Below, piece after piece: positions 1 to 64,000 of a DNA stretch of 64,000 nucleotides (positions within the stretch are counted from its first letter, which is position 1; the number at the start of each line of letters is the position of its first letter). This stretch comes from a virus. The stretch is from IMG/VR virus record IMGVR_UViG_3300036985_003583, positions 1 through 64,000 of that record; one strand, written 5' to 3'. The notes beneath the pieces were generated by a model, which did not search any database, had not been told where the DNA came from, and saw only the letters and a list, made by a program, of their open reading frames with translations. The position numbers and the translations under genes are program-made.

Positions 1-153
1 CCTTCCAAGCAAAAGACGCAAGCTCAAGAGATGATGGATGCAATAATAGCTAGGACGGAAGCTCCGCCAAGGCCAAACTTGAACCCTTATAAAAATAGAG
101 TGTTCTCGAGTAATCCGATGGTAAAAACACTTAGATCAAGAGGTATCAGATGA
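1..153 (+). CDS. C-terminal end of a truncated gene, possibly terminase large subunit
   Basis: An open frame enters from the left edge and stops at TGA 151-153, giving about 50 residues ending TLRSRGIR. The tail is basic and proline-rich (TEAPPRPNLNPYKNR). It overlaps the next start by ATGA. In tailed phages the gene just before the portal is usually the terminase large subunit, so that is the positional guess. No terminase motif is within the visible part, so the function is inferred from order alone. Confidence 0.6.
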   Translation, partial: PSKQKTQAQEMMDAIIARTEAPPRPNLNPYKNRVFSSNPMVKTLRSRGIR

Positions 154-404
154 TAGTTGCCATACTTATATTATGTATTGTTCTGTTGCTCGCTGTGCTG
201 GCTCTGGCGTATTACACTTATCGCCGCAACCGGTCACAAGAACTGCAAATTTCGTATATAATAGACAGGACAGAAGACTTACAGGGCAAGATAAGCACAC
301 TCGGCAAAGTATTAAAAATCTTTGAAGATGAGACGCAGATCCTGCAACGTAGGAATGCCCAGCAACAAGAATTAAAGCAACGCTTTAACCGACAACCGAG
401 GTAA
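150..404 (+). CDS. small single-pass membrane protein with coiled coil
   Basis: This 84-residue protein begins with a hydrophobic stretch (residues 2-21, IVAILILCIVLLLAVLALAY). A charged helix rich in Q, E and R follows, probably a coiled coil. The layout is N-terminal membrane anchor plus long polar helix, as in inner-membrane spanin subunits, but it lies between the putative terminase and the portal rather than beside a lysin. The start overlaps the previous stop as ATGA. I cannot assign a function; a spanin-like or head-assembly role is possible. Confidence 0.7.
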   Translation: MIVAILILCIVLLLAVLALAYYTYRRNRSQELQISYIIDRTEDLQGKISTLGKVLKIFEDETQILQRRNAQQQELKQRFNRQPR

Positions 405-407
405 CAA

Positions 408-2393
408 ATGGCTAAAGTTCGGATATTAACTGATGACGAGTATAAAAAGAATCTGACTACGCAATGGAAAGAAGCTAAGATAAAAGCTGACAAACTGCAC
501 GTAGAATATGACGTAGCGGAACGGGCGTATCAGTGTATATCTGAAGGAATTCAAGGAGGCTTAGACTCTGGACAAGTAACGCAATATTTGTTTACAGCTA
601 ATTCGCCTGAAAATACCATGCCATTAATAGAAGGACTTGATCTGGTAAAAGCTGTGCTTTTCCTCCATTCCAAGCTTTGTATCTCTGACCCTGTTGTGCA
701 GGTAACGGCGAGAAAACAAGACCCAGCAACGAAACGCGCTGCAGAATGTACACAGGCTTATCTTCCTTACATGCGTCAAAGGATGCATTTGCAGGAAGTT
801 CTTGAATCTGGCGTTTACCTTAACACTGTAGTTTATGGAAACGGAATCGCCTTCAACGGCTGGGATCCAGACGGCGGCGAATTCCCTTTTGACGAGTTTC
901 CTACGGATGAAGCGGATCTGGCAGAGAAGCTGGAAACAGGCTTTAAAATGGAAGGCGACTACGACTTCCGTAACGTCCATCCTCGTAAATTCTTTCCAGA
1001 CGGATCAGCTGATAGCTGGATAAATGCTGAGCATTGTTTTGAAGAATGGGAAATACCATTCGAGAAAGCCATGTACAAGTTCGATAAACCAGAACAACAG
1101 GAAATATTGAGAGAGTACCACAACACACAGCAAGCGAGCAATCCTGCTGACGTAAACAAGAGCCAAACAACTATAAAACTTTACAATTATTACGTTCGTG
1201 GTCGTCCTTGGAACGGATTCCTCGGAAGCCATTCTGTGCTAGTTGACCCCGAAAACCCTAAGCTATTAACACGTGGGCCGAATCCATTTGACCATAAGAA
1301 ACTCCCTTACAACGTCATGTCAGATATTGACGTTCCCGGAAACGTCATGGGAATGAGCCGTATTATCTATGCATACCAGACACAAATGTGCATTAATAAT
1401 ATGATGATGTTAATAATGAAGAATATGGCTCTTTTCGGTGGTAACAAAATGATGTTACCTGAAGGCTCCATTAACCAAGATATAATCAATAACGCCCTAG
1501 ACGACGTTGGCTACTTTAACCCAGCAACAGGCGGAAAACCTGAATACCTACGTCCAGCTAATGTTACCTCAGACGTATGGCGAGCCTATGATATTATGAA
1601 AGGTTATATCAATAACCTTTATGGAATGAATGAATTTTCACAAGGCCAAGTGCCGCGAGAGCTGTCATCTTTTGCAGTGCAGTTGGCGTTGGAAATGGAC
1701 GATAAGTATCGCATAAGACTTTTCAATAAAAAGAAACTGTTCCTACGCGATACTCATTACCAAGGATTAGAGAATACAAAGCAGTTTATGACTGAATCTC
1801 GCCGTTTATCCGTAGTTGGCCTAGAGTCCTTTACAGATGATGGATACTTTACCTCTACATCTCTAAAAGGAGATTGTGACGTTGAAGTAGAATACGGGCC
1901 ATATATGCCTGTAGATCCAGCAGCTCGTAAGCAACAGATTCTAGAATTTATCAAGTCTGGCTTCTTTGAAAAAGCAGGCGGAAACATGAAGAAAGCAGCT
2001 TCCTTATTGATAGACGGAAGTATGTTGGATGTTAAGGCGGGATTTGAACAATCTTCCAAGAGACAAAAAGCAGAGATAGATAGCATGATTAATGGTGAAG
2101 TTGTTCAGATACAACCATGGAATAAACATGAGGAACATTTAATTGCACTTGAGGATTTCACGGATTCTGAGACATTTAATGCACTGCCCCTAGAAGTTAA
2201 GAAGGCTATATGGCAGCATTCCGAGCTGCACGTAGAAGCGTTAGCTCAGCAGATAGCTAAGAGCCAAGGCCCTGCCACAGGAACGCCACCGCAGGGTAAA
2301 CAGCCTTCTGGGGCTATGCCTCCAACGGGAGTTGAGGGGCCAGCTAAGCCAACCACACCAGCAATAACACAAGCTACGGGGCCGACAGTATAA
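408..2393 (+). CDS. portal protein (head-tail connector)
   Basis: This 661-residue protein forms the dodecameric portal at one capsid vertex, through which DNA is packaged and ejected. Supporting features are its length, its position between the putative terminase and the scaffold/coat genes, and typical portal patterns: an N-terminal alpha/beta region with a nested VYGNGIAF strand, NVHPRKFFPDGSA, and a C-terminal segment YMPVDPAARKQQILEFIKSG like that of large podoviral portals. The C-terminus is low-complexity (Pro, Gly, Thr, Gln). The start is preceded by GAGGT five bases upstream. The gene is followed closely by the gp49-like gene. Confidence 0.85.
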   Translation: MAKVRILTDDEYKKNLTTQWKEAKIKADKLHVEYDVAERAYQCISEGIQGGLDSGQVTQYLFTANSPENTMPLIEGLDLVKAVLFLHSKLCISDPVVQVTARKQDPATKRAAECTQAYLPYMRQRMHLQEVLESGVYLNTVVYGNGIAFNGWDPDGGEFPFDEFPTDEADLAEKLETGFKMEGDYDFRNVHPRKFFPDGSADSWINAEHCFEEWEIPFEKAMYKFDKPEQQEILREYHNTQQASNPADVNKSQTTIKLYNYYVRGRPWNGFLGSHSVLVDPENPKLLTRGPNPFDHKKLPYNVMSDIDVPGNVMGMSRIIYAYQTQMCINNMMMLIMKNMALFGGNKMMLPEGSINQDIINNALDDVGYFNPATGGKPEYLRPANVTSDVWRAYDIMKGYINNLYGMNEFSQGQVPRELSSFAVQLALEMDDKYRIRLFNKKKLFLRDTHYQGLENTKQFMTESRRLSVVGLESFTDDGYFTSTSLKGDCDVEVEYGPYMPVDPAARKQQILEFIKSGFFEKAGGNMKKAASLLIDGSMLDVKAGFEQSSKRQKAEIDSMINGEVVQIQPWNKHEEHLIALEDFTDSETFNALPLEVKKAIWQHSELHVEALAQQIAKSQGPATGTPPQGKQPSGAMPPTGVEGPAKPTTPAITQATGPTV

Positions 2394-2414
2394 CACCAAT
2401 AGGAGATAGTTTTT

Positions 2415-2786
2415 ATGGGAAGTGAAGTAAAAGGGGTGGAAGTATGGACGTTGGAGCAGATCCAAGCAGATATGGAGAGCGTCTACTCAGATAAGCCAGC
2501 AAACTATGTGTCATGTGAGTTGACAGAGTTTGTCGGCAGGCACGTTGATAGTGTGCAGTTTTTTAAGTTATCTCCAAAAAAGACTGTGTGCTTGCTGACG
2601 TTTAAAAACGGGTTTGAGGTTATTGGGTACTCTGGGTGTGTTAACCCAAAGCACTATAGAAGAGATATTGGAAGCAAATATGCCCTACATACCGCTGTGG
2701 ATAAAGCATCCGAGATAATAGCGTATCAGGAACAAGAGAAATTGTTTAACAGTCCGGGAACAGAGAGTTACGATAAACCAGCGTGA
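2415..2786 (+). CDS. Gp49-like phage protein (N4 gp49 / Sf6 gene 66 family)
   Basis: This 123-residue protein has a C-terminal block, FKNGFEVIGYSGCVNPKHY followed by IGSKYALHTAVDKASEI, that resembles the small phage protein family named after N4 gp49 and Sf6 gene 66. That family is widespread and its function is unknown. It has no signal peptide or membrane segment. It is preceded by the leader AATAGGAGATAG, also found before the next two genes, so the three are probably translated at similar rates in one late operon. Confidence 0.75.
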   Translation: MGSEVKGVEVWTLEQIQADMESVYSDKPANYVSCELTEFVGRHVDSVQFFKLSPKKTVCLLTFKNGFEVIGYSGCVNPKHYRRDIGSKYALHTAVDKASEIIAYQEQEKLFNSPGTESYDKPA

Positions 2787-2814
2787 TGATTTAACATCAA
2801 TAGGAGATAGGGTT

Positions 2815-3195
2815 ATGGCGTTAGAGACTTTAATTGGCGTAAAGCAAATTGGCGGTTTTGAGGTACTTCAATCTCGCCCAATCGACGCTCATGGGCAAGT
2901 AATGTGGGACTTATTCGATGAAATGAGGAAAACCAAACCAATTTATATCGACCATGATGTAAGTATGATTTCGTTTAGAGTTCAAAATAAACCAATCAGA
3001 GAAGTTGGGGTAAACGGCTGTCAAGTGCAGACAATTATAGAAACTGCAAAACTGATGATTGAGGAGTTAAATAAGAAATTCCCTTGTAGAGAAAACGCAA
3101 TGATAATTACAAAACTTGATGAAGCCGTAATGTGGTCTAAAAAAAGAACAGACGATCGTATTGCAAGAGAAGTTGAAGGACTAAACAAGGCGTAA
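2815..3195 (+). CDS. Acb2/Tad1-type hairpin domain protein, candidate cyclic-nucleotide sponge
   Basis: The C-terminal half of this 126-residue protein reads VNGCQVQTIIETAKLMIEEL, then FPCRENAMIITKLDEAVMWS, KKRTDDR and REVEGLN. This pattern (NG-hydrophobic helix, CREN, ITKLxEAxMW, KRTxDR, VEG) is what I recall for phage proteins carrying the Acb2/Tad1 helical hairpin. Members of that family bind signalling nucleotides made by CBASS or Thoeris and so block abortive defence. The assignment rests on memory of the pattern. It sits between gp49-like and scaffold genes and shares their leader, an odd place for a counter-defence gene, so expression would be late or read through. Confidence 0.55.
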   Translation: MALETLIGVKQIGGFEVLQSRPIDAHGQVMWDLFDEMRKTKPIYIDHDVSMISFRVQNKPIREVGVNGCQVQTIIETAKLMIEELNKKFPCRENAMIITKLDEAVMWSKKRTDDRIAREVEGLNKA

Positions 3196-3222
3196 AGTTG
3201 CCCATAATAGGAGATAGTTTTT

Positions 3223-4419
3223 ATGGCAGATAATGTACCACAGGCAGCTCCTGCTGCACCTTCTGCAGCTCCGGCTGCTCCCAGCTCAGGCGGTTCAAGC
3301 AGCTCAGGCGGGTTCTCGCAACCTGCTGGCGCCAATAGCGTTGATGACATCTTCGCCAACTTTGAAAAGTCTATGGGTTTATCCAGTGACGATCAAGGCG
3401 CTGGAATGCAGGATTCTAGGACTTATGAGGAAAAGTCTGTTAGTGATTTATATGCAGACTTGGACAACGTAGCTAAAGGCTCAGATAACGAGCAAGGGGA
3501 GACTTCAGATGGAACTGATGCATCTACTGTTCCTCAAACAGAAGTTACAGAAGACACATCAGAAAAACCTTTCGAATATGACTTCAAAACCACACTCGGC
3601 GATGAAGAAAAACAGATCAAATTCAGCTCCAAAGAGCAGCTCGATGCAGCTCTCCGTAAAGCTCTTGTCGCCGATAAAATCTATGATAGGTATAAGAAAC
3701 AAGGCGAAGAAATAAAGACCTACAAAGAATCCCATGACTTTGCACAACGCTTTGACAAGATGATAGCGGAGAAACCTACCGCCGTTCTTGATTCAATCGT
3801 AGAAGATATGAACGAGGATGAAGTTAGTGCTTGGTTGATAGCTAAAGCCGAAGAATTGTCACGTGATCCAAAGGAAAGAGCGTTAGAAAAACGCTTGAAA
3901 GAAGCTGATGCTGTAAGAGAGCAAATGGCTGAAATGACAAGACAGCAGGAATTGTTGCAACAGCAACGAGTTCAAGCTGCTCAAGAGTCTGATCGTCATG
4001 TAGTTCAGTCTTGGGGAGAAGGCATCTTGGCTAAGGCTCAAGCACGGTTTCCAGAAGAATATCACCCAATCTTCGAGAAAGAGCTTAGATCCGCTTTAAT
4101 GGAAGGTCGTCAAAGACGTAACGCTGGCGAAAACATAACAATCAAGACTCTGGATACCATCTTTGCACGTAACATCAAGCCTCTAATCGGGCTAATGCAA
4201 GCACGTAAAGTCAGTCCAAAGGCAATGCAGGCTCAGGTAGGAAAAGCCATAGATAACAAGAAAACCGAAGGACTTAATCGCGTAATGCAGTCAGCTGGAA
4301 ACACGGCACAACGTCAACAGCAAAGACCCGCTACCAACGACAATAGCTTTGACACTGGAAAGCTCTTTGACCACTTAATCGCTGGAGTTGGAAACGGCTC
4401 AATCAGGATGCGCGGCTAA
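3223..4419 (+). CDS. capsid scaffolding protein
   Basis: This 398-residue protein has an Ala/Pro/Ser-rich N-terminus (residues 1-35), an acidic middle and a long Gln/Glu/Lys/Arg helix (about 210-260, AVREQMAEMTRQQELLQQQR) predicted as a coiled coil. A basic, Gln-rich C-terminal part ends at MRG. The layout and its place between portal and major coat are typical of internal scaffolding proteins, which nucleate procapsid assembly and then leave. No protease motif is seen, so I do not call a fused protease. The 3' end overlaps by 4 bases the end of a convergent Rha-type gene. Confidence 0.75.
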   Translation: MADNVPQAAPAAPSAAPAAPSSGGSSSSGGFSQPAGANSVDDIFANFEKSMGLSSDDQGAGMQDSRTYEEKSVSDLYADLDNVAKGSDNEQGETSDGTDASTVPQTEVTEDTSEKPFEYDFKTTLGDEEKQIKFSSKEQLDAALRKALVADKIYDRYKKQGEEIKTYKESHDFAQRFDKMIAEKPTAVLDSIVEDMNEDEVSAWLIAKAEELSRDPKERALEKRLKEADAVREQMAEMTRQQELLQQQRVQAAQESDRHVVQSWGEGILAKAQARFPEEYHPIFEKELRSALMEGRQRRNAGENITIKTLDTIFARNIKPLIGLMQARKVSPKAMQAQVGKAIDNKKTEGLNRVMQSAGNTAQRQQQRPATNDNSFDTGKLFDHLIAGVGNGSIRMRG

Positions 4420-5111
4420 AATAGGAATTCGTATTTGGAGTCTATTCCGAAGTAAGAGGGCTTTGGCAGCTCCTCCCCAGAAGAGGCGGCGATGTGTAAA
4501 GCCCTTTGCCATTTCTGATACTGTTCATTTGCTACAATCTTCCCTTCAGTAGATCTTTGACTTTGCTCAACCATAAAATCGCAAATCACAACAGGTCTAA
4601 AATCAGCTACAGCTACCCGTTTTCCTGTAGATTCCATCCCATGCTCGTGTGCAATATTGGCGTAAGTGATGATTGTTTTCTTTTCGTTTGGTACGTTGTT
4701 CTTCCACGAAGTTCCAAAAGAAGTTTCTATTTTTTCTCTCCCATCAATTGCGTTTTGTTCTTGTGTACGTAAGGACTTTAATCCACAATTTAATTGTTTT
4801 GACAACTCATTCTGCAACTTGTTAAACGTATTGCTAAGTTTTATTAACCAAGGAAGTTGGTCTTGCATTCTAGACATCAGTAAAATAACGCCTTTCTGCG
4901 TAAGCAGGTATTTAGGTCTACTTTTACCTTGAGCGTCTATATAATCAGCCAAGATAAATTTATCTTGGCTGATTAGCCCTTCAAACTTGGATATAGTTTT
5001 TCTAATTGCCTTCATCAAGACATGGTGAGGCTTCCCCGTCGCCTCTGCGATTTGTAAACTGTCGGCCACAAACTCATTCACAGAATTCTCAAAATGAACT
5101 AACTCAGACAT
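4416..5111 (-). CDS. Rha-type regulatory protein (first of two)
   Basis: This 231-residue protein opens with FENSVNEFVADSLQIAEATG and KPHHVLMKAIRKTISKFE, followed by KYLLTQKGVILLMSRMQ. These match the N-terminal domain of Rha family phage regulators (conserved VxDSLxVAE, KxHxxVLxxI and LTxxGFxLL elements), thought to bind DNA. It lies antisense between scaffold and coat genes, so it is a moron with its own expression. AAGGA lies five bases before the ATG. The C-terminal half, with NGL/EHG-type helices, is unassigned. A second, distinct Rha-type protein lies about 4 kb away. Confidence 0.75.
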   Translation of the reverse strand: MSELVHFENSVNEFVADSLQIAEATGKPHHVLMKAIRKTISKFEGLISQDKFILADYIDAQGKSRPKYLLTQKGVILLMSRMQDQLPWLIKLSNTFNKLQNELSKQLNCGLKSLRTQEQNAIDGREKIETSFGTSWKNNVPNEKKTIITYANIAHEHGMESTGKRVAVADFRPVVICDFMVEQSQRSTEGKIVANEQYQKWQRALHIAASSGEELPKPSYFGIDSKYEFLF

Positions 5112-5437
5112 AAATTTCCTTTTTGGACAGGTGATTGACCTTTTACCCAGAATAGGGCAAATTGGAAGTAGCGCCGGTGGTGTCCAATCAGAGGCGCTTT
5201 ACATTTCAAACTACTCCTAACATTAAACATCCTTATTGCCAACACCTTGATTTCTGATAAAAATCAATGTAACCTTAAACATATGATATTCTAGACATTT
5301 CGGCATAGACGATTTATTCCCCGTTTTTGAACACTTTCCGAAGACCACTCCATCAGACTTGTTAAGCATCTACGCTATTTAAATAGGTTAAGTAGCGAAG
5401 ATAGGTTTTAGGTAATTTAATTCTAAAGGGGAATTAC
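5112..5437. promoter_or_regulatory. 326-bp divergent intergenic region with inverted repeats, upstream of rha (-) and coat (+)
   Basis: There is no ORF here. I see a hairpin TTGATTT-N7-AAATCAA (5247-5267), a perfect 12-bp palindrome CTATTTAAATAG (5375-5386) nested in CGCTA/TAGCG arms, and an A/T-rich stretch in front of the coat ribosome site AAGGGG. The region must contain the start signals of the antisense rha gene and probably a strong late signal for coat. I cannot identify a convincing -35/-10 pair. The palindrome is a plausible operator, perhaps for the Rha protein. Confidence 0.4.
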
Positions 5438-7243
5438 ATGCCAAATGGTATTCAGAACAACGCATTTTCTAACGCGCAATTCACTTCCAGCGATCTGCTT
5501 AAATTTATACAAGAGAAGGGGAGTAAGACCCTTTGGACTGTAGTTTCCGGTTTAGACAGCGTAACCAAGAAGGCTGAGTGGCCGGGCGGAAAAGAAGTCC
5601 GTTACCACCTCACAGTAGACCCAGGCGCTATGGCATTCGGCGGTTTGAACGCTCAAGCTGGAACCTTTATGCCTGCCGACAGAGCATACGGAATCCAAGG
5701 CTTTATGGTTCCAAAGTACCAGACATTTACAATGTACTTTGACAAAATTCTTGGCAAATTGTCTGACAGCGATGCTAAAGCTTATCTATCCCATGTAAAG
5801 ATGGAATATGAGCAAAAAATTGCATTTCAGAAATCGTTTATGAACTTACAGCAAACTATGGACGGAACAGGCCGCGTTGCTACTCCAGTAGGCGTAGGAA
5901 CAGCCAATGCTTCTACAGGTACTGCACTTGTAGCTAGCCCTTCTAGCTTGTTTAGAGTTAAACTTTCTTCAGCCGATACTGCAGTTGGCGGCGCACCATA
6001 CTTAATGGAAGGTATGATCGTATCATTCCTATTCCCTAACTATGATACTGCTAATGACGGAACTGTTAACGTTAGTAGAACTGACTGTGCAGCAAACTTC
6101 GTAAACTTTGGTTTCGTAGCTGATGGCGGAGCTGGTACTGAGGAACATTTCGATGCTTTCCGCGTTGTAAGAATCAACCAATCTTCGAACGAAGTTTATT
6201 TGGCACCTGCTCGTAGATCTGCAACCACTGGCGTTTACGCTGTTGGAACTGTAACTCCTTACATCAGCACTTGGGATAGCTCGCACCACGTACAACAGGG
6301 AGCTTCTGCTAACATCTGGTGTGCTGGCGCTGGCGCAGTAACCGTAACTCCATACGTAGGCCGTGGTCTTGACCTTGGCGCTCCTACTATCTATACAGCT
6401 CTCGACCTTAACGACATTTTCGTCGCTGGTTTAACAAACGGCGGAACCGTAGCAGCCCAGCCTGTAGCAGTTCAGTTAGTATTAACCGGATACCTTCCAA
6501 CCGGAACAACCGCTTCTGCTGCTGGAAACACTGACTTCTCAGCTTATACCAACACCACCTATTCTTTGGCTCAAACAGGCCGTAGAATTCTTGGTTTGCA
6601 GTGGGATGCCAACGTCGATCCCCTGTATACCGCATCAACTGATGTATCTTTAATCAACCCATACTTGATGACGGGTATGGACTCTTTGTTGTTTAATGAC
6701 ACCAATATGGTTCAAGGTATTCCTAGATACTCGGTACAACAGATTCTTCCTACGAAGAAAAACTGGAATGCTCAACCTTTGACATTCAACAGCTTGTTCT
6801 CCGGAATCGCAGAGCATGTAACTCGTAACCGTGAAAAAACAGCTAACAGCTCTGACATCACACAATGGAACTTGTTGACCATGAACCCTTTGGTTTATAC
6901 GTCACTTCTTTCACTATCTGAAGCTGATCGTCGCATAACAGATGAAAAAGGCATCCGTGGTACTTCTGCTAAATACATCAACTACGGAGCTAAAAAGTTC
7001 GAGTTGGATCAAGCTTCTTGGATGAGAATGGACCGAGTTATCGGCCTTCCAAAAGATGCTATCCAAATGTACGGCGGAACTATTGATCCTGTTGAAGCTG
7101 GCGGCCAGAAAGAATTCCTTTCTCTCGTAGGCGGACGCAGAACTAATGCTGTAGAAAGCTACAACTCAATTACTTCAGAATGCTGTATAGAGAACCTTCG
7201 TTCATGTTTTGTCGGCCATAATTTCCAATTCTCCTCTTTATAA
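5438..7243 (+). CDS. major capsid (coat) protein
   Basis: This 601-residue protein follows the scaffold gene and precedes a strong terminator, as expected for the most abundant virion protein. The N-terminal part includes WPGGKEVRYHLTVDPGAMAFGG, and the C-terminal part has NYGAKKFELDQASWMRMDRV and LVGGRRTNAVESYNSITSE. The middle (about residues 140-400) is Ala/Gly/Thr-rich and beta-like and probably forms an inserted surface domain, making the protein longer than P22-type coat (about 430 residues). An HK97 fold is inferred from context. The start has AAGGGG seven bases upstream. No cleavage site can be assigned. Confidence 0.85.
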   Translation: MPNGIQNNAFSNAQFTSSDLLKFIQEKGSKTLWTVVSGLDSVTKKAEWPGGKEVRYHLTVDPGAMAFGGLNAQAGTFMPADRAYGIQGFMVPKYQTFTMYFDKILGKLSDSDAKAYLSHVKMEYEQKIAFQKSFMNLQQTMDGTGRVATPVGVGTANASTGTALVASPSSLFRVKLSSADTAVGGAPYLMEGMIVSFLFPNYDTANDGTVNVSRTDCAANFVNFGFVADGGAGTEEHFDAFRVVRINQSSNEVYLAPARRSATTGVYAVGTVTPYISTWDSSHHVQQGASANIWCAGAGAVTVTPYVGRGLDLGAPTIYTALDLNDIFVAGLTNGGTVAAQPVAVQLVLTGYLPTGTTASAAGNTDFSAYTNTTYSLAQTGRRILGLQWDANVDPLYTASTDVSLINPYLMTGMDSLLFNDTNMVQGIPRYSVQQILPTKKNWNAQPLTFNSLFSGIAEHVTRNREKTANSSDITQWNLLTMNPLVYTSLLSLSEADRRITDEKGIRGTSAKYINYGAKKFELDQASWMRMDRVIGLPKDAIQMYGGTIDPVEAGGQKEFLSLVGGRRTNAVESYNSITSECCIENLRSCFVGHNFQFSSL

Positions 7244-7288
7244 TTGACAGTTAACTTAGAGTAGAATAACTCTGAGTTAAATCAGACT

Positions 7289-7317
7289 AAAGCAGTGGAG
7301 AAATTCACTGCTTTTTT
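7289..7317 (+). terminator. Rho-independent terminator after the coat gene
   Basis: A nine-base-pair stem AAAGCAGTG / CACTGCTTT closes a loop of about eight bases and runs into a T tract (7312-7317). A weaker hairpin with arms TAACT.AGAGT / ACTCT.AGTTA precedes it at about 7249-7277. The pair lies 45-75 bases after the coat stop codon. This probably separates high-level coat expression from downstream genes or sets their ratio by partial read-through. Confidence 0.85.
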
Positions 7318-7510
7318 CATATCTAACCTAAAATAACATATCTACTATCCTCTTGACCTTTCCTTATAGAGAACGTCCACCGTAACGAGAAGCTTACCGA
7401 GTATAATATTCCCATTCCAGACTGATTCGTGCTATCTTATACAAGTTACCACTATAAACACGGCTTTGCTGACTCTTCTGCAGCAGGAAGCTATTTTGAA
7501 AGGACTCGTC

Positions 7511-8383
7511 ATGAAAACTCCTAGCATGAATAAGTACCAAGAACTTGCTCTTGGAAAACACCTTAGCGTAGGCGGAGCCGGAAATAACGGCTTACTTCTC
7601 AACGCTATGCAAAATGGCTTCTACGCTAACTTCCAAGGCTGTACCTTGGTTGAGAACGTAACTGCAACTCCCGGCCCAACTTTCGTACGTCTTTCTGTAG
7701 ACGGCGACTTGGATCCTTACTACGTTTACGGCGTTAATCAGCTAATGACTTTGCGCGCATCTTCTGCAACCGCCTGTGCTGCCGGATTCCCTAATGCAGC
7801 CGCTGTTGGTGATACTGGCGTTCTCCGCCTTACCACTGTTGATGCAAACGCTGCTGGAGCAGTAGCAATGTTGCAAGAAAATGCTTTGTGGATGGCTCCT
7901 GCCAATGACTTCTCTGTAGTTTTTGACATTGCACAGTGGACGCAACGTAACAACGTCGTTGGAGTAGCTTTCTCTCAATTCGGCATCATTGGTACTTGTA
8001 CTGTTACAGACCTTCAGGACTCTGCTAAGGTTCCTGCTTGGGTTGATGGAACAAATGACAACGCTTCTTGCTACATCACGTTGACCGGAAACCGTGGAAC
8101 TTTGACTGTAGTAAGTGCAAACTTGGAACTTCGTCAGAACTCAGCTTCTTTCGAGATTCCAGCAGGAGCATTTACTGCAAGAATTGCTTATGGAGCAGGC
8201 GCAACTGGCGGGTCTCCTACGGTTTCTGTCTTCATAAATGACAGAGCTGTTGCCACTATCAAGACTGTGCTGACGGGGCCTTTCCAGTTATTTGCTCGTG
8301 CATGTAACGGAGCTAACTATCTACAGGCAACGCATACTCCAGCAATACTTGATATTGACACTATTGCAGTATCGATGGTTTAA
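7511..8383 (+). CDS. structural protein, possible capsid decoration or lectin-like protein
   Basis: I place the start at ATG 7511, which has AAAGGA six bases upstream; the frame is open further 5' only to a TTG at 7466 with no ribosome site. The product is about 290 residues, rich in Ala, Gly, Thr, Asn and Val, with predicted beta strands and no charged helices. Its C-terminal half (ASFEIPAGAFTARIAYGAG, then QLFARACNGANYLQ) looks like a beta-sandwich of concanavalin/lectin type. Position right after coat suggests a head decoration or fibre protein. I do not recognise a family; the role is inferred from order and composition. Confidence 0.6.
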   Translation: MKTPSMNKYQELALGKHLSVGGAGNNGLLLNAMQNGFYANFQGCTLVENVTATPGPTFVRLSVDGDLDPYYVYGVNQLMTLRASSATACAAGFPNAAAVGDTGVLRLTTVDANAAGAVAMLQENALWMAPANDFSVVFDIAQWTQRNNVVGVAFSQFGIIGTCTVTDLQDSAKVPAWVDGTNDNASCYITLTGNRGTLTVVSANLELRQNSASFEIPAGAFTARIAYGAGATGGSPTVSVFINDRAVATIKTVLTGPFQLFARACNGANYLQATHTPAILDIDTIAVSMV

Positions 8384-8416
8384 TTACGGCTAACAAAGAA
8401 ACGGAGAATTATTATT

Positions 8417-8797
8417 ATGGTATTTCCAATGGGCGCTAAAGCTCCAATGAGCAAGAAACCTAAATTCGACATGGGCGGAGATCCTAATGCCGATGATATC
8501 GGCCAACCACCACACGGCGAGCCTGATATGGATGATGAAGAGATCGACGGCATCATGGGTCAGGATATGATGAATCCTGGCGAAGAAGGCAGCGAAGACG
8601 TTCTCGGCGCAGGAAATCCTCTGGAATCAGCTTTGGCTGAAGCAGGATTTCCCGGCGTAACTCCTGAGCAGCTAACTCAGATCGAAGCTATTCTAAAGCC
8701 CGTAGGCGCTCCTAAAGCCCCTATCGGCAAGCCAGCTCCAGCAATCGGTGGCGCTACTGCCGGGGGTGTTCTAGGCTCAGATATTGCAAGTCTTTAA
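8417..8797 (+). CDS. small acidic Met/Gly/Pro-rich protein, unknown
   Basis: This 126-residue protein has an acidic middle (DMDDEEIDGIMGQDMM) and an Ala/Pro/Gly-rich tail. The central segment LAEAGFPGVTPEQLTQIEAIL resembles a short UBA/CUE-like helical bundle, but I would not assign it. Low-complexity acidic proteins after coat genes are often minor head proteins or assembly factors. The ribosome site GGAG is ten bases from the ATG. It ends just before a bidirectional hairpin that separates it from the convergent rha gene. Confidence 0.6.
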   Translation: MVFPMGAKAPMSKKPKFDMGGDPNADDIGQPPHGEPDMDDEEIDGIMGQDMMNPGEEGSEDVLGAGNPLESALAEAGFPGVTPEQLTQIEAILKPVGAPKAPIGKPAPAIGGATAGGVLGSDIASL

Positions 8798-8803
8798 AGT
8801 TTA

Positions 8804-8863
8804 GAGGTGCATCCAAACTTTGGAGGCATCTCGACTAAGGGATCGGCTCAAAATTTGAGCTGA
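8804..8863. terminator. two hairpins between convergent genes
   Basis: Hairpin 1 (8804-8832) has outer arms GAGGTGC / GCATCTC and inner arms TCCAA / TTGGA, making a stem of about 12 pairs. Hairpin 2 (8843-8863) has arms GCTCAAA / TTTGAGC and ends at the stop codon of the antisense rha gene. Neither has a long T tract on the + strand. Their place between two convergent stop codons makes a two-way transcription barrier likely. Confidence 0.6.
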
Positions 8864-9421
8864 TTAAAGATCGTCTAGCTCGTCCAACTCTTCCATGAAT
8901 GAAGATATTTTCAATTCGATGCCGTGAATCACATCACGGCTGTGTTGTATCTTGCCTTGGAGGAGAGCAGCCTCAGAGTGGTCTTCCTTCAATACTTTTT
9001 GTTTCTTAGGGAATCTTCCGCCTTCATCAACCAAGATGTAGCCGTATTTCCCTTTACCTTCGTTTTTGTGTGCTTGTGCTGTTTCCAATTTTAAATTCCT
9101 TTTGATTAGATTTTGTTGAAACTCCGCGAACTTTGAAAGTATACGCTTTCGGAGAACTTTGTGCTCTTCAGTTTTCAGGTTGAAAGAGCTTACCAATAAC
9201 ACGAATCCTGTTTCCGTTAGAAGGCACATCGGTTGAGTTTTGTTTTGCTCATTTTTATAGGAGGACTCCTGAAAGTTTAAGGAGTCCTCGCCGTTTTCTA
9301 TGAGGGTGGCAATACTCTGAAGTACGTTATCGTGACGACGCTCAAACATTTCAGCAACGGTCAAAGAGCTGATGCAATTGACGCCAACTTCGTTAGAAGT
9401 GAATAAAACTAAATCGGACAT
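8864..9421 (-). CDS. Rha-type regulatory protein (second)
   Basis: I start at the ATG giving MSDLVLFTSNEVG, because the other Rha protein begins MSELVHFENSV. A longer 5' extension (to 9505) lacks a better site. The 185-residue product shows VAEMFERRHDNVLQSIATLI and MCLLTETGFVLLVSSF, the Rha-family N-terminal pattern, then a basic coiled region and an acidic end LDELDDL. Family function: phage DNA-binding regulators that influence infection depending on host factors. It is antisense to the virion genes, between the acidic protein and a papain-like hydrolase, so it is probably expressed separately. Confidence 0.7.
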   Translation of the reverse strand: MSDLVLFTSNEVGVNCISSLTVAEMFERRHDNVLQSIATLIENGEDSLNFQESSYKNEQNKTQPMCLLTETGFVLLVSSFNLKTEEHKVLRKRILSKFAEFQQNLIKRNLKLETAQAHKNEGKGKYGYILVDEGGRFPKKQKVLKEDHSEAALLQGKIQHSRDVIHGIELKISSFMEELDELDDL

Positions 9422-9580
9422 GTGGAAATCTTTTCTAGAAGCCGGAAAGCATTGACTCCCGATTACAAACTGTGTAAAACAGACGTAGGGCGGAGGTTGC
9501 TTCAATTACGGCCGCCCTTAGGGTGCATACTCTCTTTACACCACTAGACTCCAAAGATCAAACCACATTTCATCACCAAT

Positions 9581-10123
9581 TTATAAACTACTTTCGCTCA
9601 TAAATACCGTTGATAGTATTTCTGTTGCATGAAAGAAGTCAGATGGAAATACCTTTGACTTCGGCTCACACAGAAGCGTTCCAGCTCGCTGATAAGCCCA
9701 GTAAACCAGTTCAGAGCAGTAATACTCATCATCTTCTGTTTCAAATTCATAATCATAAAGACTTCCAACCTCATTCTGTGCATTCATAGCTGCCTGTAAA
9801 TGCACAGAATCTATAGCTCTTAACCGTAATACGCAGATATAGTCTTTGGTAGCAACGAAGTCGAAGAGATTAGTTTCAACGACGCCTTCTCCGACAGCTT
9901 CAATTACAGTCTTTCTCATTGATACAATAGCAGCATGTTTCCAGAATTTAGGGATAAAAACATTTGTCAGATGCCAGCGGATTCTAGACAGAAGAATATC
10001 CCCGGGCTGGATAGCAGCCTTTATGGCGTCAAAGTCCTTACCTTTAATAAGCCTTACGCTAAAAGGAGCGTGTATTTTTCCTACAAGACGGGTAATCGGT
10101 TCTACGAAAGATAGAAATTTCAT
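9581..10123 (-). CDS. permuted papain-fold (NlpC/P60-like, YiiX/YebB type) hydrolase
   Basis: I start at the ATG preceded by GAGGAG five bases upstream (MKFLSFVEPI), giving 180 residues. The sequence shows PGDILLSR (40-47), KHAAIV (62-67) with a candidate catalytic His63, VIEAVGEGV (73-81), and EYYCSELVYWAY (133-144) with a candidate nucleophile Cys136. The order His before Cys marks the circularly permuted NlpC/P60 group, which acts on amide or ester bonds. A cell-wall, lipid or tRNA-like substrate cannot be chosen from the sequence. It is an antisense moron within the late cluster and may act on the host during infection. Confidence 0.75.
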   Translation of the reverse strand: MKFLSFVEPITRLVGKIHAPFSVRLIKGKDFDAIKAAIQPGDILLSRIRWHLTNVFIPKFWKHAAIVSMRKTVIEAVGEGVVETNLFDFVATKDYICVLRLRAIDSVHLQAAMNAQNEVGSLYDYEFETEDDEYYCSELVYWAYQRAGTLLCEPKSKVFPSDFFHATEILSTVFMSESSL

Positions 10124-10241
10124 GGCGACTCCTCTATAATAGAAACATGGCTTATTTGTACACTCTGTCAATTATACACACAGCGTGGTAATATTGGTAC
10201 ATTCCGTTAATTTGGGAAACATTCAAAGAAGGAAACTAAGG

Positions 10242-10973
10242 ATGCTAAGAAATCACGGCGATAGCAGAAGAAGAGTTACTTTGGCGCAAAAGGTAGGCAA
10301 TCAGCCAGCTGATCCTACCAATATTTATGACGATATATCTCCAGAAGAGTTAGACATTTTGATGCTTAACGCTGCTGGAATGGCTAATCCTGACTTCAAC
10401 CCTAGCGTTAAGGGTGAAGGCGACTTATCTTCTGACGACGTAATGGGCGAGTACAGCGATTTTGGCGCAAGAGATGTCAACGAAATGTACAGTGGTCTTT
10501 CAGGACGACTTACCAAGAGCGCGAAAGAAGATAAAGCACGTAAATCCGGTTCTGGCGAAGGCATGAGAGGTTTTGAACAATTCTCCGACGCAGGCATGGG
10601 AGAAGAGATCCCAGAAGGCGTTATAAGCGACGTAATGGAGCCTAGTAGCGAATCTGAAGACTTAATATATGGAACAACTGAAGCCCCGTCACGAGGCGCT
10701 GAAGGCGGAAAAGAAGGAGCCCGTGAAGATGTTAGAAGCGGACGACCCATTTCAGGCGGAAAAGAATCAGAAGATATTTATGACGTCCTTGGCGGAGGCG
10801 GAAAGCCTAAAGCCATCATCAAAGAAAAAGAGAAGACAGCCGTTATCCCTGGAGGAATGGCAAAGAATCCATTCCCTGAAGACAGCAAACTTGGAAAAAT
10901 GTTCCGAGCAATCGAAGCCAGAGGAAAGCCAAAAGGTCACGGACTTGGGCAGGTAAGACGCCCAAGGTTTTAA
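10242..10973 (+). CDS. low-complexity Gly/Glu/Asp-rich virion-region protein, unknown
   Basis: The start is ATG 10242, with AAGGA eight bases upstream; a GTG at 10185 would add 19 residues without a ribosome site. The roughly 243-residue product begins with a basic segment (MLRNHGDSRRRVTLAQK). A long acidic, Gly/Ser-rich disordered part follows, and the protein ends in basic residues (GLGQVRRPRF). No family is recognised. It follows the antisense block and is convergent with the next unknown gene, whose stop lies directly beside its own (10973/10974). It could be an accessory head or DNA-binding protein. Confidence 0.55.
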   Translation: MLRNHGDSRRRVTLAQKVGNQPADPTNIYDDISPEELDILMLNAAGMANPDFNPSVKGEGDLSSDDVMGEYSDFGARDVNEMYSGLSGRLTKSAKEDKARKSGSGEGMRGFEQFSDAGMGEEIPEGVISDVMEPSSESEDLIYGTTEAPSRGAEGGKEGAREDVRSGRPISGGKESEDIYDVLGGGGKPKAIIKEKEKTAVIPGGMAKNPFPEDSKLGKMFRAIEARGKPKGHGLGQVRRPRF

Positions 10974-11654
10974 TTAGTCTTCTGGGAACGAATCCCAGTA
11001 AGCTCTATCTTTGTCGTAAATATCTAACAATTCATCATCGCCAATTTCTCTAGAAGGTTTCTTTACAGCCTTTGATTTCGCATAGGCACTTACCAAGTCA
11101 TTGTATTGATCTCGTCTTTCGCGCTTAGCCTGTAAATTGTGAACATTACCGACAGCATCTGACTTAGGGTAAGCCGTATTCTTACCAATCCAGTCGTCGC
11201 TGAGAACGTCTAACGGGCTAGGTCTTCCAGTACCGGTTGGCACGTTATCAGGGCTTGGCGGGTCTCTAAATAACCTCTGTAAACTCTCACTCCGAGGGGG
11301 ACGGGCTGCAGCGCGTTCTGCCGCTTTCCTACCTAATCCTCTTAATCCGTAAGCTCCAGCAGTTGCCGCCATCAAGGCAGCGTCAAAACCTTCGTCATCG
11401 GGACGAACTTGCCCAGAACCGCCTTTTTGAAGGAATTCCTGTTCCCAGTTTTCAACTCCGTAAGGATCAATAGGTTTGTCTTTCCATTTACCCATTATAG
11501 CTCGTTCAGCCTCTGTCATGGGCGAGATGGAGCTGTCGTCAGTGTAGTAGTCGGATCCTACGGGAACCTGCTCCGGAACCTTCGTTGAAGGCAGTTTAGC
11601 CATATCCGCATATGGAAGTTTACGAATCTTGTTTCTTATACTTATTCCCGGCAT
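10974..11654 (-). CDS. unknown antisense protein in the late cluster
   Basis: This 226-residue protein has basic patches (ISIRNKIRKLPY) and a short Ala/Gly segment (AALMAATAGAYGLRGLGRKAA). A disordered Pro/Ser middle and an acidic end (YDKDRAYWDSFPED) follow. AAGGGG lies ahead of its ATG. It is transcribed opposite to the virion genes, diverging from the adaptor gene across a palindrome. Composition resembles its + strand neighbour at 10242, also Gly/basic/acidic, so both may be virion-associated disordered proteins. I recognise no family. Confidence 0.5.
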   Translation of the reverse strand: MPGISIRNKIRKLPYADMAKLPSTKVPEQVPVGSDYYTDDSSISPMTEAERAIMGKWKDKPIDPYGVENWEQEFLQKGGSGQVRPDDEGFDAALMAATAGAYGLRGLGRKAAERAAARPPRSESLQRLFRDPPSPDNVPTGTGRPSPLDVLSDDWIGKNTAYPKSDAVGNVHNLQAKRERRDQYNDLVSAYAKSKAVKKPSREIGDDELLDIYDKDRAYWDSFPED

Positions 11655-11676
11655 TACAGACCCCTTCTAGCTGTGA

Positions 11677-11695
11677 TAATATCAGAGTGATATTA
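11677..11695. promoter_or_regulatory. palindromic operator-like site between divergent genes
   Basis: TAATATCA-GAG-TGATATTA is a perfect 8+3+8 inverted repeat in the 59-bp gap between the antisense unknown gene (start 11654) and the head-tail adaptor gene (start 11714). The symmetry, AT-rich composition and position suit a dimeric regulator such as one of the two Rha-type proteins. A hairpin role in the mRNA leader is an alternative. Confidence 0.5.
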
Positions 11696-11713
11696 ACATG
11701 AGGTAACAAATAT

Positions 11714-12994
11714 ATGAATACCCTTGAACTTGTAAATGCAGTACGGGACTTGACTTTTGAGTACCAAGCTGACCCCATTTCGGATGAGTACATTGTAAGC
11801 CGCTTAAATGAAGCTTACCGATTTGCTTACAATCATTTCGTAAAATCCAATGAGGAACTTTATGGTCAGATCAGCTTGCTGCAAGTAGTTTCAGGGCAGT
11901 TCGAGTATGACATGCCAGAAGAGCTCTGGAACAAACGAATCGAGACAATGCTGATTCCTACGCCTCCGAATGAATCGACGCAGCCTTGGGGTTGGACTAA
12001 GGTTCGGAAGGCTCAGTACAGCCAGAGCTACCCTTACCAAACTAACAGGATAAAAACTTACTATCCCGAATGCTGGTCTACGTTGAATAACAAGATCTAT
12101 ATCTTCCCAGCCCCGTTGATAGCTTATCAGGCTAAACTGATAGTTTCTCGCAAGATCCCTATGATGGGAGTACTCGGTGGAAAGATAACGGAACTTCGCA
12201 ACAACGTAATCTATCTAGACGATGTGACAAACGATGCTAGAATAGTGGATTCTGTCGGAGATAATTCTCTTGCTTTTATCTCGGTAGCTGACGCTAACAC
12301 TGGAGAAGTGAAAGCTTTATGGAGCTACAGCGCAGTAAGTACTGTAGACAATACAATCACTTTACAAACATCTCCCCGTAAATATGCAAAACTTATTAAG
12401 GGGACAACGGTTTCTCAGATAACATATACTGCGGTAACTGCCGGAACTACAGCAGGAGAAGCAATATCCGTTGTTTATACTTCAGACTTAAATCCCGCAA
12501 CCTGTACCGTAAACGGAAACATAATTACAGTAAAACTGGAAACCGCAGTTACTACTGCTGACAATGTTGTTACTTTAGTAACCGCTGCCGCAGCAACTCT
12601 TGTTACAGCCGTTAGAACTCTTGGACTTGGAAACGTAGTTCAAGTAGCAAATCCTGCAGAATTCCTTATAGGAGGTGAGAATCTGTACAAGAATAAGACT
12701 GTTGACACTCTCCCCGGAACCCAATGGGGCTCGATAGAAATAGACGATCTTGTTTGCTTCGGATACGCAACAGGAGCTTCAATATTCGGAGAGTCAATTG
12801 ATACCTTCTTAACAGATTGGGCAGTAATGAGAATTAGAGGATCACTTAACGAGACAGATCCTGAAACAACTAACAGCCTTAAACTACAGCTGCAAGAGCT
12901 TACCGGAGACCTCGGCGGACGTAATCTTGGATTAAAGATTAATATGACTGAGCGCGCCAACTATGGAAGCAAAACATTTAGAAGGAGTTTCTAA
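11714..12994 (+). CDS. head-tail adaptor protein with inserted domain
   Basis: This 426-residue protein opens with LVNAVRDLTFEYQADPISDE and YIVSRLNEAYRFAYNHFVKS. These are helical elements typical of podoviral adaptors that sit under the portal (T7 gp11/P22 gp4-like position). Its C-terminus (FLTDWAVMRIRGSLNETDPE and following) continues that helical core. The middle (about 170-310) is Thr/Ala/Val-rich and beta-like, probably an insertion domain, which makes it about twice the usual size. The gene overlaps the next start by one base (TAATG). Role inferred from order and helical pattern. Confidence 0.7.
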   Translation: MNTLELVNAVRDLTFEYQADPISDEYIVSRLNEAYRFAYNHFVKSNEELYGQISLLQVVSGQFEYDMPEELWNKRIETMLIPTPPNESTQPWGWTKVRKAQYSQSYPYQTNRIKTYYPECWSTLNNKIYIFPAPLIAYQAKLIVSRKIPMMGVLGGKITELRNNVIYLDDVTNDARIVDSVGDNSLAFISVADANTGEVKALWSYSAVSTVDNTITLQTSPRKYAKLIKGTTVSQITYTAVTAGTTAGEAISVVYTSDLNPATCTVNGNIITVKLETAVTTADNVVTLVTAAAATLVTAVRTLGLGNVVQVANPAEFLIGGENLYKNKTVDTLPGTQWGSIEIDDLVCFGYATGASIFGESIDTFLTDWAVMRIRGSLNETDPETTNSLKLQLQELTGDLGGRNLGLKINMTERANYGSKTFRRSF

Positions 12995-15900
12995 TGGCCA
13001 TAACTTCTGGAAACACTTCTATCATTCCAATTAGCTCCAAGAGTGGCATAGACGGCTCAACATCTATACCTACAATTGGTGAAGGCTATTGCATTGACAT
13101 GGAGAATACAGACCTAAGCACTGCAAATGAGATAAAGAAACGAGCTGGGTACGTGAGATACTGTGGATCCTTGCCTGTGAAGATCTCGAATACTGGGGAG
13201 ACGTATCCCGCAACAACTGATGCTACTTTCGTAGAAGCTACGGCATTAACTAACCCAGAAACCACAACTCCGTGTAGATGGGTTAAGTATAATAGTTCTC
13301 TTCTCACTATTGCCGGTGGCGGAATAGCTATCCTTAATAAACAAATAGGATTTATGGCTGATCAGACTGAGAACGCTAACTACGTCGTTGTAGAACTTAC
13401 CGGCCCAATAATGGGCAGGTTCGGCATGGTTGAGGATCACGAGTGCTATGCGTCCAACGCCACAGGAACTGCGGTTCTTTATCGCCCTATAAAGATACTA
13501 TCTTCTACTATCTTCATAGCCGAAGCTAGCAGATTGCCTGCAGCTACGGGCGCTGTAATGCCTATAACAAGTAAACCATCCGCCCCGGAGTTTAATAGAA
13601 TAACCAATGTTGTATTTGACGCAAATACTCACATTGTTACAGTTTATACTGACGAAGTAGTTTCCTCAGAAATGATAGTTTATTCCCCTTTACTGGGGCC
13701 AAGTTCTACTATCACGGCTATCAGCTTTGGCGTTAGTTTTTCAGTAACTTTTGCCGGAGCCTTCCATACTACGGATATTAGAAAGGACTTCTTCAAGCTG
13801 TACTGGAATTCTAGTAGCGTTCAAAGAAAAGATCGGGCAACTACTGGATACGCGGAAGCCTATAGCTCAGCATCAGCCTCTTTAAACTCTGAGACTCGTG
13901 TAGGATTTACCGGAACAGATAAGCTAATAATCTACGGAACGGGAGTTAAAACAGCTCCGACAGCACTAGAGTCATTCTATTCTTATTCTGAGCAGACTAA
14001 TAGAGTTGTAGCAGTTGTTGGGGGTAGAGGGTATCTTGCGCCATATCCAGAGATACGTACAGATAAAGGCCCATATGTTACTGCCCCCCCGAATGTACTT
14101 GTTGCTCATGCGTTTATGCCAAAAGTAAATAATAGATACTCAATAAACTATATAGGCACAGCTAATGCATATGTTGTCGGAGATACTGTAACCATTAGAA
14201 GAGAATCGTCATCTTATGATATGCTTATAGTCGCATTAGATACGGATATAATTTATGTGACCGGAGACGTACCTACGTCTATTACAGCTGGAGAAACTCT
14301 GCACTGGACTAGGTATACCAGAAAAATAATATTGACAACTACGAGTGTGATCGGAGCCGACTCCGTTGTATTAATAGATGGTATTTCCCCACATGAAGTA
14401 GCTTATTATGAAATAGCTACTAAAACAGTTATGTTTGACTCTCCAATATTGTTTTCTTCTAATTCTAACATTCAATTATATGGCTCATGGAAAGGGTATT
14501 ATGCCGCTGGGGTTACGGGAGCTATTGAAAGATTTGAAACTTTTCAAAGGGCTTATGGGGACATCAGTGCAGTAAAATCTGCAGGTAGGTTTACTTATGG
14601 TGCGTATATTGCTGACCAAACCGGAGTGTTTAGAGTAGATGCTTTGCGATCTGCAGAATGTACAATGGCGGCTCCTCAGATACTTGGGATACGCTCTATT
14701 CCGGGAAGCATCGGAACTTTCCCAATAGTAATAGGCGGAAATAATACAAAAATGGGGGAAGCCGTTGGAGTTTCTTTTACTTTTGTATTCTATAATGCAG
14801 ATGGATTTAGAGCAGAATCAGAGTATTCTCCGTTAAGTGATGGCTGGGCTACGCCAAGAGCAGCAATTAGTGGGGCGGACTTATCAGAACTTCTTGAATA
14901 TAGGGTCAAATATCCTACTAAATACCCGAGCGGGTATGATCTTTTTCTATGTGCATATCTTGCACAATCTACCGGAGAGGCTAATTCCCAGACACAATAC
15001 TCCCTATATAAAGTAATAAAACTTTATCCTAACGGTGTAATAGGGGTAACAACTAAGCCATATACCGGAACTTCGGCCATGTCTGTCCTTATTGGGGACG
15101 TGTCAGTGACATCTTTGTCTGGAGCAGTTCTTACTGACTTTACCTTCAAAACAGTGACGACTCGTCCACCTATTGCCAAACATATGGTATCCTCTGAGAG
15201 TAGACTAATTGCAGCTAATCTGAGATCTCATCCATATATAAAGGTAACTCCGTCAAAAGTATTTACCAATAAAAAATTCTCGTCATTCATGTCTATGACC
15301 ACTTTGAATAATACTGCTTTACAGTATTCTGCATTTTTTGCCCCTCTTGGAGTAGTGCCGAATACGGAGCATCTCCCTCTTTGGGGTGATGCTCCGATAA
15401 TTAAAGACAATACTGAGGCTACGGCAACTTCCACGAATAGAAATACGGGGGTTGTGACTGGAAATACATATGCCGTGGATAATGCTACTCCGGCCTACAC
15501 TGTTTATGGTGTTGATTATAAAAGATCTTATTGCTCAGTATATGGGGACGATGGCGCTCCTGTAACCCCTCTCACAATAACTTACACAGATAACTCCAAT
15601 AGATTCTCAAGTGTAACATGGGCTGCTCACGCATCAACCACTCTGGCAGTATTGAGGAAAGTTCAACGAAATAAGGATTTATCAGCACTTCCCATTCCTT
15701 TTGAATCAGAAGTATTTCAATATACCTTAGCGTCATTGAACTATTTCTCATCAAGCAAGTGGACTGACTCTGACTTAGATGCGGCTACAAATGCGGTGGC
15801 ATTGAATAACACAACCTTCATTGCCTGCGAGAACTGGTTTGACGGCATGGGGGAGTTAAAGAATTCTCCTGCTAATCTCTCTGCAATATTTGTCACTTTA

Positions 15901-18456
15901 ACCGGCGGTACAGTAGGGGATGATGTTCCGGGAGGAGTGGCTATTCAAAGCTCCCGTCCAGCCGGAAACCCTACAATCACTATGACTATAGACGTTGTTA
16001 CCTTTCCAGACGCAACTTGGAACTGGGGAGTAGCTGGGGATTTAGTAAATGGGAGTTATGTAGTAATTCATGGTATTGGCACTACAATATCTGTTACAGG
16101 GGCAGGGGATACAATACTTTCTTGGGATAAAGATCTTATCTGGAAAGCAACATATTCAGCAGATATGTCCGTAGCGGGCGTGAAGGCTGTATTCTTATTG
16201 TCTCCACATCTTGTAGGATCTAGAACGCTAGCTACTGCAAACGCTATAGATGCTGCCCAATTTAACCCTATAAGTGTTGGGTCATTAAAAGCGGAAACAA
16301 CTTCTGGAACAAGTACTTTAATACAGATATTTAAGCCCAAGCAAGGAACTGGAGGCGCAACTATCTGCAACTCCACAGTAGCCTTAACTGGCTTTAGCCT
16401 CCCTACTGACTACATTGTAGTGGCTCAGACTGGCATAGGTACTGGAGTATTTAGCGCATTAGACCAAAGAGCCGTAATAGAATTATCTGAATTTGAAGGT
16501 GCGGGGCAAATTGGCTCAGACTTATCCCGAGCAAATAGCGGAAACTTTCCTCAATTAACCGACGTTTCTTGGGTTGTTTCTGAAGTTACCAACGCAAACT
16601 CTGTAAAGATGAAATCTCTATCTACGGCTATGGTTTCCCCTGCAGTTATGACGAGTACCTTAACGCTAGCTGCACAGAGCTGTATAGTAAATGTAACCAA
16701 ATTAATTACGGTCACTGGAAATAAGTTTAAGATACTCATAAATAAGTACCCGTCCTACCCAGCATCCATACCAGGAATTGCTACTCCTTTGGGGGTAAAT
16801 GACATGCCTTCAGGAATGGGATTCTTACTCATCAGAGGCTTGTCACACCAAAGCGCCTGCTTGGAATTATCCGGCCCTATCGGAAATACAGGAGTGGTCA
16901 CACTGGGAGCTGGCGGAACTACAAACTATAGCGCAATGGAGTTTGAATTACCTTATGACGCGGCAACTTCCACATACGCCACTATAGACTACAGTAAGAT
17001 AACTGGCCTTAGATACTCTTGCTATGTAAGAGCAACTGACTATACAAAGATACCAATACCTGTACCGAGAACAATGTCCAGTACAGCGACTCTGCAGGAT
17101 TTAGCGTTGCCTTTATATAGTCAAACAGAGAATATCGGTGAGAGTATTCTCCTTCAGATCTCGAAAAGACTTTTAGAAGTATTCCCTCAAGCAAGCATTA
17201 ATCCGGAAGGATCTGTGGCTACCTCTAAGGAAATGTCTGCAAATACCTGCATAATACCTTTTACCAAAGGAGATGGAACGGCAATAACTATTTATGCTAC
17301 GTCTGCTTTTGAGATAAAAGGTGCAGATTCTGCCAAAGCTCCTAAAACCTATACTGGGCAAGGGGTAACTACTCTAGTATCTCCTTATCCAAGGCAAGAT
17401 AATAGAGGGGCATCGTTAATCTGGACAGATGTTGTTTCTGCTACAAACGTTGCGGCGCAATCGTTGCCATCGTTTAAAGAAGGAAACTACCTTGAATTAA
17501 ATACAGAGGATGACTCGGATATAACCGGATTAACCCCATTCCAGAACGGTTGCTTGATATTTAAAGATAATTCTATCTGGCGTCTGACGTTCAATGACTC
17601 TAATGTTGGAACATTCCAAAGAATCCAGTCAACCGTTGGCAGCTCCTCAGCCTTCAACTTGGTATCAAATCTTTCCCAGTGCTACTTCACCAACAATCAA
17701 GGAGTCTTTAAGACTGACGGAAGTACCGTTGAACACATACTTAAACTCAATAGAATCTATGACAATCAAGTGAGCAAAGCTGGCTACCTGCTCCGCCGCA
17801 GTGCAGGCTACGTTGATATGAATAAGAAGGTTGTACACCTTGGAGTTCCTTACGTATCCAAATATACCTCCCCGTTAAATGCGAACGATGGCGAGGCTAA
17901 TTACTGCTTTAACGACGCTGTTTACGGCTGGAACATGAACGTCGGTATCGACGCTGTAAAATGGGCCGAAGCTAACGGAAGCTACTTCTTCATTTCAGCC
18001 AGAGGTGACGTTCACAGAGTTAGAGATGAACAATCGTTAAGCCGTTTCCGAGATGGCGAACGTCCTATCATTATGAATTTGAAGACAAGGTATGTAACGG
18101 CTGAAGACACTAACAGATTCAAATTCTGGAGAAACCTAATATTCCAATTCGATGATACAACCAATTACAGCTTCTACACTTACTACAGCTCCAACTATAA
18201 CTCTACAGAATATCCTCTGGAGTTCTATCCTAGAGTCAAGGCAGCAAGCTATAAAGGCATTGCAACCTATGGCACAGAACACTTTATGAAGATATTACGA
18301 GAAACTTTTGCTGAAAGGGTAAACAGCTTGTCACTTCGTTTCTACGAAGGAAGCATTGATACTGATGCAAAGATCTTTGGAGTATTCGCAGAAGGCTGGC
18401 TAGGAAATACTAGACTAATTTCTCAGAAGGCCACTCCTGGCGGCGAGAGGACTTAG
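12994..18456 (+). CDS. giant nozzle-like tail protein (tail tubular B / P22 gp10-like)
   Basis: This 1820-residue beta-rich protein begins GYCIDMENTDLSTANEIKKR, the 'cxNxdxxxxGxxxkR' start of tail nozzle proteins. Near the C-terminus it has GCLIFKDNSIWRLTFNDSNV and VGSSSAFNLVSNLSQCYFTN, the beta-propeller pattern of T7 gp12/P22 gp10-type proteins that close the short tail. Family members are commonly about 450-1000 residues, so this one contains roughly 1000 extra residues (about 200-1350), rich in Thr/Ser/Gly/Val, which look like Ig-like or adhesin inserts. Start has GGAG in the preceding gene end. It is the main marker of a podovirus-like tail. Confidence 0.75.
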   Translation: MAITSGNTSIIPISSKSGIDGSTSIPTIGEGYCIDMENTDLSTANEIKKRAGYVRYCGSLPVKISNTGETYPATTDATFVEATALTNPETTTPCRWVKYNSSLLTIAGGGIAILNKQIGFMADQTENANYVVVELTGPIMGRFGMVEDHECYASNATGTAVLYRPIKILSSTIFIAEASRLPAATGAVMPITSKPSAPEFNRITNVVFDANTHIVTVYTDEVVSSEMIVYSPLLGPSSTITAISFGVSFSVTFAGAFHTTDIRKDFFKLYWNSSSVQRKDRATTGYAEAYSSASASLNSETRVGFTGTDKLIIYGTGVKTAPTALESFYSYSEQTNRVVAVVGGRGYLAPYPEIRTDKGPYVTAPPNVLVAHAFMPKVNNRYSINYIGTANAYVVGDTVTIRRESSSYDMLIVALDTDIIYVTGDVPTSITAGETLHWTRYTRKIILTTTSVIGADSVVLIDGISPHEVAYYEIATKTVMFDSPILFSSNSNIQLYGSWKGYYAAGVTGAIERFETFQRAYGDISAVKSAGRFTYGAYIADQTGVFRVDALRSAECTMAAPQILGIRSIPGSIGTFPIVIGGNNTKMGEAVGVSFTFVFYNADGFRAESEYSPLSDGWATPRAAISGADLSELLEYRVKYPTKYPSGYDLFLCAYLAQSTGEANSQTQYSLYKVIKLYPNGVIGVTTKPYTGTSAMSVLIGDVSVTSLSGAVLTDFTFKTVTTRPPIAKHMVSSESRLIAANLRSHPYIKVTPSKVFTNKKFSSFMSMTTLNNTALQYSAFFAPLGVVPNTEHLPLWGDAPIIKDNTEATATSTNRNTGVVTGNTYAVDNATPAYTVYGVDYKRSYCSVYGDDGAPVTPLTITYTDNSNRFSSVTWAAHASTTLAVLRKVQRNKDLSALPIPFESEVFQYTLASLNYFSSSKWTDSDLDAATNAVALNNTTFIACENWFDGMGELKNSPANLSAIFVTLTGGTVGDDVPGGVAIQSSRPAGNPTITMTIDVVTFPDATWNWGVAGDLVNGSYVVIHGIGTTISVTGAGDTILSWDKDLIWKATYSADMSVAGVKAVFLLSPHLVGSRTLATANAIDAAQFNPISVGSLKAETTSGTSTLIQIFKPKQGTGGATICNSTVALTGFSLPTDYIVVAQTGIGTGVFSALDQRAVIELSEFEGAGQIGSDLSRANSGNFPQLTDVSWVVSEVTNANSVKMKSLSTAMVSPAVMTSTLTLAAQSCIVNVTKLITVTGNKFKILINKYPSYPASIPGIATPLGVNDMPSGMGFLLIRGLSHQSACLELSGPIGNTGVVTLGAGGTTNYSAMEFELPYDAATSTYATIDYSKITGLRYSCYVRATDYTKIPIPVPRTMSSTATLQDLALPLYSQTENIGESILLQISKRLLEVFPQASINPEGSVATSKEMSANTCIIPFTKGDGTAITIYATSAFEIKGADSAKAPKTYTGQGVTTLVSPYPRQDNRGASLIWTDVVSATNVAAQSLPSFKEGNYLELNTEDDSDITGLTPFQNGCLIFKDNSIWRLTFNDSNVGTFQRIQSTVGSSSAFNLVSNLSQCYFTNNQGVFKTDGSTVEHILKLNRIYDNQVSKAGYLLRRSAGYVDMNKKVVHLGVPYVSKYTSPLNANDGEANYCFNDAVYGWNMNVGIDAVKWAEANGSYFFISARGDVHRVRDEQSLSRFRDGERPIIMNLKTRYVTAEDTNRFKFWRNLIFQFDDTTNYSFYTYYSSNYNSTEYPLEFYPRVKAASYKGIATYGTEHFMKILRETFAERVNSLSLRFYEGSIDTDAKIFGVFAEGWLGNTRLISQKATPGGERT

Positions 18457-18461
18457 GGCTG

Positions 18462-18478
18462 GGTGCCAAATTGGCACC
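18462..18478. terminator. short hairpin after the nozzle gene
   Basis: GGTGCC-AAATT-GGCACC is a perfect six-pair hairpin (eight symmetrical bases each side of one A) starting a few bases after the stop codon. It is not followed by a T run, so it may be an mRNA stabiliser or weak terminator rather than a full stop. Confidence 0.45.
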
Positions 18479-18517
18479 TAGGTTTCTGTCTTGTTGATAT
18501 TAGAGGGGACTACTGGT

Positions 18518-18577
18518 ATGGTTTCTTCAGCGCAGGGCTATTCTACTGGAACTGCGCCAAATCTTCTCACTCCTTAA
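18518..18577 (+). CDS. possible 19-codon micro-ORF
   Basis: ATG at 18518 opens a 19-residue frame (MVSSAQGYSTGTAPNLLTP) that stops at 18575-18577, with AGAGGGG about ten bases upstream. It lies alone in the 179-base gap between the nozzle gene and the next CDS. There is no similarity I recognise. It could be a leader peptide for the downstream structural genes, or chance. Confidence 0.25.
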   Translation: MVSSAQGYSTGTAPNLLTP

Positions 18578-18635
18578 CACTAAACTTAATAAACAGCAAC
18601 TTCTATGCTATCCTCTAAGTAACGGAGGAAACATC

Positions 18636-19160
18636 ATGAAATTTGAAGCATTACAGTTTAAACCCAACGGCACAGAGCCAGAATCCTTAGCTCAATTCTT
18701 TACCCATTACGCTTTCGTTAACCGCTTCCTTACTCGCTTTAACATAGATAAATTAACATCCGTAGAAAACGTAGCTAGCTATTCTACCGCAACGTCAATT
18801 CCGCACGGAGTTGTCGTTGATATTCCTCACAATCTTGGATTTGTTCCGACAGTAGCCACTTGTTCGGGCAGAGTGGAATTCTACTCCGTTACGGCAAAAA
18901 CGGCTTCCAAGGTTTCAATTCTGGCAAAGCTCCACACCGTCGACATCACAACCCCTGTTCCGAGCCGACCTCAGAACCGGATAGAAGTTTCCGACGTTAC
19001 ATTCTTAAACGCCGGTGATTATGTTAAGATAGGAAACGTTGTCAGGAAACTAATAGGCATAGACAGAAATCTTCTGATCTTGGGTCAGAATGTTATCTAT
19101 GATAACACTGTCCGGACTATATCTTTGGCATCAACCGCAGTAAGCGTCTTTATCTTTTAA
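18636..19160 (+). CDS. unknown tail-region structural protein
   Basis: This 174-residue protein is preceded by GGAGG seven bases upstream. The centre has HGVVVDIPHNLGFVPTVATC, the 'phH-x-LG-x-P' pattern often seen in phage fibre or baseplate domains that fold as beta sandwiches. The rest is beta-like and Val/Ile/Thr-rich, with no signal peptide. Position between the nozzle and the large internal proteins suggests a tail spike/fibre attachment or minor tail protein. The family is not certain. Confidence 0.6.
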   Translation: MKFEALQFKPNGTEPESLAQFFTHYAFVNRFLTRFNIDKLTSVENVASYSTATSIPHGVVVDIPHNLGFVPTVATCSGRVEFYSVTAKTASKVSILAKLHTVDITTPVPSRPQNRIEVSDVTFLNAGDYVKIGNVVRKLIGIDRNLLILGQNVIYDNTVRTISLASTAVSVFIF

Positions 19161-19172
19161 GAGGTTCACTTA

Positions 19173-22100
19173 ATGGCATGGAATAACACTCCCTCCGACT
19201 GGCAAACGACGACAAAACCTGAGCAGTACAAAGACGGTGCTACAGGGCTTACCGCGAAACAGACTGACATGGCTGGGTCGATGTACCCTGGCGCTTTCAA
19301 GCCTTCAGAACCTGAAGCAAAACCTCAAGACGACGGTATTTCCTCTGACACGTTACAGCAGGAGAAGGCTGAAGAGTACAAACAGGCTCCTGATAAGATG
19401 GCTCAGAAGAAAGCAGAAATGCAGGCTTCTGGAATTCAACAGAAAGTTCAGGATGTTTCTTCCCGAATCGGAGCATTCTCCTATTCACTACAGGAAAAAG
19501 TAAACAAATTCCTAACAGCCCCGACAGACACTTTCGGCATCATGGCAACTCTCGACCCGAAAACAGGGGAGATAGTTTCTACCGATACGAAGACAAACCT
19601 TGACCCCGCTATAGCTCAGAAGCAGGCTCAACAGAAAGCCATCACCGACTCTATGCAACAGTATCTAGAGAAGATGAACACAGGCGGCTACCGCGCTAAA
19701 TCGTTCATGGAAGCCATGAAAGGCCAGCTCGGTAACGACGATCAGTCCGCTCAATTGATGCAGATGATCGACACTCTGGATAACATGAAGAAGTCCGGAT
19801 ACGGCGACAGCACCGAAGCTAAGGCTCTACAGCAACAGATGGAAGAAATGGATACCTTTGGATTAGCCTCACAGCTTCGTGGCGCCAAGAGCCGCTATGA
19901 GAACCTGATGGGCATTGGTGCCAAGGAAGATGCTACCAAGTGGTACGGGGAAACTGGCAAAGAGGGCAAGACGGCATTAGAGCTTTCCCAGCTCAGTGCT
20001 GACAGCCTCAAGGACGAGATGCAGAAAGCCTCAGTATCAGCCTCCGGACTATTCTCCGGAGAAGTAGAAAGCTCGTTAGTACAGGAATATGACAGACAGT
20101 CAGTAGAAGCTAAACGCTCGGGACAGCTGGATAAACAAACCAACGACGCCTTTGCCTTGGCTGCTGACGCTATGCTTGATGACACAACCACTACAATGGG
20201 AAAGACTTACGCAACAATAAAAGAAAAGCTTAACAGTCCAGAACTCCAAAAGGACATTCAAGCAATACTTGATGGTCTGGGAGTAGAAGGAGCAGACTTA
20301 TGGGGTGACATGCTCGCTGACGGCGGAACACTCTATGACGTTATAACGAAAACCCTTAACGATCCCGACTCCGGATTAGCCAATGAAGAGCGTAAGCTAT
20401 TATCTAACTACATGGGATCTTTAGGCGGCGGGACTGGAGAAGGACAGCTAGCTCTGTGGATAAAGAGTCTCGCTAACTCTGGGGAATTTACCATTACAGA
20501 AGAGGACGGAACTCCTCGCGTTATCAAACCGTCAGCTCAGATGAAGCATGAGATTCTTCGCCTTATGACAGACCCGAACATCAACCGAGATCAAGCTATG
20601 GCTAAAGTCGGAGAAATGATTGGTGGGCTGCAGACAGGCTCTACGTTAAAGGACGGGAGCAAGCAAACAATAAATACTTTCCTTAAATCTATCCTTGATG
20701 GATCTGCATTGCAGGCTGGTAAGTTCGATACAACCTTAACTAACTTCAAAGATGGTTTGACTAAAACACTGAAATCCTTTGTTGGTAGTAAGACAGAAGA
20801 AGCTTTTAAGAACTCTATGGCTAAGATATTAGGCCCAACGGTTGTGGGAATTGATAAGATGTCTGTAACCGAGTTGAGCAAATACTTCCATGAACAACTT
20901 ACGCCTAGTGAGCAGGAAGCTATCCGTAAGCTAGTCAAAGTAGATATTGATAATAATATGTTACAAGGTAACAAGGTATTGGAAGCTAATATTAAAGAGG
21001 CTACCAACAACGCCACTAAAGTTCTCACGGATAAGCTGGGTGAAGTAGACACTGAAGAGAAGAGACTTAATCTTCTTAAAGATGCTACGATAAATTATAT
21101 CCCAAACAAGTTTAATAATTTAAAGAATAACCTTAATACGAAACTAGGAACTAACGACCCAAATCTTTATAGATCGAAAGCCCTTACCGACGCTGCTACT
21201 GGAATAGCTAATCAAATATCTGGACAAGACTGGTTTATAGCTAATGTAAATATGAATACTCTAACTCCGGGGGACGCGCAAACAATAGGAATGGCTTATG
21301 CATTACAGCAGTATACCCCACTTCTTACGGAGTTAATGGGAACTGAATTCCAGCCTCCTGACTTAAGTAAAGCCTTTAACACTGGGGCGGGGAGAGTAGA
21401 ATTAAAAGACGTTAATGCCTATGCTGAATATGTGAAAAATGCCATTTTAAGAGTTAGAATGAATGATCCAAAGATCTTCTCCAAAGACCCTAAAGACCCG
21501 ACAAAGGTTTCAGGGACTTTCGTGCAGAACATAACTCCACAAGAGATAGACTCTAACAACAGTTCCCAACAACAAATAGAAAAGGCTCTGGGCGGATTGC
21601 TAAAAACCCGTGCTACCTTAAAGAATGCACTCCAGACCGTTAATACCCAACTAGCGCAGATAAACAAAGAGCCTATTCAGATGAATCCAGAAGAATTGAT
21701 GGAGAATCTGCTAGGAGTTTCCTCAGGAAAAGAGACTACTGAGGCAGCGGGCAAAGATACTGGAATGCAGATAATTAACGGCAATCTTGTCTTTGGCGAC
21801 GGGACTCGCGTTCCATTAACTCCCGAAGTTATTGCACAGATACAAGAGGCTATGGCGTTATCTGCTGGAACTGGGTTCCCTGCAAGCATTTCTACGGGGG
21901 ATACAAGGACAGCACTTGGGCAATCGAATCTTCCAAGCGGAATGGGACTCCCAACAGCCCCTACTGCATCCAACGAACTTACAGAAGAAGACTTGGCAGC
22001 AGCCTCTGCAGCTTCAAATCCGGGGCCTACTTGGGATGAGTTTAGCAAGAAATGGATACCTAGTGAGATAAAAGCAGTAGGCCACGGGGCGCAACATATC

Positions 22101-22202
22101 GGACAAGGTGTTTTAGACACCTATGACGATATATTAGTTAACCCGGCTAAGAAGATGGCTTCCAGTGCTGGTAAATCTCTTAAAAAACTTTTTGGTAGGT
22201 GA
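19173..22202 (+). CDS. large helical virion protein, unknown (candidate ejection protein)
   Basis: This 1009-residue protein is rich in Gln, Lys, Glu, Ala and Met. Long predicted helices run through the first 900 residues, and the last residues are basic (AKKMASSAGKSLKKLFGR). It has no signal peptide. It lies in the block after the tail nozzle where podoviruses encode internal virion/ejection proteins. The helical content, size and basic amphipathic end fit that role. I see no lysozyme motif. It is followed four bases later by another helical protein gene. Confidence 0.6.
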   Translation: MAWNNTPSDWQTTTKPEQYKDGATGLTAKQTDMAGSMYPGAFKPSEPEAKPQDDGISSDTLQQEKAEEYKQAPDKMAQKKAEMQASGIQQKVQDVSSRIGAFSYSLQEKVNKFLTAPTDTFGIMATLDPKTGEIVSTDTKTNLDPAIAQKQAQQKAITDSMQQYLEKMNTGGYRAKSFMEAMKGQLGNDDQSAQLMQMIDTLDNMKKSGYGDSTEAKALQQQMEEMDTFGLASQLRGAKSRYENLMGIGAKEDATKWYGETGKEGKTALELSQLSADSLKDEMQKASVSASGLFSGEVESSLVQEYDRQSVEAKRSGQLDKQTNDAFALAADAMLDDTTTTMGKTYATIKEKLNSPELQKDIQAILDGLGVEGADLWGDMLADGGTLYDVITKTLNDPDSGLANEERKLLSNYMGSLGGGTGEGQLALWIKSLANSGEFTITEEDGTPRVIKPSAQMKHEILRLMTDPNINRDQAMAKVGEMIGGLQTGSTLKDGSKQTINTFLKSILDGSALQAGKFDTTLTNFKDGLTKTLKSFVGSKTEEAFKNSMAKILGPTVVGIDKMSVTELSKYFHEQLTPSEQEAIRKLVKVDIDNNMLQGNKVLEANIKEATNNATKVLTDKLGEVDTEEKRLNLLKDATINYIPNKFNNLKNNLNTKLGTNDPNLYRSKALTDAATGIANQISGQDWFIANVNMNTLTPGDAQTIGMAYALQQYTPLLTELMGTEFQPPDLSKAFNTGAGRVELKDVNAYAEYVKNAILRVRMNDPKIFSKDPKDPTKVSGTFVQNITPQEIDSNNSSQQQIEKALGGLLKTRATLKNALQTVNTQLAQINKEPIQMNPEELMENLLGVSSGKETTEAAGKDTGMQIINGNLVFGDGTRVPLTPEVIAQIQEAMALSAGTGFPASISTGDTRTALGQSNLPSGMGLPTAPTASNELTEEDLAAASAASNPGPTWDEFSKKWIPSEIKAVGHGAQHIGQGVLDTYDDILVNPAKKMASSAGKSLKKLFGR

Positions 22203-22205
22203 TAA

Positions 22206-22928
22206 ATGGTAGCATTCTCTTCAGAAGTATATAAGAACACAGCGGAGCAGCCTACGTCGGATCTTACCGACTATACTGACTATCTAAAGAAACGAGCAAA
22301 AGCGGCGCAGAAGTGGGAGGGAAGTGCTACGGGATACGTCCCGCAGACCTCACTTGCTGACGACCTAGCGGCACAGGACGCTTACAAGTCCGGAGAATAC
22401 AACCGACGCACCGGAGCTGCTGAACAGGAAATGGGGCTCGCTAAGGCTGAGGACACCAGAACAGCTTCTGTAGCTGACAGAGTTAAGCAAGCTCTCTATG
22501 ACCGTACACAGGCTCAGCAGGCTACTGACACAGCCTCAGGACAGCAAACCCGTACAGCCTACCAAGGGGCGCAAGAGGCGCAGCAGGGATACAAGCAATC
22601 TCTGCAGAAGCTGGACTTTACAAAATACACCAACGCTGCTGACCGCTACGACTCATTGAAAGCTGCGTGGGATAAAGGCACAGCCGAGTTTGAGATACTA
22701 AAAGCAAACAGAGCGGGAGCATTAAATATAGCAGACCTTGATCGTTACTACGGAATGGCGATGGCTGAGATGATGAATGAGCTGGAGAAGGTTAAATCAT
22801 TTGAACAGGATTCTGCAGAAGCTATAGCATTAAAAATACTTAATATGGCTAAGGGAACTGCTTCGGTAGTTGAAGGCGGGACAGAGTTGGCAATGCAGAT
22901 CTTTGGCTACGCAATGCAAAAGAAATAA
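22206..22928 (+). CDS. helical Gln/Ala-rich virion protein, unknown
   Basis: This 240-residue protein is almost entirely helical and Gln/Ala/Lys-rich (TQAQQATDTASGQQTRTAYQ, GAQEAQQGYKQSLQKLDF). Near the C-terminus is an Ala/Met/Gly segment (NMAKGTASVVEGGTELAMQI) that could insert into membranes. Its size and composition resemble T7 gp14-like ejection proteins of short-tailed phages. AGGTG precedes the ATG within the previous gene's end. No family is recognised directly. Confidence 0.55.
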   Translation: MVAFSSEVYKNTAEQPTSDLTDYTDYLKKRAKAAQKWEGSATGYVPQTSLADDLAAQDAYKSGEYNRRTGAAEQEMGLAKAEDTRTASVADRVKQALYDRTQAQQATDTASGQQTRTAYQGAQEAQQGYKQSLQKLDFTKYTNAADRYDSLKAAWDKGTAEFEILKANRAGALNIADLDRYYGMAMAEMMNELEKVKSFEQDSAEAIALKILNMAKGTASVVEGGTELAMQIFGYAMQKK

Positions 22929-22939
22929 TTGGGAGATAT

Positions 22940-23314
22940 ATGGAAAACCTAAAACGGATACTTAGAAAATTACAGGATGTTAACTATATTTCCCGTCCGA
23001 TGCAGCAAGAAGAGGAAATGATTAACCTATCGTTCCCTGAGAAGCAGGCTATGCAGGGCTCGCCCGTTGGGCAGCCACAGCCTCCTAACCCTGCTACGAT
23101 GCCTTTGAGCGACGCTGCTATGGGTAAGATGGCTACAGGCTTGGAGCGTCCCGGAGATATGAGTCAGCCGTCTGAGCCGGAAGCTGCTGTCGAGTCACCG
23201 CAGAGAAAGAAGCTTCGCTATCTCGACACTATGCAAATGAATCAGAAGTCGAAGTTTCCAGAGCTGAAGCCTGTTTCTACTTTAGCCGGAGGTAACCGTG
23301 GCCTTAGAATTTAA
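22940..23314 (+). CDS. small Pro/Gln/Met-rich unknown virion protein
   Basis: This 124-residue protein begins with a basic helix (MENLKRILRKLQDVNYISRP), followed by a disordered Pro/Ala/Gln stretch and a basic end. GGGAG lies four bases upstream of the ATG. It overlaps the next gene by 17 bases, so the two are probably translationally coupled. It may be an assembly partner of the neighbouring internal proteins; no family is recognised. Confidence 0.55.
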   Translation: MENLKRILRKLQDVNYISRPMQQEEEMINLSFPEKQAMQGSPVGQPQPPNPATMPLSDAAMGKMATGLERPGDMSQPSEPEAAVESPQRKKLRYLDTMQMNQKSKFPELKPVSTLAGGNRGLRI

Positions 23315-24143
23315 AGACTGGGGCTTAACCCCTGAACAGAAAGTAGCTTCACAGAAGCAAGCTCTTGGAGACTTTACCGACGTTGCCCAGCCTGCGACCA
23401 AGAAGCAGGAAGCATTGGAGCGTGGCAAGCTCGCTGGAGACGTTTACTCGCAAGCAGCGCAGTCAGCTAAGTCTGGCAACCTGCAAGCCATTTCCCCCAT
23501 GCTAGCCAAGGCACAGGCTCAAGCTGCTGAGCTAATTCCTCAGCAAAAGACCAGAGCGCAAGACTTGGCCTACAAAGGCGCAATGTACAAAGAAGGAATT
23601 CTTAGTGCAAAGCAGGGCGCTGCTGTTGGTGACTTTGAACGAAACACCCAAATATACAAAGACAAAGCTGCGACCATGCTAGCTAACAGAGCTTTCGAGC
23701 AAGGCATGAGTGCGAAAGAATTAGCAATGAGCCTTGACGGATCCTTATCCGACAAAGGCTTGGAACAACTTAAATCCGATTATGAGGCTGGAAGAGTTAC
23801 CAAACAAGAACTAACAGATATTGGAACGCAGTTAGCTATACAGGCCAATCAGATGAAACTGCAGTTGCAGGAAGATCTCGCTAAACTCCGTGGAGAGCTT
23901 GAGCGAGATATTGCTACTGGAAACGTGGAAGCGGCGAAGAAGCGTCTTATCGAGCACCTCGATAGACAGAAAGAAGCTGCAGCCACTGCAGCCAAAGCCT
24001 CTAATATCGGAAGCGTTATCAGCGGCATTACAGGAGTTATCGGAGGGGTTGCTGCCGGATACTTCACTGGCTGGAACCCGGCTGCAATGGCAGCCGGTTA
24101 TGGAGCAGGGTCTACACTTGGAGAAGGCATAGCTAACGCATAA
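23298..24143 (+). CDS. helical protein with C-terminal glycine-zipper membrane segment
   Basis: This 281-residue protein starts at GTG 23298, with GGAGG five bases upstream. Residues 1-225 are helical and Gln/Ala/Lys-rich. The end (residues 236-281) reads NIGSVISGITGVIGGVAAGY then MAAGYGAGSTLGEGIANA. This Gly-rich zipper is typical of phage ejection proteins that enter the host membrane. Position within the ejection-protein block supports that function, though a family name is not assignable. Confidence 0.65.
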   Translation: MALEFKDWGLTPEQKVASQKQALGDFTDVAQPATKKQEALERGKLAGDVYSQAAQSAKSGNLQAISPMLAKAQAQAAELIPQQKTRAQDLAYKGAMYKEGILSAKQGAAVGDFERNTQIYKDKAATMLANRAFEQGMSAKELAMSLDGSLSDKGLEQLKSDYEAGRVTKQELTDIGTQLAIQANQMKLQLQEDLAKLRGELERDIATGNVEAAKKRLIEHLDRQKEAAATAAKASNIGSVISGITGVIGGVAAGYFTGWNPAAMAAGYGAGSTLGEGIANA

Positions 24144-24160
24144 TTAAGAAAGGAATTTTA

Positions 24161-26209
24161 ATGAATCCAGCAGAATATGAGAATTTATCGGTAGAGCAGT
24201 TTAAGGCTAAGTTTGGTAGAATGCCTTCTACAGAAGAAGGCAAGCTAATGATGGCAGCCGTCCCTACGAACGACGCTTGGCGGAACAGAACACCCGTTCC
24301 AATGAAGATTGGAGCATCAGTCCCTGCGCCGCAGTCAACGCCTCAAGGGGAAGCGACGCCAGCTCCATATAAGATGCCCAATGATGCTGCAAACCGCAAC
24401 ACACAACAGATGCTAAAGGACTGGGGAAGCCGTGTAAACGGCCCTTCTCCCTTCCCTACGGCCCCTATTGGTGACGGCGCAGCTCCTGTGCTCCCTGTAA
24501 CGCCTCCTGCTCCAGCGGATGAGAGCTGGCAAGGGAAGCTAAAGAGTGCTTTCGGAATCGGGCAGGAAAAGACAACTCCTGCTAAACCCTCTGAAGGAGC
24601 GGGCTGGGGTCAGGATAGCGAGAGTTTAGCGGATCAGTTTAAAAGAAAATTAGGTATTGTTGACTATAAAGGCGGAGCGCCAGTTTCCCCTGCAACAGCT
24701 CCAAAGGCCGCGCCAACTCCAGCGCCTACGGCACCTGCGGCACCCGCTGTCCCGCCTGTAGCTCCGGTAGCGCCTGTAGCCCCCGTGCTGCCTACTAAAT
24801 CTAAGCCAGCGGACAATCCTGCTGTGAAGAACCTCAAAGCGAAAGCAGCGGCTCCCGCGCCTGTAGCTCCTTTGGGTCAGCCTGGCTCATATCTTACAGA
24901 AGCTCTCGGCGGAACTTCAGGAGAAGCTGCACCTTCAAATAAATTTGCTAGGTTTGCTACTGGAGATAAAGACATAAACGCTTATTCCATACCTAAGTCT
25001 ACTCAGAAAATATCTTCTGAAGATACCGGAGCACAGGCAGAGAATATAAAACTTGGCGCTCAGGCCGGTTCCAGCGCAGCCTACGCCAAGACTAAAGCAG
25101 CTCAGGATGCACTTACAGGAATTGAAGGGGCTCAGGGAGCTGCCGGAAAAGATAAAGCTACTCAGATAAAGAATTACCTAGGACAGCTCGATGCTAATCA
25201 ACGCGCTGAATTCTGGCAGGGGCTTATTCACTCCCTCGGCAAGATAACTGCAGGCGTTGTCGGAAGAGCTCAAGGAGCTGACGTAGCAGGTCACTATAAA
25301 CCTACGAGCGTGTTCAACGTAGATACAGCTAACAAAGCAGCTAAAGAAAGATTCGGGGCGGAATCGGCGCAAACAGATGAACGTATGCAACAGGCTGTTG
25401 AGCGGCTTAAAGCTGGCGGGCAATTACAGGGCGAAATGGGCGCTATTCCTTTTACCTCCGAACAGAAGATGAGAGAGCAATTGGCTAATCTTCCCGGAAC
25501 CAAGAAAGAAACAACTACGGGCTCTGAGATTCAATTGGTAAATAAAGGAGGACAAGCCGCTAAAGCCAAAGGCCCTGACGAGTCTTATGCCAGATTAAGT
25601 GGACGCTCTAGAGAAGATGCAATGAATGCTGCGGCGACTAAAGAAAAGGCTTGGCTTGCTTCAGGAGTTCAGAACATACCTCCAACCGGAAATACTCCTA
25701 ATGAGAGAGCCGATAACTTTTCGTTAATTCAACAATACTCCGGAGAAGCTCCTGATGTATTGAAGAAACTGTACATGCTGATGGAGAAGTCTGGTAAAAA
25801 TCCTAAAGATGCTTCCGACACAGCCATTGAGATAATCCATAAATCCAGAAGAGTTCCTTCTGATATGCATTCAGATCAAGGAAGAGAGTGGTATGATCAA
25901 ATGCAGAGACTGCTCTCTGCAGGCATTGACTTCGGAACACTTCCTGATGAAGTTACCCAGCACAAATCTGGAGGAATTGCTTCTCTTTATAAAGAGAATG
26001 ATCCTTATGATACTAAGAATCCTAACTCTTGGATAAACAAACCGGGGAATAGGGAGAAGCTGGCTCAGGAACAAGGGCAGACAGGTGCACCTGCACCTGC
26101 CGCTGCTCCGACACCTTTACAGAAAGCAGTTAGAAAGCTTACTCCTGATGAGTTAAAGAAGGCATCTCCAGGAGAACTGAAATATATGAGAGAACATAAG
26201 AAAAAGTAA
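24161..26209 (+). CDS. 682-residue protein with Pro/Ala linker, candidate internal virion protein
   Basis: The N-terminus has VEQFKAKFGRMPSTEEGKLM. A long disordered linker (about residues 60-240) rich in Ala-Pro follows (VPPVAPVAPVAPVLPTKSKP). The remainder is mixed helical, ending in basic residues (KYMREHKKK). It lies between the glycine-zipper protein and the 2131-residue protein, so a virion-internal role is likely. The linker resembles flexible tethers of virion enzymes, but no catalytic motif is visible. Confidence 0.55.
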   Translation: MNPAEYENLSVEQFKAKFGRMPSTEEGKLMMAAVPTNDAWRNRTPVPMKIGASVPAPQSTPQGEATPAPYKMPNDAANRNTQQMLKDWGSRVNGPSPFPTAPIGDGAAPVLPVTPPAPADESWQGKLKSAFGIGQEKTTPAKPSEGAGWGQDSESLADQFKRKLGIVDYKGGAPVSPATAPKAAPTPAPTAPAAPAVPPVAPVAPVAPVLPTKSKPADNPAVKNLKAKAAAPAPVAPLGQPGSYLTEALGGTSGEAAPSNKFARFATGDKDINAYSIPKSTQKISSEDTGAQAENIKLGAQAGSSAAYAKTKAAQDALTGIEGAQGAAGKDKATQIKNYLGQLDANQRAEFWQGLIHSLGKITAGVVGRAQGADVAGHYKPTSVFNVDTANKAAKERFGAESAQTDERMQQAVERLKAGGQLQGEMGAIPFTSEQKMREQLANLPGTKKETTTGSEIQLVNKGGQAAKAKGPDESYARLSGRSREDAMNAAATKEKAWLASGVQNIPPTGNTPNERADNFSLIQQYSGEAPDVLKKLYMLMEKSGKNPKDASDTAIEIIHKSRRVPSDMHSDQGREWYDQMQRLLSAGIDFGTLPDEVTQHKSGGIASLYKENDPYDTKNPNSWINKPGNREKLAQEQGQTGAPAPAAAPTPLQKAVRKLTPDELKKASPGELKYMREHKKK

Positions 26210-26221
26210 TGGGAGTTTACC

Positions 26222-29200
26222 GTGGCTAAACCGTTTGACTTTCGGGAAATACTTGAGGGTAATAAAATAGCTGAATCTGAAATAGCCGGAGGTGATACGG
26301 GGTTAGAAACCTTTACTCCTGAAGAACAAGAATTAGCTAAAAAGACAATGGAAGCTTACGCTGTTGGGGAAGAAATTCCTTTAGAAGGAGAAATCTCTAC
26401 AGAGCTTCCGCCGGAAGAAGAGTTCACTATGGAAGACTTGGAAGCGGCGAGAGCTGCTGCAGCTCCGGTAGAAGAGTTTACTACTGAAGACTTGGAAGCG
26501 GCTAGAGCTGCTGTGGCTCCTGTAGAAGAATTTACTACAGAGGACTTAGCCAAGGCTAAAGAAGCTATGGCTCCTGTAGAAGAATTTACTACAGAGGACT
26601 TAGCCAAGGCTAAAGAAGCTATGGCCGCTCCTTATGCTGAAGCTTACACTCCGGGAAAGATGTCACCTCAGACACAGAAAGAAGTCGAAGCTTCCGTTAA
26701 AGAACGAGAGAATAAACCTCTGTCAAAAGTCTTGGGCGTCGGTTCAGTCGGAACCGAGTCTATCCTGATGGAAGGGATTAACTCTGTAAAGAGGGGAGCG
26801 ATGCACGTTTGGGAAGCTTTTGGCGGGAAAGCTCCTGAAGGCGCCTATGATCGTCCAGAGGAAGACGTAAGCAAAATAATAGACCCCGCCACTGGTGCCG
26901 TAGCAGATCTAAGATCGTTAATGGTAAACCCCAAGATAGGGACGGCAGCAAAGGAAAAAGCTCTGGACGAGGTAATTAACTCACAGCTTGGCTTGCCTCC
27001 GGGAGAAGCTGCGAAAGGTAGAGAAGACGCTATCGGTTCTGCATCCATAGGAGGCATGGTTCAGGCGTTAGATTCTTTGGTGACGCAAGGCGCAGCTACA
27101 GGCTGGATCAAATACGGTGTGTCGAAGTTTACCGACAACAAGCTTCCAATGCCTCCGGATTACTTCTCACCAGAAGCTAAAGCGTATATAGCCAACAACC
27201 TTAACTCCGGAAAAGCTATCGGGGTTCATGGTGTTGAAGTGAAGATCCCAGAAGGTAGCAACCCTGAAGAAGTAATGAAGAAAATGTTTGATAACGTCGT
27301 AGCCACAGCGCACGACCTTTACGCAATGGGAACAACGTCAGCGGCGTTGGAGAATGCTGGTTTGCCTTTGATGTTTGCAGGAAACGCTCTGAAGGGTCTT
27401 TTCGCTGCTGCTGAGCTTACCAAAGGCGAAGCGGCTATGAAAGCTATGCTTGTCGCTGCAAACCCTCTGACAGCCGTATTCGAACGCTATGGAGTTAAGC
27501 TCTTGGGTGTTGGAGCAATGTCAAAGCCAGCACAGTTTCTAACTCGTGTTGGAGTAAGCGGCGCAGAGGCAGCAGCCATGACACCTCCGACAACGGCCGG
27601 AGGCTTTGACCCTGCAACGATGGCAGCGTCTGCTGCAGTCGGAGCCGGAATGCACGTTGGCGTTGCTGGCGTGGGAAAGGTCTTAGGAAGTTTATCCAAA
27701 AGAGGGGCTAAAGTAATTCACACTCCTGAAGAACTTGTCCATATTGAAACTCAGAAACAAGCTATGGCGATGGTCAAGACTTTGCCTGAAGATAGAGTGC
27801 AGGCAATTATCAGAGGCGAAGAGCAGGTAGCTCCGGAACTTCGTACAGAAATCCGTAACGTCGTAGAAGCGAAACAACTCTTTAGCGACTTTAACCCCGG
27901 AACCGTAGAGAAGATCCTAATAGAGGGTGCAGATATTCCGGAGATACGGGCTCAACTTGACGCTATAATATCCCATACTCGCCAGATGAGTCCGGAACAA
28001 AGAGCAGCCCACTTAGCCTGGAAGAAGGCGTCGAGGCAATTAAAGGCTCCGGAGCTAAGGTCTGAAGCGAGGAAGTTATCTGAAACTGTAGAATACTCTG
28101 CTGCTCTTGGCGACGATGCCTTGATGCAGAAGATGATGGCTTCAAATAACCTTCAGAACATGATCGAACCTTATGGACAATTAAAAAGATCTTATCTAAA
28201 CAATTCCTCTTCAATGTACCGAAGTGAGATACAGGATATTTTACAGTCTGGATTAGAGGGATACAATGTAGACAAAGCCGCTTACCTTAAACTTACTCCA
28301 AAGAGTGCTTTGCATATAGAAAATGTAATCCGTATGCAAACCGAAGACTTAGACTATAATAAAGCCTTGGAGAAACTAAAGGCCAATAGTTACAAAGTAG
28401 ACAGTGCAGGGATTAAGGTACAGGATACCCTTGATAAAGTTGTAGCAAAGACCCAAGATCCCCGAGTAGTTGGCTTGAAGGCACATATTGATCAGGCGAT
28501 AAAAGCCAACTCTACCATCAACCTAGACTATGCTATAAAGGAATTAACAGACCTTGGCGTTGAGACTGGCGAACACGCTCCGGGCTTGCTTGCTACTCAA
28601 ATATCTAATTATAATAGACTTCACAACAACCACATAGACTTAAAACAGGATATGCAGAACGCTGTTACCCACAACGCTCTCCTTGAGCGACGTAAGATAA
28701 GCACTAAAGCCAACACTTCTGCAGGCCATAATCTGCTAAGAACTGCCGCCGTCTATGCTGCTCCCGACTCGATAGCAGCTAGATTTAATGAACAGATTCA
28801 ACACGTAGCGTTGGATTCCAAAGTACCGCAAGAAATTAAAGACCTTTCAGCAGAATTGATTGGAGAAGCTTCTCAGAGAATCTCCACTGGAATGCCTATT
28901 TCTGAAGGTAAAATACAGTTTCTGCGCGACTCCATAAAAGGAATTAAACAAGCTAACGATGTAAGGCCGATGCTTGATGCAATGGATCACTGGAATGTTG
29001 AAGCAAAAGCTTTATCTGTCCTTAGAGCGCAAATGGGGGCTTTGCAGGAAACTCCGGGTGGAGTTCTCGAGCTTCTACCTTCATTCCGCAGAGCTGGCGA
29101 TGTAATTGTAAGTCCGCAGAACATGAGAAGACTGGAATACTATCATCAGTATCTATCTTCTGTATGGGTTGACGCTTTAGACGGAAAACCTATTAATGAG

Positions 29201-32200
29201 AAAGTTAAGCAAGATCTGTACCACATGGCTTTCGGCAGTGAAGAGCAAAAGATCAAGATAGTTATGGATCCGACGTCTCCAATATCCACCGATATTCATT
29301 CGGATAACATGCTTAGGTCGTTACAAGTTTACTCTAGAGATCTTCTAGACTCTTTAAACGACTTGCACATGATAGCCTTTGGGAAACGATTAGACGTTGA
29401 AATGTTCTTGGCTTACCTGAGTAATCCCGCCAATGGTGACAACGGTAACATGGCTGTAGAAGCTATGGGTTACAACGTAGCGAGATACTCTGATAAGTTA
29501 GCTCTGTGGAATAAAGTTAAGGAGGAAGGAAACTCATTCCTGCTCACCCTTGCCAGCCCTGAATTCCTAGAAGGATTAATGACAAAGAAGAGCTATATCA
29601 GCTGCGGTGTCGGCTTTGAAGGAATAGCTACTGCACATAGAGAATCTGTACAAGAGCATATGAATTTATTCAGTGACGACGTAGCCCACTTAGAAAAGCA
29701 GATGCTTAAACGCGGCTGGGGATCTGAAGAGTTTGGTACAAAGGTTAACAAACTTCAGGGAGCTATGGACAAAGGCGGAACAGGAATAAGCAAGCTACGT
29801 CAGGGTTTCTTTGTATTAAGACAAACCGGAGAGACTATTGATACCGAGCTGGGGTCGGTAGCTAAAAGAATATTTACTAACGAAGACCTGTTACGACGTA
29901 TGAATGACGCTTCCATAAAGGACAACCGTCCTGTGGGATCAGAGCTGATGCGGGAAGTTATCAATGAATTGATTCCTGCTAAAGAGGCAGCGAAAATCAT
30001 AGCCAGAAACGGCCATATTGATATGTTCAATTACTTCTCTGCTACCGTGAAGAATGCTCCAAAGGAAAGCACTGTAGCTATCTGGAAAGATGTCTACGAA
30101 TGCTTGGAATTCCTCAACGGCATGAGAATAAAAGGATACAATAACCACGTTAGATCCGTATCGGAATTAAACATCCGTCACAGAAATACAGGTTACGTGC
30201 AAGAACCTTTACGCTTTAGAGAGGATTATGTTTATACCAAGAAGATGAGTAAAGGCCGTGTAATAGATTATGTCGATAACATATTCTCTGCCGAAGCCAA
30301 CTTAACTAAACGATTTGGCTCGTCACTGCAAGGCCAGCTTGATAAAGCCGACTCCCTTGGCATAGACTTAATGCATCCGATTACTGCTACAATTATGGAT
30401 ACTCAATCTATGATTAGAGATACAACAGCTTGGCACGCTAAGACTACGCTGCAGGAATACGGGGTACTTCTCCACAGCCTTGGCTATGAAAAGCTATCTA
30501 GTGCTCTGCTTAACGTGCTAGAGACAAACACTCTCGGTAAATTAAACAGTAGAGTTGTTCAAGAGGGACTTAGAAGTGCTTATGAAGGTATCTTGAAAGT
30601 ACCTTATGTTAACTCAATTATGCTTACCACTGTTGCTGCTGCTAAGTTAGTCGGAGCTAAGGCAATGCAGACTTCCTTATCTTCTATTAGGAGTCTAAGC
30701 AGGTCGTTCATATCCCAGCCTATAATGAACTTCGTCTATGGTGGAAAGAGTACAACTGGTAAGTTCTTCGGAAAGGTATTACAATACGTATTCTTCAAGA
30801 GTACTCGTAACAGACTAGCCTCACCTGACGGCCCAATAGCTCCAGAACTGCATAGATTAGTCCGAGAAACCCTGCGTGGATATATCGACGTAAACAATAG
30901 AGCGCAGATGGAAGCCGTCAACGACGCGCTATTACTGTCAGGAAAGACCCGTGGCGGTTTGACTGTAGCCAATAAGGTAGCAGTAGTTTCTGATAGACTT
31001 ATCGATCAGGCATTTGAAAAGATGACGCAGATAGCTAAAGAGAATTTAGAGTCAGCAATGTCATTACAGATATTAGAGACAGGAGCTTCAGTCTATACCA
31101 AGGCTTTGGGAATACTTAAATCAGAAGGCGGGGATGCTGCAATAAGTTACCTAGGCCCAGAAGTAAAAACCTTGAAACAGACTCAACTCTATGCGCTCGT
31201 GTCTTTGATGGGTAAAGGATTAAAGTCTGGAGATGTCTACATGGCTGCAGACCCTTTCCTGAAGATGTACCACACTAACAACGTAGGCCGTTTTGGTGTT
31301 CATGCGTCACCAGCCTTTATCCGTGACTTTATTCAACCTATCTTACCTGCATCCGCTACCTTTTATGCTGCGATAACCAATAACGTATACCGAGCCATGA
31401 GTCAGTCTGTGGAATTAGGCGCAGAAACTGTAGCTAAGGTACGGGGAATATTCTCTGAAAAGACTGGACTTCCTATCAATACAAGCACTCGAGTACTTAC
31501 CACGCTACTTATGGGCGGCGGCATGGCTTACATGGCTAGAATAATGAAAGACGGCGTTGCAGACACATGGTTTGGAAGTCAATTAGATGACAAGCAAACG
31601 ATGGAACAGGCTCCTTTGGGAAGAGCCTTCCTACACGGAACCGGAATAGATTTGTCCACAGCGTTGCCTTTCCCTGAGCTGCTTAACCTTATAAATTCTG
31701 GGATGAAGGGGGATGTTGCCGGAGTTAAGGATGTATTCTTTAAAACCTTCCTAGACATTGGCAAGCAAAAGAATACTCCGTTTGCTTCTGCGGATCTGCT
31801 TAACATGTACAAGGCTTTGTCTACATTAAATGAGATAACTGGTGATGTGTTTCCGATTCTTAACCTCCTGCCGTCGAAGATAACCGATGCGAAGAAAGAG
31901 CTATCTTCTGCCACTGAAGAATTCCAGAACAACCTGGCTAACGGGATGTCGATAGACGTTGCTCAAGGTAAGGTGGATAAAGCTACAGAGAAGATACGGG
32001 ATTTAGAAAACACTTACTTCACTCACGGTTGGGTAGCTCTGGCTGATCTTGTAGTGCAAAACATGCCTATCGCCAGCATAGTGACGGCGGGAACCCATCC
32101 GTTTGCAATTGCTTCCATGTACCGCAATGAGCAATCCAAAGCAGCTATGGAAGGTGAAATGCACAGAGGCATGGGCCGCGATGACTACGCAGGCTGGTTC

Positions 32201-32617
32201 AACATGCTTCAGCAATCCTACGGCATAACGGACATCCACGACAAGGGCAGCAATGCAGCGCGTAAGTGGTACGGAGCTGTTTATGGCGAATACGGCAGCA
32301 ATGAAATGCCAGCTAATCTCCGAATGACTCAAGAGGAAATAGATTACAATATAAAGATGGCATTGAAGTGGGACGGCCTAATGGTTGATACTGATATGTG
32401 GTTAAACTACATGGTTAAGAAGGGGAATATAGAAAAACTTGGAGGCTTTAACGTCGGAGGCAGCTTGAAAGATGGAGGCTTACTGGAAGTTATGAAAGAC
32501 AAACTCCATAAAAGAACCTCGCCGATTCCTCCGCCGAATCGCCCAGTTTATCCAGAAAACCCTGTGCGTCAGTTACTGCGGGAGACTAAACTACCCGATG
32601 AAAAGAAGCCTCGCTAA
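26222..32617 (+). CDS. giant 2131-residue internal virion (ejection) protein
   Basis: The start is GTG 26222, in the context GGGAG-TTTACC-GTG. The N-terminus contains four 18-residue repeats of the form APVEEFTTEDLxxAxxAM (residues about 60-140). Segments with Ala/Gly-rich amphipathic or membrane character follow (for example AAASAPL-type runs near 390-480), then long helical stretches. Size, last position in the late operon and helical content match giant internal proteins of short-tailed phages (T7 gp16 position). I found no clear transglycosylase ExxxSxxNP or other enzyme motif. The stop codon overlaps the stop of the convergent zinc-ribbon gene by four bases. Confidence 0.65.
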   Translation: MAKPFDFREILEGNKIAESEIAGGDTGLETFTPEEQELAKKTMEAYAVGEEIPLEGEISTELPPEEEFTMEDLEAARAAAAPVEEFTTEDLEAARAAVAPVEEFTTEDLAKAKEAMAPVEEFTTEDLAKAKEAMAAPYAEAYTPGKMSPQTQKEVEASVKERENKPLSKVLGVGSVGTESILMEGINSVKRGAMHVWEAFGGKAPEGAYDRPEEDVSKIIDPATGAVADLRSLMVNPKIGTAAKEKALDEVINSQLGLPPGEAAKGREDAIGSASIGGMVQALDSLVTQGAATGWIKYGVSKFTDNKLPMPPDYFSPEAKAYIANNLNSGKAIGVHGVEVKIPEGSNPEEVMKKMFDNVVATAHDLYAMGTTSAALENAGLPLMFAGNALKGLFAAAELTKGEAAMKAMLVAANPLTAVFERYGVKLLGVGAMSKPAQFLTRVGVSGAEAAAMTPPTTAGGFDPATMAASAAVGAGMHVGVAGVGKVLGSLSKRGAKVIHTPEELVHIETQKQAMAMVKTLPEDRVQAIIRGEEQVAPELRTEIRNVVEAKQLFSDFNPGTVEKILIEGADIPEIRAQLDAIISHTRQMSPEQRAAHLAWKKASRQLKAPELRSEARKLSETVEYSAALGDDALMQKMMASNNLQNMIEPYGQLKRSYLNNSSSMYRSEIQDILQSGLEGYNVDKAAYLKLTPKSALHIENVIRMQTEDLDYNKALEKLKANSYKVDSAGIKVQDTLDKVVAKTQDPRVVGLKAHIDQAIKANSTINLDYAIKELTDLGVETGEHAPGLLATQISNYNRLHNNHIDLKQDMQNAVTHNALLERRKISTKANTSAGHNLLRTAAVYAAPDSIAARFNEQIQHVALDSKVPQEIKDLSAELIGEASQRISTGMPISEGKIQFLRDSIKGIKQANDVRPMLDAMDHWNVEAKALSVLRAQMGALQETPGGVLELLPSFRRAGDVIVSPQNMRRLEYYHQYLSSVWVDALDGKPINEKVKQDLYHMAFGSEEQKIKIVMDPTSPISTDIHSDNMLRSLQVYSRDLLDSLNDLHMIAFGKRLDVEMFLAYLSNPANGDNGNMAVEAMGYNVARYSDKLALWNKVKEEGNSFLLTLASPEFLEGLMTKKSYISCGVGFEGIATAHRESVQEHMNLFSDDVAHLEKQMLKRGWGSEEFGTKVNKLQGAMDKGGTGISKLRQGFFVLRQTGETIDTELGSVAKRIFTNEDLLRRMNDASIKDNRPVGSELMREVINELIPAKEAAKIIARNGHIDMFNYFSATVKNAPKESTVAIWKDVYECLEFLNGMRIKGYNNHVRSVSELNIRHRNTGYVQEPLRFREDYVYTKKMSKGRVIDYVDNIFSAEANLTKRFGSSLQGQLDKADSLGIDLMHPITATIMDTQSMIRDTTAWHAKTTLQEYGVLLHSLGYEKLSSALLNVLETNTLGKLNSRVVQEGLRSAYEGILKVPYVNSIMLTTVAAAKLVGAKAMQTSLSSIRSLSRSFISQPIMNFVYGGKSTTGKFFGKVLQYVFFKSTRNRLASPDGPIAPELHRLVRETLRGYIDVNNRAQMEAVNDALLLSGKTRGGLTVANKVAVVSDRLIDQAFEKMTQIAKENLESAMSLQILETGASVYTKALGILKSEGGDAAISYLGPEVKTLKQTQLYALVSLMGKGLKSGDVYMAADPFLKMYHTNNVGRFGVHASPAFIRDFIQPILPASATFYAAITNNVYRAMSQSVELGAETVAKVRGIFSEKTGLPINTSTRVLTTLLMGGGMAYMARIMKDGVADTWFGSQLDDKQTMEQAPLGRAFLHGTGIDLSTALPFPELLNLINSGMKGDVAGVKDVFFKTFLDIGKQKNTPFASADLLNMYKALSTLNEITGDVFPILNLLPSKITDAKKELSSATEEFQNNLANGMSIDVAQGKVDKATEKIRDLENTYFTHGWVALADLVVQNMPIASIVTAGTHPFAIASMYRNEQSKAAMEGEMHRGMGRDDYAGWFNMLQQSYGITDIHDKGSNAARKWYGAVYGEYGSNEMPANLRMTQEEIDYNIKMALKWDGLMVDTDMWLNYMVKKGNIEKLGGFNVGGSLKDGGLLEVMKDKLHKRTSPIPPPNRPVYPENPVRQLLRETKLPDEKKPR
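26415..26622 (+). repeat. four 54-bp in-frame tandem repeats
   Basis: The last two units (26515-26568 and 26569-26622) are identical over 54 bp. The two before them encode the same 18-residue pattern with synonymous and conservative differences. Exact identity of the last pair points to a recent duplication. The encoded element is acidic and repeats EEFTTEDL. Confidence 0.85.
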
Positions 32618-32844
32618 CCTCTATGAGCTTTTCGTAGCTTCTTTCGGATATGGCTTTTCTTGTTTACTTTTCCGGTGCATTCGATGCATTTGCTCCGGAA
32701 ACCGGATTTTGCTTTTGACTGGCCGTAGAATTCCTTAGTAGATTTAAACAATCCACAGCCTGTACATTGCTGCTTGCCAATACCGACTTTTTCATAAGTG
32801 CAGTTACAGAGCTGCAGGCTGTTACGTTCAGAGTTTATTATCAT
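32614..32844 (-). CDS. small zinc-ribbon protein
   Basis: This 76-residue protein has KQQCTGCGLFKSTKEFYG followed by SKCIECTGK, a CxxC...CxxC zinc ribbon. It is of the 'xCxxCgxxKplsxFY' type found at the start of many phage HNH proteins and in stand-alone small proteins. A basic tail (KKSHIRKKLRKAHRG) suits nucleic-acid binding. No HNH residues follow, so it is a stand-alone ribbon or a truncated endonuclease. It is the last gene of the - strand cluster and overlaps its upstream neighbour by 17 bases. Confidence 0.65.
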   Translation of the reverse strand: MIINSERNSLQLCNCTYEKVGIGKQQCTGCGLFKSTKEFYGQSKAKSGFRSKCIECTGKVNKKSHIRKKLRKAHRG

Positions 32845-33199
32845 ACTTTTCCATATTCTCCGCAGCTAGAAGCTTAGCATTGTCAGGCATTAACTGAAGT
32901 CTGGAACATGTAGCCTTGGTTGCCGCTCTAGCTCCGGTAAGGATACCGTCGATAAGCACGTTCAGATCGGTTGAGCCGTATTCATTATGACCAGCGTTCA
33001 TATAAGAGTCATTACGGAGAATACACTTGATGTGGTTAAGCTTTAACGTGTCTCCGGTGGCTGTGTCGATAAAGTCACCTTCAGAGGTAACGGCTATTTT
33101 GTATTCTTGGAGTTTCTTCCATAAGATATTAGCAACTTCATGCTTAAACTTCGCAGGGATCTCAGAAATGGCAATAGAATATACAGCTTTCAGAGCCAT
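32828..33199 (-). CDS. unknown 123-residue early protein
   Basis: The mixed alpha/beta sequence has VANILWKKLQEYKIAVTSEG and LNHIKCILRNDSYMNAGHNE, with no signal peptide or recognisable motif. Only a weak GAAAG lies upstream of the ATG. It lies in the tail of the early operon between an unknown gene and the zinc-ribbon gene. The function cannot be inferred. Confidence 0.5.
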   Translation of the reverse strand: MALKAVYSIAISEIPAKFKHEVANILWKKLQEYKIAVTSEGDFIDTATGDTLKLNHIKCILRNDSYMNAGHNEYGSTDLNVLIDGILTGARAATKATCSRLQLMPDNAKLLAAENMEKYDNKL

Positions 33200-33240
33200 G
33201 AGCGTAGCTTTCTAATTAGGGTGAGAGATTAGTTTAGCAT

Positions 33241-33942
33241 CTAAACTTCTACTGAGTCAAAATTACCTTGATGGTCTACTTCCGCGTTACCTACTTTTCT
33301 CTTGGTCAGAACGTGAGCGAGCGTCCTCGCCCCGATCACCTGTAAACCTACATTCCAGCCTTCTCCAACGGTGCTAAGGTAAAGAGGATAGCCAATCAAG
33401 GTAAAAGCTAGAAACAGCTCCTCAAGGTTATAACGCTGCGTCAGAGCGCCGACGCCAATAGCGTCAAGAAAGTCCGGTAATTCCTCTGACGTAATCCGAC
33501 CCGGCAGTTTTGCCGTTGTGTAGATCGGGAGTCTGACAATCAAGAAACGGAACAAGTCAGCGTAGGTGTGCCAGCTCATATCGGGATATTTCGCGTTAGC
33601 TTCTACTACCATCTGTTTCATCTTAACAGGCTTGCTACGGCGTGAGAGGATTCTGTCTTTAAATATCGCCTCAAGATGCGCGTCCCAGAAGAACGGGCAA
33701 ACCAGAATAGACATAATCAAAGGTAGTAGCTCGGTTTCCGGCATAGCCGTGGTTACTTTAAATATCTGTTCACCTACGGGGAGCCGAAAAAAGATATCTG
33801 ATAATTCTTTCATTATCTCCCGGCTAGCGGGAGTTTCTTTGTACATTGAAATGTAACGCTCTAGGCTCATGCCAAAGTCTTGCTGTAATCTTTCAACGAT
33901 AGCTCCGGAGAGGTGCCGTGTTGGTTTTATATAAACGGTCAT
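33241..33942 (-). CDS. unknown 233-residue protein downstream of the HNH gene
   Basis: A helical, soluble-looking protein with basic patches (FKDRILSRRSKPVKMKQMVV). Its start codon lies inside the last codons of the HNH gene (AAGGAGATAATGGAATG), so translation is coupled to it. If the HNH gene is a later insertion, this gene was originally coupled to the SNF2-like helicase. That suggests a partnership in DNA metabolism, which is inference only. Confidence 0.55.
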   Translation of the reverse strand: MTVYIKPTRHLSGAIVERLQQDFGMSLERYISMYKETPASREIMKELSDIFFRLPVGEQIFKVTTAMPETELLPLIMSILVCPFFWDAHLEAIFKDRILSRRSKPVKMKQMVVEANAKYPDMSWHTYADLFRFLIVRLPIYTTAKLPGRITSEELPDFLDAIGVGALTQRYNLEELFLAFTLIGYPLYLSTVGEGWNVGLQVIGARTLAHVLTKRKVGNAEVDHQGNFDSVEV

Positions 33943-34766
33943 TCCATTATCTCCTTAATTATTTCTTCCTTCTGCAGCAGCAGCCATAGTATCTCAGTGT
34001 CATTAGCGTATCTCCAAGTAAGTCCGCAACATGTAGCCGCCTCTCCTTTGCAGCAATAAGCGATACCCGTTTGTTGTGTTTTATAGTGAGTGGCTGCAGC
34101 TAGGGAGGATTTAAAGTATTCACCTTTTGAATTGGCTACGGGTTTAAACTCTCTAGGTACAGAGTTCGCCGCCGGAATTTTTAATTTTCTGGGGAGAATG
34201 GTGTTCTCTCTAGTGGAATCAAATTCCCATGTAAGTCCTCCACAGATACGTCTTTTACCTGTACAGCAGTCAGAAATATGTGCCTGATTTAACCCCAGAC
34301 TCCTAGCTGCCTCAGCTGTGGATACAAAGCTCTCTCCTTTATTATTTATTACTGCTTTTCTCAATCCCTGTACGTATTCTACCTGTCTAGAGTCTTGTAT
34401 TTTATTGAAAATATTCTGCTCGATAAGGTATTTTCTATGCAGAATGGCTGCTTCCATCCCTAAAGCACTCGGGATTACGGATATATCGGGGATTCCCGTA
34501 TTGGCCCTATTTTCTTTTTGAGTCACTTCTCTTAGGTTGCACTTCCTATTATCCCATCTGCACCTATTGATATGATCTATCACTTTAGCGGGATCTGGGT
34601 ATTTAAGTATTAAGTGGCTCATTCTTACGGGCTTTCTTTTATGTTGGATAAACCACGCATATCCGAACGTCCCTTTCCACACTACCCCTTTTACTTTATC
34701 CCAGTCATCTGCATCTACACAGGCGAAGTTATCCTTCCCAAAATGTACCCACTTTATCTCAGTCAT
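33939..34766 (-). CDS. HNH homing endonuclease with a C-terminal tail copied from its neighbour
   Basis: Residues about 20-100 of this 275-residue protein are the HNH fold: VRMSHLILKYPDPAKVIDHI then NRCRWDNRKCNLREVTQKEN (H-x-N spacing typical of phage HNH enzymes). Two repeated DNA-recognition modules follow: EAARSLGLNQAHISDCCTGK and AAATHYKTQQTGIAYCCKGE, each ending in (C)CGLTW(R/E). Such freestanding endonucleases cut an uninserted allele and spread by repair. The last 14 residues (LLLQKEEIIKEIME) closely resemble the end of the adjacent upstream helicase. The ATG overlaps the helicase stop. Confidence 0.85.
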   Translation of the reverse strand: MTEIKWVHFGKDNFACVDADDWDKVKGVVWKGTFGYAWFIQHKRKPVRMSHLILKYPDPAKVIDHINRCRWDNRKCNLREVTQKENRANTGIPDISVIPSALGMEAAILHRKYLIEQNIFNKIQDSRQVEYVQGLRKAVINNKGESFVSTAEAARSLGLNQAHISDCCTGKRRICGGLTWEFDSTRENTILPRKLKIPAANSVPREFKPVANSKGEYFKSSLAAATHYKTQQTGIAYCCKGEAATCCGLTWRYANDTEILWLLLQKEEIIKEIME

Positions 34767-36039
34767 TCATCACCTCTTGGATTATAGCCTCCTTATTTAA
34801 AAGGATTCTGCTCACACGCGTATCAATTCCCGGCCTTACCAGTGTTACAACGCGGCACTTGCGGGTCTGTGTCATACGTCGGATACGTCCAACAGCCTGT
34901 GTATTCTTATGCGGTTCGTAGGATAAATCCATAAAGACAAGATGATTTGACCTTGTCAGGGTAATTCCAACGGAAGCGGAGCCAATGGTCGCAACAAGTA
35001 CATCAATTTCCCCAGCCTGGAATCTCTTTACAGTGTCATCCCGCTGAGCCATCGGGGTGTCACCACGGATATATGCACTATTTGGTATTGCGGCACAGAC
35101 CTCAAAGCAGCTTAATACGTGGTCTGTGAAAACAACTATCGGAAGATCTTGTGCTGCAATAGCATTCTTAACATATTCGATACAGTCGGGAGCCTTGGCA
35201 ATGGCTGCTTCCATCTTTAATGTTGCCATTGAAGTAGGCGTAGCCTCGCCAAGTTGGTACGCTTCCCAGCCTTTCTCGAGATTATCGTCAAGTTCCTGCA
35301 GCCGTTTCTTTTCCTTCGGCACTTGCGCCAGTTCTATTTCAGTGAAGATAACTTCTGGAAGATCCTCCAGATCAGCAAGCTTATGTTTGATGTAAGTTCC
35401 CTTCAGCCACAGCTTTAACGCCTCTGTATTCTTACTGCCTTCAAAGGTTGTTATTTCCCTTCCCGCAACTCGTTTCTTTACCATGTTAGCGAAGGTAAGG
35501 TTGAACGCCCACTGACTCTTAAACTTGAGGTTAAATCCTCTGCTCCGTATCGGCCCATAGTCTATCAACCGTAACGTGGAGTACAGTTCGGTAACTTTCC
35601 CTTTGAGGGGAGTTCCCGTCATTAATATAAGTCTACTCGGAACAAACTGTGATATGTGACTGTGTAGGGCTTTAGTCCTTCTCGCCGTCATCGTCAGAAA
35701 CATGTGAGATTCATCTACAACTACCGTGCCAACGCCGTGAAACAATTCGGGGCATTTATAGATCATGTCTGAAGAGATGATAATAACTCTACAGGATAAC
35801 TGCCCTTTGAAAGGGTAAATGACAGACTCGATACCAGCAAACTTTCTCAGCTCCTTCTGCCAATTCCGCGTCAGCAAGCTAGGACAGACAACGATAGCTC
35901 TCCCTGCATACTCTTTAATGAGGAGAATCGCACTCAGGGTTTTTCCGACTCCTGGCTCTGAGAAGCAAGCGCAGTAAGGGTTACTACGGAAGAACTCCAG
36001 TGCTTCTAGCTGATGAGGGAAAGGTATAAAGTCTGTCAT
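34759..36039 (-). CDS. SNF2-like superfamily 2 DNA helicase
   Basis: Starting at the ATG with GAGG five bases upstream, the 426-residue protein shows motif I EPGVGKT (28-34), Ia VVCPSLLTRNW (50-60), motif II DESH (109-112), motif III TGTPLKG (141-147). Near the C-terminus are motif V ATIGSASVGITLTRSNHLV and motif VI QAVGRIRRMTQ. This is the compact SNF2-type helicase common in phage replication modules. It uses ATP to translocate on duplex DNA and may act in replication fork restart or recombination. It ends ILLNKEAIIQEVMND, overlapping the HNH start. Confidence 0.85.
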   Translation of the reverse strand: MTDFIPFPHQLEALEFFRSNPYCACFSEPGVGKTLSAILLIKEYAGRAIVVCPSLLTRNWQKELRKFAGIESVIYPFKGQLSCRVIIISSDMIYKCPELFHGVGTVVVDESHMFLTMTARRTKALHSHISQFVPSRLILMTGTPLKGKVTELYSTLRLIDYGPIRSRGFNLKFKSQWAFNLTFANMVKKRVAGREITTFEGSKNTEALKLWLKGTYIKHKLADLEDLPEVIFTEIELAQVPKEKKRLQELDDNLEKGWEAYQLGEATPTSMATLKMEAAIAKAPDCIEYVKNAIAAQDLPIVVFTDHVLSCFEVCAAIPNSAYIRGDTPMAQRDDTVKRFQAGEIDVLVATIGSASVGITLTRSNHLVFMDLSYEPHKNTQAVGRIRRMTQTRKCRVVTLVRPGIDTRVSRILLNKEAIIQEVMND

Positions 36040-36046
36040 AACCACC

Positions 36047-36799
36047 TCAGCTAAAGAAAGGGTTTGGAAGCTTATTGGCGCCAAGGGTCAGAGACGTATC
36101 TGCAACCGCTACAACCAAAGCTTGGTTAACTTTTCCATTACGGCTGTAGATCCAGTGGCCGTTAGCAGCGTTAAGAGCGTCTTTGATCGAGGTAAGCATT
36201 GCAGGATTAGACTTCCAGTCAGGATTTGTCACGGCAATGGCGTCAACAATCTCTACCAACATGCTCTTGTTGGAACGATCAAACATCACATCAATATAGG
36301 TGACAGGCAGAGACTCGGTTGCTACGGTTTCTGTGTGCGCTACGTCGATAACATCTTTCGCTTTTGGTTTCGCCTTGGCTTTAGCTTTAGGTTTCTCTAC
36401 GACTTCAGGGATTATCACAGGATCAGGCGTTACAACTGGCTCTGGAGTTACGAACTTGTTGTGTTCTTCCTGAGTTATGGGTCGGAATCCCTTTGCCATC
36501 TCTGGAGTTATTTCTGGACATTCGTCACCTAAAGTAGGTGCTGTATCTTCAGAAGCAAAGACTTCCGGGTTTTTTGCTAAAACATCTTCCAAGCTACCTG
36601 CGAAGAGATCAGCGGCGTTTTCTTTACATGAGGCAACGAATCCCCTTAGTTTATCCGGAGCTGGCTTAGGCTCAAGAGGCATAAAGAACATATAGTCTTC
36701 TTCGCACTCATCATCTCCCGCCTTGCAGCTGCAGGTTATTGAGCATTTAATTACTGAAAGAAAGCTGTCCATTGCAAAACTTGCAACTTTAATCTTCAC
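36047..36799 (-). CDS. unknown protein with Lys/Ala linker upstream of the helicase
   Basis: A 250-residue protein starting at GTG (AAGGAG five bases upstream). The N-terminus has Cys-rich SVIKCSITCSCKAGDDECEE, which could bind metal. A Pro/Val stretch and a KPKAKAKAKPKAK linker lead to a C-terminal domain (TYIDVMFDRSNKSMLVEIVD, DALNAANGHWIYSRNGKVNQ). The linker suggests two domains, the second perhaps nucleic-acid-contacting. It is seven bases upstream of the helicase start. No family recognised. Confidence 0.5.
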   Translation of the reverse strand: MKIKVASFAMDSFLSVIKCSITCSCKAGDDECEEDYMFFMPLEPKPAPDKLRGFVASCKENAADLFAGSLEDVLAKNPEVFASEDTAPTLGDECPEITPEMAKGFRPITQEEHNKFVTPEPVVTPDPVIIPEVVEKPKAKAKAKPKAKDVIDVAHTETVATESLPVTYIDVMFDRSNKSMLVEIVDAIAVTNPDWKSNPAMLTSIKDALNAANGHWIYSRNGKVNQALVVAVADTSLTLGANKLPNPFFS

Positions 36800-36808
36800 G
36801 GTATCTCC

Positions 36809-37312
36809 TTAATTGCGTAATTTTTCACTAATTTTATTTGCCAGTTCAGTAAACTTAGAATTCCGTAGCTTCATATTTACGTGAGTTTCCAAGAAACTTG
36901 CCAATTCTATTGCGGTACGGGCTTCTGCTAATAGCTGCCTATATTCTTTCTCTCTCTCACAGGCTTCTAGTAGTTGTTTTGTCTGACGATTATCTCTGTC
37001 AATAAAGTTTTCGACTTCCCAATCCATCATTACTATTGGAAAGCTTACTGTTATAGTTTTTTCTTCTTTGCCAGATATGCGCGACTTAATAACTCCTTTG
37101 TCATATAAATCATTAAATAATCCTTGTGCTGTATCCATCTCTACCATTGTCACATATTGAACATAATCTTCTACATTTAGTGATAACAATACTTCTTCTG
37201 ATATAATTCTCGTCGCGTGATAGACTTTAGTTTTCTTGCCGATGTTGCAAAACTTTTCTTCGTCTTCTGTCATGCGAGGAGTTGGTTTAAGCAATGTAAC
37301 TTCATTACACAT
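36809..37312 (-). CDS. unknown 167-residue early protein
   Basis: The sequence begins MCNEVTLLKPTPRMTEDEEK. It contains a stretch resembling a small winged-helix-like module (DTAQGLFNDLYDKGVIKSRI) and ends in a long helix (AEARTAIELASFLETHVNMK). TAGGAGA lies ahead of the start. It is directly downstream of the hexanucleotide-repeat gene, and no family is recognised. Confidence 0.5.
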   Translation of the reverse strand: MCNEVTLLKPTPRMTEDEEKFCNIGKKTKVYHATRIISEEVLLSLNVEDYVQYVTMVEMDTAQGLFNDLYDKGVIKSRISGKEEKTITVSFPIVMMDWEVENFIDRDNRQTKQLLEACEREKEYRQLLAEARTAIELASFLETHVNMKLRNSKFTELANKISEKLRN

Positions 37313-37333
37313 AACTATTCTCCTATTAATTTG

Positions 37334-37621
37334 TTAGTTCCCGTTCCCGTACCCGTCCCCGTCCCCGCACCCGTTCCCGTACCCGTCCCCGTCCCCGTCC
37401 CCGTACCCGTTCCCGTTCCCGTACCCGCACCCGTTCCCGCACCCGTTCCCGCACCCGTTCCCGTCCCCGTCCCCGTACCCGTCCCCGTACCCGTCCCCGT
37501 ACCCGTTCCCGTTCCCGTACCCGTACCCGTTCCCGTTCCCGTCCCCGTTCCCGTCCCCGTACCCGTTCCTGTCCCCGAATATTAAAGAATCAAAATTTTC
37601 TCTTATATTTTGGTTTCCCAT
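37334..37621 (-). CDS. Gly-X repeat protein encoded by a hexanucleotide array
   Basis: The frame has a good start (GAGGAATTGAAATG) overlapping the end of the upstream gene. After 20 ordinary residues ([20 protein letters not shown]) it becomes Gly alternating with Tyr, Asn, Asp or Cys for about 38 pairs, then stops at once. Operon position, ribosome site and the stop placed exactly at the array end favour real coding. The product would be a flexible, hydrophilic chain. Because the repeat length is a multiple of three, all six frames are open, so coding is not proven; the opposite strand would read Pro-Val. Confidence 0.45.
37337..37578. repeat. hexanucleotide tandem repeat (CCCGTN), about 40 units
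   Basis: On the + strand the unit is CCCGT followed by T, A or C (never G), with several CCCGCA variants and one CCTGTC near the end. The first four bases are otherwise constant. The array is very C/G rich compared with its AT-rich flanks (TATTAAAGAATC and AATTTGTTAG). Units are mixed rather than in long identical runs, so this is not simply recent slippage. Confidence 0.95.
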
Positions 37622-37971
37622 TTCAATTCCTCGCAGTCAATTTGAGCTACAATTGCGTCTAGTGGAATTCTAGTTGTTCCACACGGATCTAGTTTTGTTT
37701 TGGTTGTAGGCCCACTTATTAACTCTCCCAGTCCTTTTTCTGTTCCCCATACTCTTATTGTGTGACATCTAACTATAACAAGTTTATTTGTTTCTTTATC
37801 TTCGTAAGTATACCCTACGAATATCCATCCTCTAAGAGCGATGACTATTTGTACTTTAGATGCAATTTTTGGGGTTGCACTTTTCTCTCCAAATTCGACT
37901 GCTGACTCTAATGCAACTTGTAAAGTAACTCTTCCCTCAAAAACATCTTTAATTACTGTTTTAACATCCAT
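37603..37971 (-). CDS. unknown 122-residue protein
   Basis: A compact alpha/beta protein with SKVQIVIALRGWIFVGYTYE and KLVIVRCHTIRVWGTEKGLG, suggesting a small beta barrel. AAGGGG is six bases from the ATG. It lies between the RecB/Cas4-like nuclease and the hexanucleotide-repeat gene. An accessory replication role is possible from context, but no family is recognised. Confidence 0.55.
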   Translation of the reverse strand: MDVKTVIKDVFEGRVTLQVALESAVEFGEKSATPKIASKVQIVIALRGWIFVGYTYEDKETNKLVIVRCHTIRVWGTEKGLGELISGPTTKTKLDPCGTTRIPLDAIVAQIDCEELKWETKI

Positions 37972-37981
37972 AAAATTCCCC

Positions 37982-38980
37982 TTAAAATAATAAGTCTAAA
38001 CTATCTGTCGCTACCGCTGGCAAAGTTCTGTCTGTACTGTTCTTGTTAGTGTAGGTCTTCGCCAATTCTTTTGCTTCGGTAGCTGTGTGTCCTGCGTGAC
38101 AATGGCTAAAGTATTCACATAATTTATTGTAGTTTACACAGCTTCCCCTGTTGCATTCTGTCTTCTCAATATCCATTATCTCTTTCATTCCATCAGAGAC
38201 TGCTTTGAGGCGTAGTAGTTTGTCCATCTCAGCTTGGGGCTGGAGAAGCTCTTTTGGAATATCTACTTCTGTGCAGATAACACCCACTCTGGCTGCATAC
38301 GCTGCCAGCGACTCATTCACCTTAACTGCAATTCTAGTCTTGGACACCGCTGAGTACACGGCTCCTGCAAAGTCTTCTTTGCGCAGTTTGAGCTTCGCCG
38401 CTATCTGCGGAACAAAAAAGCTATACAGATTAAGCTGTGGATCTTGAGCAAGTCTAGCAATAGTGTCAGCTAGTGGCATTCCCGAAGTTTTAAGATCCGC
38501 AATCCACCAACGTCCGTTCTTATCCATCAAGATAAAGTCAACGTAGCCGACGAAGTTAGTATCGCCGACTTCAACTTCACAAGCTATGCAAATAAGCCCG
38601 CTACCCTCACGGAGAGTAAAGTAAGCCAGCACATAAGCATTGATTCTATGTATTTCCTCTGGTTCTAGGTCACATTCTTTCACTATCTTAGCCAGCTCCT
38701 GCACCGAGTAATCCCGTCTCTGGTGTCGAGAAGTCTCCAGCATATAGTGATACACTTTACCTACGACTAACGCTTTGTAGTCTTCGGTAACGTCAGGATC
38801 CTTTGGCAAGTTAAGCACATACTTAAGGTAATACTTTCTCTGACATGCTTGCAATGTACCGCTAGCAGAGTAACTAAAGCGCCTTGGCCCCACATAGTCG
38901 CTAACTGGTCTGCCTAGGTTTATCGTAGAGCTTACTGACGCCATTACATGTTCAGCTGGTTTTATTTCTTCAAAGCCCAT
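37982..38980 (-). CDS. PD-(D/E)XK nuclease of RecB/Cas4 type with iron-sulfur cysteines
   Basis: This 332-residue protein has FSYSASGTLQACQRKYYLKY at the N-terminus, GYVDFILMDKNGRWWIADLK in the catalytic core (acidic D and DxK), and a C-terminal CNRGSCVNYNKLCEYFSHC. One N-terminal Cys plus the C-terminal cluster is the arrangement of AddB/Cas4-type 4Fe-4S nucleases. It would act as a DNA exonuclease in phage replication or recombination. It ends VATDSLDLLF, nearly the same tail as the candidate SSB (next upstream gene) and similar to the polymerase. Confidence 0.8.
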   Translation of the reverse strand: MGFEEIKPAEHVMASVSSTINLGRPVSDYVGPRRFSYSASGTLQACQRKYYLKYVLNLPKDPDVTEDYKALVVGKVYHYMLETSRHQRRDYSVQELAKIVKECDLEPEEIHRINAYVLAYFTLREGSGLICIACEVEVGDTNFVGYVDFILMDKNGRWWIADLKTSGMPLADTIARLAQDPQLNLYSFFVPQIAAKLKLRKEDFAGAVYSAVSKTRIAVKVNESLAAYAARVGVICTEVDIPKELLQPQAEMDKLLRLKAVSDGMKEIMDIEKTECNRGSCVNYNKLCEYFSHCHAGHTATEAKELAKTYTNKNSTDRTLPAVATDSLDLLF

Positions 38981-39061
38981 ATTTTTTCTTCCTTACAAAC
39001 CTTTAGCCATTAACAATTCAACAAGGTTAAATTTTATTGACTAAAGGTGTGTTGAACGTTG

Positions 39062-39472
39062 TTAAATTAAGTCGTCTAAACTATCTGCTGGGACATCTGC
39101 GTCTGTCGGAGCTGGAACGTCGGGGGCTATGGAAACCCCTGCGCCGTCACGCTTCCCGCACTTGCTACGATCAATCTCAACCTTAAAGTCCCCACAAGGC
39201 TTTCCTGCCATTGGGCCTTTAGTCAGCGTAACCTTTCCAAGGTAGGTAACTCGAATGAAGTCTTCCAACTTTAAATTCTCATCCATACGCTTGTTTAGAA
39301 TCGCTGCGGAATTGAGTACATGAGTCTCGCCATCCTCAGTAACGATGTCATAGAATGCACCATAATGGTTCTTATCTTTTCTTACGTACCAACCAGTAAC
39401 AATAACGGTATTTGGTTCCATTGTTGCGTACTTGTGATAGTGCCTAGTTCCGCCAATTTCTTGAAACGTCAT
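39062..39472 (-). CDS. candidate single-stranded DNA-binding protein
   Basis: The chosen start (AAGGG seven bases upstream) gives 136 residues. The core has ATMEPNTVIVTGWYVRKDKN, YGAFYDIVTEDGETHVL and DFIRVTYLGKVTLTKGPMAG, a strand-rich pattern compatible with an OB fold. The C-terminal tail is acidic and disordered, ending DVPADSLDDLI, as in phage SSBs whose acidic tails contact polymerase or helicase. It lies between the polymerase and nuclease genes, the expected place. The OB fold is inferred, not proven. Confidence 0.6.
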   Translation of the reverse strand: MTFQEIGGTRHYHKYATMEPNTVIVTGWYVRKDKNHYGAFYDIVTEDGETHVLNSAAILNKRMDENLKLEDFIRVTYLGKVTLTKGPMAGKPCGDFKVEIDRSKCGKRDGAGVSIAPDVPAPTDADVPADSLDDLI

Positions 39473-39484
39473 AACATACCCTTC

Positions 39485-39604
39485 TGCCTGTAATAGGCAC
39501 GAATAACGGGAAAATATCCTCTCACCGTGAGAGGTGTCACCGCCGAAGTTCGAACCTTCGGCAGAGACAGAGGGAACCTTATCCCTCTGTGGGGGGAGTG
39601 TCAA
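39485..39604 (-). promoter_or_regulatory. structured leader: four consecutive hairpins plus a promoter-like element ahead of the candidate SSB gene
   Basis: In the 135-base gap are four perfect hairpins: 39567-39590 (nine pairs, ACAGAGGGA), 39542-39562 (seven pairs, GCCGAAG, seven-base loop), 39518-39534 (seven pairs, CCTCTCA), and 39485-39499 (five pairs, TGCCT). A perfect -35 TTGACA (39599-39604) is followed after 17 bases by TAAGGT (39576-39581) on the - strand, a candidate promoter that starts before the last three hairpins. The gap could thus give an mRNA leader controlling SSB, or a small RNA. Confidence 0.55.
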
Positions 39605-39607
39605 GGA

Positions 39608-41743
39608 CTAAAGCAACAAATCTAACTCTTCCTCGAGGTACGGAGGACGCCACTCAGGCATCACATACTTAGAGTAGTTGAGCCACTCTTTTAACCCACG
39701 TTTGTCTATGTGATACTCGGATATCTCAACCTCATTACCCTTCGGAGTCGTCAACTTCTCCGTGTCGCACTTGCCATCTCGGCTGATCTTTGTCGGCGGC
39801 AGGCCGTAGCCCCAGGCTTTGATGTCTCCTCGGATCCCGCTGTTGGGGAAGTAGAAGTCGAAAGCTTCAACCATCTTATCCTTGAGCATATCAGCGCAGT
39901 GTCCAAGCATGTCAAAGTCAGCCTGGATATACACACAATCGTGTAATGTCATAACTACGCTTAAACCTGCATCCTGACACAAAGCCACTGCCTTCCGCAT
40001 AATGCTCGCCCCAGCCCCCTGAATAGGGAAATTAACTACAGACTTTACGTTCGGATTCTGACCGAACATTCGCCACCCGCAGGGGACGATGATCGGGTCT
40101 CCGTCTGACCTGTAGCTGCGTTGAAGACCTTGCTGCCACTGGGAGAAATTAGGGTAGGCTTTTTTGAATAGGTCAGATAGTTTTTGAGCTTCCTCTTGAG
40201 TGACTATTAACCCGTATTTTTTACCGTCGTCAGTAAGCTTCTTAGCCAATCCTTTAGCTCCCATGAGATAGCTCAATCCCAATACGAGGGACTTGCTTTC
40301 GTCGCGTTCCCTTGCGTATTTTTTCTTATATTCCTTATACTCTTTTGTTCCGGGAGCAGGTATCTTTTCCTTTATCTTTCCGCTGTCGTAGGCAAATCCG
40401 AGGTAAACATCTCCGGAAGCATAGGCGGCTTTCATCTTGTCATCTTTTGACACCAATGCAGAGATGAGGAATTCTTGGCTGCTATAGTCGCAAGCTATGA
40501 TAACTTTTCCCTTCGGGGGTTGTACCAATATCCTGATCCACGCTGACTTCAGGAATATGTAGCTGGTGGCGCTTGGTTGGCTCCGGCTAGACTGGCTCCC
40601 GTATATGCCAAAATATGGCCGTATACGGCTATCCGAACCCAGAAAGTCGAACAGTTTTTTGCCTGTAGACTTCACCGGATCCTTGAAGCCTCGAATACTG
40701 GACTCCAGTTTTTTCCACCGCAGCAGTTGATCTAGAAGGGAGTCGCTAGGGTTGTCGTCGTTAGCTCCTTGCTCTTCCAGAGCGTCGGCAGAGAGGCTTA
40801 TCGCCCCCCCGTCAGTCTTTGCCCATCGAGAAGTGTCTAGATTATCTCTGACCCATTCCTGGACAACTTTTTCCCGCATGTGCCATCCGGTCTTGTCCTT
40901 ATGAAACATCTCTATTCCCAAGGGCTTTAGCTTCTCATTTATATCTTTACGGCATACAACTTGAATATCCCCAATGTTGTTAATGAATGTTTTTGTAGCT
41001 TCTACGTTTATCGGATAGCCCAGCGTAGTCATTACTGCAGACCTGGCCGCGTACTCGCCGCGTAAATGAACCTCTTTAGCAAAGTCTTTGGGGGAGCATT
41101 GGGGGCGTAGCCATTTGAATATAGCTAACATCAAAGCCGGAAGGTGTGCTACATCTTCAGCGCAATATGACATAATCCTATTGCGCTGGGAGATGATCTC
41201 TGCCCCATTGTTTGATATTATCAATTTCCTTACATCTTCTTTTTCAAAGGTATCTATATGTATTCCCAGCATTCGGTAAGTAGCTGCGGCGAGGTTATGT
41301 TCTATTTTCCCGGTCTCACCGGCTTCTTTATTTATCTTTAAGGCGTCCCCGTAATAATATAGGCCGTTGTCTTTCATGGTGTCACAGGTATTGGCTAGGA
41401 ATCTAACTCCGCTTTTCATCAGATGTTTACCGTAGCTAAGTTCAGAATGATTAGTTATTAGCCAGTATTCTAGGTACAGATCTACCCATTTAAACTCTAT
41501 AGGGTTCAGCCCTAATGAGAGGAAGCTTCTCGCTTCCGCTTCCGCAGCGAAGGAGATAAAGGTTGAGTCGTCTTTGTGTAACAAAAGAAACTTCTTTAGT
41601 TCCTCTTTACCCTCTGGAGAATTGTAGAGCCAGAAGTTTTTGTTAGTAATTACGTCCTCGTCTTTACAGCGTAGGGAGCAACATACTAAATTTAGCATAG
41701 CTTCTTGGGTTGAGTTATATTCAAAATCGATCCATATATGCAT
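39608..41743 (-). CDS. family A DNA polymerase with 3'-5' exonuclease domain
   Basis: A TTG one codon earlier is possible, but ATG 41743 overlaps the previous stop as TGATG. The 711-residue protein carries exonuclease motif I WIDFE (about residues 4-8), motif III YCAEDVAHL (about 194-202), polymerase motif A ACDYSSQEF (about 418-426), motif B RDESKSLVLGLSYLMGA (about 481-497), and motif C VMTLHDCVYI (about 598-607). All catalytic acids are present. It would be the replicative DNA polymerase. The C-terminus ends LEEELDLLL, resembling the tails of the next two genes. Confidence 0.92.
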   Translation of the reverse strand: MHIWIDFEYNSTQEAMLNLVCCSLRCKDEDVITNKNFWLYNSPEGKEELKKFLLLHKDDSTFISFAAEAEARSFLSLGLNPIEFKWVDLYLEYWLITNHSELSYGKHLMKSGVRFLANTCDTMKDNGLYYYGDALKINKEAGETGKIEHNLAAATYRMLGIHIDTFEKEDVRKLIISNNGAEIISQRNRIMSYCAEDVAHLPALMLAIFKWLRPQCSPKDFAKEVHLRGEYAARSAVMTTLGYPINVEATKTFINNIGDIQVVCRKDINEKLKPLGIEMFHKDKTGWHMREKVVQEWVRDNLDTSRWAKTDGGAISLSADALEEQGANDDNPSDSLLDQLLRWKKLESSIRGFKDPVKSTGKKLFDFLGSDSRIRPYFGIYGSQSSRSQPSATSYIFLKSAWIRILVQPPKGKVIIACDYSSQEFLISALVSKDDKMKAAYASGDVYLGFAYDSGKIKEKIPAPGTKEYKEYKKKYARERDESKSLVLGLSYLMGAKGLAKKLTDDGKKYGLIVTQEEAQKLSDLFKKAYPNFSQWQQGLQRSYRSDGDPIIVPCGWRMFGQNPNVKSVVNFPIQGAGASIMRKAVALCQDAGLSVVMTLHDCVYIQADFDMLGHCADMLKDKMVEAFDFYFPNSGIRGDIKAWGYGLPPTKISRDGKCDTEKLTTPKGNEVEISEYHIDKRGLKEWLNYSKYVMPEWRPPYLEEELDLLL

Positions 41744-42168
41744 CAAACCCCCCGCCTCTCGGTTTCAGTATATAGCAAACCCGCACCTTTGGGGGAAATG
41801 TTGAAGTAGTAGTTTAGCACCTCTACTCTTTCATACCTGTCACATATTTGGGGGGTTGCCTCAAAGTTTTCCTCTATCATAGCTATTATCAGAGCACTGT
41901 TGCTGACGTAATAATCAGGGTGTTTTAAAACCTTTCTCCGATATTCTTCAAATAGATGTTTTAATGTATAGGAAGAGAGTTCTTTATAGGGGGAAAGTCT
42001 TCTCCCTTTTCCGTGAAAGAACTTCTGTATTATCTCCCTAGAAGCCGTTATTTGGGAGGCTAGTTCCTTCCGCATAGGGTTTCCTTCGTTAAAGTCTCCA
42101 CAATATCTTTTTAGCTCCCTATCACAGATGTCTTGATCGGTAACCCATATTTTTTCTAGGTGGCTCAT
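41743..42168 (-). CDS. unknown 141-residue protein between SF3 helicase and polymerase
   Basis: The sequence is helical and charged (HLFEEYRRKVLKHPDYYVSN), with no signal peptide. It begins one base after the SF3 helicase stop and overlaps the polymerase start, so all three are translated together. It may be a polymerase or helicase accessory factor (for example a loader), but there is no recognised motif. Confidence 0.6.
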   Translation of the reverse strand: MSHLEKIWVTDQDICDRELKRYCGDFNEGNPMRKELASQITASREIIQKFFHGKGRRLSPYKELSSYTLKHLFEEYRRKVLKHPDYYVSNSALIIAMIEENFEATPQICDRYERVEVLNYYFNISPKGAGLLYTETERRGV

Positions 42169-42169
42169 T

Positions 42170-43738
42170 CTATATACCTCCGCAAACGTCTGTAGTTATG
42201 GCTAAGTTTGTATAATACCTATCTTCTATCCCTTGAGAATCTGCCCTCATTACGGTTTCCGATCCGTATATTTTCTTCAGGTAATTATTAAAGTTTTCTT
42301 CCACTTTCTCTGCTTGCCCGGCATACTTTACTTTCCTACATAGCTTATCCAGCCCTGTCTGCAGCTCCGAGCAAAGGGTGAAAGCCCCTTCTTTTTTCGC
42401 ATAGTCTGCTGTCATTTTCTTAAAGTGAAAGTAGGAGGAATCGTAGTTTTCGGTAAAGTCTACCCCCCCTATGAATATATGTCCGTTATGGCTAAGCCTC
42501 TCATATATTTCTTTACCCCTATGGAGGGCATGCCAAACTTCCTTACACAGTTTTCTCTCCCAGCCCTCATCCCTACCGCCGGTTTCGTCTATGTTTCCCT
42601 TACGGCTTTTCATCTTAAAAGGGAGGAGCCGCGTCATTTGATTGTCAGTATAGTCTATCTTTAGCGGGTTGTTAGACATTATCATTACAGTAGCTTTTGG
42701 CCTGAAGTATTGAGCGTCTTTGTACTTTTGTTCGGAGGTTATTAAGTCTTCTCCGGTTATGTTGTGGAGGGTTTCACTGCTAAGTATCCTTGGAGCTTTG
42801 CAGTCACCGACGACTAGGAATCTTTTACCTAGGATGTTGTGTCCAAGATACTTATCATCGTTTAAGGATCTGGCAGATAAAGAGGCACAGGTCTTCTCCC
42901 CTAACGCCGATTGCATTGCCTTTAGTATGGAACTCTTTCCCGTATTTGCGCCGCCTACGATGCTGCAAACCTGCCTTCCTGAGTGCTTTGCGTACACGAC
43001 CCCGTAAAGGAAGGCCAGGAGGTGTTCGGGATGGTTTACTCTCGATAGTAGCTCATCCCAAGTAGGCGTCGGCCCTTCTTTCAGAAGTGACAAATCAAAG
43101 TAACATAGTGAAACTTCTGTCGGATCGTTGGTAACTCCGATAGGAGGGGTAGCCAGCGTATTTATCTGGAGATTGCTTATGCAGTCAAGAACCCTAGCGA
43201 GGAATACCGAATCCCCAGCTCTGAGTACAGAGTCTTTTCTATTTGCAGCGTAGTCTATAAGTTTAAGATATTTATCTCGGTATCTTTTATATTCCTTAGC
43301 TATCTTCCCGTGTAGAAACGAGATGGATAGAGCTGAGTCAACCTTTTCGCCGGAGCCGTTTAGCATTGCCACTTCGTAGCAGTCGGACCTTAGCCTTACA
43401 TAGTGGATAATAACTCCCTCAGCAGGGGAGTGATGGAAGATATATTCCCTAGCAAAGGCGGCTGCAGTTTCTTCCGCCTCTTCCAAGTCTTCGGGGGTTA
43501 CTTCCCTTCGGAGTTTCTCCGCTTCCCGCTTTTCCTCCTTTTGTCTTCTTTCCTTATGCTTAGCCTTATTGACGGAGATAGTCTTTATTGCCTGTAACTG
43601 TTTGATAGTAGCCAGTCCAGATATAGGGGAGCACTCTTCGGGAGAAAGTTTCTCACGGATAGCTGCTTCACATACGTTTAACGGAAGATTCAGTGCTAAA
43701 TAATCGTTGACAGTAAAACACGGTTCGGTTAAGGTCAT
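42170..43738 (-). CDS. SF3 (D5-type) replicative helicase, no primase domain seen
   Basis: From the ATG with AGGA six bases upstream the protein is about 522 residues. Walker A GGANTGKSS (262-270), Walker B RFLVVGDC (about 306-313), and motif C VMIMSNN (351-357) with a following basic residue identify a superfamily 3 hexameric helicase of the D5/phage P4 type. The N-terminal 240 residues have a long coiled basic/acidic helix (HKERRQKEEKREAEKLRREV) and no AEP or TOPRIM primase motif. Priming must therefore come from elsewhere in the genome or from the host. Confidence 0.85.
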   Translation of the reverse strand: MTLTEPCFTVNDYLALNLPLNVCEAAIREKLSPEECSPISGLATIKQLQAIKTISVNKAKHKERRQKEEKREAEKLRREVTPEDLEEAEETAAAFAREYIFHHSPAEGVIIHYVRLRSDCYEVAMLNGSGEKVDSALSISFLHGKIAKEYKRYRDKYLKLIDYAANRKDSVLRAGDSVFLARVLDCISNLQINTLATPPIGVTNDPTEVSLCYFDLSLLKEGPTPTWDELLSRVNHPEHLLAFLYGVVYAKHSGRQVCSIVGGANTGKSSILKAMQSALGEKTCASLSARSLNDDKYLGHNILGKRFLVVGDCKAPRILSSETLHNITGEDLITSEQKYKDAQYFRPKATVMIMSNNPLKIDYTDNQMTRLLPFKMKSRKGNIDETGGRDEGWERKLCKEVWHALHRGKEIYERLSHNGHIFIGGVDFTENYDSSYFHFKKMTADYAKKEGAFTLCSELQTGLDKLCRKVKYAGQAEKVEENFNNYLKKIYGSETVMRADSQGIEDRYYTNLAITTDVCGGI

Positions 43739-44129
43739 AAAGGTTCCTTTCAGAGGGATCACTAAGTCTAACCAACTTAGCCTATTCGATTGTTGTCACC
43801 GGTCACCACGACCGGTGTCTTGTACCCCAAAAGTACAGGAGCCGACACAGAAGGTCAAGCCGGTTTTAGCCCGTAAAATTCGGGAGAATGAGTCCAGCGT
43901 TTCTCTTTCTCAATCGTTCCAGCACGTTACAGACGAAAAAACGTGTTGCGAAAATCCTACAAAAAAAAGTGAGCTGAAAAAAATGGAGAGGGAGAGTTTT
44001 TGAGAAAGAAGTATGTAAATCCGTATTTACTGGGGTGTTCAGTTTTGGGACACCTATGTGCAGCAATGACGCATACAACTATAGCGTCAAAAAACAAGGT
44101 TTCACTAGTTGGAAAAAGGCAAAATTAAT
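43739..44129. other. 391-bp intergenic region with inverted repeats
   Basis: There is no convincing gene. Inverted repeats are CACCGGTC-ACCAC-GACCGGTG (43797-43817, eight pairs), CTAAGT-N7-ACTTAG (43762-43780), and TGTA/TACA just after the first. Further along is an A tract (about 43968-43981). The GC-rich hairpin lies about 60 bases ahead of the SF3 helicase gene in its mRNA and could be a leader structure, processing site or terminator for the upstream operon. No clear promoter can be chosen. Confidence 0.5.
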
Positions 44130-44672
44130 TCAGGGTTTTGGCAAAAGGCCATTCTTCCACATCCAGAAGAAGGCTATAAGGGCGGCGTCGATGCTTCCTT
44201 CGGTAGCTTTGGTCTTGCTTCTGCCATCAGGGCCGGCTGGCCACATCCTGCCATAGCATTCCCTAGACTTGTCTTTAGGCTTTACATTGATAGGATCACG
44301 GCAGAACCTTTTCCAGACAGCCGAAGTCCACGTAATCGGCAGTAGTAGCTCGACCTTGGTATCAGGGTAAGCAAGCTTTACTGTAGCCAATAGTATTCCC
44401 CAGTTAGTATGCGCTGTAGCGATAGCTACCAAGCCCAAGCCGGGCAAGGCGAGAGGTACTTCTAAAACGATGATTTCCGGCTTGTAGGGCATCGCTTGTA
44501 GTGCTTGGGTAATCAAGGTAGCAGAAAGCAAGTTGAGGGGTTTGTCGGAGTTTATTTTAGCCATAGAGACCTTGCACTTGGAAAGCTCAAAGGCGTGGAT
44601 CGGATTCCCCTTGTACAGGAGAACCCCGGCGCCCCGTAAGCCTGGATCAAGGCCGAGTACGTACTCAGTCAT
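44130..44672 (-). CDS. RuvC-like Holliday junction resolvase
   Basis: This 180-residue protein has the RNase H-fold resolvase pattern: VLGLDPGLRGAG (Asp9), IIVLEVPLALPG (Glu71), PITWTSAVWK then KPKDKSRECYG, and EGSIDAALIAFF (Asp161). Those acids bind the two catalytic metals. It would cut branched DNA before packaging. It is preceded by a small gene overlapping its start. Fold and motif order are clear; the exact subfamily is not assigned. Confidence 0.88.
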   Translation of the reverse strand: MTEYVLGLDPGLRGAGVLLYKGNPIHAFELSKCKVSMAKINSDKPLNLLSATLITQALQAMPYKPEIIVLEVPLALPGLGLVAIATAHTNWGILLATVKLAYPDTKVELLLPITWTSAVWKRFCRDPINVKPKDKSRECYGRMWPAGPDGRSKTKATEGSIDAALIAFFWMWKNGLLPKP

Positions 44673-44841
44673 TAGAAGGTAACCGAGTGTCGATCTCGCC
44701 GAAGAGGCAAACCTCTACCGCCCGCAGTCTCTCAGATATAGCTAGAAGGGTATTTACAGCGTCGTCATGGCGTCCTTCTGCTATTAGCTTTGTAACCTCT
44801 ACTAGCTTGCCAGCTAGGGCTGTAGCGCGTACTGAATTCAT
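44665..44841 (-). CDS. 58-residue helical protein upstream of RuvC
   Basis: ATG 44841 has AAGGAG eight bases upstream and overlaps the previous stop as ATGA. The frame encodes MNSVRATALAGKLVEVTKLI, then AEGRHDDAVNTLLAISERLR, and ends in TRLPSND, with its stop inside the first codons of the ruvC-like gene. Both overlaps and the ribosome site strongly support a real gene. The sequence looks like a two-helix TPR-like hairpin. Function unknown. Confidence 0.75.
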   Translation of the reverse strand: MNSVRATALAGKLVEVTKLIAEGRHDDAVNTLLAISERLRAVEVCLFGEIDTRLPSND

Positions 44842-45050
44842 TCTTGTATCTCCTTATTAAAGAATGGAATTTGCTCACTGCAAGCTTCCATCACGTTGTC
44901 ATCCTCCGGTAGCTCAAAGCTGGCTGACTGTGAGTAGCACACCGTCATCTGGTCGATGCATAGTTTGAAGTCAGCTTCCGTATTCGGCATGCACAGCTGG
45001 TAGAAGCTGAGGAAGATCTGTATTGCTGTAGGTATCATTTCTGCAGTCAT
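44838..45050 (-). CDS. unknown 70-residue early protein
   Basis: A small protein with four cysteines (YQLCMP, FKLCIDQM, TVCYSQ, MEACSE) and acidic character, ending FFNKEIQE. It overlaps genes on both sides by 4 bases (start at 45050 inside the previous gene's end, stop in ATGA). Chain position indicates real coding. The cysteines could bind metal but are not in CxxC pairs. No family recognised. Confidence 0.6.
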   Translation of the reverse strand: MTAEMIPTAIQIFLSFYQLCMPNTEADFKLCIDQMTVCYSQSASFELPEDDNVMEACSEQIPFFNKEIQE

Positions 45051-45370
45051 TGCTTACCGCCTAAACTAGCTGCCAGCGCCGCCAAGGCATCGCGGTGCTT
45101 CTTCTGTGTCGGGATCACTCCCCGCATTATCCAGTTGCGGCAGGTTGGCAAGCTTAGCTTTCCACAACGCCCTTCCATCTGCAATAGTTCCCGCTCAACA
45201 CCCTCTGCAATATCGTTTATCGACAAGCCACGCTCTTTCAGTAGCCTAACTGCAGCCAAGGCAGGGGCTCGATCCATTAAAGCCTCTCGGAGCTTCTTCG
45301 GGTATTTCCTAGGGTCTGAGTAAAGGCCGTCCAAGCCGTCGGGATTCGGAGTCTTGATAACTTCGTTCAT
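45047..45370 (-). CDS. small helix-turn-helix-like protein
   Basis: This 107-residue protein has LLKERGLSINDIAEGVEREL, then SLPTCRNWIMRGVIPTQKKH. The S-I-x-x-I-A helix followed by P-T-x-x-N-W-x-x-x-G-x-I-P suggests a small DNA-binding helix-turn-helix of the phage regulator type. It is coupled to both neighbours by 4-base overlaps. It could regulate the early operon. Fold inferred from pattern only. Confidence 0.55.
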   Translation of the reverse strand: MNEVIKTPNPDGLDGLYSDPRKYPKKLREALMDRAPALAAVRLLKERGLSINDIAEGVERELLQMEGRCGKLSLPTCRNWIMRGVIPTQKKHRDALAALAASLGGKQ

Positions 45371-45801
45371 ACGGACCTACTTCTGATCAGGGTTCGAGGC
45401 TGGCCCATTTGATCCATGGCCTTCACCACCGTTTGTGGGGGCAAGGGCATCGCTAGCTTAGCCTTGGCATCATCTAGCCACTCTGTCAGCTGCTTGATCT
45501 GCTCTTGGTTCTTAACTAGCGTTTCCTGTGCCAGCTTCAGATCAGCTTTGTAGTCTTCAATTACCATCTGGAGCTGCTTGACAAACTGCTCCTTCTTAGT
45601 AATCAGCCCCTCAGCTATCGCTAGCTTCTCTTTACAAGCAATAAATTGCTCGGTATAGGTAAGCAGGTGGTTGCTATCCTTAGTGGGTTGTTCACTCGTG
45701 ACGCACTTATCCGTTATGCCTAAGTCAGTAGCCACTTTCTCAGCTTGAACTGCATTCGTTATCGCTGCGACTAACGCCGCCGGTCTTTTCTTCGTTGCCA
45801 T
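45367..45801 (-). CDS. coiled-coil protein, unknown
   Basis: The 144-residue product has a basic N-terminus (MATKKRPAALVAAI) and a long heptad-rich helix (CKEKLAIAEGLITKKEQFVK, QLQMVIEDYKADLKLAQETL). It ends in a basic segment (RTLIRSRSV). GGAG lies seven bases upstream of the ATG. It probably self-associates. There is no enzyme motif. Confidence 0.55.
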   Translation of the reverse strand: MATKKRPAALVAAITNAVQAEKVATDLGITDKCVTSEQPTKDSNHLLTYTEQFIACKEKLAIAEGLITKKEQFVKQLQMVIEDYKADLKLAQETLVKNQEQIKQLTEWLDDAKAKLAMPLPPQTVVKAMDQMGQPRTLIRSRSV

Positions 45802-45822
45802 TATATATCTCCGTTTCCTTTG

Positions 45823-46395
45823 TTACTCTTCAACATAATATTCCCCTGTTAATTCTACTGCGGTAGCAGTGGTGCTGCAAGTAGTGCTAGACATAGCTTT
45901 CTCTTTAGTATAACTATACGATTCCAAGAAGTTACCCATCATGTTAGCATAGAGAGTAAGTTTCTTTTTAACCCTAGTAGTTGGCTTAACTAGAGACCAT
46001 AAACAACTATGCGCCGCCCCCAGAACTGCGTCGGTGCTTGAGGATACTTCTGTCCATTCACAGCCTTTATCGCCGCAATTACACTTAGCCCAAACAGTTT
46101 TACCTGCCTTTAATGCATCGAGGATGCTTTGATTAAACGAGTAATCATACCACGTAGCCTCGACCTTCTTTGGGTAACGTAGCTTGATACCATACTTATC
46201 ATCTTCAGGACTTCCGTCAACATACTTGCCGTCTTGAGTGAACCAGCGTGTAGTTTTGTTATTCTCGAACACTACGGCCCAAGGGTAGCTACCGCCGAAC
46301 CAAGGATTAGCGTCAAGGGAACCCACACTGGCTTTGGCTGTTACAACACCATTACCGAATTCTTTACTGATAACTTCATCGCCTACTTTAAACAT
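45823..46395 (-). CDS. unknown 190-residue protein with SH3-like N-terminus
   Basis: The start FKVGDEVISKEFGNGVVTAK is the 'VGDxV.xxxxGxGxV' pattern of small SH3-like barrels (as in CarD/UvrD C-terminal modules). A Cys pair (WAKCNCGDKGCEWTEV) may bind zinc. AAAGGAGAT precedes the ATG. The rest is unassigned. A nucleic-acid or protein-contact role is plausible; it is not a recognised family. Confidence 0.55.
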   Translation of the reverse strand: MFKVGDEVISKEFGNGVVTAKASVGSLDANPWFGGSYPWAVVFENNKTTRWFTQDGKYVDGSPEDDKYGIKLRYPKKVEATWYDYSFNQSILDALKAGKTVWAKCNCGDKGCEWTEVSSSTDAVLGAAHSCLWSLVKPTTRVKKKLTLYANMMGNFLESYSYTKEKAMSSTTCSTTATAVELTGEYYVEE

Positions 46396-46574
46396 TTGGT
46401 ATCTCCTTTATTCATTATAGCCCCATCTACCCTAAGCATCTCTGATAACAATTCCTCCTGAGCCTTGATATTCCGTTCGGTCATTGCTGAAGGTTTATAG
46501 AGAAGAGTTAGAATATCCCCAAGGGTTTCCAGCTTTAGATTCTTTGGCTCATCAACAGTTACCCACGTAGTCAT
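46383..46574 (-). CDS. small 63-residue early protein
   Basis: The peptide MTTWVTVDEPKNLKLETLGD and a helix (ITERNIKAQEELLSEMLRVD-like) make a small soluble protein. The ribosome site GAGGAG is eight bases ahead, and it overlaps the next gene by 13 bases. No family recognised. Confidence 0.55.
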   Translation of the reverse strand: MTTWVTVDEPKNLKLETLGDILTLLYKPSAMTERNIKAQEELLSEMLRVDGAIMNKGDTKCLK

Positions 46575-46658
46575 TTTACCAGCTCCTCGAATTCTTCTTG
46601 AGTTATTATCCCAGAGGTACGTAAGAAAAACGCCTCTCTATTTTCTGGTTGTTATCAT
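46571..46658 (-). pseudogene. broken short reading frame
   Basis: ATG 46658, with AAGGAG eight bases upstream, gives only six codons (MITTRK) before a stop. In a shifted frame the same stretch continues NREAFFLRTSGIITQEEFEE to a stop overlapping the next ATG, and this looks like a natural protein end. A single-base deletion or a frameshift signal would explain both. Probably a decayed small gene. Confidence 0.35.
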
Positions 46659-46670
46659 TGCTTGTACTCC

Positions 46671-46868
46671 TTATATTTTTATTCTTAGTAACTTATCTAA
46701 CCATTTCATCATTGGAATTATTCGGCTTATGAACGCCCAAAAAAGCAGAACAACTCCACCCATAATACCTAATAACCACCCTCCTATTTCTATTTTTCTT
46801 TCAAAACTCCGTATGATCAACATTCCGACAAAACCGCATAGTAACCAGACTGAAACATAAGTTGCCAT
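46671..46868 (-). CDS. small two-pass membrane protein
   Basis: The 65-residue protein has hydrophobic segments at residues 4-19 (YVSVWLLCGFVGMLII) and 28-50 (IGGWLLGIMGGVVLLFWAFI). A charged linker (RSFERKIE) separates them, and the end is basic. AGGAG is upstream. An early membrane protein, possibly altering host entry exclusion or permeability; holin-like topology is possible but it is far from the lysin. Confidence 0.6.
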   Translation of the reverse strand: MATYVSVWLLCGFVGMLIIRSFERKIEIGGWLLGIMGGVVLLFWAFISRIIPMMKWLDKLLRIKI

Positions 46869-46912
46869 TTTTTCTCCTGTAATATTTATGATTTAATAGA
46901 TAATAGGTTTTG

Positions 46913-47041
46913 CTACTTCGCTATAATAATTATAGGATTACTCATTTCTAAATTAGCGATTACATCTTTATTTTCCATTAAAATTTCAATAGGGGTGTAA
47001 TCTATGTAGTCGCCTTCCCTAATATCGTCATTCGAAACCAT
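46913..47041 (-). CDS. 42-residue early protein
   Basis: The start chosen is ATG 47041 because AAAGGAGATAACT precedes it. The peptide MVSNDDIREGDYIDYTPIEI then LMENKDVIANLEMSNPIIII is acidic with a hydrophobic end. Nothing further can be said of function. Confidence 0.5.
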   Translation of the reverse strand: MVSNDDIREGDYIDYTPIEILMENKDVIANLEMSNPIIIIAK

Positions 47042-47081
47042 AGTTATCTCCTTTGCGATATGTATGATTAAAGTATCCACA

Positions 47082-47204
47082 CTAAACTGGGTCAACTAAT
47101 AGTAGTTCTAATTCTGTTAGCAGCTCAAAGACGCAAACATAGTCGCCGTCCTTGCGCTCATTACGTTCAATACAGTCATCACCATCGCAGTATCTGGGGG
47201 ATAT
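47082..47204 (-). pseudogene. open frame without a start codon, possibly decayed
   Basis: A 40-codon frame between two stops reads RYCDGDDCIERNERKDGDYV then CVFELLTELELLLVDPV. The composition is protein-like (paired Cys, acidic), but there is no ATG, GTG or TTG in frame and no ribosome site. It lies in the only gap of this size in the small-gene cluster. Probably the remnant of a small gene or one end of a frameshifted gene. Confidence 0.3.
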
Positions 47205-47219
47205 CTAAGTAATATCTTT

Positions 47220-47666
47220 TCACTGTGAATCCTGACTGACGCCTTCAGCAGCTAAGTTCTTACTTCGCTCCCTAAGTATCTCTTTACGTAATGTTGGAGT
47301 GTTACCATCGACAGCAAATCTACCGCGATAATATTCTGACTGCTCTGGAGTAAACGACTTGATACCGTTGTCGCCTCTGTTGTTCTGTAAGCCTAATTCA
47401 ATTCTACTAACGGGGCAGTCGGTAACATCAAAGGCTCTTCTTCTCCCTTTATCGTCCAGCAAAGCGTTAGCTCCATAGACATCTCTAGTCTGGTTAAAAG
47501 ACTTCCACTTCTCAAATGTTATCTCGTGTTCGCCATTGCAGAGAGACTCGCCAGCTTCGGTAACAGCTTCTTCAACATCTGGGAGCAAACATCTACCAGG
47601 GTTCTCTAATTCGTCCAGCATTAAGTTTCCGCATTTTGTACATCTGTAATCGTGCAGCACGGCCAT
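47220..47666 (-). CDS. zinc-ribbon protein, unknown
   Basis: Of two nearby ATGs, the second (47666) has AAGGAG eight bases upstream. The 148-residue product starts MAVLHDYRCTKCGNLMLDEL, a CxxC zinc knuckle, with a later Cys pair (GRCLL, ESLCNG). A segment SRIELGLQNNRGDNGIKSFT follows. This resembles phage zinc-ribbon adaptor proteins of unknown role. It overlaps its upstream neighbour by about 74 bases in another frame. Confidence 0.6.
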   Translation of the reverse strand: MAVLHDYRCTKCGNLMLDELENPGRCLLPDVEEAVTEAGESLCNGEHEITFEKWKSFNQTRDVYGANALLDDKGRRRAFDVTDCPVSRIELGLQNNRGDNGIKSFTPEQSEYYRGRFAVDGNTPTLRKEILRERSKNLAAEGVSQDSQ

Positions 47667-48087
47667 AATCATATCTCCTTATCTTACGCATACTAAATGA
47701 CATCGTCTTCTTCTTTAAATCTTTTACATAGAAAGCAGCAGGGGCTGCAACAACCCTAACCTTTATCTTATCTATTGGGTAGCTCTGTATAAAGTTATCC
47801 GGTAACTCAGGGCGGTCAAACCTGACTATCGGCAAGTGATTAAAGCAACCTGTCCAATCTAGATACATTGGACAAGTGCTTCGGTAGCTAATTCTAGGAT
47901 CGAAGTATGCCCTATCATATGCAGTAGTTCGGTCTATCTTTGGCTCTGGATAGCAGCTATCCAAGGATTCTCGCTTAGTGAGGTACACCTGCCATAGAAT
48001 AAACTGCTCACCATCATCTTCTATCATGGAGTAGACTCCATAATGGTGAGGATTAGTTGAGATGTGGATAGCAGATGTACAGATCAT
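47593..48087 (-). CDS. unknown 164-residue early protein
   Basis: A mixed protein with Tyr-rich patches (TTAYDRAYFDPRISYRSTCP) and a basic end (MRKIRRYDYGRAARLQMYKM). The start lies one base after the upstream stop (48088). The basic C-terminus could contact nucleic acid and overlaps the next gene. No family recognised. Confidence 0.5.
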   Translation of the reverse strand: MICTSAIHISTNPHHYGVYSMIEDDGEQFILWQVYLTKRESLDSCYPEPKIDRTTAYDRAYFDPRISYRSTCPMYLDWTGCFNHLPIVRFDRPELPDNFIQSYPIDKIKVRVVAAPAAFYVKDLKKKTMSFSMRKIRRYDYGRAARLQMYKMRKLNAGRIREPW

Positions 48088-48324
48088 TTATGGATTTCTC
48101 CCCACTAACCCTAGCCACTGTTTCAATTTGTACCAGAGAGACGGCTCCCATAATAGCCCTGCAGGAATGCAGTCGCTGTAGAATCTTTCATGCCAGCTCG
48201 GGCTATAAATTATCACCACCTCACCCGTAACCATGTCGGGAGATTCTACTTTTCTAGACTTTAAACATCTGTCAGAGTCAAAGAATTGCTTTCTATTATA
48301 TTTACAATCTCTACATATTTTCAT
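48088..48324 (-). CDS. small Cys-rich unknown protein
   Basis: The 78-residue peptide starts MKICRDCKYNRKQFFDSDRC, a CxxC plus Cys arrangement that may bind zinc, and ends in an aromatic basic helix (LWYKLKQWLGLVGRNP). It overlaps its upstream neighbour by four bases. No family is recognised. Confidence 0.5.
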   Translation of the reverse strand: MKICRDCKYNRKQFFDSDRCLKSRKVESPDMVTGEVVIIYSPSWHERFYSDCIPAGLLWEPSLWYKLKQWLGLVGRNP

Positions 48325-48737
48325 GCTTCTTTCTCCTCACAAATTACAGCATTGGGCAAAGTTTCACCTATAATTGACACACTCTTGTCGTTAGAAACAA
48401 AGATTATATCTCCGACCTTTGCCCAACGCTCAACACCTTTATCTGTTCTGAACAGCGGCAACCGTCTGCGTATCAGCTTCTTTTTTACTGTTTCAAGTTG
48501 TTCAGTCTTCGGCTTACTCTTCAATGCGTACATAAGATAATCACCGGATAAGTGTAGCTTATGTATGATAAACATTTCACCAAAGCGTAACGCTTCGAGC
48601 ACTTCCGCCTTTTCCCACGCCATATCGGATCTACTTTCTACAGGTATTAACGGCTTGATACTTCTCATTCTAACGCCGTAATAACTATCAATTGATGTTT
48701 TAGCCAAGGCTCGTTTAGGTATCGGAGTCGCTGTCAT
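48321..48737 (-). CDS. unknown 138-residue protein
   Basis: An alpha/beta sequence with LEALRFGEMFIIHKLHLSGD, EQLETVKKKLIRRRLPLFRT and an end ETLPNAVICEEKEA. It is coupled to both neighbours by 4-base overlaps. No motif is recognised. Confidence 0.5.
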   Translation of the reverse strand: MTATPIPKRALAKTSIDSYYGVRMRSIKPLIPVESRSDMAWEKAEVLEALRFGEMFIIHKLHLSGDYLMYALKSKPKTEQLETVKKKLIRRRLPLFRTDKGVERWAKVGDIIFVSNDKSVSIIGETLPNAVICEEKEA

Positions 48738-49333
48738 AGCAGTATTTTACCTCTGTTTCCAGCATGATCTTGACTCTGAATTCCGTCACCAGTGATACCA
48801 ATATCATCGATTATTAGTTGACTTCTACTATTAACTAGTATAGTATTACGCTTGATATTGATAGCTTTACCTTCCCAAAGCATTACGGGGAAGTCTTTAA
48901 AAGCGATATGTTCGCCTCCTGCTTCTCTTATGATAAGCACTAAGGGTTCAAGCTTTTCTAGCTGCTTCTCAGAGATTCCAAGGTATTCTATCTGTTCAGG
49001 TGCAATTGCATATGAAGGCGTTGTACCTTCATCAAACATATCGGGGAGTTTAACTGCTTCTACTAAGAGCCCGAAGAGCGGTCTGTCTTTATCAATAGAA
49101 CATTCACAGGTGGTAGTAGTTGTTTCCATCCTGAAATTACGGAAGAGGTACGGGTCAAGAGAGCACAAAGCCATCGGCTCTTGTGTAGTTTTATCTCTAA
49201 GCTGTACATCATGCGTAGTAATAGTAGTCCAGCTGTCAACGTGGCACATACCTTTCTCCCTTTCATGGAAGCGGTAGGTGTGTTGAGATTGACTGGGCGG
49301 TACGGTTGGTTCTGCTATACCTTGTTCTGTCAT
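48734..49333 (-). CDS. unknown 199-residue protein
   Basis: The N-terminus is Gln/Thr/His-rich (EPTVPPSQSQHTYRFHEREK), followed by beta-like segments (LFGLLVEAVKLPDMFDEGTT) and a basic-neutral end. AGGAG is eight bases upstream of the ATG. No family is recognised; cytoplasmic. Confidence 0.5.
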   Translation of the reverse strand: MTEQGIAEPTVPPSQSQHTYRFHEREKGMCHVDSWTTITTHDVQLRDKTTQEPMALCSLDPYLFRNFRMETTTTTCECSIDKDRPLFGLLVEAVKLPDMFDEGTTPSYAIAPEQIEYLGISEKQLEKLEPLVLIIREAGGEHIAFKDFPVMLWEGKAINIKRNTILVNSRSQLIIDDIGITGDGIQSQDHAGNRGKILL

Positions 49334-49347
49334 AACAAAGTCTCCTG

Positions 49348-50382
49348 TTATATTGTTATTAGATCCGGAGTAGCGTCTGGTTCTGTCGGATCTGGCATTA
49401 TTACCTCATCCAATACGCTTGCCTTAGCTAGTAACTGTTTTAGTGTAATCCATATCTTCTCTTCATCACTGAGATTAATGTAATGCTTTCTTCTTATCTC
49501 ATACTTGGATTTGTACTGTGAGTCGTCTACAAGTCTGTGACTTGGTACCCACTTAACAGTAAGTCCCCTTGGTAAAGCTATGGGAAGTGTACAACTTCTT
49601 ATCCTTATCTCCACTGCTTCCTTCCTATAAGCATAAAGCTTACCCATAACTCCCAAGTCACACTCTGAATACTTTGACAATAAACCGATGATACCTTCTG
49701 TTGCACATTGCATAAAGCTAAGCACTTCTTCTCTCGTTAGCTGTAGCTTAGCCTGTAGCTCATGAAACCTCTTATGTACTGCAACCGCGCCACTGGTATA
49801 AATGGGATCACGGTAAATGGTCTGAGGATCCAAGGCTGTAGTAGTCCCGCTTCCTCCTGGCTTGAATGCATAGCCGACAGGGTGACGCATTGCTGCGCTC
49901 TGACCGCCTGAAGCGTTTCTGATTCTCTTCTCTTCTAGTATCGCCCTCTTTTCTATGTCAGCAGGTAACGGCATTGAATCGAGAACCGCTTCTCTGCTCA
50001 GTTCGTCAAAGCCAATCTTCTCTTCTTTGCCTGTAATGGAATTAACTGATTTAAGAGCCAAGGCGGTGGCTTCAGCGACAACGAAGTCATAGCTGCGTAC
50101 TGCTTCACTAAACAACGTCCTTGTCGCTGTAACGTCTAAATCTACGGTATGTGAGGCGTGTCTAACTATCTCCAAGGTATCGTCTGAGGTCTTAACGTAG
50201 GCAATCTTGTCTTGGATGTTGAAAGTTAGCAGATTGAAGAGCCTTAGCTCACCGTCAACGGTTATCATTTCAAACAAAACATCTGTGAAAGAATGTATGA
50301 AGGCTGCAGCTATCGCTTCAGATAGGAACTTTCTACTCTCCATGAACCGACACAGCTTCTTATAGGTTTGATAATCAGCCAG
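49348..50382 (-). CDS. unknown 344-residue protein, probable CTG start
   Basis: A strong ribosome site AGGAGG (50389-50394) lies six bases ahead of an in-frame CTG at 50382. The only ATG near it (MESRKFLSEA) is 42 bases further in and has no ribosome site, and the longer TTG start (50436) also lacks one. The C-terminal part has EEVLSFMQCATEGIIGLLSK and SECDLGVMGKLYAYRKEAVE, which resembles the fold of bacterial HU/IHF-like domains in phage proteins. The middle has a disordered Gly/Thr linker. DNA-binding is possible. Confidence 0.55.
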   Translation of the reverse strand: MADYQTYKKLCRFMESRKFLSEAIAAAFIHSFTDVLFEMITVDGELRLFNLLTFNIQDKIAYVKTSDDTLEIVRHASHTVDLDVTATRTLFSEAVRSYDFVVAEATALALKSVNSITGKEEKIGFDELSREAVLDSMPLPADIEKRAILEEKRIRNASGGQSAAMRHPVGYAFKPGGSGTTTALDPQTIYRDPIYTSGAVAVHKRFHELQAKLQLTREEVLSFMQCATEGIIGLLSKYSECDLGVMGKLYAYRKEAVEIRIRSCTLPIALPRGLTVKWVPSHRLVDDSQYKSKYEIRRKHYINLSDEEKIWITLKQLLAKASVLDEVIMPDPTEPDATPDLITI

Positions 50383-50650
50383 GGAGAACCTCCTCTTCTT
50401 TGTAAACGTAGCCAGTGTTCGGAAGAAACGGGTCAAACGTCGTAGCCTTGCCCTTTAACGCTTCACTGTCGGAAGGTAGTACAAGGTAGGCGTCGGCTCT
50501 CTTATGGCGTTTCGCTAGACGTATCAAATCCTTCTCCATATTCGCTAGCTCACCATAACTAATCGGATAAACTAGCTTGGTTAGATAATACTCTTCGATT
50601 GGAATAACTCTATTGGATTCTACAAGTTTAACCAGTAACGTCTGCCGCAT
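50375..50650 (-). CDS. unknown 91-residue protein
   Basis: A compact protein with a helical start (MRQTLLVKLVESNRVIPIEE), a basic middle (DLIRLAKRHKRADAYLVLPS) and an acidic end (YKEEEVLPG). Its stop overlaps the next gene by eight bases. No family recognised. Confidence 0.5.
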   Translation of the reverse strand: MRQTLLVKLVESNRVIPIEEYYLTKLVYPISYGELANMEKDLIRLAKRHKRADAYLVLPSDSEALKGKATTFDPFLPNTGYVYKEEEVLPG

Positions 50651-50692
50651 AACTGCCCTCTTCTCTAACGTCTGCCGTCTATCACTGCGCTT

Positions 50693-51019
50693 CTAGCTGA
50701 GCATAGCTTCATGGGTCATAATAATGTTTAGGTAGTTTCCTTGGAAAGATACCACTGCCTTATTAATGTTTCGGTCAGTATTTGTTAGTTGTAGCTGGTA
50801 ATCCTTTCGGATCTTTCCTTCTACATGCACAACGTCGTTGACTTTTATCTTGCCCGTTTCAGCTAACGACAAGACGCTTCCCTGTAAAGTTACGGGAAAT
50901 ACATCGTCGTCATTGTCGATTTGAATATAAATAATACCCGTCTTGAACCCGCTAGAATTGGCTAAGTCTGCTAGGTCGATACCTACAATTGATCCGGTAA
51001 TGCTGAATCTAGAAATCAT
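50693..51019 (-). CDS. small beta-rich protein, OB-fold-like
   Basis: This 108-residue protein reads FSITGSIVGIDLADLANSSG and IIYIQIDNDDDVFPVTLQGS, then VNDVVHVEGKIRKDYQLQLT. The strand spacing and 'V-x-V-E-G-x-I' turn are compatible with a small OB fold such as an ssDNA-binding module. This is a weak structural guess. It is in the early operon. Confidence 0.5.
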   Translation of the reverse strand: MISRFSITGSIVGIDLADLANSSGFKTGIIYIQIDNDDDVFPVTLQGSVLSLAETGKIKVNDVVHVEGKIRKDYQLQLTNTDRNINKAVVSFQGNYLNIIMTHEAMLS

Positions 51020-51115
51020 TGGTTGCTCTCTTCTCTAGGTGCGTTTGCTTGTTTTCGTCTGTTGCCCGTTTCGTCTGTTCTAGGATCTTAGCATTACTTT
51101 TCTTCTTAGCAAGGG

Positions 51116-51526
51116 TCAGAGCATAATCCCGTCTATTGAGTAGTAGTACTCTTCTTCAGTCTCGGCGCATAACTCCATTGCTTCAGCAAAGGTCATCCGG
51201 AAGTTGCCCGCCTTTCTCTCTTCATCCGCACTAGGATCAAGATAGCTTTCGTAATTAATGAGGTAATCGTTTAGGTAATTAGTCGCGGCAAACATCTTTG
51301 CCGACTGGGATAGCTGCGAAAAGATATAACGCTTTCCATTATAAACGCCCCGTTCCCTCTTATCTGCATAGTACTTTGCGTACTCCAGAACTCCATTAAC
51401 TTCTGAAACAAGGGTAATGGATGAAGGAAAGTAGTCGGCTTTGTACTTAGCTTCTACCAGCTTGAGACTTGGAATAGGCAAGATTGCTTGGCCTATTTTG
51501 GCTTGCTTCGGTAATGGTAAATTCAT
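51116..51526 (-). CDS. unknown 136-residue protein
   Basis: The protein has NLPLPKQAKIGQAILPIPSL and ERGVYNGKRYIFSQLSQSAK, with an acidic end (ELCAETEEEYYYSIDGIML). It is coupled to the gp88-like gene by a 4-base overlap. No family is recognised. About 100 bases downstream lie without a clear gene. Confidence 0.5.
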   Translation of the reverse strand: MNLPLPKQAKIGQAILPIPSLKLVEAKYKADYFPSSITLVSEVNGVLEYAKYYADKRERGVYNGKRYIFSQLSQSAKMFAATNYLNDYLINYESYLDPSADEERKAGNFRMTFAEAMELCAETEEEYYYSIDGIML

Positions 51527-52170
51527 TTTAGTATCTCCATAATAGTCTGTGTATCGTTATTAAGGTCATAGCACTTACGGCATTGTAAACAGTTTCCGTG
51601 ACAGTTAGGAGCTAGTCCCATTGCTTCGAATTGTTTAGCGACGTCTTTGGTGAACACTGAAAACGTCTTGTCATAATGCTGGTTAGGTAGCGCTTCAATT
51701 GTGTTTAGCTTTGTTGAGCTGTGAATAAGGATAAGATTATAAGGTTTTGGCATGTTGCGAGTCGAAGCGTCAAAAGCCTTTGCTACCAGCTTCGGGCGTT
51801 TAGTCCACAAAGCAAACGTCGTGTATGGGTTGTAAAGAGCTATCATTGCTAAGTTTTCCAAGTGCAAGGTGTTGTGTAGCTCACCATAACTATGGAAGCG
51901 GAAGTACCTGGCGTTAATGATCGGAATTTCCCTTTCCTTAATAACTCTTTTTGTCAGAAATAGGTTTTTATCAAAGGCTTGTTGAAGGTTAGTCCTGAAT
52001 CCCTCATAACGTTTAGCATAGCAATGGCTGCAAACTGTGTTGGGTTTGAGCTGTTGCTTACGACAAAAAGGGTTTGTAGTAGTAGTTGAAGTATTAATCG
52101 AGTTAATCCCTTCTAACTTACCTGTACCGATGGATATGTGTACTGTATTTGATGTTAAGATATCAGTAAT
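51523..52170 (-). CDS. gp88-like phage protein, apparent ATT start
   Basis: Read from ATT 52170 the frame is 215 residues. It contains GKLEGINSINTSTTTNPFCR, NTVCSHCYAKRYEGFRTNLQ, NLFLTKRVIKEREIPIINAR, YFRFHSYGELHNTLHLENLA and NPYTTFALWTKRPKLV. It ends in NCHGNCLQCRKCYDLNN, a metal-like Cys cluster. This order (CxxCYA, then FRFHxxG, then WTKR) is the conserved core of the mycobacteriophage gp88 family, whose function is unknown. Starting at the TTG inside the frame would remove half the conserved core. GGGGAG is eight bases ahead of the ATT, within the end of the previous gene. Confidence 0.7.
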   Translation of the reverse strand: MTDILTSNTVHISIGTGKLEGINSINTSTTTTNPFCRKQQLKPNTVCSHCYAKRYEGFRTNLQQAFDKNLFLTKRVIKEREIPIINARYFRFHSYGELHNTLHLENLAMIALYNPYTTFALWTKRPKLVAKAFDASTRNMPKPYNLILIHSSTKLNTIEALPNQHYDKTFSVFTKDVAKQFEAMGLAPNCHGNCLQCRKCYDLNNDTQTIMEILK

Positions 52171-52173
52171 TTG

Positions 52174-52485
52174 TTATACTCCCCATGCAGTATAGACAGT
52201 AAATCGTGGATAGTTGCGTATTTTACTATCTCTGTTTGCTGTATGTTCTCGGAATTTATATTGGATATTGTCTCTCTGTAATGCATTTATTAAAGTCATT
52301 GCATCTTGATCCTCTTCTAAGAAGGCGAATCCTTTATCTGTTTTCGGGTCTTTTCTATCGATAAAACTAAACGTAGTAATCAGTCTAACGATGTTTAGTT
52401 GTTTCAATAGTGACAATGGAGCCTTTATCCAACCATGGCCGGGATCGTTGTAAACGTCTAAAGTAATAACTTTTATTGTTTTCAT
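52174..52485 (-). CDS. unknown 103-residue protein
   Basis: The protein begins MKTIKVITLDVYNDPGHGWI, with ALQRDNIQYKFREHTANRDS later and an end TVYTAWGV. It looks like a small alpha/beta domain. Its last codons contain the GGGGAG ribosome site used by the gp88-like gene. No family recognised. Confidence 0.55.
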   Translation of the reverse strand: MKTIKVITLDVYNDPGHGWIKAPLSLLKQLNIVRLITTFSFIDRKDPKTDKGFAFLEEDQDAMTLINALQRDNIQYKFREHTANRDSKIRNYPRFTVYTAWGV

Positions 52486-52748
52486 ACCTGTGCCTCACTT
52501 TCTGCTAAAAGTTTGAGTCTCTTTTTTGCCTCAAGTATTCTGCAACCGCTAAAAGAAAAGAAGTATTCTCCGCCTTTATACGCTTCTATTTTAATCTCGT
52601 TTCGGATGTTCTTTCTGATAAAGGTTATGGCTTTATCGTGTAGGTCAAACACATAACTGCAATGAAGTGTCGACTTTCCTCGGGTTGCGCCGATGCTTTG
52701 TGAATTGCTGTATTCTATAAACTCTTCAAAAATGTTTACTTCTATCAT
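52482..52748 (-). CDS. unknown 88-residue protein
   Basis: The peptide MIEVNIFEEFIEYSNSQSIG, then LHCSYVFDLHDKAITFIRKN and IKIEAYKGGEYFFSFSGCRI, is mixed alpha/beta. It overlaps the next gene by four bases. It is the first gene after the 9-bp repeat array. No family recognised. Confidence 0.5.
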   Translation of the reverse strand: MIEVNIFEEFIEYSNSQSIGATRGKSTLHCSYVFDLHDKAITFIRKNIRNEIKIEAYKGGEYFFSFSGCRILEAKKRLKLLAESEAQV

Positions 52749-52797
52749 GACTGTCTCGCATTCTGTATATGTTGTAGTTCGTCTCTGTCTGTTAATC

Positions 52798-52913
52798 CGT
52801 AATCTGCGTAATCTGCGTAATCTGCGTAATCTGCGTAATCTGCGTAATCTGCGTAATCTGCGTAATCTGCTCTCTTCTTCTCCGTAATCTGCTCTCTTCT
52901 TCTCCGTAATCTG
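52798..52913. repeat. 9-bp direct repeat array CGTAATCTG, then 22-bp units
   Basis: Eight exact consecutive copies of CGTAATCTG fill 52798-52869. Two 22-bp units (ctctcttcttct joined to CGTAATCTG after a c) follow at 52870-52891 and 52892-52913. Ten copies of the 9-mer are thus present in 116 bp. Because the unit is a multiple of three, chance ORFs with Ile-Thr-Gln or Leu-Arg-Asn repeats run through it; these are not called. The array could be iteron-like protein-binding sites. Confidence 0.9.
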
Positions 52914-52934
52914 CTCTCTTCTTCTTAACTATCT

Positions 52935-52990
52935 TGCACGCGTGCCTGTGTGTACATACGTGCACGCGGGCGCATGTGCGCGTGTATGCG
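52935..52990. other. alternating purine-pyrimidine tract
   Basis: About 55 bases just beyond the 9-bp array are nearly strict alternation (TGCACGCGTG, GTGTGTACATACGTGCACGC, GCATGTGCGCGTGTATGCG). Such tracts can form Z-DNA under negative supercoiling. With the repeats this looks like a control or origin region rather than a coding one. Confidence 0.6.
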
Positions 52991-53054
52991 AGAGTCAATA
53001 CCATATCAATGCTATTGGCGGTATCGCTGCCTTATCAAGGTATACTCATGTAAG

Positions 53055-53216
53055 TTATATTGCCAGTAGTGTAAGTATTAGTGTGGTGAGTAGCGTGGTA
53101 ATGATAGTACCGACGCCAATGACCAGTATCGTATCGGGTGGAAAGCGTTTAGCTATATCACTAGTAAAGCATTGTTGTTTGTTACGTTTAGGCCATATCT
53201 TTGTTGTATAAATCAT
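53055..53216 (-). CDS. 53-residue protein with a C-terminal membrane segment
   Basis: ATG 53216 opens MIYTTKIWPKRNKQQCFTSD, then basic residues, then a hydrophobic end (TILVIGVGTIITTLLTTLIL and TLLAI) to a stop at 53055-53057. AAAGGG lies about ten bases upstream. The tail-anchored layout is convincing for a small membrane protein. Role unknown. Confidence 0.5.
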   Translation of the reverse strand: MIYTTKIWPKRNKQQCFTSDIAKRFPPDTILVIGVGTIITTLLTTLILTLLAI

Positions 53217-53248
53217 GACTGTCTTTCCCTTTCAATTCAGCACCAAGG

Positions 53249-53758
53249 TTATCTACACTTCTTAGCATCGTTAAGTCTATGGTTATAGTGTTGTTTATGT
53301 TCTCTAGGACTAGCTTGCCGGGTTATAAATATAGGTTGGCTTGCTAAGCTGGCTTGCCTTTGTTTGTATGCTTTAAATTGCTTACTTGGAACATAGGTAT
53401 TAGCTACAGGTTCTTGCGTAGCTATAGGTTCTTGCGTAGCTATAGGTTCTTGCGTAGCTATAGGTTCTTGCGTAGCTATAGGTTCTTGCGTAGCTATAGG
53501 TTCTTGCGTAGCTATAGGTTCTTGCCTTTGAATCGGAACACTATTATCAAAGTCAATATCCCCACAAGAAACAAGGCATAGCGTAGTCAATAGCGTAGCT
53601 AGTTTTCTATTTGTGTGGCAACAAGGCAATAGCTTACTGTGTAATTTTCTTATATCGGAAGCTTCGTCATATGCGTACTCAACGACATCGGAGTTGCACA
53701 TATCCCTTAAAAACAGAACACTGGTAAACACTTGGAGTCTTTTTCGTAGCTGTAACAT
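53249..53758 (-). CDS. candidate lipoprotein with EPIATQ repeats
   Basis: From ATG 53758 (AAGG eight bases upstream) the product is 169 residues. The segment KLATLLTTLCLVSCGDIDFD is a lipobox-type signal (LVSC, cleavage before Cys). Mature protein would consist of six exact EPIATQ hexapeptides plus flanking partial copies, and a basic Gln/His-rich tail. No ATG lies just ahead of the signal, so the start is uncertain; an internal TTG about 30 bases before the lipobox segment is possible. The product may be a surface lipoprotein with a length-variable spacer. It is the first gene of the long - strand operon. Confidence 0.5.
   Translation of the reverse strand: MLQLRKRLQVFTSVLFLRDMCNSDVVEYAYDEASDIRKLHSKLLPCCHTNRKLATLLTTLCLVSCGDIDFDNSVPIQRQEPIATQEPIATQEPIATQEPIATQEPIATQEPIATQEPVANTYVPSKQFKAYKQRQASLASQPIFITRQASPREHKQHYNHRLNDAKKCR
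53409..53516 (-). repeat. six exact 18-bp tandem repeats in the candidate lipoprotein gene
   Basis: The unit GGTTCTTGCGTAGCTATA (+ strand) occurs six times without a change, with partial copies at each edge. It encodes the hexapeptide EPIATQ on the - strand. Exact identity implies recent expansion or continual slippage. Confidence 0.95.
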
Positions 53759-54284
53759 TGTATCGGCCTTTCCGCACCCGCAGGCGCTAGTTAGAATTCG
53801 CCTTTCCTGTATAGAACAGAAGTTTTTGGCCGTCAAGTTTCAACCACTAAAATCTTTTAATATCAATCAAGTCAACGAGTTATAAAAAGGGGAGAGTTTT
53901 GGGGGTAAAATTTTATAATTAAAAACTTCAATAAATTCGATACGTTAGTGCCTGTTTTTGGTTGAATTGGTGAAAATGAAAGTGTTAAGCACCTAAAACA
54001 ATTGCAGTATTTGGGGGTTTAACGCCCTGGACAAAACGTTTTCGATAAAAAAGTTTTCCGCCCCGATAGGTAGAATTTTGAGGCGCCAGAAGCCGTGTTT
54101 CAGAGGCTACAAGGTCGATGGATCGAAGAGGTCGATATATCGTATATAACCCGCGATACTTGTAGCCACGGGGTTGACTGATTGGCTGGTAAGCGGGGCT
54201 GGGTTTAGTCGATTTAGTCGATTTAGCGTGGTATAAACTAAGCAATAACGCCGATAAGCCGTTACCGATCTTCAAAGGCCGACT

Positions 54285-54328
54285 TTTGATTATCGGCAAA
54301 GGCCTATCAGCCATTACCGATAATCAAA
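54285..54328. repeat. 12-bp perfect inverted repeat with 20-base loop
   Basis: TTTGATTATCGG (54285-54296) pairs with CCGATAATCAAA (54317-54328). Related words (CCGATAA, AAAGGCCGA) recur at 54251, 54274 and 54327, giving a cluster of partly overlapping copies. Could be a protein-binding site or a foldable DNA element. Confidence 0.75.
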
Positions 54329-54551
54329 GGCCGATAAACGGGGGGCGATTAACACGTTGAATTTAACCAAAGCCCCAACCGCCCCTGACCGTACATCATG
54401 TGCCGACAAGCAAGCTGTCATATATCACTGTACCTATAGACTTCTGCTGTATATCACTATACTATACGCTAACATGTTACATGCTATTACTACGATACGT
54501 ACCACCAGTCAGTAGGCACCGGCCGTGACCCCGATGTGGGGCTGGCGGCAC

Positions 54552-54588
54552 CCTGGGGAGGGATTCGAACCAGGCGTGTGAAACGCCT
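54552..54588 (-). other. tRNA-like fragment (anticodon-arm-like stem next to a T-loop)
   Basis: On the - strand a five-pair stem AGGCG / CGCCT closes a seven-base loop TTTCACA (anticodon positions would be TCA). It is followed directly by GGTTCGAATCC, the T-loop consensus. The variable region and half the T stem are missing and no acceptor stem forms, so this is not a working tRNA. It may be a tRNA remnant or an attachment-site-like sequence. Confidence 0.4.
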
Positions 54589-54592
54589 CTGC

Positions 54593-54680
54593 CTTTTCCG
54601 GCCTATTAAATTTGACCCGTCACTCGTTTCGGCCCTGGCTAAAAAGTCCCGTCACTCTTTTCCGTCCTATTAAATTGAAC
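54593..54680. repeat. paired direct repeats with CCTATTAAATT and CCCGTCACTC words
   Basis: CTTTTCCGGCCTATTAAATT (54593-54612) recurs as CTTTTCCGTCCTATTAAATT (54657-54676), continuing TGAC and GAAC. CCCGTCACTC occurs at 54616 and 54648. The two words are thus arranged a-b, b-a over 88 bp. Possibly binding sites or duplicated promoters; no consensus is recognised. Confidence 0.65.
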
Positions 54681-54870
54681 GTCTACAAAACTTGCTAGTA
54701 TTATCAGCATGTTACACCCCCCACCCCCCGCCTATACGCTTTTCGGGCTTATTAGTACTTAAAAGAGGTTAACCGTGTTTTGAGAAGTTTCCTAAGTAAA
54801 ATCAGTACCTTTTAAAGTGAAAGGCCGTGGTTGCCGCGTATTTGTCGTTGATGTCTTTATAGCTTCTTAC

Positions 54871-55041
54871 GAATTAAAACGCACAGTGAGGCTTAAAACG
54901 ACTCTAATTCTATTCATGTTTTAAGCCGTTTCCTGCCTTCAGGGGTACGTATATAGCCTATAGAGATTTAAACTCCTCAGAAGGGCTTAAAACGACTCTA
55001 ATGTTAGGAGCGTTTTAAGCGTCACTGTGCGTTTTAAATTC
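54871..55041. repeat. nested inverted repeat: 30-bp outer arms and two inner hairpins
   Basis: Outer arms 54871-54900 and 55011-55041 pair almost perfectly (one indel and one mismatch) around AAAACGCACAGTGA. Inner hairpin A pairs GGCTTAAAAC (54890-54899) with GTTTTAAGCC (54918-54927). Inner hairpin B pairs GCTTAAAACG (54985-54994) with CGTTTTAAGC (55011-55020). GGCTTAAAACGACTCTAAT occurs as a direct repeat in both. Four copies of one word in alternating orientation permit mutually exclusive folds. Confidence 0.85.
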
Positions 55042-55197
55042 ATAGGGGATATGTTTGTACCTACTAAAACGAATCTATAAGGAAGTTATCGTCGTATACA
55101 ACTTGATTCAAGCTCCGGTAGCCTTTGACTGATCAGCCAGTCAAGTCTGTAAGAGACTTTATTGGGCTATAACGCACTATAAGTTGCTATAACTTTG

Positions 55198-55929
55198 TTA
55201 CTTCAGAATCCGTCCTTTTAGTCCTACTTTCAGTGACTCTTTTAAGAACATTTCTGCCAGTGGGGATAAGCGAGTTAACGTGTTTCCGCGCTCAATGGAC
55301 TTTACAATCTTTGACATGAAGTTTCCGGTGTCATCTACTGGAACGTATCTGGGAATTGTAATAATTCCAAGCTTGATCAAGCGTAAGAGCCGTTCGCAAT
55401 AAGCTTCGCCGTCTAGTAAGGGAACATTTGTAGCTCCCATAATGTGTTCAATTTTATCAATCTTGCGACGATACTTTGGAACCAGTTGACCGGAACCGTA
55501 GAATTCTTTTATGATGACAGTGTAGTAAGGGGAAATTACCTTAAACTTTATCTCAACTATCATAGCCTTTTTAGACTTAGTTCTTCCGTCTAAAGGGTTG
55601 TAATTTACTATGTCTCCAAGTCTCCAGGGACAGGAGGTTATTGCAATTTCCATTTCAGCCGTTGCAACCATTTCCCTGAAAATAAGCATTTGCTTCAGGT
55701 ACCGTTCTCGGTCGAAGAATAGTTGCTGGGTAGAGTTGTTAAAATACTCTGGCTTTTCCAGTCTAAAGATAGCTGGGATGTCTTCGATAGTTTTTATATC
55801 TTTGGCATTTTGTATTTCAGTGACTTTAGTACGTTTAACGTGCTTTGACTTTTCTCTAGTTTTGCGCCAAGCGGCTAGAGCCTTACCTTGTTCACCTCTT
55901 TCAAGTTCAGCCTTCTCTGTCTCTGACAT
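55198..55929 (-). CDS. unknown 243-residue protein
   Basis: A charged N-terminus (MSETEKAELERGEQGKALAA) leads to a folded core with EMEIAITSCPWRLGDIVNYN, KAMIVEIKFKVISPYYTVII and a basic helical end. It is preceded by AAGGAG and overlaps the upstream gene by 23 bases. Position in the immediate-early block suggests host takeover or regulation. No family recognised. Confidence 0.55.
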   Translation of the reverse strand: MSETEKAELERGEQGKALAAWRKTREKSKHVKRTKVTEIQNAKDIKTIEDIPAIFRLEKPEYFNNSTQQLFFDRERYLKQMLIFREMVATAEMEIAITSCPWRLGDIVNYNPLDGRTKSKKAMIVEIKFKVISPYYTVIIKEFYGSGQLVPKYRRKIDKIEHIMGATNVPLLDGEAYCERLLRLIKLGIITIPRYVPVDDTGNFMSKIVKSIERGNTLTRLSPLAEMFLKESLKVGLKGRILK

Positions 55930-56560
55930 AACTCCTTCTCCCTTTAAGAATTTCTGAACGTAACTTTCTCATCACGATAATACCTTTAAACTTACCGCCT
56001 TCTCTGAGCATTTCCGTATAAGAAAGCTTTCGAGGCTTCCGCATTCCTTTAGGGATCTCGCATCCACAGTGTTCACATTTTACCTTAAGAGCTTTTCTAT
56101 TACGTTTCTTTTTGTTCAGATATAACGTAGAGGGAAGCTTACCTTTATTGTCGTTATAGTTTGTGTATTTACGCTTGGGTAAAAGTCTAGCCTCCCTCAA
56201 CTTCACCAAAGTATAAATATCCTTACCCGAATAGCTTGCCACTTTTCTATGTACAGTTCTATTACCTGTGACAAATGGAAGCACGACAAATTCTTTGGGT
56301 AGTTTAGCCAGTAGCAATCTAACCGACCCTTTACCCGCTAACATTTCGTCCAAGTCTTTGGCGAAGTAAAAGTTCTCCTCCTTTACTCCCGCCTCTATCA
56401 AAGCTTTTTCAGTAAGTTTAAGTGATTTATTAAGTGGGGTTTCTCTACGCTTTATATCTAGGTACCTTTTACAAGTCTTTCTACTTAACCTACGTTTCTT
56501 CGGAAAGTTTATCTTGTCTTTAGCGAGCAGCCCGCCACCGTGTTTTATTGTGAATGCCAT
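55907..56560 (-). CDS. basic zinc-ribbon-containing protein, unknown
   Basis: The 217-residue protein is strongly basic and includes KVKCEHCGCEIPKGMRKPRK, a CxxCxC zinc-like element. The N-terminal part is also basic (NFPKKRRLSRKTCKRYLDIK). AAGGAGG lies ahead of the ATG. It is the first gene of a - strand unit diverging from the operator region. Nucleic-acid binding is likely from charge, but there is no named family. Confidence 0.55.
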   Translation of the reverse strand: MAFTIKHGGGLLAKDKINFPKKRRLSRKTCKRYLDIKRRETPLNKSLKLTEKALIEAGVKEENFYFAKDLDEMLAGKGSVRLLLAKLPKEFVVLPFVTGNRTVHRKVASYSGKDIYTLVKLREARLLPKRKYTNYNDNKGKLPSTLYLNKKKRNRKALKVKCEHCGCEIPKGMRKPRKLSYTEMLREGGKFKGIIVMRKLRSEILKGRRSYVRDREG

Positions 56561-56635
56561 TTACAATTCCTCCTTACTCCTAAAGCCATTACCTTGTCTC
56601 CATCTTAACCTTATAGAATCACATCTTGTATCGAC

Positions 56636-56704
56636 GTTGTGGTTGACAACATAAAAGTTATACAATATACATCAGAAGTTGTCTAGCTGCCTTGGTTGAC
56701 AAGG
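56636..56704 (+). promoter_or_regulatory. divergent control region: promoter overlapped by two 15-bp palindromes
   Basis: A -35 TTGACA (56643-56648) and a -10 TATACA (56666-56671) are 17 bases apart and face the + strand gene at 56731. Palindrome O1 GTTGTGGTTGACAAC (56636-56650) covers the -35. Palindrome O2 CCTTGGTTGACAAGG (56690-56704) lies 54 bp downstream. Both have five-base arms and share the core GGTTGACAA in the same orientation. A repressor dimer bound at both could loop the promoter. Candidate repressor: the HTH protein at 56942. Confidence 0.65.
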
Positions 56705-56730
56705 GTAGTGACTTATCAAGGAGAAAAGAG

Positions 56731-56955
56731 ATGTTCGTTGTAGATGCAAAAGATATTAGAGAAGAGGTTTTGGCAGTAAAGTCTGTATTTCATCCAGAGC
56801 TTTACCCTGCTGAATGTAAACTTATTGACGGCTTTGTAACTCAGATACTTCAGAAAAGCTTCTGGGTTCCGGAGCATGAGGACGCTAACAAAGCTTGCGT
56901 CGATAGATTGCTGCAGGTTCGCGGTGAGAAGGGAGCAACTGATGGCGCTAGCTAA
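56731..56955 (+). CDS. unknown 74-residue protein downstream of the operator-controlled promoter
   Basis: ATG 56731 has AAGGAG seven bases upstream. The peptide MFVVDAKDIREEVLAVKSVF then PELYPAECKLIDGFVTQILQ is helical and acidic. It overlaps the HTH gene by 14 bases, so the two are coupled. It may modulate the HTH protein, by position only. Confidence 0.6.
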   Translation: MFVVDAKDIREEVLAVKSVFHPELYPAECKLIDGFVTQILQKSFWVPEHEDANKACVDRLLQVRGEKGATDGAS

Positions 56956-57256
56956 AACTTTACTAAAGCCTTCAGAAATTATTGAGTCTAAACTTTATCT
57001 AAAGGCGATACTTACTCACTTTGACATTAAAAACTTGGCGCTACAGCTAGGGTACTCCCGCGCAACGGTACACTACTGGATAAATAATGAACGGAATCTA
57101 AGTCTTGAGTCCTTGGAGAATATGAGAGCTTTATGCCAGAGAACTTTATCCGAAAAAGAGTTAGAGAATATTGCTATTAGAAGGCAAGATCATAGAAGGT
57201 TTATTCCAAAGACTGTAATAAAAAGACTCTCCGAAATTACCCAAACTTCCTATTGA
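56942..57256 (+). CDS. helix-turn-helix regulator (Cro/CI type)
   Basis: Starting at ATG 56942 (GGGAG six bases upstream) the 104-residue protein has an HTH: LKAILTHFDIKNLALQLGYS then RATVHYWINNERNLSLESLE, followed by MRALCQRTLSEKELENIAIR. The recognition helix RATVHYWINNE resembles XRE/Cro regulators. It lies 240 bases downstream of paired palindromes, suggesting autoregulation. It ends beside a convergent structural gene. Confidence 0.75.
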   Translation: MALAKTLLKPSEIIESKLYLKAILTHFDIKNLALQLGYSRATVHYWINNERNLSLESLENMRALCQRTLSEKELENIAIRRQDHRRFIPKTVIKRLSEITQTSY

Positions 57257-57812
57257 ACTTCGCTGATGCCGACGGCTTTTTAGCCGCTTTCTCTCTAGCC
57301 TTATTAGAATCCGAAGTATTCTGCGCCCGAGTTCCAATAGTAAAAGGATCGCCGCCGTGGCCTACATGACTTCCGCCAGTTTTATGCATTGCGACAACAT
57401 TATAGCCGGGATCTTTTCCTAATTTCTGCATCATTTTCTCACGTTCAACGGTAACAACTTTAGGCTCGCCGCTATCGTATTTAGCTATTTTACTTCTCAC
57501 GTTATGGTAAGCAACGCCGCCTCCGCGAGTAGCGAATGTTGGGCCTTTGCCGTGATCTTGGGTTTTTGTTGGAGACGGGTCGCGGAGTTTAGGGTGAGAA
57601 TGCTGCGCCATTGGAGACTTTAACACGGGTAGTTTCATCTTGGATTCTTTAAAGTCTTTGCCGGTGATGTAAGTGTCATCATCGTTGTCTTCCCACTTGC
57701 TTACGACCTTACGTTTCTTGTCGTCGTCCTCAGTATTTCCGGGATTATGTTTAGCTACAAGCTTGCGCATGTTTAACGAAGTTCCAGCTTTGGTTATTCT
57801 CGGTTGAATCAT
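57237..57812 (-). CDS. unknown Lys/Gly/His-rich protein
   Basis: The start chosen (ATG 57812) overlaps the previous stop as ATGA and has GGAG six bases upstream. The 191-residue product is basic, disordered and His/Gly-rich (DHGKGPTFATRGGGVAYHNV, MHKTGGSHVGHGGDPFTIGT). It is coupled to the beta-rich protein before it, so it may be a virion-associated or DNA-contacting protein. No family recognised. Confidence 0.5.
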   Translation of the reverse strand: MIQPRITKAGTSLNMRKLVAKHNPGNTEDDDKKRKVVSKWEDNDDDTYITGKDFKESKMKLPVLKSPMAQHSHPKLRDPSPTKTQDHGKGPTFATRGGGVAYHNVRSKIAKYDSGEPKVVTVEREKMMQKLGKDPGYNVVAMHKTGGSHVGHGGDPFTIGTRAQNTSDSNKAREKAAKKPSASAKFNRKFG

Positions 57813-58741
57813 TTGCTGCTCCATTTAATAGAGGAGTTTAGTGTTCCGCCCGTAAGGGTGTAGAGCAATTTAAAGTAATTTGCCTGTATATTATTTACTG
57901 TGTAGAGATAGTCTGTCGAAGTTGTTAATGTTACAGTAGCTCCGCCGAATCCAGCAGGAACTTCTGAGTAAGTAACATCGTCAATCGACCAGTAAATTTT
58001 CACAGTTCCGCCAGCTGCAGCGAAAGCGGTTAAAGTATGCGTTCCAACGCCTGAAGAAGTAATCTCTAAAGCTGTTCCCGCGAGAGCATTAGCCAGAGAA
58101 CTTGCCAGCTTAATTACAGATGCAGATATGTAGATAGCGAAGTATGTTCCAGCAGGTAATCCGCCTGGCTCAGTTCCGCCAGTAGTGAGAGCAACCTTAT
58201 TTCCAGTAGATAATCCGTGAGCCAGTATAGTTATTTGGTTAGGATTAGGCTCAGTTTTTAATGTAAAGTCGTTATTGGCTCCGCCCATAATGGTAGTAGC
58301 AGCGTGAATCGTTTGAACCACTGCATCTTGTCCAGCTGCAATTGCTACGGTCATAATACCGAGAGCCGTTGCATCTGCATCCCAAGCAGTTTTTATCATA
58401 GTTGCTGTAGAGCCAGTTACGGCTGTTGGATCCATATGTACTTGAATTCCGCTTCCAAGTATCGAGATAGTTTCAGCTCCGGAAGTTCCGTCGCCAACGA
58501 ATTCTATTGTGTAAAGTGGCGATCTGATGCCGATTTCTACTTCAGTAAAATCAAGATCTCCAACAGAACCTGCAGCGTAAAGTCCGGAGTCAAAGCTAAC
58601 AGCAGCAGGGGCAGCTAAAGTCCAAGCAGCTTGAACCCCGATTCCAACATTAGCGGCTGAAATGGGCATAGCTTCAGAGTAAGTTGTGTAAGGAATATTT
58701 GTAACACTTAATGTCTTAATAGGTGCTGGTAAATCTGTCAT
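57809..58741 (-). CDS. beta-rich structural protein, unknown
   Basis: A 310-residue protein rich in Ala, Thr, Gly, Ile and Val, with repeated beta-like elements (EFVGDGTSGAETISILGSGI, GAGGTVKIYWSIDDVTYSEV-like). It has no signal peptide. Composition matches phage fibre or head-decoration proteins; GGAGG precedes the ATG. It is on the opposite strand to the main late operon but may be a late gene of the second structural block. Confidence 0.55.
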   Translation of the reverse strand: MTDLPAPIKTLSVTNIPYTTYSEAMPISAANVGIGVQAAWTLAAPAAVSFDSGLYAAGSVGDLDFTEVEIGIRSPLYTIEFVGDGTSGAETISILGSGIQVHMDPTAVTGSTATMIKTAWDADATALGIMTVAIAAGQDAVVQTIHAATTIMGGANNDFTLKTEPNPNQITILAHGLSTGNKVALTTGGTEPGGLPAGTYFAIYISASVIKLASSLANALAGTALEITSSGVGTHTLTAFAAAGGTVKIYWSIDDVTYSEVPAGFGGATVTLTTSTDYLYTVNNIQANYFKLLYTLTGGTLNSSIKWSSK

Positions 58742-58878
58742 GTTTCCTCCGGATTAGTTTAAACAGAGCAGCGCCCAAAACAGACGGCCTAATAAAACAG
58801 CCGCCAGAGAGGAGGCCCCCCGAGAAGAGATGGCTCGGAGGATGATGTAGTTACGTTGCTCACGAATTGATTATACCA

Positions 58879-59133
58879 TTACTTTGGCAATTTGATAGAC
58901 AGGAGGTAATTTACAAGCCAGATAAAAGCTTTATAAAATTTATTGCTGGTGACGTTGATGATAAACTCATCATCTTTCTTTGTCTTTGTCATAGCAACGA
59001 TTGCTAAAACAATCTCCGTTGCAGGTTTGAATATAGTTCGGCAAGCTCCGACTATCATCAGGAATGAAGCCACGAAAGTCCCGAAGTTCTCAATGAAGAA
59101 CTTAACCACGTTATCCAGAGAGCTAGTATCCAT
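58879..59133 (-). CDS. small membrane protein, holin-like
   Basis: An 84-residue protein with hydrophobic segments around residues 18-30 (FGTFVASFLMIVGAC), 35-48 (FKPATEIVLAIVAM) and 68-80 (FIWLVNYLLSI). The size and Lys-rich end fit a holin, and a two-domain endolysin lies 1.4 kb away. AAAGGGG precedes the ATG. Other candidates for holin are 60257 and 61845. Confidence 0.5.
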   Translation of the reverse strand: MDTSSLDNVVKFFIENFGTFVASFLMIVGACRTIFKPATEIVLAIVAMTKTKKDDEFIINVTSNKFYKAFIWLVNYLLSIKLPK

Positions 59134-59209
59134 AAATTACCCCTTTACATTGTTGCACACTTCTGTATTCTATCTCAGTATTAAGCAACAACACAAGGGG
59201 GGGTCCAAT

Positions 59210-59410
59210 ATGGAACGGGACAATGTAAAGTATTTCAAAGTTGACGGTAGATTTGTTCGAGCATTACATGACTATATTGTAGCAAGACCTTTTAAAGAAG
59301 TAGCTAACTTAGTCGGCGGCTTTGGTGAAATAACTGAAATATTCGAAGATACTGCAGAGGTTAGCCGTCCATTGGCGGCCGTTCCCGATGAAGGTACAGC
59401 CCACTGTTAA
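59210..59410 (+). CDS. unknown 66-residue protein
   Basis: ATG 59210 follows AAGGGGGGG. The peptide MERDNVKYFKVDGRFVRALH then DYIVARPFKEVANLVGGFGE is mixed, with an acidic end. It is the first of a short + strand run. No family recognised. Confidence 0.55.
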   Translation: MERDNVKYFKVDGRFVRALHDYIVARPFKEVANLVGGFGEITEIFEDTAEVSRPLAAVPDEGTAHC

Positions 59411-59420
59411 GGAGACGTTT

Positions 59421-59633
59421 ATGCCTGTTCATACTTTAACATTTGATCTTCCGGATGAACGGGAAGAACTGGAAACAGTTTTAAATGCTGGTAAGATGTC
59501 TGCAGCATTGAATGACTTCTCAAGTTATTTACGTTCAGAGTGGAAGTATTCTGAGCCGAGCAAATGGCCTGATCTTGAAAAGATCAGAGATAAGTTTCAC
59601 GAAATCTGCGCCGAACGCGGTGTAGAGCCGTAA
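59421..59633 (+). CDS. unknown 70-residue protein
   Basis: ATG 59421 has AAGGAG six bases upstream. MPVHTLTFDLPDEREELETV is a Phage-type 'small acidic helical' start, followed by KMSAALNDFSSYLRSEWKYS and an end AERGVEP. Possibly a small regulator; this pattern (FDLP-DExEELxxALxxxxxxxALxxFxxxLR) occurs in small phage proteins of unknown role. Confidence 0.6.
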   Translation: MPVHTLTFDLPDEREELETVLNAGKMSAALNDFSSYLRSEWKYSEPSKWPDLEKIRDKFHEICAERGVEP

Positions 59634-59643
59634 AGGAGTTTTC

Positions 59644-59772
59644 ATGTCAGATGAAGAAAAGGATAAGATTCTAAAGCTACTTGAAAAAGCTATGGACTCT
59701 TACGCTGATAATGAAACGCTTGAGGCGGAAGGCTATATGGAAGAGGCGATAGCTTTGATTGAGGATCTATAG
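59644..59772 (+). CDS. 42-residue acidic helical protein
   Basis: ATG 59644 has AAGGAG five bases upstream, and the frame MSDEEKDKILKLLEKAMDSY then ADNETLEAEGYMEEAIALIE ends at TAG 59770-59772. The ribosome site, spacing (10 bases after the previous stop) and amphipathic helix strongly suggest a real small gene. Function unknown. Confidence 0.7.
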   Translation: MSDEEKDKILKLLEKAMDSYADNETLEAEGYMEEAIALIEDL

Positions 59773-59972
59773 GCCGAGGGCGTTGTGTCTGCAGAGCCTT
59801 TTCTATAATAAATGCATAAACGTAGTGATTGACGCATTTAAGATTAGCATTAGTAAAAATTCTCGTTCATTCAACGCCACTTAATATTATCATAATTCTA
59901 TACGGAATACTTGCCACTGTCCTAAATCCGTGACATCTTATTACAAACAACAATAACTCATTCGAGGAAACT

Positions 59973-60209
59973 ATGTACACAGCGTACGTTCATAATCCTA
60001 GCGACTATGAGCCGAAGGGATTCTCATTTCCTGACATAGTTACAGCATGTAGATTCTGTATCCCATTGATAAGGCGTAATGTAATCGTAACTATCGCTGT
60101 AGATTCCTCTCCTAACGAGTGTCTTTATGACAGCACCCTTTACCCATTGATAAAAGAAGCGCGTCGGGCGTTACAAATTATGCGGGATAAGTCGATTTAC
60201 ATGCACTAA
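59973..60209 (+). CDS. unknown 78-residue protein
   Basis: The peptide MYTAYVHNPSDYEPKGFSFP then DIVTACRFCIPLIRRNVIVT is a small alpha/beta domain. GAGG is upstream. A 200-base gap before it has AT-rich words (TATAAT near 59810) that might be a promoter, but no clear -35 is at the right spacing. Confidence 0.55.
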   Translation: MYTAYVHNPSDYEPKGFSFPDIVTACRFCIPLIRRNVIVTIAVDSSPNECLYDSTLYPLIKEARRALQIMRDKSIYMH

Positions 60210-60256
60210 CTATGTTATAATCGTCGTATGGCCGAAGCTATTTTGTGAGGGATTTA

Positions 60257-60568
60257 ATGGAAGAATTCAAACTGTTATTAAATCACCTTATGATAAAGGT
60301 AGACAGGCTAGATAGCAAAATTCAAGAGAATAACATCATTTTAGCCCGTAATACAGTTTCCCTCGAAGAGCATAAAAGAAGAACTGATATTGCAGAATCA
60401 GTACAGAAAGAGTGTCGCGCCACATGTGATATAAACCGAGAAGAAGTGGCGGAGTCTTTGGCAGAAATTAAGTTTTACTTTAAAGCATCGGCAGCGGTAA
60501 CTGGATTTGTTGTTGGGGTTATCGGAATTCTAGCAGGAATAGCACAGATTAAATCGGTCTGGTTCTAA
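60257..60568 (+). CDS. coiled-coil protein with C-terminal membrane segment, holin-like
   Basis: ATG 60257 has GAGGG five bases upstream. The 103-residue protein has a polar coiled helix (LLNHLMIKVDRLDSKIQENN), then FYFKASAAVTGFVVGVIGIL (transmembrane), ending AGIAQIKSVWF. That layout resembles small phage holin/antiholin or pinholin partners. It is convergent with the endolysin gene (4-base overlap), which supports a lysis role. Confidence 0.55.
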   Translation: MEEFKLLLNHLMIKVDRLDSKIQENNIILARNTVSLEEHKRRTDIAESVQKECRATCDINREEVAESLAEIKFYFKASAAVTGFVVGVIGILAGIAQIKSVWF

Positions 60569-61848
60569 GGCATTCTGAGGAAGAAGCGAGTTGTTCCACA
60601 GTTACCGTTTTTCAAGTATCTTTCTACTAATCCAACCTGTTGATTATGCAAAACTAGAGCAATATCTTCGGATTTTCTACTGACGAAGCAGAAAACATGA
60701 TCGATATTTGTATCGCTAGGGCCACTTACGCAAATATCGCCCAATTGCAGCTTAGATAAATCAGTAAATTTAACATAGTGTAGCGTCTGCATTGCATAAG
60801 TCACAAAGTGGTCAACGTTTATCGAAGGCGTTGATCCCAACACTGGAAACGGGAGTCCTGCTAACTTTAATGCAGAAGTTTGATGTGCTACACATGAGTT
60901 TTTTATTGCATTTGGAGAATATTTTGGAGTAAACCACCGTTCAACTTCTTTTCTAACTTCACCATAGTTGTTCTGGAAGTAATTAACAAAGACTTCTGCT
61001 GACGACTTCAACGAAGTCTTGGGAATCTCCCCGTATTTAGCCGGAAGCTCACAGAAAATTACTCTGGCTCTTGGAGCGCCAGCAGCGAGCGAAGATCTGT
61101 AGAACATTTCAATGCTACCATTTGTATCTAGATAACAAACGCATTTGCCGTTAGCGTCAAACCCGCGAGCGTCGGAGAAATCTGCAACGTTTATCCGCCA
61201 TTCTATAATCTCCCGCTCGTTTTTAGGTATCGTAGTAGGAGGTAAATGGCTAGTATCATTGCTACTTGTAGATAAGTCTGCACTTATTTCTCCAATGTTG
61301 ATTAGTGTTTTCAACATTGTAACACAGCCACACCGATTACTAACAGCGGTGGCGTCCCAAACGTGATCGGCGACGTAACGTCCCGGCTTCTGTACCGAAG
61401 TTCCTGCCCATACATATGGTGAAGGAACGTTATGTGGCTCATAGCCGAAACCGTTAAATTTCTCAAATAAATACAGTATCTTAGCGATCGACCAGTCTTT
61501 ATTTTCTGATAATTTATCGTAGTTTAGTGCGTCAATACAGGATTCTTCCCATGTAAAAGGAGGATTACCCGCTACTGGCCTTCCAGCAGGAACTTGTACT
61601 GTTCTGGCTTTTAACGGATCTCCGTTGTGCATGTGACGATCCCAATTACAGTCGGATTCCATCTGATGAATGCAGGCAATGACGTACCAAGGAACATTAG
61701 TTGCAACGGAAGCAGCCATATAACGCTTTTTATTCTTGATAAAAGCTAAGCAGTTCTTCTTTGCCGTAGCTTCTTTACAGGGAATAATATAAGCATTCTT
61801 CCACAGAGCTAAAATATCCGCTTTCTTTTCCTCGGTATACTGGCTCAT
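60565..61848 (-). CDS. two-domain endolysin (lysozyme-like plus papain-like amidase/peptidase)
   Basis: Residues about 50-175 of this 427-residue protein have IACIHQMESDCNWDRHMHNG, DPLKARTVQVPAGRP, NGFGY and SPYVWAG, then RYVADHVWD. This is a phage lysozyme-like domain with a likely catalytic Glu64 (HQMESD). The C-terminal part has KNSCVAHQTSALKLAGLPFP and LGDICVSGPS, NIDHVFCFVS, a Cys/His papain-like pattern as in CHAP or NlpC domains. The enzyme would cleave both glycan and peptide in peptidoglycan. AAGGGGG is upstream; the start overlaps the previous gene's end. Confidence 0.7.
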   Translation of the reverse strand: MSQYTEEKKADILALWKNAYIIPCKEATAKKNCLAFIKNKKRYMAASVATNVPWYVIACIHQMESDCNWDRHMHNGDPLKARTVQVPAGRPVAGNPPFTWEESCIDALNYDKLSENKDWSIAKILYLFEKFNGFGYEPHNVPSPYVWAGTSVQKPGRYVADHVWDATAVSNRCGCVTMLKTLINIGEISADLSTSSNDTSHLPPTTIPKNEREIIEWRINVADFSDARGFDANGKCVCYLDTNGSIEMFYRSSLAAGAPRARVIFCELPAKYGEIPKTSLKSSAEVFVNYFQNNYGEVRKEVERWFTPKYSPNAIKNSCVAHQTSALKLAGLPFPVLGSTPSINVDHFVTYAMQTLHYVKFTDLSKLQLGDICVSGPSDTNIDHVFCFVSRKSEDIALVLHNQQVGLVERYLKNGNCGTTRFFLRMP

Positions 61849-62063
61849 ATCTTCCCCCTTAATTCATTGAATCTGGCATCAAGTCTAGCTCTTGCCTCGG
61901 CATCTTTGACGCCAAGATCGGAGCTATCGGCGACTCCGGAAGAAATATTATGGATAGTGTCGAGCCATTGCTTGTTTAATTCTTCTCTTTTAGCTTCATT
62001 CTTTATATATTTATTGAGGAACCACAGTCCTATCTTAGCTAATAACGGAAGAAATATGGGCAT
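61845..62063 (-). CDS. small hydrophobic-start protein, holin or spanin candidate
   Basis: The 72-residue protein begins MPIFLPLLAKIGLWFLNKYI (amphipathic/hydrophobic), followed by a helical charged part (KNEAKREELNKQWLDTIHNI). It overlaps the endolysin start by four bases. Its ribosome site GGAG lies inside the last codons of the endonuclease gene. A membrane-active lysis role is inferred from position. Confidence 0.5.
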   Translation of the reverse strand: MPIFLPLLAKIGLWFLNKYIKNEAKREELNKQWLDTIHNISSGVADSSDLGVKDAEARARLDARFNELRGKI

Positions 62064-62065
62064 GG

Positions 62066-62719
62066 CTACTCCAATGGTGCGAGCGGTCTCACGGTGTGGT
62101 TAATAGGGGTGGAGAAAGCCCGCAGAAATCCCCAACCATTCTTTAATCGCATGTTAACAGCACACGGGTTTATTTTATAGAGGAACGACCACTCCGCTAA
62201 ACATTTTGTCTCCCCCTGATAAGTTATAAATTTTGTATTACTTTTATTTCTACTATTCTCTATAATTGAAGACCATTTACAATTTTCTTTTGAATACCCT
62301 TTATTATTATCTATTCTATCTAACCTCTTCAGATTACCTTTACTATCTAAGGTAATTTCTCCCATGTCTGTATAGAAATTATCAAACTTAAGCCAACTGT
62401 CGCATACCGATATTCCCCGTTTACCATACCATTTATAGTGACTATTATTAGAATCGGTACATCTTTTTATCATATTATACCACACGTAGTATACCTTAGT
62501 TCCCCCTTTTCCATGTGTTCTATGCCAGTCTGGACCATGACACCCGCAAGACTTAGACCTATTCCCAACTAATTGTGTATAGGCTACTTTTTTAATTGTG
62601 CCGCATTCACAAATACAGGTATAAAAGTATGACCTTTTAATTTTCTCTCGTGGGAGGTTACAGGTAGTCCAGTACCCGAATACTGTCATAGGAGGTAATA
62701 CTTTAGCAGGAGCAGGCAT
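62066..62719 (-). CDS. HNH-type homing endonuclease-like protein with borrowed C-terminus
   Basis: Start at the ATG with AAGGA six bases upstream (MPAPAKVLPPM). The 217-residue protein has a Cys-rich ribbon (YTCICECGTIKKVAYTQLVG, SKSCGCHG), then VYYVWYNMIKRCTDSNNSHY, KWYGKRGISVCDSWLKFDNF and RLDRIDNNKGYSKENCKWSS. This zinc ribbon plus 'KRC-WYGxRGIxVC-RIDNxxGYxxENCxW' pattern is that of phage HNH/AP2-type endonucleases. The last residues HTVRPLAPLE copy the end of the upstream lipoprotein (HTTRSLAPLE). An inverted repeat flanks the start. Confidence 0.75.
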   Translation of the reverse strand: MPAPAKVLPPMTVFGYWTTCNLPREKIKRSYFYTCICECGTIKKVAYTQLVGNRSKSCGCHGPDWHRTHGKGGTKVYYVWYNMIKRCTDSNNSHYKWYGKRGISVCDSWLKFDNFYTDMGEITLDSKGNLKRLDRIDNNKGYSKENCKWSSIIENSRNKSNTKFITYQGETKCLAEWSFLYKINPCAVNMRLKNGWGFLRAFSTPINHTVRPLAPLE

Positions 62720-62778
62720 CGCTTTTCCTTTCAAACGAAATTTTAGAAACTTCGCTCGACCTTGCGCAAGGAAAAGCG
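62720..62778. repeat. 11-bp inverted repeat plus 12-bp palindrome beside the endonuclease start
   Basis: CGCTTTTCCTT (62720-62730) pairs with AAGGAAAAGCG (62768-62778). The palindrome CCTTGCGCAAGG (62760-62771) overlaps the right arm. On the - strand this forms a hairpin covering the endonuclease ribosome site (AAGGAAAAGCG), which could lower its translation. It lies exactly at the border between the host gene end and the endonuclease ORF. Confidence 0.7.
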
Positions 62779-62797
62779 ACTATTCAATCTATCACAC

Positions 62798-63439
62798 TTA
62801 TTCGAGAGGGGCCAAACTTCTCGTGGTATGTCGATGATACGCCCCCGACTTTAGCCCGCGAAACAAGTATCCAGATTCTACTGTTCCCATGTAGTAAGTG
62901 CAAATGGCTCCGTCACAAACGATTGGGCTTGCGTCCTTCAACGGCTCAGCTATCACAGGCTCGTCAAAAACTATTCGGGTAATATCGCGGGAAGCGACCT
63001 GACAGACTGAAGCGCCGCCAACGCGCAGAGACTTTCGGTTGCACGTAACCCACGCTGGCAAGGTAACTTCTTCACCATAGAAATCTATGATTCCAAGTGA
63101 CATTGGTTGCTCTTTAGATGCAATAAATATCTTCATTATGCAGCGATCCTTCGTATCTTCTACGAAGTGAATTGGGTCATAGGTAAAAGAAAAGGGAGCT
63201 ACCGGATTTATAAATTCTGGGTGTCCAGCGCAGGTTGCGAAGACAATTCTTTCCGCCGTCTTGGGCAGAGTAGGCTTTATTATCTGAGTTTTCTTTCTAG
63301 GAATCGCAGCCATGCCAACATAATTAAGACCGTCTACGTTAAAAGCCAAAGTAGCCTCATTGGAAAACGTCTTAACTTCCTGCAATTGGGAAGCATTGCA
63401 ACCTACTAAAACCAGTAAAATTAGTATAAGTGACTTCAT
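62798..63439 (-). CDS. phage-encoded lipoprotein, unknown
   Basis: The 213-residue protein begins MKSLILILLVLVGCNASQLQ: a basic Lys, hydrophobic core and lipobox LVGC with Cys14. It should be lipidated and exported in a Gram-negative host. The mature part has several Cys (FATCAGHP, DRCIMK, VTCNRKS, SVCQV) and beta-like segments. It ends YHRHTTRSLAPLE, the motif duplicated in the endonuclease. Possibly a superinfection-exclusion or lysis-linked lipoprotein. Confidence 0.65.
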   Translation of the reverse strand: MKSLILILLVLVGCNASQLQEVKTFSNEATLAFNVDGLNYVGMAAIPRKKTQIIKPTLPKTAERIVFATCAGHPEFINPVAPFSFTYDPIHFVEDTKDRCIMKIFIASKEQPMSLGIIDFYGEEVTLPAWVTCNRKSLRVGGASVCQVASRDITRIVFDEPVIAEPLKDASPIVCDGAICTYYMGTVESGYLFRGLKSGAYHRHTTRSLAPLE

Positions 63440-63473
63440 ATGACGTCAAATCTCCGATTCATTTTACAACGCT

Positions 63474-63944
63474 TTACAACGCTGCAATTTCTGCATCTCT
63501 TGTCACGATCCTTTGAAATCTCCAAGCTGCAAACATGCGTGCTGCTGCCATTCTTGGAGTAATCCAAAATGCCACTTCCTCCAAAGTTGGGAACATCATT
63601 GGCACATACATCGCAGGATTTGCCTCAATATCACTCCAACTTTGCTGCGTCGCAAGTGCTGCACTTTGGTTCTTTGTCCCATAAACTGCAAACTGCTGAG
63701 CTTCAATATCTGCATCGCACTGTGCTCTTGCTGCAGATATCTGTGCATCTTTTGCTGCTTGGGCCATAGCAGCTTGATCTTCTATGATAACAATACTTCC
63801 TTCGACTTCAATAGCTTTTAAATAGTTTACGTTATATCCATCTTGCATTTCAACTGAATAAAATATCTCAGAATCAAATCCAGCATAAGGTAGTTCAAAT
63901 ACTTGAACAACTTTTAAATCAGACTTATTTACCAATGCCCACAT
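63474..63944 (-). CDS. unknown protein, tail-fibre-assembly-like composition
   Basis: The 156-residue protein begins MWALVNKSDLKVVQVFELPY and has a central Ala/Gln helix (AAMAQAAKDAQISAARAQCD). It ends in an aromatic/basic helix region (RMFAAWRFQRIVTRDAEIAA). The start resembles short phage proteins whose N-terminus mimics fibre chaperones. Ala/Gln helix content suggests a virion or assembly factor. No family assigned. Confidence 0.5.
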   Translation of the reverse strand: MWALVNKSDLKVVQVFELPYAGFDSEIFYSVEMQDGYNVNYLKAIEVEGSIVIIEDQAAMAQAAKDAQISAARAQCDADIEAQQFAVYGTKNQSAALATQQSWSDIEANPAMYVPMMFPTLEEVAFWITPRMAAARMFAAWRFQRIVTRDAEIAAL

Positions 63945-64000
63945 AACAACTCCTTAAATAAAATATGATCCAGAAATAACATGAGCCACATTAGCAGTAT

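What the first reader, a model, noticed from the sequence alone, without database searches (positions are those of the whole stretch)
62066..62840. Second endonuclease shows the same tail-copy arrangement, with the motif LAPLE
Seen: the lipoprotein gene ends HTTRSLAPLE and the endonuclease downstream ends HTVRPLAPLE. The codons of LAPLE and the stop differ (TTG GCC CCT CTC GAA TAA against CTC GCA CCA TTG GAG TAG), so the protein end is kept while the DNA is recoded. The endonuclease copy also holds the GGAG for the following gene; the lipoprotein copy has no such site. Inference: a second, unrelated case of the layout at 34 kb. Two cases in one genome suggest a general mechanism, a natural analogue of a cleave-and-rescue element.
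Basis: partly seen in the sequence, partly recalled or inferred. Interest (0 to 1): 0.78.

Follow-up and report, generated by a model that had tools for sequence, protein, structure and literature searches.

The report
Endonuclease element with replacement gene end
A selfish DNA-cutting gene sits near the end of a phage lipoprotein gene, which now finishes with a substitute ending while its probable original ending hangs off the endonuclease; related phages show the same trick at many other genes, so it looks like a natural counterpart of engineered home-and-rescue gene drives.

Summary
The lipoprotein ends HTTRSLAPLE and the HNH endonuclease downstream ends HTVRPLAPLE (8/10 residues, 17/30 nt); the GGAG of the next gene lies only in the endonuclease copy. 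In a blind scan of all gene neighbours in the window, the two HNH genes (62 kb and 34 kb) rank first and second. The matched tail is an appendage beyond the usual HNH end and is predicted disordered.

Among 173 HNH genes (171 from elsewhere), anchored gene-end copies at score >=40 occur in 8 against 1 of 649 control genes (6/171 without the two window cases, Fisher p=4e-4). Some are C-terminal copies, some N-terminal mirror images. Two comparative sets show the history: in three Acinetobacter phages the endonuclease and a replacement gene end are 96-100% identical as a block, while the displaced ends differ and match uninserted relatives; a Lactobacillaceae ssb pair shows the mirror case.

Best reading: a homing endonuclease gene invades near a gene's end, brings a diverged replacement end, and leaves the native end behind it. 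The layout is known from fungal mitochondria; I found no description for free-standing phage endonucleases in the papers searched. Codon differences equal ordinary saturated divergence; cleavage immunity is untested.

The parts
62798..63439 (-). Lipoprotein gene (213 aa, start MKSLILILLVLVGC), the invaded gene
   Evidence: relative L001 61% identical without endonuclease
62798..62830 (-). Replacement 3' end of the lipoprotein gene (HTTRSLAPLE + TAA), inferred to have arrived with the endonuclease
   Evidence: sequence; role by analogy with the Obolenskvirus and ssb sets
62719..62779 (-). Spacer hairpin whose 3' arm (AAGGAAAAGCGA) contains the endonuclease Shine-Dalgarno and the A of its start codon: predicted RBS sequestration
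   Evidence: 12-nt perfect arms 62719-62730/62768-62779; MFE -33.8, z -3.9 over 111 nt and -30.3, z -3.2 over 91 nt
62066..62719 (-). HNH endonuclease gene (217 aa, phrog_374/3377-like, presumed homing endonuclease)
   Evidence: phrog_374 E 5e-49; alignments A4, A5; model pLDDT 77
62066..62098 (-). Displaced, presumed native lipoprotein 3' end (HTVRPLAPLE + TAG), fused in frame to the endonuclease
   Evidence: carries the next gene's RBS
62069..62072 (-). GGAG Shine-Dalgarno of the downstream gene inside the displaced end
   Evidence: sequence
61845..62063 (-). Downstream small gene (72 aa; 35% identical to a gene a few positions downstream of the lipoprotein in L001)
33939..34766 (-). Second HNH gene (HNH_3 + I-HmuI NUMOD-like) whose end LLLQKEEIIKEIM copies the end of the helicase upstream
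   Evidence: score 50
34759..36084 (-). SNF2/DEAD-like helicase gene ending ILLNKEAIIQEVMND, upstream partner of the second case
33241..33942 (-). Gene downstream of the second case; its AAGGAG site lies inside the 34-kb HNH tail

Best explanation
The stretch from about 62830 to about 62098 is a mobile unit: a free-standing HNH homing endonuclease gene plus a replacement for the end of the gene it invaded. The enzyme is proposed to cut an uninserted lipoprotein gene about ten codons before its stop. Repair from a donor that has lipoprotein-endonuclease in tandem invades through the homologous lipoprotein body, so the recipient receives the donor's gene end, the hairpin spacer and the endonuclease; the far side is joined at the cut. 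The lipoprotein thus keeps a working C-terminus, the native last ten codons remain as the tail of the endonuclease ORF, and the native ribosome-binding site stays in front of the next gene. In N-terminal mirror cases the donor supplies a new start for the downstream gene and the native start is left upstream. The carrier must be immune because its gene end has diverged, since its gene is contiguous again. Shown: the layout, its excess over controls, and, in two relative sets, that endonuclease and replacement end move together while the displaced end is native. Inferred: cutting, one-sided repair, hairpin control, and that the window's own element has this history.
For: Tail is an appendage beyond the normal HNH end and is predicted disordered. 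Obolenskvirus: the head-morphogenesis gene of QH4 and KEN_01 runs uninterrupted to ...PYQNN* TTTGTATTTTTAG; AP22, IME-Ap7 and YNAF have an HNH gene between a replacement end (...LIIDIPETI*) and a displaced end running into the same downstream DNA; pairwise identities are replacement end 96-98%, spacer 98-100%, HNH 97-100%, displaced end 72-82%; displaced ends match uninserted alleles (AP22 42/45, Ap7 53/58 to KEN_01) or another allele (YNAF 34/38 to WCHABP1). ssb mirror case, L121 against L123: upstream DNA 45%, displaced N-terminus 46/53, insert 648/652, replacement N-terminus 53/54, ssb body falling 98 to 50%. Survey: score >=40 in 8/173 HNH genes against 1/649 controls; 6/171 without the window cases, p=4e-4. 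HNH RBS hairpins also in AP22, Ap7 and YNAF. Same layout in fungal mitochondria: Glomus atp6 ends 63.5% nt, 91% aa identical (PMC3630166).
Against: Only one uninserted relative of the window was found (L001, 61% protein identity, different genes just downstream), and over the ten codons its DNA is closer to the lipoprotein copy (17/30) than to the endonuclease copy (10/30), so which window copy is native is not settled directly. No cleavage data. Several surveyed cases (L037, L157, L272) rest on short matches. Most HNH genes in the survey show no such copy.
Confidence: 0.86

Rival explanations
1. The lipoprotein end was duplicated in place when the endonuclease gene inserted, and the two copies then drifted apart; nothing was imported.
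For: Would give the same static picture; in the window the copies have 17/30 nt identity, consistent with long drift. L001 does not discriminate strongly.
Against: In Obolenskvirus the replacement ends are 96-98% identical among three phages whose displaced ends are 72-82% identical and match different alleles, so the copies have separate origins. In ssb the replacement N-terminus is 53/54 identical between hosts with different displaced N-termini.
Confidence: 0.08
2. A toxin-antidote style cleave-and-rescue element: the second end was selected to be recoded so that the carrier survives while uninserted competitors are destroyed.
For: Endonuclease and diverged gene end are linked; identical residues often use different codons (86/133). 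Phage homing endonucleases are known to cause marker exclusion (stated in PMC12724721).
Against: Codon differences equal random synonym choice (6 of 8 against 5.75 expected). The block is copied between hosts, which is homing. No killing or cleavage was shown.
Confidence: 0.04
3. The shared C-terminus is a functional motif needed by both proteins (localisation or degradation signal), reached by convergence or shuffling.
For: The window copies are both in frame at the stop.
Against: In AP22, L093 and L268 the copy is out of frame with, or after the stop of, the endonuclease; the motif differs at every target gene; the tail is predicted disordered.
Confidence: 0.01
4. Chance similarity.
For: Ten residues is short.
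Against: Blind scan of the window puts the two HNH genes first and second; excess over 649 control genes.
Confidence: 0.01

Closest known systems
Mobile endonuclease ORFs of fungal mitochondria with displaced C-termini (Allomyces atp6; Glomus atp6, atp9, cox2, nad3; PMC3630166)
   Same: Endonuclease gene between an imported, synonymously diverged gene end joined to the host gene and the displaced native end downstream; native copy matches uninserted relatives.
   Different: LAGLIDADG or GIY-YIG in organelles, C-terminal cases only in the passages read. Here HNH in phages and prophages, N-terminal mirror cases too, native end often fused in frame to the endonuclease and still carrying the next gene's RBS, and an RBS hairpin.
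Free-standing phage homing endonucleases (T4 seg/mob, Aeh1 mobE; PMC2988022)
   Same: Free-standing endonuclease gene in an operon; hairpin over the RBS as reported for mobE, segB and I-TevI.
   Different: Those described lie between genes or split a gene; a replacement gene end and a displaced native end are not described in the passages read.
ShiLan insertion in a phage methylase (PMC11855218)
   Same: HNH insertion in a phage coding sequence; the first 11 residues of the insert resemble the 11 residues after the insertion site, with lower similarity at DNA level.
   Different: Insert is read through in the methylase frame; the authors considered an intron-like signature. It may be the internal form of the same event (inference).
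Home-and-rescue gene drive (HomeR; PMC7968924) and cleave-and-rescue
   Same: Nuclease element placed in a gene with a re-coded 3' end that keeps the gene working.
   Different: Engineered, Cas9-based, recoded by design; here divergence is natural and cleavage is untested.

Membership tests
HNH endonuclease, phrog_374/3377 group | Profile match over the HNH core | tested here: met
   phrog_374 E 5.3e-49, phrog_3377 2.9e-46. No Pfam hit, no PDB sequence hit, fold search only weak (PacI, E 0.31).
Free-standing homing endonuclease gene | Gene is mobile: present/absent at one site among relatives, with sharp borders | tested here: inconclusive
   Met for relatives of the same HNH group (Obolenskvirus, ssb). 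For the window only one distant uninserted relative.
Free-standing homing endonuclease gene | Site-specific cleavage of the uninserted allele | not testable with these tools
   Needs enzyme assay.
Mobile endonuclease ORF with displaced gene end (fungal mitochondrial type) | Two copies of the gene end flank the endonuclease, similar in protein and diverged in DNA | tested here: met
   8/10 residues, 17/30 nt.
Mobile endonuclease ORF with displaced gene end (fungal mitochondrial type) | Displaced copy is native, upstream copy imported | tested here: inconclusive
   Met in Obolenskvirus and mirror-met in ssb; not decidable for the window from L001.
Cleave-and-rescue / home-and-rescue element | Nuclease linked to a version of the target gene end that differs in DNA but keeps the protein | tested here: met
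Cleave-and-rescue / home-and-rescue element | Rescue copy resists, and uninserted allele is cut by, the nuclease | not testable with these tools
   Needs cleavage assay.
Group I intron or intein | Host gene interrupted and restored by splicing | tested here: not met
   The lipoprotein ORF is contiguous with its own stop codon; splicing is not needed. No RNA-family search was run.

The most novel reading that the evidence does not exclude
Free-standing phage HNH endonucleases form a widespread class of natural home-and-rescue elements that colonise coding sequence, not only gaps between genes, by delivering a diverged gene end; divergence of that end is what makes carriers immune, and the process steadily swaps the ends of phage genes between lineages.
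Probability: 0.4. Interest if true: 0.82.

Novelty: new variant of a known kind. Interest (0 to 1): 0.7.

Why it matters
Free-standing homing endonucleases are usually thought to be confined to gaps between genes because insertion in a gene is costly. A replacement gene end removes that limit, explains odd tails on phage endonucleases and orphan gene fragments next to them, and makes these enzymes agents of gene-end exchange. It gives natural, long-tested examples of the design used in home-and-rescue gene drives, and it predicts each enzyme's cut site from sequence: the junction where the displaced end begins.

Tried and rejected
Annotated phage records held no relative of the lipoprotein, and a second IMG/VR scan with the two-sequence alignment found only L001 again. 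A first six-frame flank-to-flank survey gave 11 hits >=45 against 0.67 from mismatched loci, but a same-genome control showed that statistic to be inflated by compositional matches in GC-rich wrong frames (22/505 controls); it was replaced by a test anchored at gene ends. L097, L250 and L252 were dropped as tandem HNH paralogs. Relatives of the invaded genes of L043 and L037 gave only L091, which ends ...GVGIKF and so shows the family C-terminus but not which copy is native. The 34-kb helicase was not found in L001's record. The 34-kb endonuclease gave no IMG/VR relatives alone. PDB fold search gave nothing significant.

Full report
Observation. Identity is 8/10 residues and 17/30 nucleotides; 6 of 8 identical residues use different codons, where random synonym choice gives 5.75.

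Is it more than chance? Scanning all neighbouring genes of the window for an upstream gene end repeated near the end of the next gene, the best two are the two HNH genes, 34 kb (score 50) and 62 kb (41); the third scores 30. Queries from both HNH families find no other HNH gene in the window. The homolog in L004 ends at ...RAFTTPIA, where the window protein continues from ...RAFSTPI into NHTVRPLAPLE, and AlphaFold gives residues 209-217 pLDDT below 50. The tail is an appendage.

Relatives of the window. One uninserted relative was found, L001 in IMG/VR: lipoprotein 61% identical, ending YHRHYCRGLRPIEK, no endonuclease, then small genes and a relative of the 72-aa downstream gene. So the end is a genuine part of the lipoprotein family. 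L001 cannot say which window copy is native: its DNA matches the lipoprotein copy at 17/30 and the endonuclease copy at 10/30, but it is distant.

Generality. I collected HNH loci from IMG/VR and from bacterial genomes and tested 172 nonredundant phrog_374-like genes (the 62-kb gene among them) plus the 34-kb gene for copies of a neighbour's C-terminus or N-terminus on the other side of the endonuclease. Score >=40: 8/173 against 1/649 same-locus control genes; >=45: 5 against 0; without the two window cases 6/171, Fisher p=4e-4. Inspection adds cases: C-terminal copies in L043 (AGYAPNKN...GGGVSVRF / SYAPNKN...GAGIAIRF), L133, L142, L093, and weaker L037 and L157; N-terminal mirror copies at ssb (L121, L123), L012, L141, L153, L056, L112. 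In L153 the endonuclease starts with the displaced start MFKKAERKQA, the mirror of the window's fused tail. In 81 HNH_3/AP2 genes one clear case (L268, VKHLEISFER* / KKHLEIKF* followed by AAGGAGG and the next ATG) and one possible (L272) were seen.

Natural experiment 1, C-terminal. In Acinetobacter phages QH4 and KEN_01 the head-morphogenesis gene runs uninterrupted to ...PYQNN* and TTTGTATTTTTAG. AP22, IME-Ap7 and YNAF have a replacement end (...LIIDIPETI*), a 66-nt spacer, an 807-nt HNH gene, then a displaced end leading into the same downstream sequence. Pairwise identity: replacement end 96-98%, spacer 98-100%, HNH 97-100%, displaced end 72-82%; the displaced ends match other alleles (AP22 42/45 and Ap7 53/58 to the uninserted KEN_01; YNAF 34/38 to WCHABP1, which carries different cargo). 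Replacement end and endonuclease travel as one unit; the displaced end belongs to the recipient.

Natural experiment 2, N-terminal. L121 and L123 share 648/652 nt of insert and 53/54 nt of the replacement ssb start, but 46/53 of the displaced start and 45% upstream; identity then decays through ssb from 98 to 50%, as expected of a conversion tract on one side and a sharp junction on the other.

Mechanism. These facts suggest a cut near a gene end and repair from a donor through homology on one side only, joined at the cut on the other side. The invaded gene keeps an end, the next gene keeps its ribosome-binding site, and the endonuclease inherits the orphaned end. Because the gene is contiguous again in the carrier, immunity must come from divergence of its end; this is inference. 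The spacer hairpin buries the endonuclease RBS in the window (z -3.2 to -3.9) and in AP22, Ap7 and YNAF (z -3.3 to -4.5), as described for mobE, segB and I-TevI (PMC2988022).

Known or new. The layout matches mobile endonuclease ORFs of fungal mitochondria, where native ends match relatives and inserted ends are 64-81% identical (PMC3630166). A phage precedent may be ShiLan, whose insert begins with 11 residues resembling those after the insertion site (PMC11855218). Nine searches of the open-access library found no description of displaced gene ends at free-standing phage endonucleases; subscription literature was not searchable. The engineered home-and-rescue drive uses the same layout (PMC7968924). 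I rate it a new variant of a known kind.

Noticed in passing
L187, L188, L189 (Obolenskvirus WCHABP1, Cato, Abp95), after the head-morphogenesis stop: The same site holds other cargo in other phages (a Rha-family regulator, 90-aa and 145-aa ORFs), with differing gene ends: an insertion hot spot at a gene end beyond HNH genes.
   Followed up: partly
L043:2700-2966: Between the replacement end and the HNH gene lie an intrinsic-terminator-like hairpin with a T run and a small ORF resembling a ribbon-helix-helix regulator (by eye): the cargo may include its own regulation.
   Followed up: no
L153:2902-3555: The HNH ORF begins with the displaced native start of the AAA-ATPase gene (MFKKAERKQA), so it may use that gene's original translation start.
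   Followed up: partly
window 37217-37621: A low-complexity repeat reads as runs of VP on the plus strand and GNG/GDG on the minus strand in overlapping ORFs.
   Followed up: no
PMC11855218, section 3.1 (literature, no locus): The 11-residue similarity flanking the ShiLan HNH insertion, considered there as an intron-like signature, fits a replacement-end reading.
   Followed up: no
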